Part shown: positions 1 to 39,261 of the stretch, in pieces | How the letters are laid out: every line of letters starts with the position of its first letter | How positions within the stretch are numbered: the first letter of the stretch is position 1 | Source: Deltaproteobacteria bacterium | GTDB lineage: Bacteria; Desulfobacterota; DSM-4660; Desulfatiglandales; Desulfatiglandaceae | Direction: 5' to 3' | Length of the DNA: 39,261 nucleotides | NCBI GenBank assembly: GCA_019307945.1 | Contig: JAFDIS010000025.1 | Coordinates: forward strand, 1-39,261 | The notes under the pieces: generated by a model | Database searches by the model: none | What the model was told of the DNA's origin: nothing | Seen by the model: only the letters and a program-made list of their open reading frames with translations | Position numbers and translations under genes: made by a program

Positions 1-277
1 TGTAGGGCGGGCAGGAGCCGTTGCCTTCCTTCAGGCGCATCTCCACAAAGTTGCCCCTTTTCACCTGAAGGGTGCCGCTCAGAACGACGATCTTGGGCGC
101 CTCCCCGCTGCACAGGCAGTCCGTGCGCCACCCTTCGGGACGCTCGTAGTTGCCCGAAATCGTAGCCGCGGCCCCTGCACCACACTCGGCACACAGGACA
201 TCGCAGGGTATCAACAGGGGCAGCAGGGAAAGGAGGAGGAGGAGGGCAAACAGCGCAAACAGGTGTGAACAAAGCAT
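1..277 (-). CDS. Secreted Cys-rich protein, C-terminus cut by window edge
   Basis: An ORF runs from an ATG at 277 off the left edge; 92 codons are visible. It starts with a typical export signal: MLCSHL, then a strongly hydrophobic Leu/Ala core to about residue 23, with a plausible signal peptidase site near DVLCA/EC (residues 26-32). The mature part is small and Cys-rich (C25, C29, C32, C54, C56, C89 visible) and contains a beta-rich stretch with alternating hydrophobics (KIVVLSGTLQV). I do not recognise the family. No strong Shine-Dalgarno precedes the ATG, so the start is moderately sure. The inverted repeat at 421-455 lies upstream and could control it. Confidence 0.55.
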   Translation of the reverse strand, partial: MLCSHLFALFALLLLLSLLPLLIPCDVLCAECGAGAAATISGNYERPEGWRTDCLCSGEAPKIVVLSGTLQVKRGNFVEMRLKEGNGSCPPY

Positions 278-420
278 GAGGACAGGGGGCAGGGAGGACC
301 CCTTCCGCCTGGGGCAGGGTGGCTGAAACGCGGGAAAACGCACCGGGAGCCGCAACAACCGCAACAACAACATCAGGGCCATCACAAAACGAGAGGGAAG
401 AAGGTCAATGGTAAACGAAG

Positions 421-455
421 TGCTTTAGTAAACGATAGAATCCTCTACTAAAGCA
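421..455. promoter_or_regulatory. 10-bp perfect inverted repeat, candidate operator
   Basis: TGCTTTAGTA at 421-430 and its exact reverse complement TACTAAAGCA at 446-455 are separated by 15 bases. A minus-strand TTGACA (465-470) sits just upstream in the direction of the secreted-protein gene that starts at 277, although no convincing -10 follows. GTAAACGA also occurs twice (411-418 and 428-435). This geometry fits a repressor site, but it could be a simple hairpin. Confidence 0.4.
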
Positions 456-974
456 TCACAACGCTGTCAAGAAAAATAGGGGTTAGAATTGGGGGTCCCC
501 TGCGATCGCCTGCCAGGTCCCCCAAAAACCCCTCAGACGGGCATATCTGTCGCCTTACACATCCTTTCATGCCCGCGCCTTTGCCGGGTCCTTTGAATGC
601 ACGGTTGAAAATGGAAAAATCGTGGGCATCCCCATGCACAAAAACTCTCTGAAATATAGAAGCACCGTCAACAACGGCGCAGGAGAGGACAAATGCGTCT
701 ACCATGTCCGAGACCCAGGGGCGTTTTCAACGCTGGACTTCCTCTATTGGCCCTTTACGCCCTGCGTAGACGTAAGGCGTAACAACCTCCTGTCAATCCT
801 GTAGATCCTGTCTGGTGAAACCCTTCTTCACTACAGAATAAATCATAAATCAAAATCCGACCCAAGGACACAAGAACACTCCGAGGCGCGAACCACCCAT
901 CCCTTCGGCCGCAAGGAAACCAAGAAAGGCATGAAAACATGGATGTCCCCATTTTTTCCCCTCTCGCAGGGGAC

Positions 975-1014
975 AAAAAACAGGCGGTCAACCTTATTTA
1001 ACGGGTTGACCGCC
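975..1014 (-). terminator. Rho-independent terminator downstream of tRNA-Pro
   Basis: Read on the minus strand, an 11-bp perfect stem (arms 1004-1014 and 983-993, GGCGGTCAACC type) with a 10-base loop is followed by TGTTTTTTG (A-run 975-980 on the plus strand). It lies about 85 bases past the tRNA-Pro 3' end, so it probably ends that transcript. Confidence 0.75.
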
Positions 1015-1097
1015 CCTCATGTTGAATCCGCTATGTCACAAAACTGTCACAAATTGAATTCTCGTTTTTCGCCCGCTCCGTAACTCCTTGATTTTTC

Positions 1098-1174
1098 TGG
1101 TCGGGACGCGGGGATTTGAACCCCGGACCCCCTGAACCCCATTCAGGTGCGCTTCCAGGCTGCGCTACGTCCCG
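1098..1174 (-). tRNA. tRNA-Pro (anticodon GGG)
   Basis: The minus strand folds as a tRNA. The acceptor stem CGGGACG/CGTCCCG is followed by discriminator A and an encoded CCA (1098-1100). The anticodon stem CCTGA/TCAGG encloses the loop ATGGGGT, giving anticodon GGG followed by G37. The T-arm contains GGTTCAAATC. Length is 77 nt with CCA. Confidence 0.95.
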
Positions 1175-1189
1175 CGACCGAATCATAAA

Positions 1190-1217
1190 ATTCTATATCA
1201 CTTCTTGTTTTTGTCAA
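1190..1217 (-). promoter_or_regulatory. Sigma-70 promoter of tRNA-Pro
   Basis: On the minus strand TTGACA (1217-1212), a 16-base spacer and TAGAAT (1195-1190) precede the tRNA 5' end at 1174 by about 15 bases. That spacing fits a tRNA promoter. Confidence 0.75.
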
Positions 1218-1262
1218 GCCGTAAAATATCTTGTTTCGGGCCGAACATGCCCGCCAAGGCAC

Positions 1263-1291
1263 TTGTCAAGGGCACGCCAGCCCGGTATGAT
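1263..1291 (+). promoter_or_regulatory. Sigma-70-like promoter for the receiver-cyclase genes
   Basis: TTGTCA (1263-1268), a 17-base spacer and TATGAT (1286-1291) point to the gene at 1435, implying a leader of about 135 nt. It lies back to back with the tRNA-Pro promoter. Confidence 0.5.
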
Positions 1292-1434
1292 AGCCTGCAT
1301 TTTTGCGGGGCGATCCCGCCCATGATGTTAGGCTGCGTTCCCCAAGCCCTTTGCGGATGTATGCCTCTGACGGAATCATCCAAGCGGTGCCTGCGAACGG
1401 CAGGCCCTTAAGATTCATCCGGGAGGAAACGCCA

Positions 1435-1854
1435 ATGGCCGCGAAAACGGCGATGATAATAGAAAAGGACGAAGGTCTCACAAAAGACCTCTTGTCACTC
1501 CTTGAAGAAAACGCCTTCCTTGTAAAGATATACCACTCAATAGATGACGCCCTGGGAGCCCTGGCGAAACAGCCGGAACAAATCGTCTTCCTGGGCCATC
1601 CCCGGGATGCCTCGTCACCGTTTGAGGCCCTTGACCGGATGGTTCGGGCCCACCCTTTCGCATCCATCATCCTGGTGACGGAACTCGCCCCGGACGAAGT
1701 TGAAGAAAAAGCGGAGGGTTACGGCATTATGGGAAGCCTGGGATGGAAGGCCTCCCCTGAAGAGCTCGCCTCCTTACTGGACCAATATGAAAAGATACGA
1801 AATATGATGAACGAATCGGATCCCTCCGCCGCTACTAAAAGCCACGAGCCCTGA
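1435..1854 (+). CDS. Receiver-like protein lacking the phospho-acceptor Asp
   Basis: A 139-aa single-domain protein resembling a response-regulator receiver. It has an acidic pair near the N-terminus (E10, D12), a beta strand IVFLG where the phospho-acceptor Asp should sit but Gly54 is found, IILVTE with the conserved Thr, and LGWKAS with the conserved Lys. With no Asp54 equivalent it is probably not phosphorylated in the usual way and may act as a pseudo-receiver or protein-interaction module. The start at ATG 1435 is set by GGGAGG eight bases upstream; the frame is open further upstream without a ribosome site. It is followed 64 bases later by an adenylate cyclase, probably in the same transcript, so it may tune that enzyme (inference). 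Confidence 0.7.
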   Translation: MAAKTAMIIEKDEGLTKDLLSLLEENAFLVKIYHSIDDALGALAKQPEQIVFLGHPRDASSPFEALDRMVRAHPFASIILVTELAPDEVEEKAEGYGIMGSLGWKASPEELASLLDQYEKIRNMMNESDPSAATKSHEP

Positions 1855-1918
1855 AGATCCATTCCGGAAACTGAAAAATCGGCCCGGGGCGCGCCAGGGT
1901 CCCCGGAGCGGCAAGACA

Positions 1919-3787
1919 GTGACGATGAGCCGCCTGGACTGCATCAGCAACCGCAATTTCAAAATCCTCACCGCCTATCTCCAAAGCATTGGACTGGATG
2001 AAGGCCGGCTTTTCGATGGCCTCTCCTACCCCGAAGGGCAGTATGAATCTGCGCGGGACTTCTTCCTGGACGAAGATGAATGGACGACCTACGAAAATTT
2101 TGAAACCATATTCAGGCGTGCCAGGAAACGTAGCGGAGATCCCGCTTTCTATTTCCGTTGCGGCGCATCTTCGGGACCCCTGCGTTCGTGGGGTCGATTC
2201 AACACTTTCGTGAGGATCTTCGCCACTCCCAATGACGGGTTCAGGAGACTGCCTTTTTTCAATCGACATTTCAACGACACCAAGGAGATCGAAATCATCC
2301 AGCCCCCCGCGCCCGATCCCCGGAGCAGGAAGATCCGGACTCTCTTGAAGGTGCGCTTCCACGAGGACGTGGACCCCAACCGAGACTATATCGGAGACCC
2401 GCTCCTGCGGGGGATCCTCTCTTCCATCCCGGCCATCTGGGGCAAACCGCCCGCCCTTATCCGCCAACCCCTGAACCCCTATGACCCCGTGGTACTGTTC
2501 AACGAAGAACCTGAATTCAAACCCTTCGCCCTCCGCGTCCGGCGGGAGGGTGACGCCCTGACTCTGGAAGACCCTGACGGAGCGGGCCGCGTGCCCTTTG
2601 CGCATAAGGTCTGCCTGGTGCCCGAGATCGTTCAGGACCGCATGGTCTTCCTGGGCCGCTACACCCGGGAAATACCCTCATCCCTTGACGCCCCGGGCCG
2701 GGTCGAGGCCTTTCTCATCACACGAACCGTTTGTTCGGGAGACCGCATCCTCGTCAAGTCCGGTGAGATCTTCCAGGCCCCCTATTTCGTACTGGAGGTC
2801 ACCTATGAACCCTTTTCTCTTCTCAATCGCTTCACCCAGTTCCTCTCTCCGAAGCGCCAAAGAGGAGATCCGGACGTCGAGCTCTCCGAGACCGTGGATC
2901 AACTGCGACACAGCATCGCGGCAAAGAACGACGCCTTCCGGGCGCTGGAAAAAACAAACGCTGAGCTGAGGGAGGCCAAGCTGCGCCTGGACGAATACGC
3001 CCAGGCCCTGGAGCGCAAGGTGGAAGAACGCACCTCGGAGCTCCAAAAGGCCAGAGAAGAGCTTCTGAATCTCAACCGTAACCTGGAGGCCCGCGTCCGG
3101 GACCAGTTGGCCCAACTTCAGAGATACAATGCCTTGCGAAGATACCTTTCTCCCAACCTTGCCGAACAGATCCTGGCCCATGGGGGCACGCTGGACCCCA
3201 AGTCGCGCAGGAGGATGATGACGGTTGTCTTCTCGGACATCCGGGGTTTTTCCGATCTGGCCGACAGCGTGGAGCCTGAAGAACTCTTTCATCTCATGGA
3301 CCGCTACCTCGGTGAAATGATCCGGATCGTCCACCGCTGCGAAGGAACCCTGAACAAGATCATAGGAGACGGACTTCTGGTGTTCTTCGGCGATCCGGTC
3401 CCTGTGGAAGACCACGCACGGCGGGCGGTCTCGATGGCCGTGCAGATGCAGCGGAGGGTGGAGGCACTGCGGGCGGAATGGCGATCCCTGGGTCATGAGC
3501 TAGCCGTGGGCATCGGGATCAACACCGGGTACATGACCGTGGGCAGCATCGGACCCGATACCCACAAGGACTACACGGTGATCGGCAACCAGGTCAACAT
3601 CGCATCCAGGCTGGAATCGCTCGCGCAGGGCGGGCAGATCCTCATCAGCGAGAGGACTTACGCCCTTGTAAGGGAAGAGGTCCGTGTGGAGCAGATGGGA
3701 GAGGTCCGTGTAAAAGGTATTCACTCGCCCGTGATGATCTACAACGTGGTGGACATGCCGGCCCTGAACGAGAAGGCCGGCGCGTAA
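1919..3787 (+). CDS. Class III adenylate cyclase with N-terminal sensor region and coiled coil
   Basis: A 622-aa protein that should make cAMP (ATP to cAMP plus pyrophosphate). The first ~300 residues are an unrecognised, probably sensory, region without clear membrane segments. A coiled coil covers about 325-400 (heptads, KVEERTSELQKAREELLNLN), and a catalytic domain about 430-590. Catalytic features are visible: metal Asp440 (FSDIRGF) and Asp484 (GDGLLVFFGDP), a Lys in LNKIIGDG and a Thr in KDYTVIGN (the Lys/Thr pair favours ATP over GTP), and Asn560-x3-Arg564 for the transition state. All key residues are present, so it is probably active. The start is GTG 1919 or in-frame ATG 1925; the ribosome site (CGGAG near 1903) does not decide. 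Probable partner: the pseudo-receiver just upstream. Confidence 0.88.
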   Translation: MTMSRLDCISNRNFKILTAYLQSIGLDEGRLFDGLSYPEGQYESARDFFLDEDEWTTYENFETIFRRARKRSGDPAFYFRCGASSGPLRSWGRFNTFVRIFATPNDGFRRLPFFNRHFNDTKEIEIIQPPAPDPRSRKIRTLLKVRFHEDVDPNRDYIGDPLLRGILSSIPAIWGKPPALIRQPLNPYDPVVLFNEEPEFKPFALRVRREGDALTLEDPDGAGRVPFAHKVCLVPEIVQDRMVFLGRYTREIPSSLDAPGRVEAFLITRTVCSGDRILVKSGEIFQAPYFVLEVTYEPFSLLNRFTQFLSPKRQRGDPDVELSETVDQLRHSIAAKNDAFRALEKTNAELREAKLRLDEYAQALERKVEERTSELQKAREELLNLNRNLEARVRDQLAQLQRYNALRRYLSPNLAEQILAHGGTLDPKSRRRMMTVVFSDIRGFSDLADSVEPEELFHLMDRYLGEMIRIVHRCEGTLNKIIGDGLLVFFGDPVPVEDHARRAVSMAVQMQRRVEALRAEWRSLGHELAVGIGINTGYMTVGSIGPDTHKDYTVIGNQVNIASRLESLAQGGQILISERTYALVREEVRVEQMGEVRVKGIHSPVMIYNVVDMPALNEKAGA

Positions 3788-3860
3788 GCAGCGGACGGAG
3801 GGGCCGGGAACTCCCGGGGGAATCGCAAAATAGCTCCCCGGAGTTCTTGGAACTTGCACG

Positions 3861-3889
3861 TTGAAATGCCACGCGCCATCTGTTATGTA
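3861..3889 (+). promoter_or_regulatory. Possible sigma-70 promoter for the MBL-fold gene
   Basis: TTGAAA (3861-3866), a 17-base spacer and TATGTA (3884-3889) lie 110 bases ahead of ATG 3999. If used, the upstream in-frame codons back to 3861 are not translated, which supports the 3999 start. Confidence 0.4.
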
Positions 3890-3998
3890 CCTGTTGGTCA
3901 TTGGATTTTCGGGATTTCGGGGCAAGGTGGGCTCTCCGTCCACGGGACGCCCCCTTCTCAACCCTTCGCGCTTGAAGGGATCGACGGGACTATTCTTG

Positions 3999-5486
3999 AT
4001 GGGCGAGGACATTGTACTGGATGTGCTGGGCAACACCGGCTGCTTTTCCCTCGAGGGGGAGAGCAGCGGATACATGTTGACCTTCAATGGATCCCGGTAC
4101 CTCCTTGAATGCGGCTCCCCCGTCTTTGCCACCCTGGGTCACCACGGTATAGAAGAAATCAAGGGAATCTTCGCCACCCACTCTCACGAAGATCACCGGA
4201 GATGGTTTACGGACATCGCGTTGTTCCGGTTCTATGACGCAAGGAGCTCTCAAAAGCTCAAATTGATATCCACCGAAACCATCCTCGAGGAGTTTCACAA
4301 GAACTCCAAGGGCGCCCTTGAACGCTCTCTTTCGGAAGACAGCAAGAGAGTGATCGATATCCCTTATCATGAGATGGTGGAAGAGTGCATCATCGGTCCC
4401 CGGAGCCTTTACCGGATCAGGCTTGAGAAGAGCCCGGACGGTGGGTACCGCTACGTGATCCGGGACCGAGACGGATCCCTGGTCGGGCCCGAGAAGGCCA
4501 AGATCTTCATCAATCCGCGAGCCAACAGGCCGCGAATGCTGTTCAAGGACGATGAATCGGGGCTCTGGGTGGAACCGGAGAGCTATTATCCCTTCTCCTC
4601 CACCGAGTTTTACGAAGTTACGGCCAACGAGTTCGTGGACGAAGAGGCCCGGTTGCGGGTAAAAGCGGTCAAGGCCCCTGTCTGGCACGGCGTGCCTTCC
4701 GTGGCCTTTCGATTCATGACCGAGAGGAACAGCCTTTTTTTCAGCTCGGACACGGTCTACAAACCTTCTCTCTGGAAGGAACTTTGCGAGACCCGCAGGC
4801 CTCAAAATTTCGACCGTGTGAACCGCAGGGAATTCGAAGAGAGTGCGGTGATCTACGGGGACATCAACGATTTCATTGAACTTACCTGGAGCCGAGAGCG
4901 CTACGAGGCCGCCCTTTCGGCGTACAAGGGATCCGTAGTGATCCACGATGTGGCCCGCAAGAACAGCGTCGTCCATACGGACTACGAGGACATCGGCAAG
5001 GCCCCCATCGAAAAACTCATCTTTACCCACACGCCGGACAATCTGACCGCCTTGAGACCCATCCTCAAGTCCGGCAAGCGGATCGTGATTCGAGACGGAG
5101 AGGCGCATGAATCCGTGCGCGGCATGCTGTACCCGCTGGACGCGGATGTCTATGTCAAGCACTTTTCCGGATACTGGGTGGGGTATGCCTCGCCGGAAGG
5201 GGCCTACAAGGTAATCGAGGAAGGGGGCCTGTTGGGGGTGGTGAGCGTGGAAACACCGGGAGACCCCCTCGTCCGTGTGGATCTTTACTGCGACATTGAC
5301 GGGGAATACTATCCGCCGCCCCGGGATCCCCGCGGCATCTACCGGACCCGTCCGGACGGCAAGGTGGAGGAGGTCGTCTACGGGAAAAAGAAGAGTACCG
5401 GCCGGGTCGTCCAGGGCATGAGAAACCGGCTGTCAAGGGTCGCAGGTACGGAGTCATCACGCTCTCCCACCATCGCCCTGCGCTGA
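3999..5486 (+). CDS. Large metallo-beta-lactamase-fold protein
   Basis: About 495 aa from ATG 3999. The metal-binding signature HSHEDH (within ATHSHEDHRRWF, roughly residues 63-68) is the HxHxDH motif of the metallo-beta-lactamase fold. Later candidate ligands are a His in VWHG, the Asp in FSSDTVY, the HD in VVIHDV and the His in IFTHTPDN. The protein is larger than the ~250-residue core because of a long insert after the first metal motif and an extra C-terminal domain from about residue 400 (GYWVGYASPEGAYKV). I cannot name the substrate. The frame is open upstream to 3861, but that stretch (KVGSPSTGRPLLNPSR) looks non-coding and overlaps a possible promoter. No good Shine-Dalgarno supports ATG 3999. 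It lies alone between the cyclase and the bam operon on the same strand. Confidence 0.72.
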   Translation: MGEDIVLDVLGNTGCFSLEGESSGYMLTFNGSRYLLECGSPVFATLGHHGIEEIKGIFATHSHEDHRRWFTDIALFRFYDARSSQKLKLISTETILEEFHKNSKGALERSLSEDSKRVIDIPYHEMVEECIIGPRSLYRIRLEKSPDGGYRYVIRDRDGSLVGPEKAKIFINPRANRPRMLFKDDESGLWVEPESYYPFSSTEFYEVTANEFVDEEARLRVKAVKAPVWHGVPSVAFRFMTERNSLFFSSDTVYKPSLWKELCETRRPQNFDRVNRREFEESAVIYGDINDFIELTWSRERYEAALSAYKGSVVIHDVARKNSVVHTDYEDIGKAPIEKLIFTHTPDNLTALRPILKSGKRIVIRDGEAHESVRGMLYPLDADVYVKHFSGYWVGYASPEGAYKVIEEGGLLGVVSVETPGDPLVRVDLYCDIDGEYYPPPRDPRGIYRTRPDGKVEEVVYGKKKSTGRVVQGMRNRLSRVAGTESSRSPTIALR

Positions 5487-5753
5487 AACTTGCAGCCGGA
5501 ACGATTCCAGGGCAAGGGCCGGGGGCCCGCGACGCCGACTGAAAACAACATCTTTGCCCGGCTTTGACCGGTTCCCGGCTCTATCATGCGCCACAAAAGG
5601 CTTTCAGAAGCTGAAATCGCGACCCATGCCCACACAAGAAATCGATCAGATCCGACCCGGCCGAAATCACAAGGGAAATTTGGACCCACGCCCCCCTGCC
5701 CGCCACCGTCCCGCAGGACCGGCGTGCACCCCGGTTGCCGATCTAGTTTTTCC

Positions 5754-5782
5754 TTGACACATAGTTACGATATAGCTAGATT
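5754..5782 (+). promoter_or_regulatory. Sigma-70 promoter of the bam operon
   Basis: TTGACA (5754-5759), 17-base spacer, TAGATT (5777-5782). The -35 is perfect and the -10 matches at 4 of 6. The same architecture (17-base spacer ending in TATAGC, -10 TAGAAT) is found in front of the DUF2080 gene on the minus strand at 19068-19040. Confidence 0.75.
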
Positions 5783-5786
5783 GTAA
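5765..5786. promoter_or_regulatory. 22-bp palindromic operator overlapping the bam promoter
   Basis: The site reads TTAC-g-AT-a-TAGCTA-g-AT-t-GTAA, where every capital base is matched in the opposite half. It covers the 3' part of the spacer and the whole -10, so a bound protein should block RNA polymerase. A second site with the same half-sites and core is at 19036-19057 in an equivalent position. The symmetry suggests a dimeric repressor; the family is unknown. Confidence 0.65.
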
Positions 5787-6013
5787 TCACATTAATCTGC
5801 TTTGCGACGGATGTTCCTTTTGGATCCGGAGCGATTGATTTTGCTGCGAGGCGGACACGGTCCAAAGAACGCCGGTCCCATGGTGGCGATTTTGGATTAA
5901 CAAGGAGTAACATCGACCCCCCGCCCCGGCGGGCGTAAGGGCCGGGCGACTTCCACCGCGCCCGCCGTTCCCGGCGGGATTTGGATTGAGGTCATTTCAT
6001 CAAGGGGTAAAAA

Positions 6014-7975
6014 ATGAGGTACGCTGAGACAGGGTTTAACTTGGAAATCGATTTATCCCGCGGAAGCATAGAGCGGGTGGAGACCGATCCGCGGGACACG
6101 GAACTCTATTTGGGGGGACTTGGAACGAACACCAAGATCTTGTGGGACCGCGTTCCGCCTGAAGTCGAACCCTTTTCCCCTGACAATCTCCTTATATTCA
6201 GCGCAGGCCTCCTGTGCGGCACACCCGCCATCGGATGCAATCGTACAATTGTCTCCACCATTTCGCCCCAGACCCTGTTGATGGCCTTTTCCATGATGGG
6301 CGGCTTTTGGGCGCCGGAATTGAAATATGCCGGATATGACAAGATCATTTTCCGGGGCAAATCGCCGGACCTGGTCTATTTGTGGATTCACAACGACCAG
6401 GTGGAAATCCGCGATGCATCCCACCTGGCGGGCAAAGGCGCCATTGAAACCGCCGAACTGATCAAACAGGAATTGCAGGAGCCCAGGGCCCAGGTGGCGG
6501 CCATCGGGCTCGCCGGGGAGAACAGGGTATATTTTGCGTCCATCGAGCAGGGAAGGTCCAGTGCCAGCCGGGGCGGGATCGGCGCGGTCATGGGGGATAA
6601 AGGGATCAAGGCCATCGCTGTCCGGGGTACCAGGGACATCAACGTCGCGCGGCCCGATGAATACATGGAACTCTGCAATGAGGTGATGGATTACATCAAG
6701 TGGCGCAATGAGCATCCCATCCCCGGCGTCATGCCCATCCTGGCGGGCCTGGGCTCCCCGCAGGAGATGGCTGTGCACGACGAGAAGTGGCACACTGAGA
6801 ATTTCATGTGGGGGAACTCCCGTCTTCGGAGAAAGGGCTTCTGGAACGAAGAGATCGAAAAGCAATGGACGCAGACCCTGGAAAGCGCCCGGAAGCGGCT
6901 CATCAGTTGCTACAACTGCCCCATGAAATGCGGGGCGACCCTCACCCTGCCCGGTCTCCCCACCTATATGATGAAATGCTTCTCCAAACTGACCTACACC
7001 ATGGCGGCCATGTCGGATCTGGAGTTCGGGTTGAGAATCGCTCAGAGGGCCACGGAATACGGAGTGGACGGCTACTCGACCCCGCAGGTGATGGCCTTTG
7101 CCGTGGAGCTGTACGAAGACGGCATCCTGACGGACGAGGATATGCCCGGATTTCCAGCGGACAATGAGGAGCGGTTCTACTGGCTGCTCGACAAGATCGT
7201 GCGGCGCGAGGGGATCGGGAACGTCCTGGCCGACGGCACCTATTGGGCGGCCAAGACGATAGGCAAGGGCGCGGAAGAATATGCCCATAATACAATCAAG
7301 AAACATGAACAACTTCCTCTCAAGCTCTCCATGTTGAACCCCATCTACTTCCTGATGTATTCCACGGGGGAGAAGATCAACATCACTCAGATCGAAGGCC
7401 AGTTTCCCCAGGCCCCCTTCCCCAAGAGGGAGCAGCGGGAGGAGTTCGTGAAGGACTGGTTTCAGGTCCCCGATGATCGATTCAAACAATACTTCCTGGA
7501 CTGGGAGCCGCGGGGTGAAAAGTCCATCCCCTTCTATCCCACACCCCGGATGTGTTGTGACATCGTGGACTGGCAGGAAAGAATGCATTACATCGACGAC
7601 GCCCTCGGCATGTGCGCGGGCCTGTCTTCCTTTCCCCTGAAACCGCCCTACCACATCCATAATTATCCCAAATTCATCTCCGCCGGGGCCGGGATCGACA
7701 TGGATGAGGAAAAACTGACCCAGGCCACCAAGAGGTATCGCACCCTGGTGAGGGCCGTCAACATCAGGCGGGGCATGAGGCGAAAAGACGAAAAGCCCCC
7801 CCAGGACCACTGGAAAAAGCGGTTTCCGGAACTCGAAAAGGAACTCCTGGACACCTACTACGAATACAAAGGCTGGAACGAGGAGGGTATTCCCACCAAA
7901 GAGACCCTGAACGCACTGGACCTGGATTACGTGGCTGAAGACTTCATCGGGAGGGGCATCCTGAAGGACGAGTAG
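6014..7975 (+). CDS. bamB: Class II benzoyl-CoA reductase catalytic subunit BamB (tungsten, AOR family)
   Basis: A 653-aa protein of the aldehyde:ferredoxin oxidoreductase family that closely follows BamB as I remember it from Geobacter metallireducens, including the N-terminal MRYAETGF and YLGGLGTNTKILWD stretches. BamB reduces benzoyl-CoA to a cyclic dienoyl-CoA at a tungsten-bispterin site in the cytoplasm. Visible features: the N-terminal tungstopterin domain (about 1-210); the [4Fe-4S] ligands C299-x2-C302-x3-C306 in SCYNCPMKC, with the fourth expected at C514/C515 (MCCDIVDW); and a conserved VHDEKWHTENF stretch near the active site. Start supported by AAGGGG six bases before ATG. It is the first gene of bamBCDEFGHI, behind a repressible-looking promoter. 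Other AOR enzymes are the alternative, but the downstream gene set argues for BamB. Confidence 0.93.
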   Translation: MRYAETGFNLEIDLSRGSIERVETDPRDTELYLGGLGTNTKILWDRVPPEVEPFSPDNLLIFSAGLLCGTPAIGCNRTIVSTISPQTLLMAFSMMGGFWAPELKYAGYDKIIFRGKSPDLVYLWIHNDQVEIRDASHLAGKGAIETAELIKQELQEPRAQVAAIGLAGENRVYFASIEQGRSSASRGGIGAVMGDKGIKAIAVRGTRDINVARPDEYMELCNEVMDYIKWRNEHPIPGVMPILAGLGSPQEMAVHDEKWHTENFMWGNSRLRRKGFWNEEIEKQWTQTLESARKRLISCYNCPMKCGATLTLPGLPTYMMKCFSKLTYTMAAMSDLEFGLRIAQRATEYGVDGYSTPQVMAFAVELYEDGILTDEDMPGFPADNEERFYWLLDKIVRREGIGNVLADGTYWAAKTIGKGAEEYAHNTIKKHEQLPLKLSMLNPIYFLMYSTGEKINITQIEGQFPQAPFPKREQREEFVKDWFQVPDDRFKQYFLDWEPRGEKSIPFYPTPRMCCDIVDWQERMHYIDDALGMCAGLSSFPLKPPYHIHNYPKFISAGAGIDMDEEKLTQATKRYRTLVRAVNIRRGMRRKDEKPPQDHWKKRFPELEKELLDTYYEYKGWNEEGIPTKETLNALDLDYVAEDFIGRGILKDE

Positions 7976-8045
7976 CAGGGACCTTCCGAAAAGACCTCGG
8001 CGTTAAAAAAAGTTAAGGAATTAGGATGAAAAGGTGGTAGCCGCG

Positions 8046-8579
8046 ATGGGTGAAAAAACAAAGAAGGTCATCAAGACGATCAAAGTGGATGTGGACAAAT
8101 GCAACGGTTGCCGTGCCTGTGAAGTCGTCTGTTCCGCATTTCACGCCACTCCCAAATACAGCAGCAACAACCCTGGAAGGGCCCGCATTCGCGTGCTTCA
8201 TGACCCGCTGAGAGACATCTATGTGCCCGTGTATGCGGGGGAATATGTCGCAGCCGAGTGTATGGGCAGGGACAAATATGTGATCGACGGAAAGGAATAT
8301 GAAGAATGCGCCTTCTGTCGCGCCTCCTGCCCTTCCAGAGACGCATTCAAGGAACCCGATTCGGGCCTCCCGTTGAAGTGCGACATGTGTGAAGGAGAAG
8401 AAGAACCCCTGTGTGTGAAATGGTGCCTGGCCGACGCCCTGACCTATGAGGAGCGGGAAGAAGAAATAGAAGAGCAGGAAGAAATAGAGGAACTGGAGAT
8501 CGGTCTGGAGGCCCTGGCGGAGAAATTCGGCCTGGACAAGATCATGGACACCGTTGTGCGCATGTCGAATAAAGAGTAA
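8046..8579 (+). CDS. bamC: BamC, multi-cluster ferredoxin subunit
   Basis: A 177-aa iron-sulfur protein (ATG 8046; an in-frame GTG at 8034 is the alternative, and the AAGGTGG at 8031-8037 fits the ATG better). Cysteine groups: CNGCRACEVVC near the N-terminus, CAFCRASC in the middle, then CDMC and CVKWC. This is the DmsB/HybA-type arrangement with about three [4Fe-4S] clusters. The last ~50 residues are highly acidic and helical (EEREEEIEEQEEIEE). In class II benzoyl-CoA reductase BamC binds BamB and carries electrons to its single cluster. It lies 70 bases after bamB. Confidence 0.88.
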   Translation: MGEKTKKVIKTIKVDVDKCNGCRACEVVCSAFHATPKYSSNNPGRARIRVLHDPLRDIYVPVYAGEYVAAECMGRDKYVIDGKEYEECAFCRASCPSRDAFKEPDSGLPLKCDMCEGEEEPLCVKWCLADALTYEEREEEIEEQEEIEELEIGLEALAEKFGLDKIMDTVVRMSNKE

Positions 8580-8613
8580 CGAACCAAACCGATGAAGAGG
8601 CCTTGAGAAAACA

Positions 8614-9765
8614 GTGGAGACGGCAGTTCCGTACAAAGAGATCATCGATGTCATCAAGGAGAGCGGCGGGGAGGCCTTCAAGAGATGCTTTCAATGCGGC
8701 CTCTGTGATGTGGTTTGCCCGTGGAACAGGGTCAGGTCCTTCAGTATGCGCAAGATCGTGCGGGAGGCCACTTTCGGTCTGACGGAGATCGAAAGCGAAG
8801 ACATCTGGCGTTGCACCACGTGCGGCAGGTGCCCCCAGCACTGCCCGCGGGATGTGAGGCAGATCGAATCCGGTGTGGCGCTACGCAGGATCGCCACGGA
8901 GTACGGGGTATTCCCCCCCTCGGTCAAGCCCGTGCGCACAGCCAGCGCCAGCCTGGTGGGCGAAGGGAACCCGCTTAGCGAAGAGAGGAAGAACCGTGCG
9001 AACTGGGCTGAAGGTCTTTCCGTCAAGACCTTCAACGAGGAGATGGAAATCCTCTATTTCCCGGGCTGCTACCCCTGCTACGACCCCAGACTCAAGAAGG
9101 TCGCTCGAGCCACCTCAAGTATCCTGAACAAGGCGGGAGTGGATTTCGGAATTCTGGGTACCAAGGAGAACTGTTGCGGAGAAAGCATTCGCAAGACGGG
9201 CGAGGAGGATCTGTTCCGGCGCCTGGCCAGGGAAAACATCAAGACCTTCATCGAAAACGGCGTAAAAAAGATCCTGGTCTCATCTCCTCATTGCTATCAC
9301 ACCTTCAAGAATGAATACCCCGAATTCATGGTGCACTTCGAGGTGCTGCACCTGACCCAGTACCTGGCGGAACTCATCCGCGAAGGAAGGCTTCGGCTCA
9401 CCAAGGAATACGGAAAAAAGGTCACTTACCATGATCCATGCTACCTGGGACGTCACAACGGCATATTCGAGGAACCCAGGGCCGTTCTGCTGCAGATCCC
9501 CGGGCTGGAACTGGAAGAGATGCCCGATTCCCTGGCCGACAGTCTCTGCTGCGGGGGAGGAGGAGGCAGGATCTGGATGGAAACACCGAAAGGGGAGAGA
9601 TTTTCCGACCTGAGGCTGGAACAGGCCATGGGTGTCGGCGCGGAGGTGCTGGTGACATCCTGCCCCTATTGTATATCCAACTTCGAGGACAGCCGAATCA
9701 CGCTGGATATAACGGAAAACTTTGAAATCAAGGACATCACCGAGGTCGTGGAAGAGGTGATCTAG
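8614..9765 (+). CDS. bamD: BamD, HdrD-like CCG-domain iron-sulfur subunit
   Basis: A 383-aa protein with an HdrC-like N-terminus and an HdrB-like C-terminus, as in HdrD/GlpC-type proteins. Two [4Fe-4S] motifs are present: C25-x2-C28-x2-C31-x3-C35 (CFQCGLCDVVCP) and CTTCGRCPQHCP. Two CCG motifs follow at C187-C188 (ENCCGE) and C312-C313 (SLCCGGGG), which in heterodisulfide reductase hold noncubane [4Fe-4S] clusters. In the Bam complex it is thought to bridge the HdrA-like BamE and the BamBC core. Start is GTG 8614 (GAAGAGG 13 bases upstream); no better in-frame ATG is near. It lies 34 bases after bamC. Confidence 0.9.
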   Translation: METAVPYKEIIDVIKESGGEAFKRCFQCGLCDVVCPWNRVRSFSMRKIVREATFGLTEIESEDIWRCTTCGRCPQHCPRDVRQIESGVALRRIATEYGVFPPSVKPVRTASASLVGEGNPLSEERKNRANWAEGLSVKTFNEEMEILYFPGCYPCYDPRLKKVARATSSILNKAGVDFGILGTKENCCGESIRKTGEEDLFRRLARENIKTFIENGVKKILVSSPHCYHTFKNEYPEFMVHFEVLHLTQYLAELIREGRLRLTKEYGKKVTYHDPCYLGRHNGIFEEPRAVLLQIPGLELEEMPDSLADSLCCGGGGGRIWMETPKGERFSDLRLEQAMGVGAEVLVTSCPYCISNFEDSRITLDITENFEIKDITEVVEEVI

Positions 9766-9830
9766 GGTAACGGCGAGCCCGGGCGGAACAAGCGGCGCGG
9801 GCATATGAACGCTGAAGAGGTGATGGAAAA

Positions 9831-12800
9831 GTGGATAAGGAACGATCGGTGAAAGAGGGGGTTTTGCAGCTTCCCGCTGAATCCGGGATGGCCGGTTTCG
9901 GGGACGTCATGGTGGTGGGGGGCGGTATCAGCGGCATTCAGGCATCACTGGACCTTGCCGCCTCCGGGTTCAAGGTCTACCTGGTGGAAAGGGCACCCGC
10001 CATCGGCGGCCACATGGCCCAGCTGGACAAGACTTACCCGACCAACGACTGCTCCATGTGAATTCTCTCGCCGAAACTGGTCGAGGTCGGCCGGCATCCC
10101 AACATCGAGGTTCTGACTTATACGGAAGTGGACGGCGTAGAGGGCGAAGCGGGAGACTTCAAGGTCCGTCTGATCAGAAAACCCCGGTACGTCATCGAGG
10201 ACAAATGCACGGGCTGCGGCACTTGCGTCCAGTACTGCCCGGTGGAGTACCCAGATCAATTCAACCAGGAGATCTCCAAGAACAAGGCGGTTCACATCTA
10301 CTTTGCCCAGGCCATCCCGCTGATCTCCTATATTGATGAGAGCTGCCTGTATCTCAAAGAAAAAAAATGCCGTATATGCGAAGGGGTTTGTCAGAATGAG
10401 GCCATAGATTTTCGACAGAAAGAGGAAAGAATCGAGATCAAGGTAGGAGCGATCCTCCTGTCGGCAGGCTACGAGGTCTTCGACCCCAAGATCAAAGGCG
10501 ACTATGGTTACGGAAAACTGGCCAACGTGGTGACCAGCCTCGATTTCGAACGACTCCTGTGCGCCACAGGGCCCTATGAAGGGCAGATATTGCGTGCCTC
10601 GGACAAGAAACACCCCCGGAAGATCGCATGGATCCAGTGTGTGGGTTCCAGGAGGGTGACGCCGGGAGACAACAGTTACTGCTCCGCAGTTTGCTGCACC
10701 TATACCCAGAAACAGGTGATCCTCACCAAAGATCATATCCCTGAGGCCGAGTGCACTATTTTTCACAATGACATCCGATCCTACGGCAAGGATTTCGAAC
10801 CCTATTTCCAGCGGACCCGGGACCTGCCGGGCACCAGGTTCATCAGGAGCTACGTATCCGTCGCCGGAGAAAACCCCGAGACGAAAAACGTCATTATCAG
10901 ATATGCCACGCCCGATGAGGGGGTCAAGGAGGAGGAATTCGAGCTGGTGGTCCTCTCGGTGGGGCTGAACCCTCCTGCGGGGCATGACGAACTGTCCCAA
11001 AAGCTCGGAGTCGATCTCAACGCGCACGGATTCTGCAAGACCCCGCCCTCTAATCCCATGGAGACATCCAAGGCCGGCGTGTTCGTCAGCGGCGCCTTTC
11101 AGGGCCCCATGGATATCCCGGAGTCGGTCTTCACCGCCAGCGCAGCGGTCTCCCAGTGCGGGGAATTCCTCGACTATCGACGCGGAAAACTCACCAGGGA
11201 GAGGCTTTATGAGACGGAAAGGGATGTCTCGGGACAAGAGCCGCGCATCGGTGTCTTCGTATGCCACTGCGGGGCCAATATCGGGAGGGTGGTGGACGTA
11301 CCCTCCGTGGTCGAATATTCCTTGACCCTCCCCAATGTGGTGCACGCCCAGGAACAGCTCTTTTCCTGTGCCACCAATTCCGCCAAGGAAATCACGGACA
11401 CCATCAGGGAAAAGGGTCTCAACCGTGTCGTGGTGGCCGCCTGCTCGCCGCGGACCCTGGAGCCCCTGTTCCGGGACACCCTCAGGGAAGCCGGTCTGAA
11501 CCAATACTTCTATGACATGGCCAATATCCGGGAGCACAACTCCTGGGTGCACTCCAAGGAACCGGAGGACGCCACCCAAAAGGCCAAGGACATCACCCGG
11601 ATGTCGGTGGCGAGGGTTCGACATCTCGCACCTCTGGAGGAAATCGAACTGCCGGTCAACAAGACCGCCCTGGTGGTGGGAGGGGGACTGGCCGGCATGA
11701 CATGCGCCCTGAGCCTGGCCCGGCAGGGGTTTGAGGTTCACCTGCTGGAAAAGGAAAAAGAACTGGGGGGCACGGCACGAAGGATTCATCACACGCTGGA
11801 AGGCATGGACGTTCAAGCCTATTTGCGCGACCTCATCGACAAGGTCTATCGACATCCCCTGATTCACGTGTCGCATGAAGCCGTGATCACCGAGGTCTCG
11901 GGCTATATCGGAAACTTCACCACCACCGTCAAATGCGAGGGTGGGGTGAAACGAATCAACCATGGTGCGGCGGTCATCGCCACGGGTGCGGAGGAATACA
12001 AGCCCACGGAATACCTCTACGGTGAAGACGAGCGTGTCCTGACACAGTTGGAGCTTGAGGAGAGGATCGCTGAGAATGAAGAAGAGCTGATCAACGCCCG
12101 GAGCCTAGTGATGATCCAGTGCGTGGGCTGCAGGCAGGAGGGCCGAAACTACTGCGCCCGGGTCTGCTGCAGCCAGGCGGTCAAGAACGCCCTGAAACTC
12201 AAGGAACTCAACCCCCTGATGGATATCTACATCCTATTCCGGGACATGAGGACATACGGCTTCAAAGAGGACTATTATCGGGAGGCTTCGGAAAGGGAAG
12301 TGAAGTTCATCCGGTATGAGCCGGATGACAAACCCCGGGTGGAGCCCGCCGAGGAAGAGGGAAGGCCCGTCTTGCGGGTGACCGCCACGGACCCGATCCT
12401 GGGAAAGAGGCTTGCCCTGGATGCGGACTTTCTCGCGCTGTCGGCCGCCGTGATTCCATCGGCCGAGAGCAAGGAGATATCCCAGTTGTTCAAGGTTTCC
12501 CTGGGGCCCGACGGTTTCTTCAAAGAGGCTCACGTAAAGCTGAGACCTGTAGATTTCGCCACGGACGGGGTCTTCCTTTGCGGGATGGCACACTACCCCA
12601 AGCATATCTCGGAAACCATCAACCAGGCCTACGGTGCTGCGGGTCGAACCGCGGCCCTTCTCTCCCAGGATTCGGTCACCGCCTCGGGCGCGGTTTGTGA
12701 GGTGAACGAAGACGCCTGTGTGTCGTGCGGGGCCTGCATCACGGCGTGCACTTACGGCGCCGTGGAGTTTCGGGAAACAGCCCGCGGCAGGAAGGCCTGG

Positions 12801-12968
12801 GTAAACCCCATCCTGTGTAAGGGAGACGGGGTGTGTAACGCCAAGTGTCCCACTAACGCCATTTACCTGAAGCATTTCACGGATGAAGAAATTTTCAGCC
12901 AGATTGACGCGGCCGTCCCGGAAGAAGAAATCATTGAGCCGCCCAAGGCGGCCGTGGGAGCTGCGTAG
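9831..12968 (+). CDS. bamE: BamE, HdrA-like flavoprotein with selenocysteine at an in-frame TGA
   Basis: One 1045-aa gene read through TGA 10059-10061 (Sec77). The TGA falls at the Cys of the HdrA motif NDCSM-C-ILSPKLVE, and the frame is open and homologous on both sides. Two FAD-binding Rossmann modules are visible: VVGGGISGIQASLDLA (near 29) and VVGGGLAGMTCALSLA (around 615). Between them are CTGCGTCVQYCP and other Cys-rich stretches, and near the C-terminus two ferredoxin motifs. The last reads C996-x2-D999-x2-C1002-x3-C1006, with Asp in place of the second Cys. HdrA proteins carry out flavin-based electron bifurcation; in Bam this would drive benzoyl-CoA reduction. Start is GTG 9831 after GAAGAGG. 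Needs the Sec machinery (selA/B/C/D), not seen here. Confidence 0.92.
10070..10091 (+). promoter_or_regulatory. SECIS-like hairpin after the bamE TGA
   Basis: Nine bases after the TGA the mRNA can form GCCG-(AA bulge)-ACT, loop GGTCGA, GGT-CGGC. An apical GGUC about 18 bases after UGA resembles the E. coli fdhF SECIS. The second hdrA has almost the same element (33179-33200). The fold was made by eye. Confidence 0.55.
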
Positions 12969-13024
12969 ATAATTCACGCACCGGACAGCAAGGCCGGTGC
13001 TCTTGAGATGAGAGGGGAAAAGGA

Positions 13025-13792
13025 ATGAGTGCGGCAATTCAGTTCAAGCCGAGGATCTTGGGCTTCGTCTGCCACTGGTGAGCATACGGCGCCGCTGATA
13101 TGGCTGGAGTTTCCAGGCTACAATATAGAACAGACATAAGGTTGATTCGCGTCATGTGTTCGGGGAGGGTCGACCTGGGCTTCGTGCTTCGCGCCTTTTC
13201 CAACGGAATGGACGGCGTGTTCGTGGGCGGCTGTCGCCTCGGGGAGTGCAATTACATCACCCACGGAAACTACGACGCCCTGGCCATGGTCTACCTGGCC
13301 AAGAAAATCCTTGAACACTCGGGGGTGGACCCGGAAAGGCTGAGGATCGAATTCATGTCTTCCGGTGAAGGCATCCTTTTCACCCAGGTGGTCAATGATT
13401 TCGGAAACAGGGTAAAGGAACTGGGGCCCTTGGGCGCCAGTGAAGGCCTGGAGCCTGATACTCTGCGATTCAGATTGGAAGCGGCTCGAAAACTGGTCCC
13501 ATATATCAAGCTGGTGGAGAGGGAACGACTCAGGTTGCCCGTTAAGTCTGAAAAGGCCTATCGGGAATTCTTTACAAGCGATGAGTTTCACCGGCTGTTC
13601 GATGAATTGATCGCAGACAAACTGGCCATCAGCCAGATCGTGTCCCTTCTGGGAGAAACCCCTCTTTCCACGGGGGAAATCGCACATACTCTGGACCTCA
13701 ATCCTTCCGAGGTGGCACGGTACGTGGAAAGCTCATCCAGGCAGGGACTGGTCCGGTTCGACCAGGAAAATAAGCGTTTCGTACTCGCCTGA
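13025..13792 (+). CDS. bamF: BamF, MvhD-like subunit with selenocysteine at an in-frame TGA
   Basis: A 255-aa gene read through TGA 13079-13081 (Sec19). The context is C16-H-W-U19-A-Y-G-A-A-D-M-A-G, matching the MvhD motif CxWCxYxGADxAG. The further ligands of the [2Fe-2S] cluster are seen in VMCSGR and GGCRLGEC. The MvhD domain covers about 1-135. The C-terminal ~60 residues (LSTGEIAHTLDLNPSEVARY) look like a winged helix. MvhD links a hydrogenase or dehydrogenase to HdrA; here it should link the NuoEFG-like BamGHI to BamE. ATG 13025 is preceded by AGAGGGGAAAAGG. A short hairpin CTGGA-GTT-TCCAG at 13104-13116, 23 bases after the TGA, may serve as SECIS. Without readthrough the N-terminal cluster ligands would be lost. 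Confidence 0.9.
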
Positions 13793-13851
13793 AATGTCGG
13801 GCTAACGGAAAAGCAGATCGCGTGACAGGGAGGAAGAGCAGGACGGCGGCT

Positions 13852-14304
13852 ATGGATACCGAAAAAATCGACAGGATCATCGGCAAACATGACAGCGAGG
13901 CAAGTTCCCTGATTCAGGTGTTGCTGGAGATTCAGAGCGAATACCACTGGCTCCCGAAGGAGGCACTGGAGCGCGTCAGCGAGAGGCTTCAGGTGCCACT
14001 GGCCCGGATCATGCATATTGCAACCTTTTATAAAGCCTTCAGCCTGGTTCCCAAGGGGCGTCATGAAATCCATATTTGCATGGGCACCGCCTGTCATGTG
14101 CGCGGCGCCCCCCGCGTACTGGACGCCGTGCAGGATCTCATCGGGATCAAACCCGGGGAGACGGACCTGGACCTGAAGTTCAGCCTGGAGACGGTCAATT
14201 GCCTCGGGTGCTGCGCCCTCGGGCCGGTGGTGGAGATCGACGGAAAGACTCATGGGAAGATGAGCCCTTCGGATACCGCTGAAGTGCTCAAAAACTACGA
14301 TTAG
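13852..14304 (+). CDS. bamG: BamG, NuoE-like [2Fe-2S] subunit
   Basis: A 150-aa thioredoxin-fold [2Fe-2S] protein of the NuoE/HndA family. After a helical N-terminus (QSEYHWLPKEALERV), the ligands are C-x4-C in CMGTACHVRGA and C-x3-C in NCLGCCALGP. With BamH and BamI it resembles the NADH-dehydrogenase module of complex I and of bifurcating hydrogenases. ATG 13852 gives the usual family length. GTG 13822 in the same frame is the alternative, since the nearest purine-rich stretch (AGGGAGGAAG, 13826-13835) is between the two. It lies 59 bases after bamF and 9 before bamH. Confidence 0.88.
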   Translation: MDTEKIDRIIGKHDSEASSLIQVLLEIQSEYHWLPKEALERVSERLQVPLARIMHIATFYKAFSLVPKGRHEIHICMGTACHVRGAPRVLDAVQDLIGIKPGETDLDLKFSLETVNCLGCCALGPVVEIDGKTHGKMSPSDTAEVLKNYD

Positions 14305-14313
14305 GAAAATATT

Positions 14314-16239
14314 ATGCCGCGGATCAATTCACCCGCTGAACTGGAAGCTTTCAGGGAGGGTCTTCTCTCGCAAAGGGACCCCAACAAGCCGTGCATCACA
14401 CTTTGCTCCGGCTCCGCCTGCCACGCCTCAGGCAGCGCCGAGGTCGGGGCGCGTATCGAAGAGGAAGTCCGAAAACAGGGACTGAGCGAGGAAGTGATTA
14501 TCCGGAAGACGGGATGCCACGGATTCTGCGAAAGGGGACCCATCGTCGTCATCCACCCGGAAGGGATCTGCTACTTCCAGGTCAAGGCCGAGGATGTTCC
14601 AGACATCATCTCCCGAACGATCAAGGAAAAGCAGATCGTGGATCGCCTGCTCTACGAGGATCCAGACACCAGCGAAAAAATCATTTATGAGTCGGAAATT
14701 CCCTTCTACAAGAATCAGGAACGACTCGTTTTCGGATCCAACGGGAACATCGATCCCAAGAGCATTGACGACTACCTGGCCATCGGGGGGTACGCCGCCC
14801 TCGCTAGGGCCCTCGAATGGGGCCCTGAAAAGGTCGTGGAGGAGATCAAGAAATCCAACCTCCGTGGAAGAGGGGGCGGAGGGTTTCCCGCAGGGCGAAA
14901 GTGGGAAGGATCACGCAACGCACCCGAGGAGATCAAGTACGTAATCGTCAACGCGGATGAGGGAGATCCCGGCGCTTACATGGATCGGAGTCTGCTGGAA
15001 GGCAATCCGCACGCGATTCTTGAAGGATTGACCATCGGGGCCTGGGCCATCGGTTCCCATGAGGGGTACATCTACGTCCGCCAGGAATACCCTCTGGCGG
15101 TGGAGAACATCACCATCGCGATTGAGAAGGCCGAGGAATACGGCTTACTGGGGAAAAACATCCTCGGCTCGGGCTTTGACTTCACCGTGAAAGTTCACCG
15201 GGGGGCCGGGGCCTTCGTCTGCGGAGAATCAACGGCCCTGATGACGGCGCTGGAAGGCAGGGCAGGGGAGCCCCGGCCCAAGTATATCCGCTCCAACATC
15301 AAGGGACTATGGGAAAGACCCAGCGTTCTCAATAACGTGGAGACCTGGGCCAATGTGCCCCTGATCATCAACAAAGGGGCTGATTGGTTCACGCAGTTCG
15401 GGACGGAACGAAGCAAAGGGACCAAGATCTTCTCCCTTGTGGGAAAAATCACCAATACCGGCCTCGTGGAAGTGCCCATGGGCACGACACTGCGAGACAT
15501 CATCTACAAGATCGGCGGCGGCATCCCCGGCGGAAAGCGCTTCAAGGCGGTCCAGACCGGTGGGCCGTCGGGCGGCTGCCTCCCCGAGGAACTGTTGGAT
15601 CTGCAAGTGGGCTTTGATGAGCTGACCCAGGCGGGCTCCATGATGGGCTCGGGCGGCATGATCGTCATGGATGAAGACACCTGCATGGTGGATGTGGCCC
15701 GCTACTTCCTCGATTTTCTCACGGACGAGTCCTGCGGCAAATGCGTCCCCTGCCGTGAAGGAATGCGGCAGATGCTAAAAATCCTAACGAACATCACCCA
15801 GGGCAAAGGGAAAGAAGGCGATATCCAGCTCCTGGAAGAGCTGGCCGAAGTGACCTCCGAGGCCTCGCTCTGCGCACTGGGAAAAAGCGCTCCGAATCCC
15901 TTGTTGAGCACCCTGCGCCATTTCAGAGAAGAGTACGAGGCCCATATAAAAGAGAAGCGCTGTCCGGCCCTCTCATGCAAGGAATTGATCGCCTACTACA
16001 TTGATCCCGAAAAATGCAAGGCATGCATGATATGCCTGCGCAAATGCCCGGCGGATGCCATCGAGGGCGGCAAGAAGCTGATCCATGTAATCGACCAGAA
16101 AAAGTGCACGAAATGCGGGACGTGCTTTGAATCCTGCCCTCCCCGGTTCAGCGCCGTGCGGAAGATCTCCGGGGAGCCTGTTCCACCGCCCATACCCGAG
16201 GAACAGAGAACCATCGCCGGAAAGAGCAAAGAAAAATGA
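14314..16239 (+). CDS. bamH: BamH, NuoF-like flavoprotein with extra ferredoxin domains
   Basis: A 641-aa protein. Order of domains: an N-terminal thioredoxin-like [2Fe-2S] domain (CSGSACHASGS and KTGCHGFCERG, to about residue 90); FMN/NADH-binding core with GRGGGGFPAG (about 185-194) and NADEGDPGAYMDR (about 212-224); SLBB region; [4Fe-4S] motif ESCGKCVPCREG (about 470); and a C-terminal pair of [4Fe-4S] motifs CKACMICLRKCP and CTKCGTCFESCP. This is the layout of HndC/HoxF-type subunits of bifurcating enzymes. It probably exchanges electrons with NAD(H) through FMN (family knowledge); whether NAD(H) or another carrier is used in Bam cannot be read here. It overlaps bamI by 4 bases (ATGA), a sign of translational coupling. 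Confidence 0.9.
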   Translation: MPRINSPAELEAFREGLLSQRDPNKPCITLCSGSACHASGSAEVGARIEEEVRKQGLSEEVIIRKTGCHGFCERGPIVVIHPEGICYFQVKAEDVPDIISRTIKEKQIVDRLLYEDPDTSEKIIYESEIPFYKNQERLVFGSNGNIDPKSIDDYLAIGGYAALARALEWGPEKVVEEIKKSNLRGRGGGGFPAGRKWEGSRNAPEEIKYVIVNADEGDPGAYMDRSLLEGNPHAILEGLTIGAWAIGSHEGYIYVRQEYPLAVENITIAIEKAEEYGLLGKNILGSGFDFTVKVHRGAGAFVCGESTALMTALEGRAGEPRPKYIRSNIKGLWERPSVLNNVETWANVPLIINKGADWFTQFGTERSKGTKIFSLVGKITNTGLVEVPMGTTLRDIIYKIGGGIPGGKRFKAVQTGGPSGGCLPEELLDLQVGFDELTQAGSMMGSGGMIVMDEDTCMVDVARYFLDFLTDESCGKCVPCREGMRQMLKILTNITQGKGKEGDIQLLEELAEVTSEASLCALGKSAPNPLLSTLRHFREEYEAHIKEKRCPALSCKELIAYYIDPEKCKACMICLRKCPADAIEGGKKLIHVIDQKKCTKCGTCFESCPPRFSAVRKISGEPVPPPIPEEQRTIAGKSKEK

Positions 16240-16826
16240 GCGGAATCCTTTTGCAGATAGATGGAAGACAGGTCGAAGCGGAAGAAGGGATGACTCTCCT
16301 GGAAGCGGCCCGGAAGGAGGGGATCCATATCCCCACACTCTGTCACCACGACAAATTGGAGCCTTACGGCGCCTGCCGGATCTGCATCGTGGAGGTGGAA
16401 GATAGCGGCAGGACGAAACTCGTTGTCTCGTGCGTCTACCCTGTGGAAGAGGGCCTGATCGTCAGAACGAGATCAGAGAAGATAGACAGGATACGAAAAA
16501 TGATCCTGGAACTCCTGCTGGCCCACGCCCCCGATGCCTTTGGGTTGCAGGATCTGGCCCGCGAGTACGGGGCGGACAGGAACCGTTTCGAGAAAGAGGC
16601 CTCCTTTTGCATCCACTGCGGCCTCTGCGTAAGGTACTGTGCCGAAGTAAAGAAAAAACACGCTGTCGGCTTCGTGGATCGAGGAATCAGGCGGGAAATC
16701 TGCTTTGTCCCCGAAGTGGCAGCCAAGGAATGCTGGGATTGCAAGGAATGTTTTCCCCTCTGTCCCACCGAGGCGCTCCAGGCGGCTTTCGTCCTGGTGG
16801 AGGCGTTTACGGGGGAAAAAACTTGA
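16236..16826 (+). CDS. bamI: BamI, short NuoG-like iron-sulfur subunit
   Basis: A 196-aa protein corresponding only to the N-terminal electron-transfer part of NuoG, with no molybdopterin domain. The [2Fe-2S] ligands appear in CHHDKLEPYGACRIC and a later Cys (VSCVYP). Two [4Fe-4S] motifs follow: CIHCGLCVRYC and CWDCKECFPLCP. It begins in the ATGA overlap with bamH and is the last gene of the operon. The following gene (mnmA) is convergent, with 77 bases between and no clear hairpin terminator. Confidence 0.88.
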   Translation: MSGILLQIDGRQVEAEEGMTLLEAARKEGIHIPTLCHHDKLEPYGACRICIVEVEDSGRTKLVVSCVYPVEEGLIVRTRSEKIDRIRKMILELLLAHAPDAFGLQDLAREYGADRNRFEKEASFCIHCGLCVRYCAEVKKKHAVGFVDRGIRREICFVPEVAAKECWDCKECFPLCPTEALQAAFVLVEAFTGEKT

Positions 16827-16903
16827 TACCTAGCCCCGGCGCAGCTTCCTTCTCCATGGGCACCCCGAACAGGCCTTTCGTCCAAACGCCCATCCGCCGA
16901 TGA

Positions 16904-17992
16904 TCAGAGGGCCTTTTCGATCACACCCCCTCCTAAAACGACATCACCCGAGTAGAAGACGGCGGATTGGCCCGGTGTCACCGTCATCTGGGGTTCATCG
17001 AACAGAACCTTCGCACGGTGGTGTCCTTGTGGAAAAATCCGGGCCTTTGCGGGCCTGTGCTGGAGGCGGATCTTGACTTGGGCGGAAAGGGGCTCTTCGA
17101 TGCGATCCAAGGCGATCAGATTGAGGTCGCCGGCGATTAGGCCCCTGGAGAAAAGACGGTCTCTGTCGCCTACGACCAGGCGGTTTCGGACCGCATCAAT
17201 CTTCACCACATACAGGGGGCGGCCCGCCGCAACTCCGAGGCCGCGGCGCTGGCCCACCGTGTAGTGGATGATCCCGCGGTGCCTTCCAACGACATTTCCC
17301 GACACATCCACGATATCCCCGCCCTTTAGATCGTCTCTGCTGAAAAGGGTGGCATATTCACCCCCTGCGACAAAGTCCTGGCTTTCGGGGCGGTCGGCGG
17401 CCTTCAACCCGATGCTCCGGGCGATGCGCCGTGCCTCCTCCTTTGTATGTCCGCCCAGCGGGAATAACGTCATGCCAAGCTGGTTTGGCTTCATGCCATA
17501 AAGAAAATAGGACTGATCCTTGGCGCGGTCCACCGCCCTCTTCAGCAGGAAACGCCCCCCTTCGCGTTCGATACGCGCGTAATGTCCCGTAGCAAAGAAA
17601 TCGAAGTCAAGCCCCGCTTCTTTGGCCTTCTGAGTCAGAAACCCGAATTTCACTTGGCGATTGCACACGACGCAAGGATTGGGCGTCCTGCCCGCCAGAT
17701 ATTCCGCCCGCACGTAGTCGAGCACCTCCCTGCGATATTCTTCCTTGAGGTCAAAGGAATGAAAGGGAATCCCCAGGTCTCTGCAAAGGGATGCGGCGCT
17801 CAGCAGATCTTCCTTTTCTCCGGGTCCGTAGCAGGCGTGTCTCCCGTACTCTTGGATCCCCGCAGAATCGTCATAAATCAGCATGGTAATGCCGATGACG
17901 TCATATCCTTGCTGCTTGAGCAGATAAGCGCTGACGGAGGAATCCACTCCGCCGCTCATCCCTACAGCGACTTTGGGCCTTTTTCGTTTCAT
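16904..17992 (-). CDS. mnmA: tRNA 2-thiouridylase MnmA, clade without the second catalytic Cys
   Basis: A 362-aa PP-loop ATPase that puts sulfur on U34 of Lys/Glu/Gln tRNAs. The PP-loop GMSGGVDSS is at 11-19. The first catalytic Cys region reads TPNPCVVCNRQVKFG (C107, C110). The usual second region, ending in C-F, here reads RPESQDFVAGGEY (201-213): the catalytic Cys is absent. Two extra Cys occur at C54 (HACYGPGE) and C70 (SLC). The ATP/tRNA region FFATGHYARI and the AKDQSYFL motif are normal. Some MnmA enzymes are reported to use an iron-sulfur cluster, so C54, C70, C107 and C110 could hold one; that is inference. It is convergent with the bam operon. Confidence 0.9.
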   Translation of the reverse strand: MKRKRPKVAVGMSGGVDSSVSAYLLKQQGYDVIGITMLIYDDSAGIQEYGRHACYGPGEKEDLLSAASLCRDLGIPFHSFDLKEEYRREVLDYVRAEYLAGRTPNPCVVCNRQVKFGFLTQKAKEAGLDFDFFATGHYARIEREGGRFLLKRAVDRAKDQSYFLYGMKPNQLGMTLFPLGGHTKEEARRIARSIGLKAADRPESQDFVAGGEYATLFSRDDLKGGDIVDVSGNVVGRHRGIIHYTVGQRRGLGVAAGRPLYVVKIDAVRNRLVVGDRDRLFSRGLIAGDLNLIALDRIEEPLSAQVKIRLQHRPAKARIFPQGHHRAKVLFDEPQMTVTPGQSAVFYSGDVVLGGGVIEKAL

Positions 17993-18278
17993 AACAGAAA
18001 AATCATACGAGACTGAAAAACACCTGGTTTCAGGGCGGGTATCGCTGGAGAAAACGATCTTTCGGAAAGCATCCGACGGCGGTGAAAAGCGCCGGCGCCG
18101 CCCATCAGTAAGGAGGGTTTAGGGGGCCTCGCTCCCGAACGGATCGGGGCACGAAGCGGCTCCGCATGCGTGAGACCGTGACCTGCGGTTCGTTCCGTTG
18201 AGGGGGATTTTCTCATGGACCGGCGCCATCCCCCTCCGAGCATACCACCCGCTTGTAGGCCTCCGGCGGAAACGCGCC
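17993..18278. other. Intergenic region upstream of mnmA
   Basis: 286 bases between the GNAT gene stop and the mnmA start, both on the minus strand. I see no ORF and no clear promoter or terminator; a TATGAT at 18014-18019 (minus strand) lacks a matching -35. Confidence 0.4.
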
Positions 18279-18716
18279 TCAGTCCAGTTTCTTCATTACA
18301 TTTATGAAATCGCTTCGATCGAACCCGAGGGTCTTGAAAAAAGACAACAGGTCCACAGAATCCCAGCGCACCGACGTCAGGATGTGTTTCACTCCCCGCT
18401 TGCGATAGTGTTCCAGTGTCGCCTCGGCGAGCTTTTTTCCTATGCCTCTGCCCATGTAACGGGGAGCCACACCGAATGTGGCTATCCAGGCGCTCTTGTC
18501 CAGCCCGAATCCTGCGTAGATGCTGTAGCTGATCATATACCCCGCGAGCCGACCGTCCACCTCGGCCACAAAACCTGCGTCTTCCCCTTCATGGATCTGA
18601 TCGCGAATGATTTTCGCAAAATCGCTGCCGGTGGGCGATTGCATGATCGCGTTTTCGATGCGCGCGATATCGGGCGCATCCTCCACCGTGACTTTTCTGA
18701 TCCGCAGATTTTCCAC
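18279..18716 (-). CDS. GNAT-family N-acetyltransferase
   Basis: A 145-aa single GNAT domain. The N-terminus IRKVTVEDAPDIARIE and the acetyl-CoA-binding motif APRYMGRGIGKKLAEATLEH (Q/RxxGxG/A type, about residues 87-106) are clear, followed by LSFFKTLGFD. It could acetylate a protein N-terminus (RimI-like), a lysine or a small molecule; the substrate cannot be read from the sequence. Start is GTG 18716, chosen because GGAAGAGG lies about four bases upstream. It follows the DUF2080 gene by 41 bases and probably shares its promoter, which carries the bam-type operator. That suggests a role under the same conditions as benzoyl-CoA reductase, for example enzyme control by acetylation (speculative). 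Confidence 0.88.
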   Translation of the reverse strand: MENLRIRKVTVEDAPDIARIENAIMQSPTGSDFAKIIRDQIHEGEDAGFVAEVDGRLAGYMISYSIYAGFGLDKSAWIATFGVAPRYMGRGIGKKLAEATLEHYRKRGVKHILTSVRWDSVDLLSFFKTLGFDRSDFINVMKKLD

Positions 18717-18757
18717 TCGCCTCTTCCCCGAAACTTTGACGTGAAAAAGTCAATGAT

Positions 18758-18946
18758 TCAGTCGACCCGAATGATCTTCACCCGGCAACCGACCCAGTCC
18801 GGGGGGAGATAGACCCTTCCGCTGTTCCCGCTCAGCTTCACGGTCTTTTCCACCATCTCCTCTCCATACACCTCGAACTTGACCTTGCCGCTCTCCCTCA
18901 AGGGCTCCTGGACCCGGTCCGTCTTGGTCGATCGGTTACTGGGCAT
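18758..18946 (-). CDS. Small DUF2080-type protein (AbrB-like fold)
   Basis: A 62-aa protein. The second half, VEKTVKLSGNSGRVYLPPDW followed by VGCRVKII, matches what I know of DUF2080, a family named 'transposon-encoded' and common in archaea, related to swapped-hairpin AbrB/MazE-like DNA-binding folds (the GNSGRVYLP signature). The N-terminal ~20 residues are charged and probably disordered. No transposase or other mobile-element gene is adjacent. It sits first in a two-gene unit with a GNAT enzyme, behind a promoter with a 22-bp operator shared with bam. It could be a small regulator, but it is not shown to bind this operator. Confidence 0.8.
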   Translation of the reverse strand: MPSNRSTKTDRVQEPLRESGKVKFEVYGEEMVEKTVKLSGNSGRVYLPPDWVGCRVKIIRVD

Positions 18947-19278
18947 TTACGCTCTCCCGGCCGTCGAAATGGATCAACCTCTGAGTCGCGCTACATCAAA
19001 AAGAATTCTTGAAAATCCGTCGATCCACGATTTAACTACATTCTAGCTATAAAGTAACCATAAGGCAAACCCTGGGGCCCCGTCAAGAACAAATCACCGG
19101 AAACACGGTCCGAACCATCTCCCCTTCCGCCTTTTCAACCCGAAGACAAAGGCCTTTGACGCCTTACAACGGATCTGATATGAGGTTCTATTCCCGGCGC
19201 CTGTCCCCTGCCCCTGATCCGCAATGTTTCCCGGGACCGGGCGCGGAGCCGGGGAACAAGGAAGAGGAGGAATCCAAA
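18947..19278. other. Divergent intergenic region
   Basis: 332 bases between the DUF2080 gene (minus) and the transglutaminase-like gene (plus). It carries the minus-strand promoter and operator at 19036-19068 and an untranslated leader of about 85 nt for the DUF2080 transcript. On the plus side I see only the strong ribosome site at 19264-19270. Confidence 0.5.
19036..19068 (-). promoter_or_regulatory. Promoter with second copy of the bam-type operator
   Basis: On the minus strand: TTGCCT (19068-19063), 17-base spacer, TAGAAT (19045-19040). The palindrome at 19036-19057 reads on this strand TTAC-t-TT-a-TAGCTA-g-AA-t-GTAG: the same 22-bp length, same half-sites (one mismatch), same core and the same position over the -10 as at the bam promoter (5765-5786). 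The WW pairs differ (AT/AT against TT/AA) but stay complementary, which argues for selection on the symmetry. Confidence 0.65.
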
Positions 19279-19971
19279 TTGAACCCCGACAAGATCTACC
19301 TGGAACCCACCCCCATCTTGGACAGCGACCACCCCAGGGTGGTGGCATATGCGCGCGAGCATACCGAGGCCGCCGCAGGCCCCGTGGAAACGGCCGTGGC
19401 GCTCTATTACGCCGTTAGGGACGGGATCTGGTATGACCCCTACGCCCCCTTTTACAGGCCCGAGCACTACCGCGCCAGCTGGATCCTGGAAAGGGGGAGG
19501 GGCTATTGCGTGCCCAAGGCCGCCCTCCTGTGCGCCCTTGCCAGGACGCAGGGGATCCCCGCAAGGATCGGCTTTGCCACGGTTCGTAATCACCTTGCCA
19601 CACGACAGCTTCTCGAGCACATCGGCTCCGACCTCTTCGTGTACCACGGCTTCACTGAATTGTACCTGGAGGGGAAATGGGTGAAAGCGACGCCGGCCTT
19701 CAATGTCGAGTTATGCAACAGGCACCGGGTGGCCCCGCTGGAATTCGACGGCACCCGGGACAGCCTCTTTCAACCCTACAACCTGGAAAAAAAGCAGTTC
19801 ATGGAGTACGTGGAATATCACGGGACCCACGCCGACGTGCCCTTGAAAGAAATCCTGTCGGCGTGGGAAAAGGCTTACGGCAGAAAACGCGTGCAGGCCT
19901 GGATAACACTTTACGAAGAGGCGGAGGAGCATCCTCGAAGGGATTTCTACGGCGAAGACGTGGTGAAATGA
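19279..19971 (+). CDS. Transglutaminase-like cysteine protease-fold protein
   Basis: About 230 aa from TTG 19279. The start is decided by GAGGAGG at 19264-19270, eight bases upstream; the frame is open back to 19156 without another ribosome site. The core motif RGYCVPKAALLCALARTQGIPARIGFA contains the nucleophile Cys. The His follows in VYHGFTELYLEGKWV. The third catalytic residue, normally Asp a little later, would fall in KATPAFNVE, where Asn is found, so the triad may be Cys-His-Asn. No signal peptide is seen, so it is probably cytoplasmic. Substrate unknown; relatives act as proteases or peptide hydrolases. It is convergent with the O-methyltransferase, two bases between stop codons. Confidence 0.82.
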   Translation: MNPDKIYLEPTPILDSDHPRVVAYAREHTEAAAGPVETAVALYYAVRDGIWYDPYAPFYRPEHYRASWILERGRGYCVPKAALLCALARTQGIPARIGFATVRNHLATRQLLEHIGSDLFVYHGFTELYLEGKWVKATPAFNVELCNRHRVAPLEFDGTRDSLFQPYNLEKKQFMEYVEYHGTHADVPLKEILSAWEKAYGRKRVQAWITLYEEAEEHPRRDFYGEDVVK

Positions 19972-19973
19972 AC

Positions 19974-20978
19974 TCACGCGGCAGGCAGGACTGCCCGGAG
20001 AATGCCGGACTCGTTGGGCCCATTGAAGGGTAATCGTCCGACGTCCCGAAAGCCCGCCTCCTCCAGCATGCTTTTCAGCTCCCCTTCGGTATAGGCCCGG
20101 CCACGGGGGGTGTTCACCAGCATGTTAAGGGAAAAGAGGGCCGGAAAAAGCGGCGCATCCTCGGTGTCGTTCAGGATGAATTCGTGGATCAGGACGAGAC
20201 CGCCGGGTTCGAGGACCCCGGCGGTCTTGCGCAGGATATCCCTGCAGGTATCCGGGCCCTCGCCGTGCAAGATATGGGACAACCAGGCCGCATCAAATGA
20301 TCCATGGAGTTCGTCTTGCACGTAATCACACGGTATGAAATCGACGCGATTTGACATGCCGAACCGCTCAATGGTACGGAGGGCGAAGGGCCGGGTGGTG
20401 GGAAGATCCAGCACGCCTGCCCTGAGTTCGGGGTTGGCCTTGCAAAAATGGATCGCGTACGTACCCGGGCCCCCGCCCAGGTCCAGCAAACGCCTTTTCC
20501 CGGAAAGATCGATCTCACGGGCCAGACGCGGCGCAATGGCCATGGCCAGATTGAACATCCCCATGAGAAAATGTTCTCTCTGCTCCTCCTGGGTGGAGTT
20601 TTTCTTCTCCACGGGCCTGCCGGTGCAAACGGCCCTGTCCAGACGGCCCCACGCCTCCACCAGGTGATGATGGTGAAGGATGATATGCCCGATATATTGA
20701 TCCGAATCCTTGCTCAACAGGGTCAGGGCTTCATCCGTATTCCGGTAGCCGGCAGAATCCTTGACCAGCAGACCCATGGCCGAGAGCGCGTCCAGGAGCA
20801 TGCGGGTGCCGCGCAGATCCGAGCCCAGTTCGGCGGCAAGCGCTTCTGCCCCCACCCTCCTTTCACCAATGCGCGTGAACAGATCGAGTTTCACCGCTGC
20901 ATGCAGGGTACAGGTCTCCCAATAGGCCCCTGAAAGGGCCAGCAGTTCACCCGCAGTCCATTCCTTTTTTGTGCTCAT
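19974..20978 (-). CDS. SAM-dependent O-methyltransferase (plant OMT/BchU-like family)
   Basis: A 334-aa enzyme. The N-terminal ~100 residues form the winged-helix dimerisation domain typical of this family (AAVKLDLFTRIGERRVGAEALAAELG...). The SAM-binding motif LLDLGGGPGTYAIHFCK lies near residues 168-184. Later motifs include FDAAWLSHILHGEGPDTCRDIL and LEPGGLVLIHEFIL. Family members methylate hydroxyl groups of aromatics, carotenoids or, for BchU, a ring carbon of bacteriochlorophyll. The acceptor here is unknown. ATG 20978 lies two bases after the stop of a 43-aa ORF, with AGGAG inside that ORF, so translation is probably coupled. Confidence 0.88.
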   Translation of the reverse strand: MSTKKEWTAGELLALSGAYWETCTLHAAVKLDLFTRIGERRVGAEALAAELGSDLRGTRMLLDALSAMGLLVKDSAGYRNTDEALTLLSKDSDQYIGHIILHHHHLVEAWGRLDRAVCTGRPVEKKNSTQEEQREHFLMGMFNLAMAIAPRLAREIDLSGKRRLLDLGGGPGTYAIHFCKANPELRAGVLDLPTTRPFALRTIERFGMSNRVDFIPCDYVQDELHGSFDAAWLSHILHGEGPDTCRDILRKTAGVLEPGGLVLIHEFILNDTEDAPLFPALFSLNMLVNTPRGRAYTEGELKSMLEEAGFRDVGRLPFNGPNESGILRAVLPAA

Positions 20979-20980
20979 TC

Positions 20981-21112
20981 CTAATCCAGCCTGCTCCTGA
21001 CACAGGCCACCAGGGTCTGAAGGTCCTCCTGGTCCAGCTTCAGTAGAAAGTCCAGATCCAGGTCGGTTTCAAAAAGCTTTCTCAAGATATCGATCAGTTC
21101 CTGCTTTGTCAT
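20981..21112 (-). CDS. 43-aa small ORF coupled to the O-methyltransferase
   Basis: ATG 21112 to TAG 20981 encodes MTKQELIDILRKLFETDLDL and then a second acidic/Leu helix ending CVRSRLD. The composition (regular Leu/Ile every three to four residues, acidic) suggests a small helical hairpin protein. The stop is only two bases before the O-methyltransferase ATG. No strong ribosome site precedes it. It could be a real small partner or a coupling leader; I do not recognise a family. Confidence 0.45.
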   Translation of the reverse strand: MTKQELIDILRKLFETDLDLDFLLKLDQEDLQTLVACVRSRLD

Positions 21113-21255
21113 GGTTGTTCGATCGCCTCGGTATGAATCCCCGCTCTACGGGGATGCTCTCACGCCGGAATTGGTATCCGCCCCCAGATCCCGGGCGGGT
21201 CATGGTCGGACTCGGGGGAAGAATAGATCATGACGCCTTCGGCCGTCAATTCAAA

Positions 21256-22074
21256 TTAGAGGCCGTTTCCAACAAACCCCGCCAGCTCGTCCGGTCCCTT
21301 GTTACGGAGGATTTCTCCCAGACGCTCCCCTTCCCTGCAGTACCGCATGTAGAAGCCCACTACGCGTTCCACCACTTCGAGAACGCGGTCCGTATCGAAA
21401 ATGCCTCCGACATCCGACGCCAGTCTGGGATGCCGGCCCAGTTTGCCGCCCGCCAGGACACGGTAGCCCCTTGCCCCTTGTTTCAGGGTCCCGGTGGGGC
21501 ATGCCTCGATGCACTGCCCGCAGGCCAGGCATTTTCCCGAGTCCAGCACCGGCCCCGCGTCGTTCAGGGAAAGGGCCTTCTCCCTGCAAATCTCCACGCA
21601 TGCTGCGCAAAGGCTGCAGGCCTCGTCCGTAATCCGCGGCTCCCGCGCTCCTATGAGCCCTATGTCTGCTATCTGCGGCCGCGAACAGGCGTTGGGGCAA
21701 TCGGAAACAGATACCTGGAACTCGTGGTGCATCTTCAACGGGCCCCGCACCCGGCTGAGGAGAAAACCCTTGAGGTCTTTCCGGGCAAGTCGTCTTTCAA
21801 GTTCCGGGGCGAGGCTTTCCTCAACAACGGCCCGATTGGGACACCCGCCGGGCCCAAAGCAGGTCTCCACGCGGTATCCTTTGACCTCATCTTCCATCCT
21901 TTTCAGAAAGCGCCGTCTGCAGGTCTCCAGGTGGGCCGCCGTGACCAGATCGGCCCCCCGGGCCCGCGCTTCCTCTTCCACCCGGGCCCGGACACGCTTG
22001 CGTACGAAAAAAGGAACCCGATCCAGTGCCCGCAAGGCTTCATCGCTCCATTCCACGATCCGTACCACCCCCAT
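21256..22074 (-). CDS. Small siroheme sulfite/nitrite reductase-like protein with N-terminal PCP_red domain
   Basis: About 272 aa from ATG 22074 (TTG 22080 is also in frame). Residues 1-55 (VEWSDEALRALDRVPFFVRK...) match the PCP_red domain found at the end of ChlB/BchB and in many anaerobe proteins. The rest is a single sulfite/nitrite reductase repeat: siroheme-[4Fe-4S] ligands CFGPGGC (C-x5-C) and CPNAC (C-x3-C), with an inserted two-cluster ferredoxin (CSLCAACVEIC and CLACGQCIEAC). All expected Cys are present. It may reduce sulfite, nitrite or a similar oxyanion, as in small AsrC-like enzymes; the substrate is not certain. A 16-bp FNR/HcpR-type palindrome lies about 45 bases upstream. Confidence 0.85.
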   Translation of the reverse strand: MGVVRIVEWSDEALRALDRVPFFVRKRVRARVEEEARARGADLVTAAHLETCRRRFLKRMEDEVKGYRVETCFGPGGCPNRAVVEESLAPELERRLARKDLKGFLLSRVRGPLKMHHEFQVSVSDCPNACSRPQIADIGLIGAREPRITDEACSLCAACVEICREKALSLNDAGPVLDSGKCLACGQCIEACPTGTLKQGARGYRVLAGGKLGRHPRLASDVGGIFDTDRVLEVVERVVGFYMRYCREGERLGEILRNKGPDELAGFVGNGL

Positions 22075-22118
22075 GGTCAAGAATGAAGTTCATCATCCCC
22101 TCTTTCCATTGCCATGTC

Positions 22119-22134
22119 CTTGACCTAGGTCAAG
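22119..22134. promoter_or_regulatory. 16-bp perfect palindrome, CRP/FNR-family type operator
   Basis: CTTGACCTAGGTCAAG is perfectly symmetrical and has the TTGAC-N4-GTCAA form of CRP/FNR-superfamily sites, including the nitrosative-stress regulators (HcpR/NnrR types). It lies upstream of the siroheme reductase gene (start 22074) on the minus strand. Confidence 0.55.
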
Positions 22135-22317
22135 CCCCTCAGCCCCTAATGTGTCTCCGGGGCATCGTCAAGGGGTGGTGAAGACGCCACTCCCGGGGGA
22201 TCCCCGCCGTCGAGCCTTTGGACCCATTCCCGGACAATACGACCGGCCACAAAAAAGGCGTCGGCAAACGACGGGTCTTCGCTGCCCACGCCCCTTGGGG
22301 TTTCCCCCCAAATCTCG

Positions 22318-22404
22318 TGGTGCCGAAGGCGAGACTCGAACTCGCACAGGCATACGCCCACTAGACCCTGAACCTAGCGCGTCTACCAATTCCGCCACTT
22401 CGGC
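22318..22404 (-). tRNA. tRNA-Leu (anticodon CAG)
   Basis: The minus strand gives acceptor GCCGAAG/CTTCGGC, discriminator A and an encoded CCA (22318-22320). The anticodon loop TTCAGGG (anticodon CAG) is closed by CTAGG/TCTAG. There is a long variable arm (TGGGCGTATGCCTG), typical for Leu, and a T-arm GAGTTCGAGTCTC. Length is 87 nt. Confidence 0.95.
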
Positions 22405-22434
22405 ACGTTATCGGCTTGAATTTTCTATCCCGCA

Positions 22435-22463
22435 AATTTATATTAGCACGCATAGTTTGTCAA
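22435..22463 (-). promoter_or_regulatory. Promoter of tRNA-Leu
   Basis: On the minus strand TTGACA (22463-22458), a 17-base spacer and TAAATT (22440-22435); an overlapping TATAAA with 15-base spacing is the alternative -10. It lies about 30 bases ahead of the tRNA. Confidence 0.65.
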
Positions 22464-22569
22464 TATCTTTTGCCTGCTGAACCGGCCCCCATGGCGTGGC
22501 CGGTATTTCTGTGCCGGCTGCCCGTCTCCATGGGTGCGGTCAGCCGAATTTTCCTGAATTAACACCGAC

Positions 22570-23508
22570 ATGACGATTATTCGTGATCTATCACAAATCC
22601 GCGAACCGCTGGTCAACCCGGTGCTCACCATCGGGAACTTCGACGGGGTGCACCACGGGCATCTGGCCCTTTTCGCCAGGGTCAAAGAACGGGCCCGGGC
22701 CCTGAACGGACAATCCGCGGTCATGACCTTCGACCCTCATCCAATGAAGATCATGAACCCGGACCTGGCCCCGCCCATCATCACTCCCACATCCCAAAAG
22801 ATTCAGCTCATCGACGATGCGGGCATTGACGTCATCTTCTGTCTGCCCTTCACCCGTGAATTTGCAGCCGTCACGGCGGAGGATTTCATACATGAGATCC
22901 TGGTGAAACGTATCGGCATCCGGGAGATCGTGGTGGGCTACGACTACTCTTTCGGCCGGGACCGGCGCGGCGACATCGACCTGCTCCGGAAGATGGGCGA
23001 AACCTTGGGTTACCGCGTCCATGTGGTGGATCCGATCCGCATCGACACCACCCTGGTATCCAGCACGAGTATCCGGGAACTGGTCCGGGAAGGCGCGCTT
23101 TCCGGGGCAAAGAAACTCCTGGGGAGGGATTATCAGATCACCGGTACGGTGGTAAAGGGGCGCAACCGCGGCGGAAGACTTCTGGGGTTTCCCACGGCCA
23201 ACCTCGACCTCCTGGACGAATTGACGCCTAAACCGGGCGTCTATGCGGTCAACGTGGTCATTGACGGAGTCCTTCACCCGGGGGTCACCAACATCGGCTA
23301 TAATCCCACCTTCGGAGAAGGAAATTTCTCAGTAGAAACCCATATCCTCGATTTTTCAGGGGATCTCCTGGGGAAAACCATCCAGGTGCGTTTCCTTTTC
23401 AGGTTGAGGGATGAAAAGACCTTTGACTCGATCGAGGCCCTTGCCGATCAGATTGGGAAAGACATCCTGCGCGCCCGAGAGCTCCTCGGCAGCCCAAGAG
23501 ACCATTGA
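22570..23508 (+). CDS. ribF: Bifunctional riboflavin kinase/FAD synthetase
   Basis: A 312-aa RibF that makes FMN and FAD from riboflavin and ATP. The N-terminal adenylyltransferase domain shows GNFDGVHHGH (22-31), FDPHP, GYDYSFGRDRRGD and SSTSIRE. The C-terminal kinase domain (from about residue 187) shows GRNRGGRLLGFPTANL, PGVYAV and NIGYNPTFG. Length and motifs are complete. It is divergent from tRNA-Leu. Its stop overlaps the next gene's TTG start by four bases, so the two are probably co-translated. FAD supply suits a genome rich in HdrA-type flavoproteins, but ribF is a housekeeping gene. Confidence 0.95.
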   Translation: MTIIRDLSQIREPLVNPVLTIGNFDGVHHGHLALFARVKERARALNGQSAVMTFDPHPMKIMNPDLAPPIITPTSQKIQLIDDAGIDVIFCLPFTREFAAVTAEDFIHEILVKRIGIREIVVGYDYSFGRDRRGDIDLLRKMGETLGYRVHVVDPIRIDTTLVSSTSIRELVREGALSGAKKLLGRDYQITGTVVKGRNRGGRLLGFPTANLDLLDELTPKPGVYAVNVVIDGVLHPGVTNIGYNPTFGEGNFSVETHILDFSGDLLGKTIQVRFLFRLRDEKTFDSIEALADQIGKDILRARELLGSPRDH

Positions 23509-24539
23509 AAAACTGGAAAGCCTGGCTAGGCATACTCATCAGTGCCATATTCCTTTACGTCGCATTCAGAAATATCGACGGCACCAGGCTGTGGTCTGCA
23601 CTGCGTTCGGCCCGAATGGACTACCTGGCGGCGGCCGGCTTCTTGAGTCTGCTTCAGTATGTGATTCGAACCTGGCGTTGGGGCATACTGCTTGAGCCTG
23701 TTGAGCGCACCTCTTTCGGTGCCCGGCTTTCGGCAAACCTGATAGGGTTTGCCGCAAATTTCGTGCTTCCCGCAAGACTGGGGGAATTGATCCGCGCCGA
23801 CACCCTGGCTCGTTCCGCGCATATCAGCACCGGTTCCACTCTGGGGACACTCGTGGTTGAGCGCCTTTTCGACGGATTCACTCTCCTCCTGGCACTCCTG
23901 ATCGGTCTTCTGGGCACATCGTTCCCCCCCCGCTGGCAATCCCTGGAAGCGTCTCTCAGGATGACGGGATTCGTACTCTTGGGCGCCTACCTCGGGCTGA
24001 TCCTTTTCCTTTCAGGGTTCCGCTCGCGCACTGAATTTTTCTTGAACTTACTGGAAAAAGTACTCTTTTTTCTTCCCCTTGCCTTTCGAGAAAAGATCCT
24101 GCGCCTGACCCGCAACTTCAGCCTCGGTCTCGTTCTGCCCTCCAAGGCCCGTGGAATCGGGTTCGCAGTCTTTCACTCCCTCCTGCTGTGGCTCGCCGTG
24201 CTTTACCAGATCAGGCTGGTTCAGGCGTCAATGGACCTCTCCGTTCCATTCGTCTCCGCCTTCATCGTCCTTTCCATGGCCTCTTTCGGGGTCATGATCC
24301 CATCGGCACCCGGGTTCATCGGCACCTTCCACCTATCGGTCCAATACGGTCTCCTCTTTTACGGCGTGGGACGGGAGGAGGCCCTCTCAGCCGCCATCGC
24401 CTGGCACGCCGCCATTTTTTTTCCCACGGTCCTCGCAGGCCTTTTCACTTTCCTGCTTGCCCAGGCCATTTCCCACAAGAGACCCTTAATGGATCCTTCG
24501 GAGGAGCGGGATACAGGGCCTATCTCCGCCGATCCGTGA
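23505..24539 (+). CDS. YbhN/UPF0104-type integral membrane protein (LPG synthase TM-like)
   Basis: A 344-aa polytopic membrane protein with about eight hydrophobic helices. The motif NLIGFAANFVLPARLGELIRA followed by a Ser/Thr-rich turn and GTLVVERLFDG, and later SFGVMIPSAPGFIGTFH, are typical of the family related to the membrane part of MprF (lysylphosphatidylglycerol synthase/flippase). No cytosolic synthase domain is fused, so a lipid-translocating or structural role is the best guess. The TTG start overlaps the ribF stop; the next in-frame ATG would remove the first two helices. Confidence 0.82.
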   Translation: MKNWKAWLGILISAIFLYVAFRNIDGTRLWSALRSARMDYLAAAGFLSLLQYVIRTWRWGILLEPVERTSFGARLSANLIGFAANFVLPARLGELIRADTLARSAHISTGSTLGTLVVERLFDGFTLLLALLIGLLGTSFPPRWQSLEASLRMTGFVLLGAYLGLILFLSGFRSRTEFFLNLLEKVLFFLPLAFREKILRLTRNFSLGLVLPSKARGIGFAVFHSLLLWLAVLYQIRLVQASMDLSVPFVSAFIVLSMASFGVMIPSAPGFIGTFHLSVQYGLLFYGVGREEALSAAIAWHAAIFFPTVLAGLFTFLLAQAISHKRPLMDPSEERDTGPISADP

Positions 24540-24727
24540 ACGGGAATTCCACCGGGCGGACCTTTCGACCCACGGGTCCGTGGCCGACCACTTGGAACTT
24601 GATTTTCACCCGCTGATGAACTATCGTATCGACCTTGCGGAAACATCGCACAAAGGCGGCCGTCCCCTTTGACGAGGGGGGCTGATCGGACGGGCCGAAA
24701 AAGACCGGATCGGGTGGAGGCATAAGT

Positions 24728-25756
24728 ATGAATCAGATGGATCGAAGATGTTTTTTGAGACTTTCCGGAATGCTGGGGGTAGGTCTGGCCGTCGGTGGTC
24801 TAGTCCCCGCGGGGGCGGAGGCCGTAAAATTCGACCGCAGACGATTCAAGGTATCCGAGACGCGGCTGACAATGGGGACTTTCGTCTCGATGACGTTGAT
24901 TCACGACTCCAGGGACAGAGCCGAAAAAGCCATGGGCCGTGCGTTCGAAGAAATCGAACGGCTCACCCGCCTTTTCAACCGCTTCGACGAAACTACCGCC
25001 CTGGGGCTCCTGAACCGGGAAGGCCTCCTGCGGGATGTACCTCCCGAGGTGGAGGAGGTGGTCAGGGAAGGCCTCCGCTACCATCGGATCTCCGGCGGCA
25101 GATTCGACATCTCGGTCAAGCCGGTAGTGGATCTTTTCCGCGAACGCTTCGCCGGCGGCGGCACCCCACCCGATCCTGCGGAAATGAATCGGGCCCTGGC
25201 CCTGGTAGGCTCCGACAAAATCCGAGTGGAAAACGGCCGCATCCGCTTCCTGAAACCCGGGATGGGAATCACGCTGGACGGGATCGCCAAGGGCTACATC
25301 GTTGACAGGGCCTCCCAAGTCCTCGCCGAACGCGGCATCGACAATCACTTGATCAACGCAGGGGGTGACATCCGCACCCGCGGCGCCAGGGCGGATGGAA
25401 AGCCGTGGGCCGTGGCGGTCCAGGATCCCGAAAAAAGAGCGCACTACCCCGCGGTTGTGCACATGAGCAACGGTGCGGTGGCCACCTCGGGAGACTACGA
25501 GGTCTATTTTGACCGCGAAAAGATGTTTCACCACATCGTGAACCCAAAAACCGGCCTGTCACCCCACCACAGCAGCAGCGTCACGGTGCTGGCCCCCACC
25601 GCGATGCGCGCCGACGCCTTGTCCACCAGCGTCTTCGTCATGCCCCCGCGACGGGGAGCGGCTTTCGTGGACCGTCTGCCGATATGCGAATGTCTTATCC
25701 TCACCCACCGCGGGAACAGGATCCGTTCCGCAGGTTGGGCCCGGAAGACCACATAG
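24728..25756 (+). CDS. apbE: FAD:protein FMN transferase, Tat-exported
   Basis: A 342-aa ApbE that attaches FMN covalently to Thr/Ser of Rnf/Nqr-type and other flavoproteins. The N-terminus carries a twin-arginine signal (DRRCFLRLSG followed by a hydrophobic segment and AGAEA), so it should act outside the cytoplasmic membrane. Family motifs: TRLFNRFDETT, ISGGRFDISVKPVVDLF, GITLDGIAKGYIVD, INAGGDIRTRG, VATSGDYEVYF and HHIVNPKTGLSP. Ribosome site GGTGGAGG seven bases before ATG. No flavinylation target lies in the window. The 3' end overlaps the convergent hflX remnant by 56 bases. It is 188 bases after the YbhN-type gene; a short palindrome (24570-24583) in that gap has no evident role. Confidence 0.93.
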   Translation: MNQMDRRCFLRLSGMLGVGLAVGGLVPAGAEAVKFDRRRFKVSETRLTMGTFVSMTLIHDSRDRAEKAMGRAFEEIERLTRLFNRFDETTALGLLNREGLLRDVPPEVEEVVREGLRYHRISGGRFDISVKPVVDLFRERFAGGGTPPDPAEMNRALALVGSDKIRVENGRIRFLKPGMGITLDGIAKGYIVDRASQVLAERGIDNHLINAGGDIRTRGARADGKPWAVAVQDPEKRAHYPAVVHMSNGAVATSGDYEVYFDREKMFHHIVNPKTGLSPHHSSSVTVLAPTAMRADALSTSVFVMPPRRGAAFVDRLPICECLILTHRGNRIRSAGWARKTT

Positions 25757-26474
25757 CCGATCCGATTCGTTCCACAAGTACGTTGAGTGTGGGAGGGTGA
25801 ACGGCCGAGACGGCCAGCCCTCCCATTATTTTTTCCATCCTCTTCGCCTCGCCCGGCCCCAGCAGGTCGGTCTTGTTCAGTACCAGAAGGACAGGGGTCT
25901 CCTGCAGACCAAGCCTTTGAAGAACGCCCTGCACGGTCTCCACCTGCTCCTGCATTTCGGGGCTGGAAGCATCCACCACATGGAGTAGGAGATCCGCATC
26001 ATGAAGTTCCTCCAGAGTGGCCGCAAAGGCCTCCATGAGGCTTTCAGGGAGGTCCCGGATGAAACCCACGGTGTCCGTGATGATGGCCTCTCGTTCCCTG
26101 GGGAAACGTAGACGCCTGCTGCTGGGATCCAGTGTGTCGAAGAGCCGGTTTTGCGCCTCCACCCGGGAATGGGTGAGGGCATTGAGCAGCGTGGATTTTC
26201 CGGCATTCGTGTATCCCACGAGCACGTAGGCCACCTCCCCTTTGCGCGTCACCAGGAGACCCACCTACCGTTTGATTTCCCGGGAGACGGCGCAGATCTG
26301 TCGCACCACTTCCCTGGAAACGATTTCATGGGGAGGTATACGGCGGCGATACAGGTATTGCAGTCTCATGTGCTGGCTTGCTTTAAGGCCGCCCGTCTTG
26401 CCGTGTATGCGGTCGATCTTACAAGACCTCGACACACAGGGTTTTGCGTGGTTCGCCGGCCTGCCGGATCCCAT
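25701..26474 (-). pseudogene. hflX: hflX pseudogene: amber codon plus internal deletion
   Basis: A ribosome-associated GTPase gene in decay. The reading frame runs from ATG 26474 (seven bases from the dnaB stop codon) to 25701 as 258 codons, interrupted by TAG at 26265-26267 where relatives have Gln (SREIKR-stop-VGLLVTRKG). The first part is the HflX N-terminal domain (KIDRIHGKTGGLKASQ, YRRRIPPHEIVS). Then VAYVLVG jumps straight into YTNAGKSTLLNALTHS, the G1 motif. The rest of the N-domain and the GPGE/coiled-coil segment, roughly 200 or more residues, are missing. The G domain itself is intact (DTVGFIRDLP, NKTDLL). The join is in frame at a stretch common to both sides, so deletion between short repeats is likely. 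Internal initiation could still make the G domain. Confidence 0.82.
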
Positions 26475-26478
26475 GGCC

Positions 26479-27843
26479 TCAGTAGCCGGCGTCTTCCTCC
26501 TGGTGGTCCTGGAACAGTGTGAGTTCCCGCCTGAAGGTCAGTCTAAATTTGCCTGTGGGACCGTTTCGCTGTTTCCCGATGATGATCTCGGCGATGTTAC
26601 GATTCTCCTCAATGCCGGGATTGTAGACCTCGTCTCGATAGATGAAAACTATGACGTCCGCGTCCTGCTCGATGGCCCCGCTCTCGCGCAGATCCGCCAG
26701 TTGAGGCCTCTTGTTGGGCCGGTCCTCCACCTTGCGATTCAGCTGAGACAGGGCCAGGACCGGCACGTTCAGATCCTTGGCCAGCGCCTTGAGGGCGCGG
26801 GAAATCTCGGAGATCTCCATCTGCCTGGATTCGGATGACCGCCTGCCCTGGATGAGCTGAAGGTAATCCACTATGACCAGTGTCAGGGGGTGTCTTTTCA
26901 GTAATCGTCTGCATTTGGCCTTCATTTCCAGGACACTGATCCCCGAGCTGTCATCAATGAAGATGGGAAGCTCCGAGAGCCGGTTCGCGGCATCGGTAAG
27001 GCGGACCCAGTCGTCATCCCGCAGGAAACCGGTTCGCAGCTTGGAGGAGTCGATCCCCGAACTAAAGCCCAGCATCCGGATACCCAACTGGAGCCTGGAC
27101 ATCTCGAGAGAAAACACCGCAACGCCACGGCCGGTCTTTCTTGCCGCGTGGTAGCCGATGTTGAGCGCCAGCGCGGTCTTTCCCATGCTGGGACGTCCCG
27201 CGATGATCACCAGGTCCGAGGGTTGCAGCCCCGCGGTAAAGCGATCGAAGTCCGCAAACCCCGTAGGGACCCCGGTGACGTATCCTTCGAACTCGGCCAC
27301 GGACTCGAGTTTCTTGAAGCTGCCTGTGATGACCTCCTTGAGGCTCTCGAATCCATCCCTGACCCGGGACTCGGCGATATCGTAAATGGACTGTTCTGCG
27401 ATTTCCAGGAGTTCCTCAGTCTCCCGCCACTCCTCGAAACAGGTCTCTGCAATGGTGGAACATTTGGCGATGAGCCTGCGTCGCACGGAGAGGTCCTTCA
27501 CGATCTCCGCATGGTAGGAAATGCCCGCAGAGGTGGATACGGATTCGGCCAGGGAGGCAATGTAGTCGAGGCCTCCGGCCTTATCCAGGATATTCTTTTG
27601 GGACAGGTGAGTGGACAGGGTGATGATGTCGATGGGTTCGCCTTCGTTGTACAGGTGCACCATCCCGCCGAAGAGCACCGCGTGGGCCTCACGGTAGAAG
27701 TCGTCCGGTTCCAGGATATCCACCACGCGGTTGAGCGCGTCGTTGTGTACGAGGACACCACCGATCACGGCCTGTTCCGCCTCCAGGTTGTGAGGCGGGA
27801 CTTTCATCAACGGCGCGGCGGTCTTTTCCCGGGGTTGGGGCAT
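26479..27843 (-). CDS. dnaB: Replicative DNA helicase DnaB
   Basis: A 454-aa hexameric helicase for the replication fork. The N-terminal domain begins PPHNLEAEQAVIGGVL. The RecA-like domain has Walker A GRPSMGKTALAL, FSLEMS, Walker B VIVDYLQLI, LSQLNRKVEDRP and a C-terminal GPTGKFRLTF. All motifs are intact and no intein is present. ATG 27843 is chosen; TTG 27849 is in frame and a little closer to GAGG. It follows rplI by 59 bases in the rpsF-rpsR-DUF2232-rplI-dnaB order. Confidence 0.96.
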   Translation of the reverse strand: MPQPREKTAAPLMKVPPHNLEAEQAVIGGVLVHNDALNRVVDILEPDDFYREAHAVLFGGMVHLYNEGEPIDIITLSTHLSQKNILDKAGGLDYIASLAESVSTSAGISYHAEIVKDLSVRRRLIAKCSTIAETCFEEWRETEELLEIAEQSIYDIAESRVRDGFESLKEVITGSFKKLESVAEFEGYVTGVPTGFADFDRFTAGLQPSDLVIIAGRPSMGKTALALNIGYHAARKTGRGVAVFSLEMSRLQLGIRMLGFSSGIDSSKLRTGFLRDDDWVRLTDAANRLSELPIFIDDSSGISVLEMKAKCRRLLKRHPLTLVIVDYLQLIQGRRSSESRQMEISEISRALKALAKDLNVPVLALSQLNRKVEDRPNKRPQLADLRESGAIEQDADVIVFIYRDEVYNPGIEENRNIAEIIIGKQRNGPTGKFRLTFRRELTLFQDHQEEDAGY

Positions 27844-27902
27844 GCGCAACTGCCTCGCGCTTTCCTTAAGGGATTTGGGGACGCGGGCCCCGAGGAGGCC
27901 GA

Positions 27903-28355
27903 TTACTCCTGTTCCTCGGGCTCAACCACCACCTTCAACTGACAAGACACGCCGGGGTAAAGCTTCACGGGCACCTCGAACTCACCCAGGGACTTGATCG
28001 GTCGTTCCAGGACGATCTTTTTCCTGTCGATCACAACCCCTTCCTTGTCCAGGGCCGCGGCGATGTCCATGCTGGTGACGGAGCCATAGAGTTTGCCCTC
28101 CTCGCCGGCCTTCTGGGTGAGGGTGATCACCTTGCCTGCCAACTCTTCCTTGACCTTTTCAGCCTCTTCCGTGGCCTTGAGCCTGCGAATTTCGATCTTC
28201 TTCCTCTTTAAATCCAGGGCCTTGAGATTCTGGGGTGTGGCCTCGACGGCAAAACCCTTTGGAATGAGGTAGTTCCTCCCGTAGCCCCCGGCCACCTTGA
28301 CGATCTCGCCCTCGAGACCCAGTTCCTCAAAGTCTTTCTGCAGGATGACTTCCAT
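27903..28355 (-). CDS. rplI: 50S ribosomal protein L9
   Basis: A 150-aa L9 with the N-terminal signature MEVILQKDFEELGLEGEIVK then GGYGRNYLIPKGFAV, a long connecting helix (KALDLKRKKIEIRRLKATEEAEKVKEEL) and the C-terminal rRNA-binding domain (KLYGSVTSMDIAAAL). A GAGGAG ribosome site precedes the ATG. It is part of the S6 operon. Confidence 0.97.
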   Translation of the reverse strand: MEVILQKDFEELGLEGEIVKVAGGYGRNYLIPKGFAVEATPQNLKALDLKRKKIEIRRLKATEEAEKVKEELAGKVITLTQKAGEEGKLYGSVTSMDIAAALDKEGVVIDRKKIVLERPIKSLGEFEVPVKLYPGVSCQLKVVVEPEEQE

Positions 28356-28426
28356 TTCTTACTCCTCGACGACATGTTTGAAGACGCCCTTCGGGCGCCC
28401 GGCGCCGGCGCACTCACTATTGCAGT

Positions 28427-29368
28427 TTACGCCTCGACCGGCTTGCGGATTTTCCTGAAATCCGCCCATTGGTCGAAAATACCCGCAAGTGCGAAGAGCG
28501 CCAGAAAGAGCTGCTGCAGTAACGCCAGCGCGTAAATCCCCGCCCTCACCCAGGAAGGGACCTTATACTTATTCAAGAAAAACAAAAGGATGGACAGGCC
28601 GTGAAAGACGTATACGGCGACCATCACGATCAGGACGTTGACGGACCACCATTTTATCCCCTCCCATGGCAAAAATAAACAAAAACCGGGAACGATCAGG
28701 GCCCAGACCAGCAGGTCGGGCGCGTACCACCGATCCAGGGGCCCGAAATCCGGGACCGCCAAGCCGCCCATCCGAAGAATCGGTCGGCTGAGAATCACGT
28801 TCAGCCACACCATGAACCCCGCTCCAACCACCATCATCCCCACGTATATTCTGGAGATGGCGTCCGACAGCGTCTTTACATAGGCCTGAAACTCGGCGGC
28901 CTTTCCGTCCTCCAGGCCGCCCGAGCCCCGATAGGCCTCGAAGGTCTGCTGAATATTCGCCTGCAGGTACTCTCTCACCAACTGCAAAGGGCCCATGCCC
29001 CTGGAGTGGGCGAGAACCGTCAGGAAAACAAACCCCACCACCAGCATGAAGGCCGTGCCCAGGAACACCGTGAGCCCCACGGGAAACTTCCGTCTGTAAA
29101 GCTCTGCCAGGGCGAGACCCAGGAGACAGAATTCCACGATGAACAGGACGCCCTGGGTGAAGGAGAGCAGTTGGGCCAGGACCCCGATGGTCAGGGTGAC
29201 GGCTCCCGCCAACAAGGCACCGCGGTACCGGCCGAGCTTGGTGGCGTAGTACAGGAACGGGAGAGGTGTCAGCAGGCTGAAAAAAGGACCTGCAATTGGA
29301 ATCAGGGCCGTGGCCGACACGCAGGCGGCGGCCCACACAAAACATCCCAAGAAATTCCTTGTTTCCAT
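28427..29368 (-). CDS. DUF2232 integral membrane protein
   Basis: A 313-aa protein with about eight hydrophobic helices, in the place between rpsR and rplI where a DUF2232 (YybS-like) membrane protein usually stands in Firmicutes and Desulfobacterota. The periplasmic/cytosolic loop of residues ~125-170 is charged (QQTFEAYRGSGGLEDGKAAEF). Function is not established for the family. The ATG has only a weak ribosome site. It lies 82 bases after rpsR and 71 before rplI. Confidence 0.82.
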   Translation of the reverse strand: METRNFLGCFVWAAACVSATALIPIAGPFFSLLTPLPFLYYATKLGRYRGALLAGAVTLTIGVLAQLLSFTQGVLFIVEFCLLGLALAELYRRKFPVGLTVFLGTAFMLVVGFVFLTVLAHSRGMGPLQLVREYLQANIQQTFEAYRGSGGLEDGKAAEFQAYVKTLSDAISRIYVGMMVVGAGFMVWLNVILSRPILRMGGLAVPDFGPLDRWYAPDLLVWALIVPGFCLFLPWEGIKWWSVNVLIVMVAVYVFHGLSILLFFLNKYKVPSWVRAGIYALALLQQLFLALFALAGIFDQWADFRKIRKPVEA

Positions 29369-29450
29369 GCAAGTCCAGAGGGCCCGTCTCCCCCTATGAG
29401 GAGTGTCCTCACAGCCCCTCGCGCCGGGCCGGACGCCTGGGGGTTCGCCC

Positions 29451-29726
29451 CTATTTCACGGTGGAGGTCGTAAACGGCAACAGGGCGATGTTTCTCGCGC
29501 GTTTGATGGCCACCGTCAGCATCCGCTGGTGTTTGGCGCAGTTGCCGGAGATCCGTCTGGGAATGATCTTGCCCCGTTCAGTGGTGAAAAATCGGAGGGC
29601 TTTTGGGTCCTTGTAATCAATGGAAACCGCGCCGTCCGCACAAAACCTGCAGATCTTTCTTCGATGAAAGTGTCTCCGTTTTCTCCTGGGCCTGGAAGGC
29701 CTCGCGGGCCTATTCCTTGTCACCAT
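29451..29726 (-). CDS. rpsR: 30S ribosomal protein S18
   Basis: A 91-aa S18 with a basic N-terminus ([13 protein letters not shown]), the conserved [27 protein letters not shown] and the C-terminal [21 protein letters not shown] Cys-x2-Cys (C26, C29) and the later Cys62/His65 could form the zinc ribbon of C+ type S18. It overlaps the rpsF 3' end by 17 bases, with GGGAGGAAG as ribosome site inside rpsF. Confidence 0.96.
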
Positions 29727-30129
29727 CTTCCTCCCCCTTGCTGTCTCCGGATTTATCCGAAGCCTTCTCGACCTCGGCGGCCGGTTCTTCTTCCTTCTTC
29801 GTGGTCTCCTGTTGCGCCGCCTTCAGGGCCTCCACATCCGCTTGATCGGAGATCTTCACGGTCTGATATTTCAGGACCCGGTCATCCAGTTTCAGCTGAC
29901 GCTCCAGTTCACGGGTGGTCTCCGGGCCGCCGCAGAACTCCATCAAGACATAGTGACCCTTATGATACTTTTTGATGGGGTAGGCAAGGGTTTTCAGGCC
30001 CCACTCGTCCACTTTGATGGTCTGGCCCTTGGCCTTTTCGACGGTCGAGCCGACCTTTTCAAGCAGGGCCCGGTAATCTTCCTCCGCAAGGTCCCCCTTG
30101 AGAATGTAGATGATCTCATAATGCCGCAT
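29710..30129 (-). CDS. rpsF: 30S ribosomal protein S6 with acidic C-terminal tail
   Basis: A 139-aa S6. The core (about 1-100) has [40 protein letters not shown] and [15 protein letters not shown]. The last ~40 residues are a low-complexity acidic/Lys tail ([18 protein letters not shown]...), longer than in many S6 proteins; some S6 proteins are tailed with Glu in E. coli, here the tail is encoded. First gene of the ribosomal operon, under the promoter at 30350-30322. Confidence 0.96.
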
Positions 30130-30321
30130 CTTCTGGTTCCTCCTTCCGGTCTTTCTCCCTTTCGGGAGCCTTTATGCGGTCCCCCCAGGTCCCGGGAGAA
30201 CAAGGAGTCATCATCATCCGAACCCTCCTCACTGTCAGAGGTTCGGGATACGGCCTGGAACCGCCGTGGGTGCGACACTTCCCACCGACTCGGTTCATAG
30301 GCCGATAACCAAAAATTTTTT
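30130..30321 (-). promoter_or_regulatory. rpsF leader with hairpin, possible S6:S18 autoregulatory element
   Basis: About 190 nt of untranslated leader. A hairpin at 30218-30246 has a 7-bp perfect outer stem (CCGAACC/GGTTCGG) continued by TC/GA past one bulged C. S6:S18 leaders in bacteria control rpsF operons through a structured element with a conserved CCG. I cannot confirm a full match by eye. Confidence 0.35.
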
Positions 30322-30350
30322 TATATACCTTAACGGCGGTATTCTGTCAA
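30322..30350 (-). promoter_or_regulatory. rpsF: Strong sigma-70 promoter of the rpsF operon
   Basis: On the minus strand TTGACA (30350-30345), 17-base spacer, TATATA (30327-30322) followed by an A/T-rich stretch. The -35 lies only eight bases after the hdrA stop codon, and no terminator separates them, so hdr transcripts may read into the ribosomal operon. Confidence 0.8.
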
Positions 30351-30358
30351 CAGCATTT

Positions 30359-33300
30359 TCAGACCGCCCCCTGGATCATCTGCATGATCTGGGAGGTCTC
30401 GAACCCCTTCAAACAAAGGGCACCGGAGCGGCAAGAGGAGACGCAAAGGCCGCAACCCTTGCAAAGAGTGGACTGAATTTGCGCCTTTCCCCCCGATTCT
30501 TCGGTGAATCGAGGAGCGCCGTAGGGACAGATGGCAACGCAGACGCCGCACCCGCTGCAAGCGGCCTGATCCACCCAGGCCACCGTGCCGCTGACGGGCA
30601 TTTCCTTGGAAGAGAGCAGCGTGACGGCCCGGGCCGCAGCGGCCTGGGCCTGAGTGATACTTTCGTCCAGCGGCTTGGGCCCATGCGCGAGGCCGCAGAC
30701 GAACACGCCGTCGGTGGCGAAATCCACCGGTCTGAGTTTGACATGGGCCTCCACGAAGAAACCGTCCTCATTCAGGGGAACCTTGTACTGCTGAGCCAGA
30801 TCCGCGACCGGGGAGGGCACTGTGGCCGTCGCCAGCACCAGGAGGTCAGGGAAGACCTCCATCTGACTTCGCAGGACACGGTCAGTAAAAGCGACCCGCA
30901 ACCGTTCGCCGGCCTTTGATACTTCGAGTGGAAGGCTGGCATCGTAGCGGAGAAAAGAGACGCCGCCTTCCCGTGCCTCACGGTATAAGTCCTCGCGAAG
31001 GCCATAAGGACGCATGTCCCGGTAGAGGACGAAGACTTTCATCCCCGGGTTTTGCCGTTTGAGTTTGAGAGCGTTCTTGATGGAAGCGGTACAGCAGACT
31101 TTAGAGCAGTAAGGGCGTTCCGCATTCCTGGAGCCCACACACTGGATGAAAACGGCTGTCTCGGCTTGCCCCGGTGCCGGATCCCCGTCCAGAAAGCTCC
31201 GCTCCAGATCCAGGGCCGTCATGACCCTGGGATCCTGTCCGTAGAGAAAGTCTTTTGGTTTCAGCTCCCGGGCCCCCGTGGCGATGATCGTCACGCCGTG
31301 CGCAATGCGCTCCTGTCGCCCCCCGGGTCCTTCCAGGGTGCTTTCAAAGTCTCCCACGAAGCCTTCCACCCGGGACACGCTCGACTCCAGGTGGATCTGT
31401 ATCCGCGGGTTCGAAGTGACTTCCGAGCGCAGCTTTTCCAGGTAGGCCTGAACGTCTTCGCCCCGCCACGTCTCTTGCAAGAACCGCGCGTTCCCCCCGA
31501 GGGTTGAGGACTTTTCCACCACATGGACATCGAAACCCTGTTCCGCGAGGTTCTTGGCCGCGACCATCCCCGCCACCCCTCCCCCGATGATCAAGGCGCT
31601 GGGCAGGATACGAAGCATCGGTTCGGTAAGGGGCTCCAGCAAGGCCGCCTTTGACACGGCCATGCGCACGAGCTCCTTTGCCTTCGTGGTGGCCGCCTCG
31701 GGGTCGTCCCGGTGGACCCAGCTGCATTGATTTCGAATGTTGGCCATCTCGAATAGATACTTGTTCACCCCCGCGTTGGTGAGGGTTTCCTGGAAGAGTG
31801 TTTCGTGGGTCTTGGGAGTACATGCCGCCACCACGACCCGGTTCAGGCCCTGTTCCCGGATAACCTCAGCCATCTTGTCCTGCGTATCCTGGGCACAACT
31901 GAACAGATTTTCTTCCGCGTGAACAACGAAGGGCAGATCCCGGGCCCACTCCACCACGGCCGGGACATCCACCACTCCGGCGATGTTCGTGCCGCATCGA
32001 CACACGAAAACACCGATCCGGGGGGACTGGCCACGGATGTCCGTCTCCGCTGGGAGTTCTTTCGTCTTGGTAAGGGTCCACCGGGCCTCCGCCAGCAGGC
32101 CCCCTGCGGCGGCCGCCGCCGCGCTCGAATCGATCACCGAAGTGGGAATGTCCTTGGGACCCTGGAACACACCGCAGACATAGATCCCCGGCCGACTCGT
32201 CTGAATGGGCTCCAGAGTGCTCGTGTCCGCAAATCGGTACTGATCCAGATCCACCCCCAGACGGCGCGCCGTCTCCGAAACGTCCTCCTCCGTTCCGAGG
32301 CCCACGGAGAGGACCACCATGTCGAAGGCCTCTTCCACCATGCGGCCCTGTTCGTCCACGTACCGGACCACGTGGCCGCCCTCGTCTTCCGCAGGCGACA
32401 GGCCCGTGATCCTGGAGCGTATGAATCGCACGCCCGCATCGTCCTTGGCCCGGTTGTAATACCGTTCAAAGTCCTTGCCGTAGGCGCGAACATCTATGTA
32501 GAAAATCGCCGTGTCCAGATCGGGCCCACCGTGCTCCTTGGCCAGCATCGCCTCTTTGATGGCGTATGTGCAGCAAACCGAAGAACAATACCCCCTCTCC
32601 GCCACGTGAACGTCTCTGGATCCCACGCATTGGAGCCATGCGATTTTTCGGGGCTCCTTGCCGTCGGATGGCTTCAGTAGATGTCCTCCGTAAGGCCCGG
32701 ACGAGGAGAGAATCCGCTCGAACTCGATGCTGGTGACGATATCCGGATGCCGTGTGTAACCGTATGTGTCCCGATCGGCGGGGTTGTAGGTGGTCCCTCC
32801 GATGGTGGTGATGATCGCCCCCACATTCAATTCACGGGTCGTGGGTTGTTCATCGAAACGAATGGCCCCGCTGGGGCAGAACTTCTCACAGGCCCGGCAT
32901 TTGCCTTTGGTCAGATAGATGCAGTTGGGCGCATCGATGGCGTACTTTAGCGGCACGGCCTGGGCATAGCGCACGTAGATCGCCTTGCGCTTCGAAAGAC
33001 CGCCGTCATACTCGTCGGGCACCTTCTTGGGGCACTTTTCCGCGCACAGACCGCAAGCGATGCATTTTTCCATGTCCACGTAACGGGGGTGCTGGGTAAC
33101 GCTTACGTGGAAGTCGCCTTCCTGTCCGCTCACTTCAGTCACTTCGGACAGGGTCAACAACTCTATGTTGATGTGCCGGCCGACCTCGACCAGTTTAGGC
33201 GAGATAATTCACATGGCGCAGTCGTTGGTGGGAAACGTCTTGTCCAACTGGGACATCATCCCACCGATGGAACTGGATCTTTCCACCAGATATACGTAGA

Positions 33301-33388
33301 AACCCGAATTGGCCAGATCCAGGGCGGCCTGCATCCCGGTGATTCCCCCCCCGAGGACCAGTACCGACCCGACTTTTCGATTCAACAT
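30359..33388 (-). CDS. hdrA: HdrA-like flavoprotein with selenocysteine at an in-frame TGA
   Basis: One 1009-aa gene from ATG 33388 through TGA 33211-33209 (Sec60) to 30359. The TGA replaces the Cys codon of NDCAM-C-IISPKLVE, and homology continues on both sides. Domains: FAD Rossmann LVLGGGITGMQAALDLA (about 9-25); [4Fe-4S] motif CIACGLCAEKCP; a second Rossmann module IIGGGVAGMVAAKNLA (about 570); and C-terminal ferredoxin motifs CSGCGVCVAICP and CKGCGLCVSSCR. Unlike BamE the last motif keeps all four Cys. Start fixed by AAGGAG eight bases before ATG, overlapping the hdrB stop. With HdrB and the membrane HdrC fusion upstream it forms a complete heterodisulfide-reductase-like set without MvhD or hydrogenase genes. 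Likely role: electron bifurcation or confurcation coupled to the quinone pool (inference). Confidence 0.9.
33179..33200 (-). promoter_or_regulatory. SECIS-like hairpin after the hdrA TGA
   Basis: Nine bases after the TGA: GCC-(TAA)-ACT, loop GGTCGA, GGT-(C)-GGC. It differs from the bamE element by one base, which opens one pair next to the internal loop. The surrounding bases are identical even at third codon positions. Confidence 0.5.
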
Positions 33389-33401
33389 GAGACGAACTCC
33401 T

Positions 33402-34277
33402 TCAAGTAGACAGAAAGGAAAGGAGGTTACTGCCGCCGTTCGGTCCCGTTTCAAGACCCACCGCCGCTTCTCCAAGGCCCATGCTCAGCCCCAGCAACTG
33501 CGGATAGAGTATGGGCGAGAGCGTTTGTCCTTCACCGTCGCTGAGATCCGATGCCCGGCCCACGCTGTCAAACTGCTGGTGACAGTAGGGGCACGCGGTG
33601 CACAGGTAATGTGCGCCCGCCCTTTTTCCGTCCGCGGCCTTCTTTCGAGTCAACTCCCGAGACACTTGGTCGTTGACGCCCAGCAACGGCGCCCCGCAGC
33701 ACTCAAGTTTCATGGGCCAATCCACGCTGACCGCGCCCGTGGCCTCCACCAATTCGTCAAGGATCCTGGGGCGGATCGGGTCGTCGAAGCGGGTTATCTC
33801 GCTGGGTCTCAAGGCGTGACAGCCGTACTGGGCGGCGATCCTGAGATCTTGGAACCGGCGGGTGATCCCGGCACGAACGGCATCGAGTCCCACGTCGTGA
33901 TACAGGACGGATAAGAAATGCTTGACCTCGTAGCGTCCGGAATACCGTAGGCCCCGGCCCTGAAGAGAGCGGTCCACGAGCCGCCTCAAGTTCTCGTCCC
34001 GCTCAATAAGATACCGGGCCTTGCGCAGACTCCCGTAACAACACTTGCACAGCACGAGCATATCCAGGCCCGCCTCCTCCGCCACGGCCAGGTTGCCGGC
34101 CGCGGAAAGGACATAAGCCTCCCGGTCCACGTTCTGCATCGGATACCCGCAGCACTTGAACCTGCGAAAATCCACCAACTCTATACCCAGTCTGTCCAGC
34201 ACCGCTCGGGCCGCCTTCTCGTACTGGGGAACCCTGGCGGGAATGTTACAGCCCAGGAAAAGCGCATATTTATTCAT
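33402..34277 (-). CDS. hdrB: HdrB-like CCG-domain protein
   Basis: A 291-aa protein with two CCG domains. Domain 1: FLGCNIP (C10), FKCCGYP (C42-C43) and LCKCCYG. Domain 2: YGCHALRP, LECCGAPLLG and CTACPYCHQQFD. These are the Cys patterns that bind the paired noncubane [4Fe-4S] clusters of heterodisulfide reductase. All ligands are present, so it should be a catalytic or relay subunit. The natural substrate in a bacterium without CoM/CoB is unknown. Start ATG 34277 with GAGG five bases upstream. It is 90 bases after the membrane fusion gene and 13 bases ahead of hdrA. Confidence 0.9.
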   Translation of the reverse strand: MNKYALFLGCNIPARVPQYEKAARAVLDRLGIELVDFRRFKCCGYPMQNVDREAYVLSAAGNLAVAEEAGLDMLVLCKCCYGSLRKARYLIERDENLRRLVDRSLQGRGLRYSGRYEVKHFLSVLYHDVGLDAVRAGITRRFQDLRIAAQYGCHALRPSEITRFDDPIRPRILDELVEATGAVSVDWPMKLECCGAPLLGVNDQVSRELTRKKAADGKRAGAHYLCTACPYCHQQFDSVGRASDLSDGEGQTLSPILYPQLLGLSMGLGEAAVGLETGPNGGSNLLSFLST

Positions 34278-34367
34278 GGTTCCTCGATTTTTCCTTTTAC
34301 CGAACCGTGGTTCCTCATTGCATCGCCGGCCGCATAGAGGGGCGGCGACATGTCGTTTTGAACGTAA

Positions 34368-36113
34368 TCAAACGGCCTTTGCTTCCAACTCCCTGGCCGC
34401 TAGATTCTTCAACTCAAAAAAGATGTCGGCGATCCTCACCAATTGCGGGCAGTATTCCTGGCATTTGTAGCAGGTCAGGCAATCCCAGATCATCCGCGAT
34501 CCCGCTGCCGTCTCCACGAGCCCCAGAGCAAGGGAACACATGATTTGATGCGGCAAGAGATCAAGGGCCTCTTCGGGTCGATCATAGGCGGCCACCACCG
34601 GGCAAGACGCGGTGCAGGCCTGGCAGCCGAAGCAGTAAGTAAAGGAGGAGGCCGCTACCGGATTCAATGCATCGGCACCACGGTCTTCACCGAGGCGCAG
34701 GGGTGTCGAAACCGGGCCCGGGGGACCGCCTTCATGGCGCAGGGCCTCCTTCGCCCGGTCCGTCGCCCGGGAACGAGCTCCTTCACCGGAAACACCCCCT
34801 GGAAGACTGACCGCATAGGAGAAAGGCGAAAGGATGAAGGGACGCGAGTAACCGGTCTCCAGCAAACGGCTTTTCACCCCAAGCCACAGTTCACGCAGGT
34901 TGATGCCCGAAGGACACACCACCGTGCACCGATCGCAGTTGGTGCAGAGGTAGACCCCTTCCATCACGGCCTCCCTGGCCCGGTCCGACACCTTTCGTCC
35001 CGAAACCAGATCTTTCAAAGCCGCCATTTTTTCGGCCGGGAGAAGATAGCGGTTTTCCGTCGCTTCCGCCATGGGAACTGCCGAGCACCTGAGGCTGCAA
35101 GTACCGCACCGGGTACATGCATCCAGTTCCATGACCTGACGGGTAAGCACGTTGGCCGGATGGGACCGCTCGGAGTCCATTACCGCGTTGGCCAAAAGGG
35201 AACAGGGCGTGGCGATAATATGGAACATCTTGCTGAACGGCAGGTATGCAAGGCCGAAAAAACACGAGAGGAAGTGGATGTACCAGAGGATATCCGGAAA
35301 ACCTGCTCCATCCAGAAAAAGGGCCATGGGTCTTACTGCCTTTGCCACCAAGTATCCTGAAAAGGCCCAGCCCGGGGCGTCATGGCAGGCCATGCAACTC
35401 ATCTCGTGCAGTTCCCTGCCTTGTTCCAGGAGGTCTGAATCCACAGAGTCCATCGGCTTAGGAGATACGATACCGAAGGTATGCACCCAGTAGGCCTCCA
35501 GCGCCTTGAGTTCAGACGGATCATCTGTGTCCGCGTACTCCTGGACCATCCGGTCGTATGCGGAATAGGAGGTCATCTTGACCCCCTCCAGCAGGACACC
35601 GGAGAGCATGATAAGGGCCAGTATCACCAGGGCGTAGACATCCATGGGCCCGGTGCTCAGACGGGGGACCCCCAATATGAAGCGTCGGTAAACGGCTATT
35701 GCCACCCCCACCAGGACCACGATCCCGAAAAAATCCCGCAGAAAGAAATAGGGGTTGAGGGTGGATGCGTATTCTTCGAACAAGTTTGCCGTGACCAGCG
35801 AACCCAGGGCGTGCATCAAAAGGAGCAGCATGAAGCCCCCGTAAATGCACATGTGCATCACCCACCTGAGGACATCCTCCTTCAGTATCCGTCGCTGAAG
35901 AATCACGTCCAGCAGGAAAACCTTGAAGAGTACCAGGACACGTGGGCTGAAAAGGGTTCCGAGCATGCCGCCGAGGGCGAGCACGAAGCGCCTGGATGCG
36001 GAAAACTCCACATCCGAGGTATCCACCTTCCGGGCGAACCACCCATAAATCTTATAGGCGCAACCCGCAAGGAAGACGAGCAATGATGCGTACAAGGACA
36101 CGTGGAAGAGCAC
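34368..36113 (-). CDS. Membrane cytochrome b / haem c / dicluster ferredoxin / HdrC fusion protein
   Basis: A 581-aa fusion. Residues 1-310 have about five to six hydrophobic helices with His in helices (H87, H101, H280, H298), like NarI/HdrE/DsrM cytochrome b. Between helices there is a c-type haem motif C240-M-A-C243-H244 in a segment that would face the periplasm. Residues 333-400 hold two [4Fe-4S] motifs (C333/336/339/343 and C390/393/396/400). A Pro/Gly-rich linker (435-490) leads to an HdrC domain with C494/497/500/504 and C545/548/551/555. GTG 36113 is preceded by GAAGGAGG. First gene of the hdr operon. It should carry electrons between quinones or a periplasmic cytochrome and HdrB/HdrA. 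QmoC is a related but shorter HdrC-HdrE fusion; here HdrC is at the C-terminus. Confidence 0.85.
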   Translation of the reverse strand: MLFHVSLYASLLVFLAGCAYKIYGWFARKVDTSDVEFSASRRFVLALGGMLGTLFSPRVLVLFKVFLLDVILQRRILKEDVLRWVMHMCIYGGFMLLLLMHALGSLVTANLFEEYASTLNPYFFLRDFFGIVVLVGVAIAVYRRFILGVPRLSTGPMDVYALVILALIMLSGVLLEGVKMTSYSAYDRMVQEYADTDDPSELKALEAYWVHTFGIVSPKPMDSVDSDLLEQGRELHEMSCMACHDAPGWAFSGYLVAKAVRPMALFLDGAGFPDILWYIHFLSCFFGLAYLPFSKMFHIIATPCSLLANAVMDSERSHPANVLTRQVMELDACTRCGTCSLRCSAVPMAEATENRYLLPAEKMAALKDLVSGRKVSDRAREAVMEGVYLCTNCDRCTVVCPSGINLRELWLGVKSRLLETGYSRPFILSPFSYAVSLPGGVSGEGARSRATDRAKEALRHEGGPPGPVSTPLRLGEDRGADALNPVAASSFTYCFGCQACTASCPVVAAYDRPEEALDLLPHQIMCSLALGLVETAAGSRMIWDCLTCYKCQEYCPQLVRIADIFFELKNLAARELEAKAV

Positions 36114-36163
36114 TTGGAATTAACCTCCTTCGCACGTCATAGCAGGGGCTTTAGGCGTTTGAC

Positions 36164-36193
36164 TTTGTACCGAGGAGGTCCCTGCCTTGTCAA
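36164..36193 (-). promoter_or_regulatory. Sigma-70-like promoter of the hdr operon
   Basis: On the minus strand TTGACA (36193-36188), 18-base spacer, TACAAA (36169-36164), about 50 bases ahead of the GTG at 36113. It makes the hdr genes a unit separate from the upstream thiamine-binding gene. Confidence 0.55.
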
Positions 36194-36288
36194 GAGAATG
36201 TTCTTCCTTCAACTTCTCACAAGACGGGTTCACAGCCTCGAGAATCGCACGAACCGGGTAAGTACGCGCAAGGCCCGGTCTGCGGACC

Positions 36289-36597
36289 TCAGGACTTGAA
36301 TTTCCGGCCGGCCGTCTTCTCTACGCTCTCGATCTTCTTCCGGAGGGCCCCCCTGACCCCCTTTCTGTGATCGAACTTGACCTGGAGGCTGATTCGGTCC
36401 GACTCCTTCTCCAGGTTCTTGAGGCAGCGGGTAAGCAGGTCAAGCAGGTCCTCCCACTCACCTTCAACCACGGTACCCATGGGGTTCAGTCGGTAATCGA
36501 GACCGCTTTTGTCAATGATCTCCAGGCTCTTGGCCACGTATTTGCTGAAACTGGGCCCCTTGTCCAGGGGGATCATGGTAAATTCCATCAAAGTCAT
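36289..36597 (-). CDS. MTH1187/YkoF-family thiamine-binding protein
   Basis: A 102-aa protein of the DUF77/thiamine-BP family: TMIPLDKGPSFSKYVAKSLEIID, YRLNPMGTVVEGEWEDLLDL and the basic end VRGALRKKIESVEKTAGR. The family forms ferredoxin-like tetramers that bind thiamine-type ligands; physiological role uncertain. GGAG precedes the ATG. It stands alone between the hdr operon promoter and the CGGC-domain gene. In the 267 bases upstream (36598-36864) I see no gene and no clear promoter. Confidence 0.9.
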   Translation of the reverse strand: MTLMEFTMIPLDKGPSFSKYVAKSLEIIDKSGLDYRLNPMGTVVEGEWEDLLDLLTRCLKNLEKESDRISLQVKFDHRKGVRGALRKKIESVEKTAGRKFKS

Positions 36598-36864
36598 ACG
36601 TACACTCCTCTGCTCTCAATGGTCAGGTTCGGAAATAGGATCCTGCACCCAAAGCACGGCAAGGCGCCGCGAACCCCCGCATATCGGTCATGAATCGAAT
36701 TTTTCGCAGTACTCCGGGAGCCGTTTGTTTGGGCGATCAATGCCCGGCGTATTCGTAAATTCGGCCCCTCAGGGCGGGGCGCTGGATTCTACCTGTGAAA
36801 GCGCCCCTTACCGCGGTCCGGACGCCCCCGCGCATCTTCGGTTCACCCCACCGGTCCCAAACCC

Positions 36865-37209
36865 TCAATGATAGTCATGGGTTCCCAAAACCACATCGAT
36901 TCCGGTAGCTTCGCGCAGGATCCGCGCCATGTCCTCCGGGGCCATGTAAGGGCAACCCGGCCGTGCGTTGACAAGACACGAGCTCAGATGAATGACGTCC
37001 GGTTTGATCTCAGAGAGCCTGATCGCCATCCCCACGGTTGGAACCACCGTTCGGCCCGGGCACTGGCACTTGATGAAAGCCGTCACTTGACCGGGCTCTT
37101 CGAATTCCCCCTCGCCAAGGGCGGCCGCCTTCAGACAGCGCCACTCTCCGGGGCACCCGTATCCCGTGTCCATGTAAGCTCCACAACCGATCACCGCGAT
37201 CCTCTTCAT
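36865..37209 (-). CDS. CGGC-domain protein
   Basis: A 114-aa Cys-rich protein. Conserved stretches are IAVIGCGAYMDTGYGCPGEWRC, IKCQCPGRTV, DVIHLSSCLVNARPGCPYM and the His-rich end GTHDYH. This matches the CGGC domain (PF08821 as I recall), a small cytoplasmic family of anaerobes thought to bind a metal through its Cys/His. Function unknown. AGGAGG lies ten bases before the ATG. The 190 bases upstream (37210-37400) show no gene. Confidence 0.85.
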   Translation of the reverse strand: MKRIAVIGCGAYMDTGYGCPGEWRCLKAAALGEGEFEEPGQVTAFIKCQCPGRTVVPTVGMAIRLSEIKPDVIHLSSCLVNARPGCPYMAPEDMARILREATGIDVVLGTHDYH

Positions 37210-37400
37210 TACCCATACACCTCCTGCATCCTAAATATACATGATCATTCAATAATCCGCTTCCCGAGGGGTGCGCCCCGGGGAGCTCTCGGAAGGTCCC
37301 ACCTGGAGAGCAGGTCCGGGGACCGGCACTCTTCCACCCGCATCTTCCGGTCCCCGTTCTATACCTCATCCTCCTCAATTGGAAAAGACCCAAATGCGGA

Positions 37401-38537
37401 CTAAACACGGATCTTCTGCACAGCAATGAGGGACACTATGCTCATGCAGGCACCCCCCACGAAGGGGATCCTGTAATCAACCATCCACAGGATCCCCCCC
37501 AGGGCCGGAAGAAACACGGCGGCCGCGTGGTTGATGGTGAATCCCACCGCCATGCTGGGAGCCACATCTCTGGGATCACCCACCTTCTGGAAATAGGTCC
37601 TGATGGCGATGGCGAAATTGAAGAAGATGTGATCCAGGATGTAAAGAAGCGCCGCGGCGGCCCTGGATTGAACCGTGGCATAGGCGAGGAATATGAAAAT
37701 CAGGCTGAAATACTCCAGTGAAAGGACCTTGCGCTCGCCGAATCTTATGATGGCCCTGCCGATAGCGGGGCTCAGGAAGTAGTTGATCAGGTTGTTGACC
37801 ACGAAGAGCGCTGTCACCTCACGGACCGTGAAATGGAAATTTTTTACGAGCAGGAACACCGCAAAGGCGATGAAGATCTGCCTGCGCGCACCGGCCATGA
37901 AGGTGAGGAAATAGAAGAGCCAGTACCTCCTTCGCAGAATCATCCGTTTCCGCTGGGGAACCAGCCTGTGATCCGTGGGATCACGGGTGAGACCCCATGC
38001 CCCGGCCGCCGCAATGCACAGCCCGATAAAGAGATAGATGGACGAAAAATCCAAGACAACCGAGAGCCCCCAGATGAGCAAACCCACGCCGATGTTGGAA
38101 GCCGCTGCCAGACTCCTGAGCTTTCCAAAGATCCAGGGCGAAGTGCCCTTGTCGAAGTACTGGAGGGTCAGTGACTGGTTGGTGGTCTCGTAGTAATGAA
38201 ACCCGAAACTCATGGCGAGCGTGGTGACAAGCAAGCCCGGATAACTGGGGAAAAAGCCCGTGGCCCCCAGTCCTGCGCCCAGGACGAGGATGGACAGGGC
38301 TGAAAGGCGATGCTCGCGCACCACGAGCATCACATAGACGGCCAGGAGTGCCAGGAACCCGGGTACCTCCCGAACCGACTGAATCATCCCCACATGCTTT
38401 CCTTGCAGTCCCGCCACTTCCACGGCGAAGTTGTTGAAAAGAGTCTGCCACGCCTGAAGGCCCGCGGTGGAGCAGACCGTCATTACGGCCAGAAAACGGT
38501 ACATGGGGTTTTGTCCGGGGGTTTCCGGGGTCCCCAT
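37401..38537 (-). CDS. Major facilitator superfamily transporter
   Basis: A 378-aa membrane protein with about eleven hydrophobic helices and no signal peptide. The first half ends with the basic loop QRKRMILRRRYW, as in the central loop of MFS carriers. VREVPGFLALLAVY and GRAIIRFGERKVLSLEYFS correspond to the conserved loops of each half. The substrate is not predictable. ATG 38537 is preceded by AAGGAGAG. The upstream 5' region is made of GC-rich tandem repeats. Confidence 0.85.
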   Translation of the reverse strand: MGTPETPGQNPMYRFLAVMTVCSTAGLQAWQTLFNNFAVEVAGLQGKHVGMIQSVREVPGFLALLAVYVMLVVREHRLSALSILVLGAGLGATGFFPSYPGLLVTTLAMSFGFHYYETTNQSLTLQYFDKGTSPWIFGKLRSLAAASNIGVGLLIWGLSVVLDFSSIYLFIGLCIAAAGAWGLTRDPTDHRLVPQRKRMILRRRYWLFYFLTFMAGARRQIFIAFAVFLLVKNFHFTVREVTALFVVNNLINYFLSPAIGRAIIRFGERKVLSLEYFSLIFIFLAYATVQSRAAAALLYILDHIFFNFAIAIRTYFQKVGDPRDVAPSMAVGFTINHAAAVFLPALGGILWMVDYRIPFVGGACMSIVSLIAVQKIRV

Positions 38538-38585
38538 GGGAACTCTCCTTATTTAGTTTCCATCCATAAATGGCTATTTTTGTCC

Positions 38586-38709
38586 TCGGCTCGCTCGGAC
38601 TCCCCATCCTCCGGATGGGTCCCCAGTTTGTCCGCGCTGCGCTTGGACTCCCCACCCTTCGGGCGGGTCGTCCGCGCTGCGCTTGGACTCCCCACCCTTC
38701 GGGCGGGTC
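38586..38709. repeat. 40-bp GC-rich tandem repeat, two exact copies and one degenerate copy
   Basis: Positions 38630-38669 and 38670-38709 are identical 40-bp units beginning GTCCGCGCTGCGCTTGGACT. A diverged copy covers about 38586-38625. Each unit can form, in minus-strand RNA, a hairpin CCCGCCC-GAA-GGGUGGG. The array lies in the 5' region of the MFS gene. It resembles scattered REP-like hairpin repeats more than a CRISPR, as there are no spacers. Confidence 0.85.
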
Positions 38710-39074
38710 CCCGGTTTCACAATCTCGGCGTCAATCTGCGGGATCACTTGTGCGGCGCCAACTCCTCGCCCATGTGGAGAAAAGTATGGCTCGGAAGCAC
38801 GCGATCCCATCCCCGCTCCCGCTCCAGTGACTCCAGTCTTCTTTGATACGCGGAAAATTCCATCCGTCACCCCCGGACATGGTCTTCCTGATGCAGCCCA
38901 TCCGGGCCCTTGTTCCTCCGGCCCCGCTAATGTCCTGAATCTAGACGGCCGCACCTTCGATGTCCAGACAAACCGGCATCCACCGCCCCCCCGCCCGGTT
39001 CCAGGCCTTCCCTCCGCTACATGCCCTTGTCTTGGATCCTGGTCTTGATGACTGCCGGGCTCGGCGGTGCGGGT

Positions 39075-39096
39075 TGTCAAGTCTCGAGACCTGACA
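39075..39096. promoter_or_regulatory. 22-bp palindrome upstream of the YqeB-like gene
   Basis: TGTCA-a-GTCTCGAGAC-c-TGACA is symmetrical except for one base pair. It ends ten bases before the -35 of the plus-strand promoter, where an activator or repressor could act. It differs in sequence from the bam-type operator. Confidence 0.5.
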
Positions 39097-39106
39097 CCCC
39101 TCTGGG

Positions 39107-39135
39107 TTGATTTTTGGGGTGGGAGAGGCTATGAT
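39107..39135 (+). promoter_or_regulatory. Sigma-70 promoter of the YqeB-like gene
   Basis: TTGATT (39107-39112), 17-base spacer, TATGAT (39130-39135), about 43 bases ahead of ATG 39178. Confidence 0.6.
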
Positions 39136-39177
39136 CCGCCCGTTTCCATCCACCCGATATTCAGGACCTCGCCTGCA

Positions 39178-39261
39178 ATGGAAAAACCGATCCGCCTATC
39201 GCACATCATCGTGGGCATCCGGAGCGGGGGCGACCTCGGCTCCGGGGTGGCCTGGCGTCTT
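39178..39261 (+). CDS. yqeB: YqeB-like selenium-dependent molybdenum hydroxylase accessory protein, 5' end only
   Basis: Only the first 28 codons are in the window: after MEKPIRLSHIIVGI comes RSGGDLGSGVAWRL, which resembles the N-terminal Rossmann motif (RGxGDLxTGVAxRL) of YqeB/EF2563-type proteins associated with selenium-dependent molybdenum hydroxylases. The partial length limits certainty. A sigma-70 promoter and a 22-bp palindrome lie directly upstream. A seleno-molybdenum accessory gene would suit an organism with several selenoproteins. Confidence 0.65.
   Translation, partial: MEKPIRLSHIIVGIRSGGDLGSGVAWRL

Follow-up and report, generated by a model that had tools for sequence, protein, structure and literature searches.

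A single-copy hflX gene behind dnaB has probably been inactivated recently in a Desulfatiglandaceae genome

The window analysed here is a stretch of 39,261 nucleotides from a Deltaproteobacteria bacterium of the family Desulfatiglandaceae (assembly GCA_019307945.1, contig JAFDIS010000025.1, positions 1 to 39,261). Downstream of dnaB it carries the remnant of an hflX gene, the features of which are collected in Table 1. The minus-strand translation from 26474 to 25701 is a single frame that starts at ATG 26474 and runs to the final TGA, with a single internal stop, whereas nothing comparable is seen in the plus-strand frame over 25701-26474. This agrees with the first-pass annotation of the DNA, which had described one frame of 258 codons from the ATG behind dnaB, broken only by the TAG. 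The coding frame is thus not uninterrupted, as it would be in a functional HflX, and the longest standard reading frame at the locus, from GTG 26264, has 187 codons. The apbE gene is convergent with the remnant and overlaps it by 56 bp.

Table 1. Features of the hflX remnant (window positions)
Feature	Position	Strand	Remarks
Long-form hflX remnant	25701..26474	-	257 codons + TGA; downstream of dnaB; order as in relatives
In-frame TAG, codon 70	26265..26267	-	column invariant in 15/15 relatives
GTG codon 71, restart candidate of the first-pass annotation	26262..26264	-	poor ribosome-binding site
Retained N-terminal extension of long-form HflX, codons 19-87	26214..26420	-	broken by TAG
GGAGGTG, Shine-Dalgarno-like	26232..26238	-	6 nt before GTG 26225
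GTG codon 84, candidate internal start	26223..26225	-	174-residue G-domain protein (predicted)
Deletion junction at Val-Gly	26214..26219	-	315 codons (945 bp) missing vs relatives
HflX G domain, intact, with natural C-terminus	25704..26216	-	profile, column and structure-chain comparisons

The best family match of the remnant is TIGR03156 (GTPase HflX; E=1.7e-56), but it covers model positions 192-349 only, and the score of 191.7 bits is below the curated cut-off of 216.75. A Pfam search of the remnant matched the G domain alone. In this domain the remnant resembles known HflX proteins: it has HflX-type motifs (GYTNAGKST, DTVGF, NKTD and SA, which we take to be the HflX G-domain motifs) and aligns to the solved HflX chains 7yla, 5ady, 8vio and 2qtf. 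It differs from them in lacking model positions 1-189, which comprise the N-terminal and middle domains. The corresponding Pfam domains of a functional HflX, PF13167 and PF16360, are absent from the remnant, and both are present in the two intact relatives scanned. In one relative, G021, with an HflX of 551 residues, the model spans residues 191-539, with PF13167 at 207-294, PF16360 at 296-374 and the G domain at 382-500, and residues 1-190 form an extension that precedes the HflX model. The remnant keeps about 68 recognisable residues of this lineage-typical extension, joined at a shared Val-Gly to the G domain. The residues that had been assigned to the N-domain in the first-pass annotation therefore belong, according to the domain map of G021, to the extension, and the HflX N-domain proper is wholly gone.

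The extension of about 190 residues in long HflX had no Pfam match in the two relatives scanned (for example at L021:1465-3117, minus strand), yet conservation across relatives is good over the first 68 residues. An N-terminal extension is also described for mycobacterial HflX in the available text of PMC12493154. It measures 39-58 residues there, against about 190 in G021.

The HflX search took in 61 genomes, the one studied here and 60 relatives. All 61 gave some match, other GTPases counted, and 51 scored above the cut-off; the genome studied here scored below it. From the relatives, 33 loci were fetched (17, then 16). Wherever dnaB was contained in them (23 of 23), it was followed directly by hflX on the same strand, and an apbE relative lay convergent beside hflX in 15 of the 33. 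At the dnaB locus, the hflX of the relatives is intact and about 520-595 codons long. As the remnant locus shares this gene order, the remnant is the same gene, and the relatives possess its intact orthologue. Remnant and long-form HflX have the locus, the extension and the C-terminus in common; the remnant differs by the missing 315 codons and the one TAG. Five loci encode a shorter HflX (about 423-450 codons) and have none of the neighbours of the dnaB locus. Genomes of the family seem to have one of two forms, a long HflX beside dnaB or a shorter one without these neighbours, and none has both among the matches listed.

The size of the deletion was measured between two Val-Gly sites in 18 relatives, with G005 left out. 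It is in frame and amounts to exactly 315 codons in comparison with 16 of the 18, to 314 in comparison with G006 and to 316 in comparison with G027. The in-frame internal deletion that had been proposed from the sequence is therefore borne out. The junction also lies at a shared stretch, as suggested, but the common stretch is only Val-Gly and not the longer VAYVLVG; at the nucleotide level, the two sites have 2-8 nt in common in the 18 relatives.

Conservation of the short form in many genomes, which the first-pass annotation had considered as evidence against decay, was not observed. Among the matches listed, the 45 other family genomes searched show no such fusion, and for the listed matches of all 46 family genomes a conserved short form can be ruled out. 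Partial hflX matches in G036, G061, G025, G010, G002, G038 and G028, all of which were fetched, lie at contig ends. In G031, hflX is split over two frames near a contig end, and dnaB and hflX are merged in one frame of 726 codons; this draft is 63% complete, and we attribute the split to sequencing error. No clear hflX was seen among the matches listed for five family genomes (G004, G014, G022, G023 and G062). As dnaB is also without a match in G014 and G004, these two drafts probably do not include the hflX locus. G023, G022 and G062 have dnaB but no clear hflX among the matches listed, and are 92%, 71% and 89% complete, respectively. Repeated loss of hflX within the family is not supported.

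The genome studied here is a draft of 4,161,424 bases in 185 contigs, with a completeness of 98.5%. Neither PF16360 nor PF13167 has a match anywhere in it, and 14 of 14 control genomes were positive for each. The TIGR03156 profile finds the hflX locus with 190 bits, followed by seven matches of at most 46 bits; the best of these is far under the cut-off and confined to the G domain. The absence of the two domains and the low score of the best match elsewhere rule out a second hflX. The intact second copy that the first-pass annotation had proposed to look for was thus not found in the 98.5% complete genome, and no other functional copy accompanies the remnant.

The remaining codons show no sign of relaxed selection. 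In the G domain, the window differs from the relatives at 1 of 65 columns that are invariant in 16 of them; in leave-one-out counts for this domain, relatives have 0-2 mismatches and the window has 1. In the N-terminal part, 18 columns are invariant in 15 relatives, and the TAG is the sole difference, the other 17 being unchanged. Pooled and with the TAG column excluded, this makes 1 mismatch in 82 invariant columns. The G domain is thus otherwise intact, as had been noted from the sequence, both by its TIGR03156 match and by its retention of all invariant residues but one. The remnant of the extension is 54-74% identical to the 9 relatives compared. When identity was regressed on dnaB identity, the mean residuals of the window were +0.012 for the G domain and +0.028 for the N-terminal part, within the spread of the relatives; 9 of the 16 relatives were used, since the dnaB filter caught 10, one of them without the N-terminal part. 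The 1 mismatch in 82 columns places a one-sided 95% limit of about 2.6% per site on neutral divergence since release from selection, on the assumption that these columns are strictly constrained. A scan of the sequence collection for close relatives returned distant HflX only (best segments 43-67% identical, best 80 kept), too distant to help date the break.

With no excess of changes in the remaining codons, either the break happened recently or the G domain remains in use. The N-terminal part, which would lie outside any restart product, is as clean as the G domain, and this favours recency over retained function. The earlier suggestion that decay may be recent is supported by the same column counts.

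The product of hflX frees stalled ribosomes. HflX splits 70S ribosomes, and truncations at its N-terminus abolish interaction with 70S and with the subunits, according to the available text of PMC4770234, which cites earlier work for the latter. According to the available text of PMC12493154, it is the N-terminal domain that touches H69 and extends to the peptidyl transferase centre. As these contacts are made by the N-terminal domain in known HflX, products of the remnant, which would be without the N-terminal and middle domains, should neither bind nor split ribosomes. In all likelihood, the hflX gene is a recently inactivated, single-copy (unitary) pseudogene. The first-pass annotation had likewise read it as an hflX pseudogene that combines an amber codon with an in-frame deletion. 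Directly behind dnaB, the ancestor would have had the long HflX of the family, with extension, N-domain, middle domain and G domain. A single event then presumably deleted 945 bp between the two Val-Gly sites, which would have had few bases in common, probably through replication slippage or end joining. The 2-8 nt that the sites share make a short-homology deletion plausible, judged from the relatives and not from the ancestral sequence. The stop codon would have arisen, either earlier or later than the deletion, in the N-terminal part that is still present.

The main alternative to complete loss is that translation restarts at GTG 26225 after the TAG and continues to supply a free G domain with a residual or new role, for example to bind or hydrolyse GTP without splitting ribosomes. 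Among the in-frame ATG, GTG and TTG codons, this one has the best upstream match, a GGAGGTG at 6 nt spacing, exactly at the G-domain boundary. It is a better candidate than the GTG right after the TAG, where the restart had been placed earlier and which is preceded by a mere GGA at 13 nt. The G domain is intact and unrelaxed with one invariant lost, as a functional remnant would show. Moreover, according to the available text of PMC4932445, residues 171-426 of E. coli HflX, its C-terminal half, were purified on their own and were active in autophosphorylation, and GTP binding and hydrolysis were observed for the S211A mutant of this half. However, 2 of 18 intact relatives have a GGAGGT at this position too, and the motif arises from conserved Lys-Gly-Glu-Val codons, so that a new adaptation is improbable. 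Upstream of the restart, the N-terminal part shows just as little relaxation (0 mismatches in 17 invariant columns), which is what recency by itself would predict, and the case would be that of one genome. We consider a surviving free G domain quite unlikely. The more specific reading that the 945-bp deletion turned a ribosome-splitting factor into a stand-alone GTPase of 174 residues, translated from GTG 26225 behind an already existing Shine-Dalgarno sequence by coupling to the short TAG-ended upstream frame, finds little support and is very unlikely.

It could also be argued that the lesions are assembly or sequencing artefacts and that the real genome has an intact hflX, as it is available only as a draft in 185 contigs. 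Against this, there are two separate lesions, the deletion leaves the reading frame unshifted, and no contig contains the lost domains. In the relatives, moreover, the two sites share a repeat of just 2-8 nt, too short for collapse by a k-mer assembler, and an artefact appears highly improbable, though the lesions may belong to one variant within the population. Finally, the frame is open on either side of the TAG, and decoding of this codon by pyrrolysine or a suppressor tRNA would give a short HflX fusion of 257 residues. The best PylS match in the genome has 24.6 bits against a cut-off of 178.15 (13 of 14 control genomes also give a match, one of them above the cut-off), and a CUA anticodon is found in none of its 42 tRNA genes (anticodons typed as 30 + 10 + 2), searched with a general model that a pyrrolysine tRNA could escape. 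The check for pyl genes that the first-pass annotation had advised thus points to UAG being very probably a stop codon. Stops of 30 frames picked within the window are distributed as 8 TAG, 17 TGA and 5 TAA, and the ribosome-binding domains would be missing even with readthrough. Decoding of the TAG is therefore extremely improbable.

A literature search on HflX with pseudogene made no such case evident from titles or abstract openings. The unitary pseudogene described here means that the sole HflX would have been lost in one lineage, while most family genomes with a readable locus keep theirs. It also calls for caution with annotation pipelines, which would call a 187-residue 'GTPase HflX' at the remnant. 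Apart from these two points, it is ordinary gene decay.

Elsewhere in the window, two HdrA-like frames, at 9888-12968 (plus strand) and 33475-30359 (minus strand), each contain an in-frame TGA after TNDC(S/A)M, with a conserved SPKLVEVGRH following the TGA. From these motifs, the two seem to encode HdrA proteins with selenocysteine. Each gene is split by a standard ORF caller, and the genome has a match to tRNA-Sec (73 bits, at C24:21751-21844). A run of eight genes at 6014-16826 (plus strand) starts with an aldehyde-ferredoxin-oxidoreductase-like gene, followed by a gene for a protein without NCBIfam match and by HdrD/TfrB-like, HdrA-like, VhuD-like, NuoE-like, NuoF-like and NuoG-like genes, in an order reminiscent of the class II benzoyl-CoA reductase (BamB-I) cluster.
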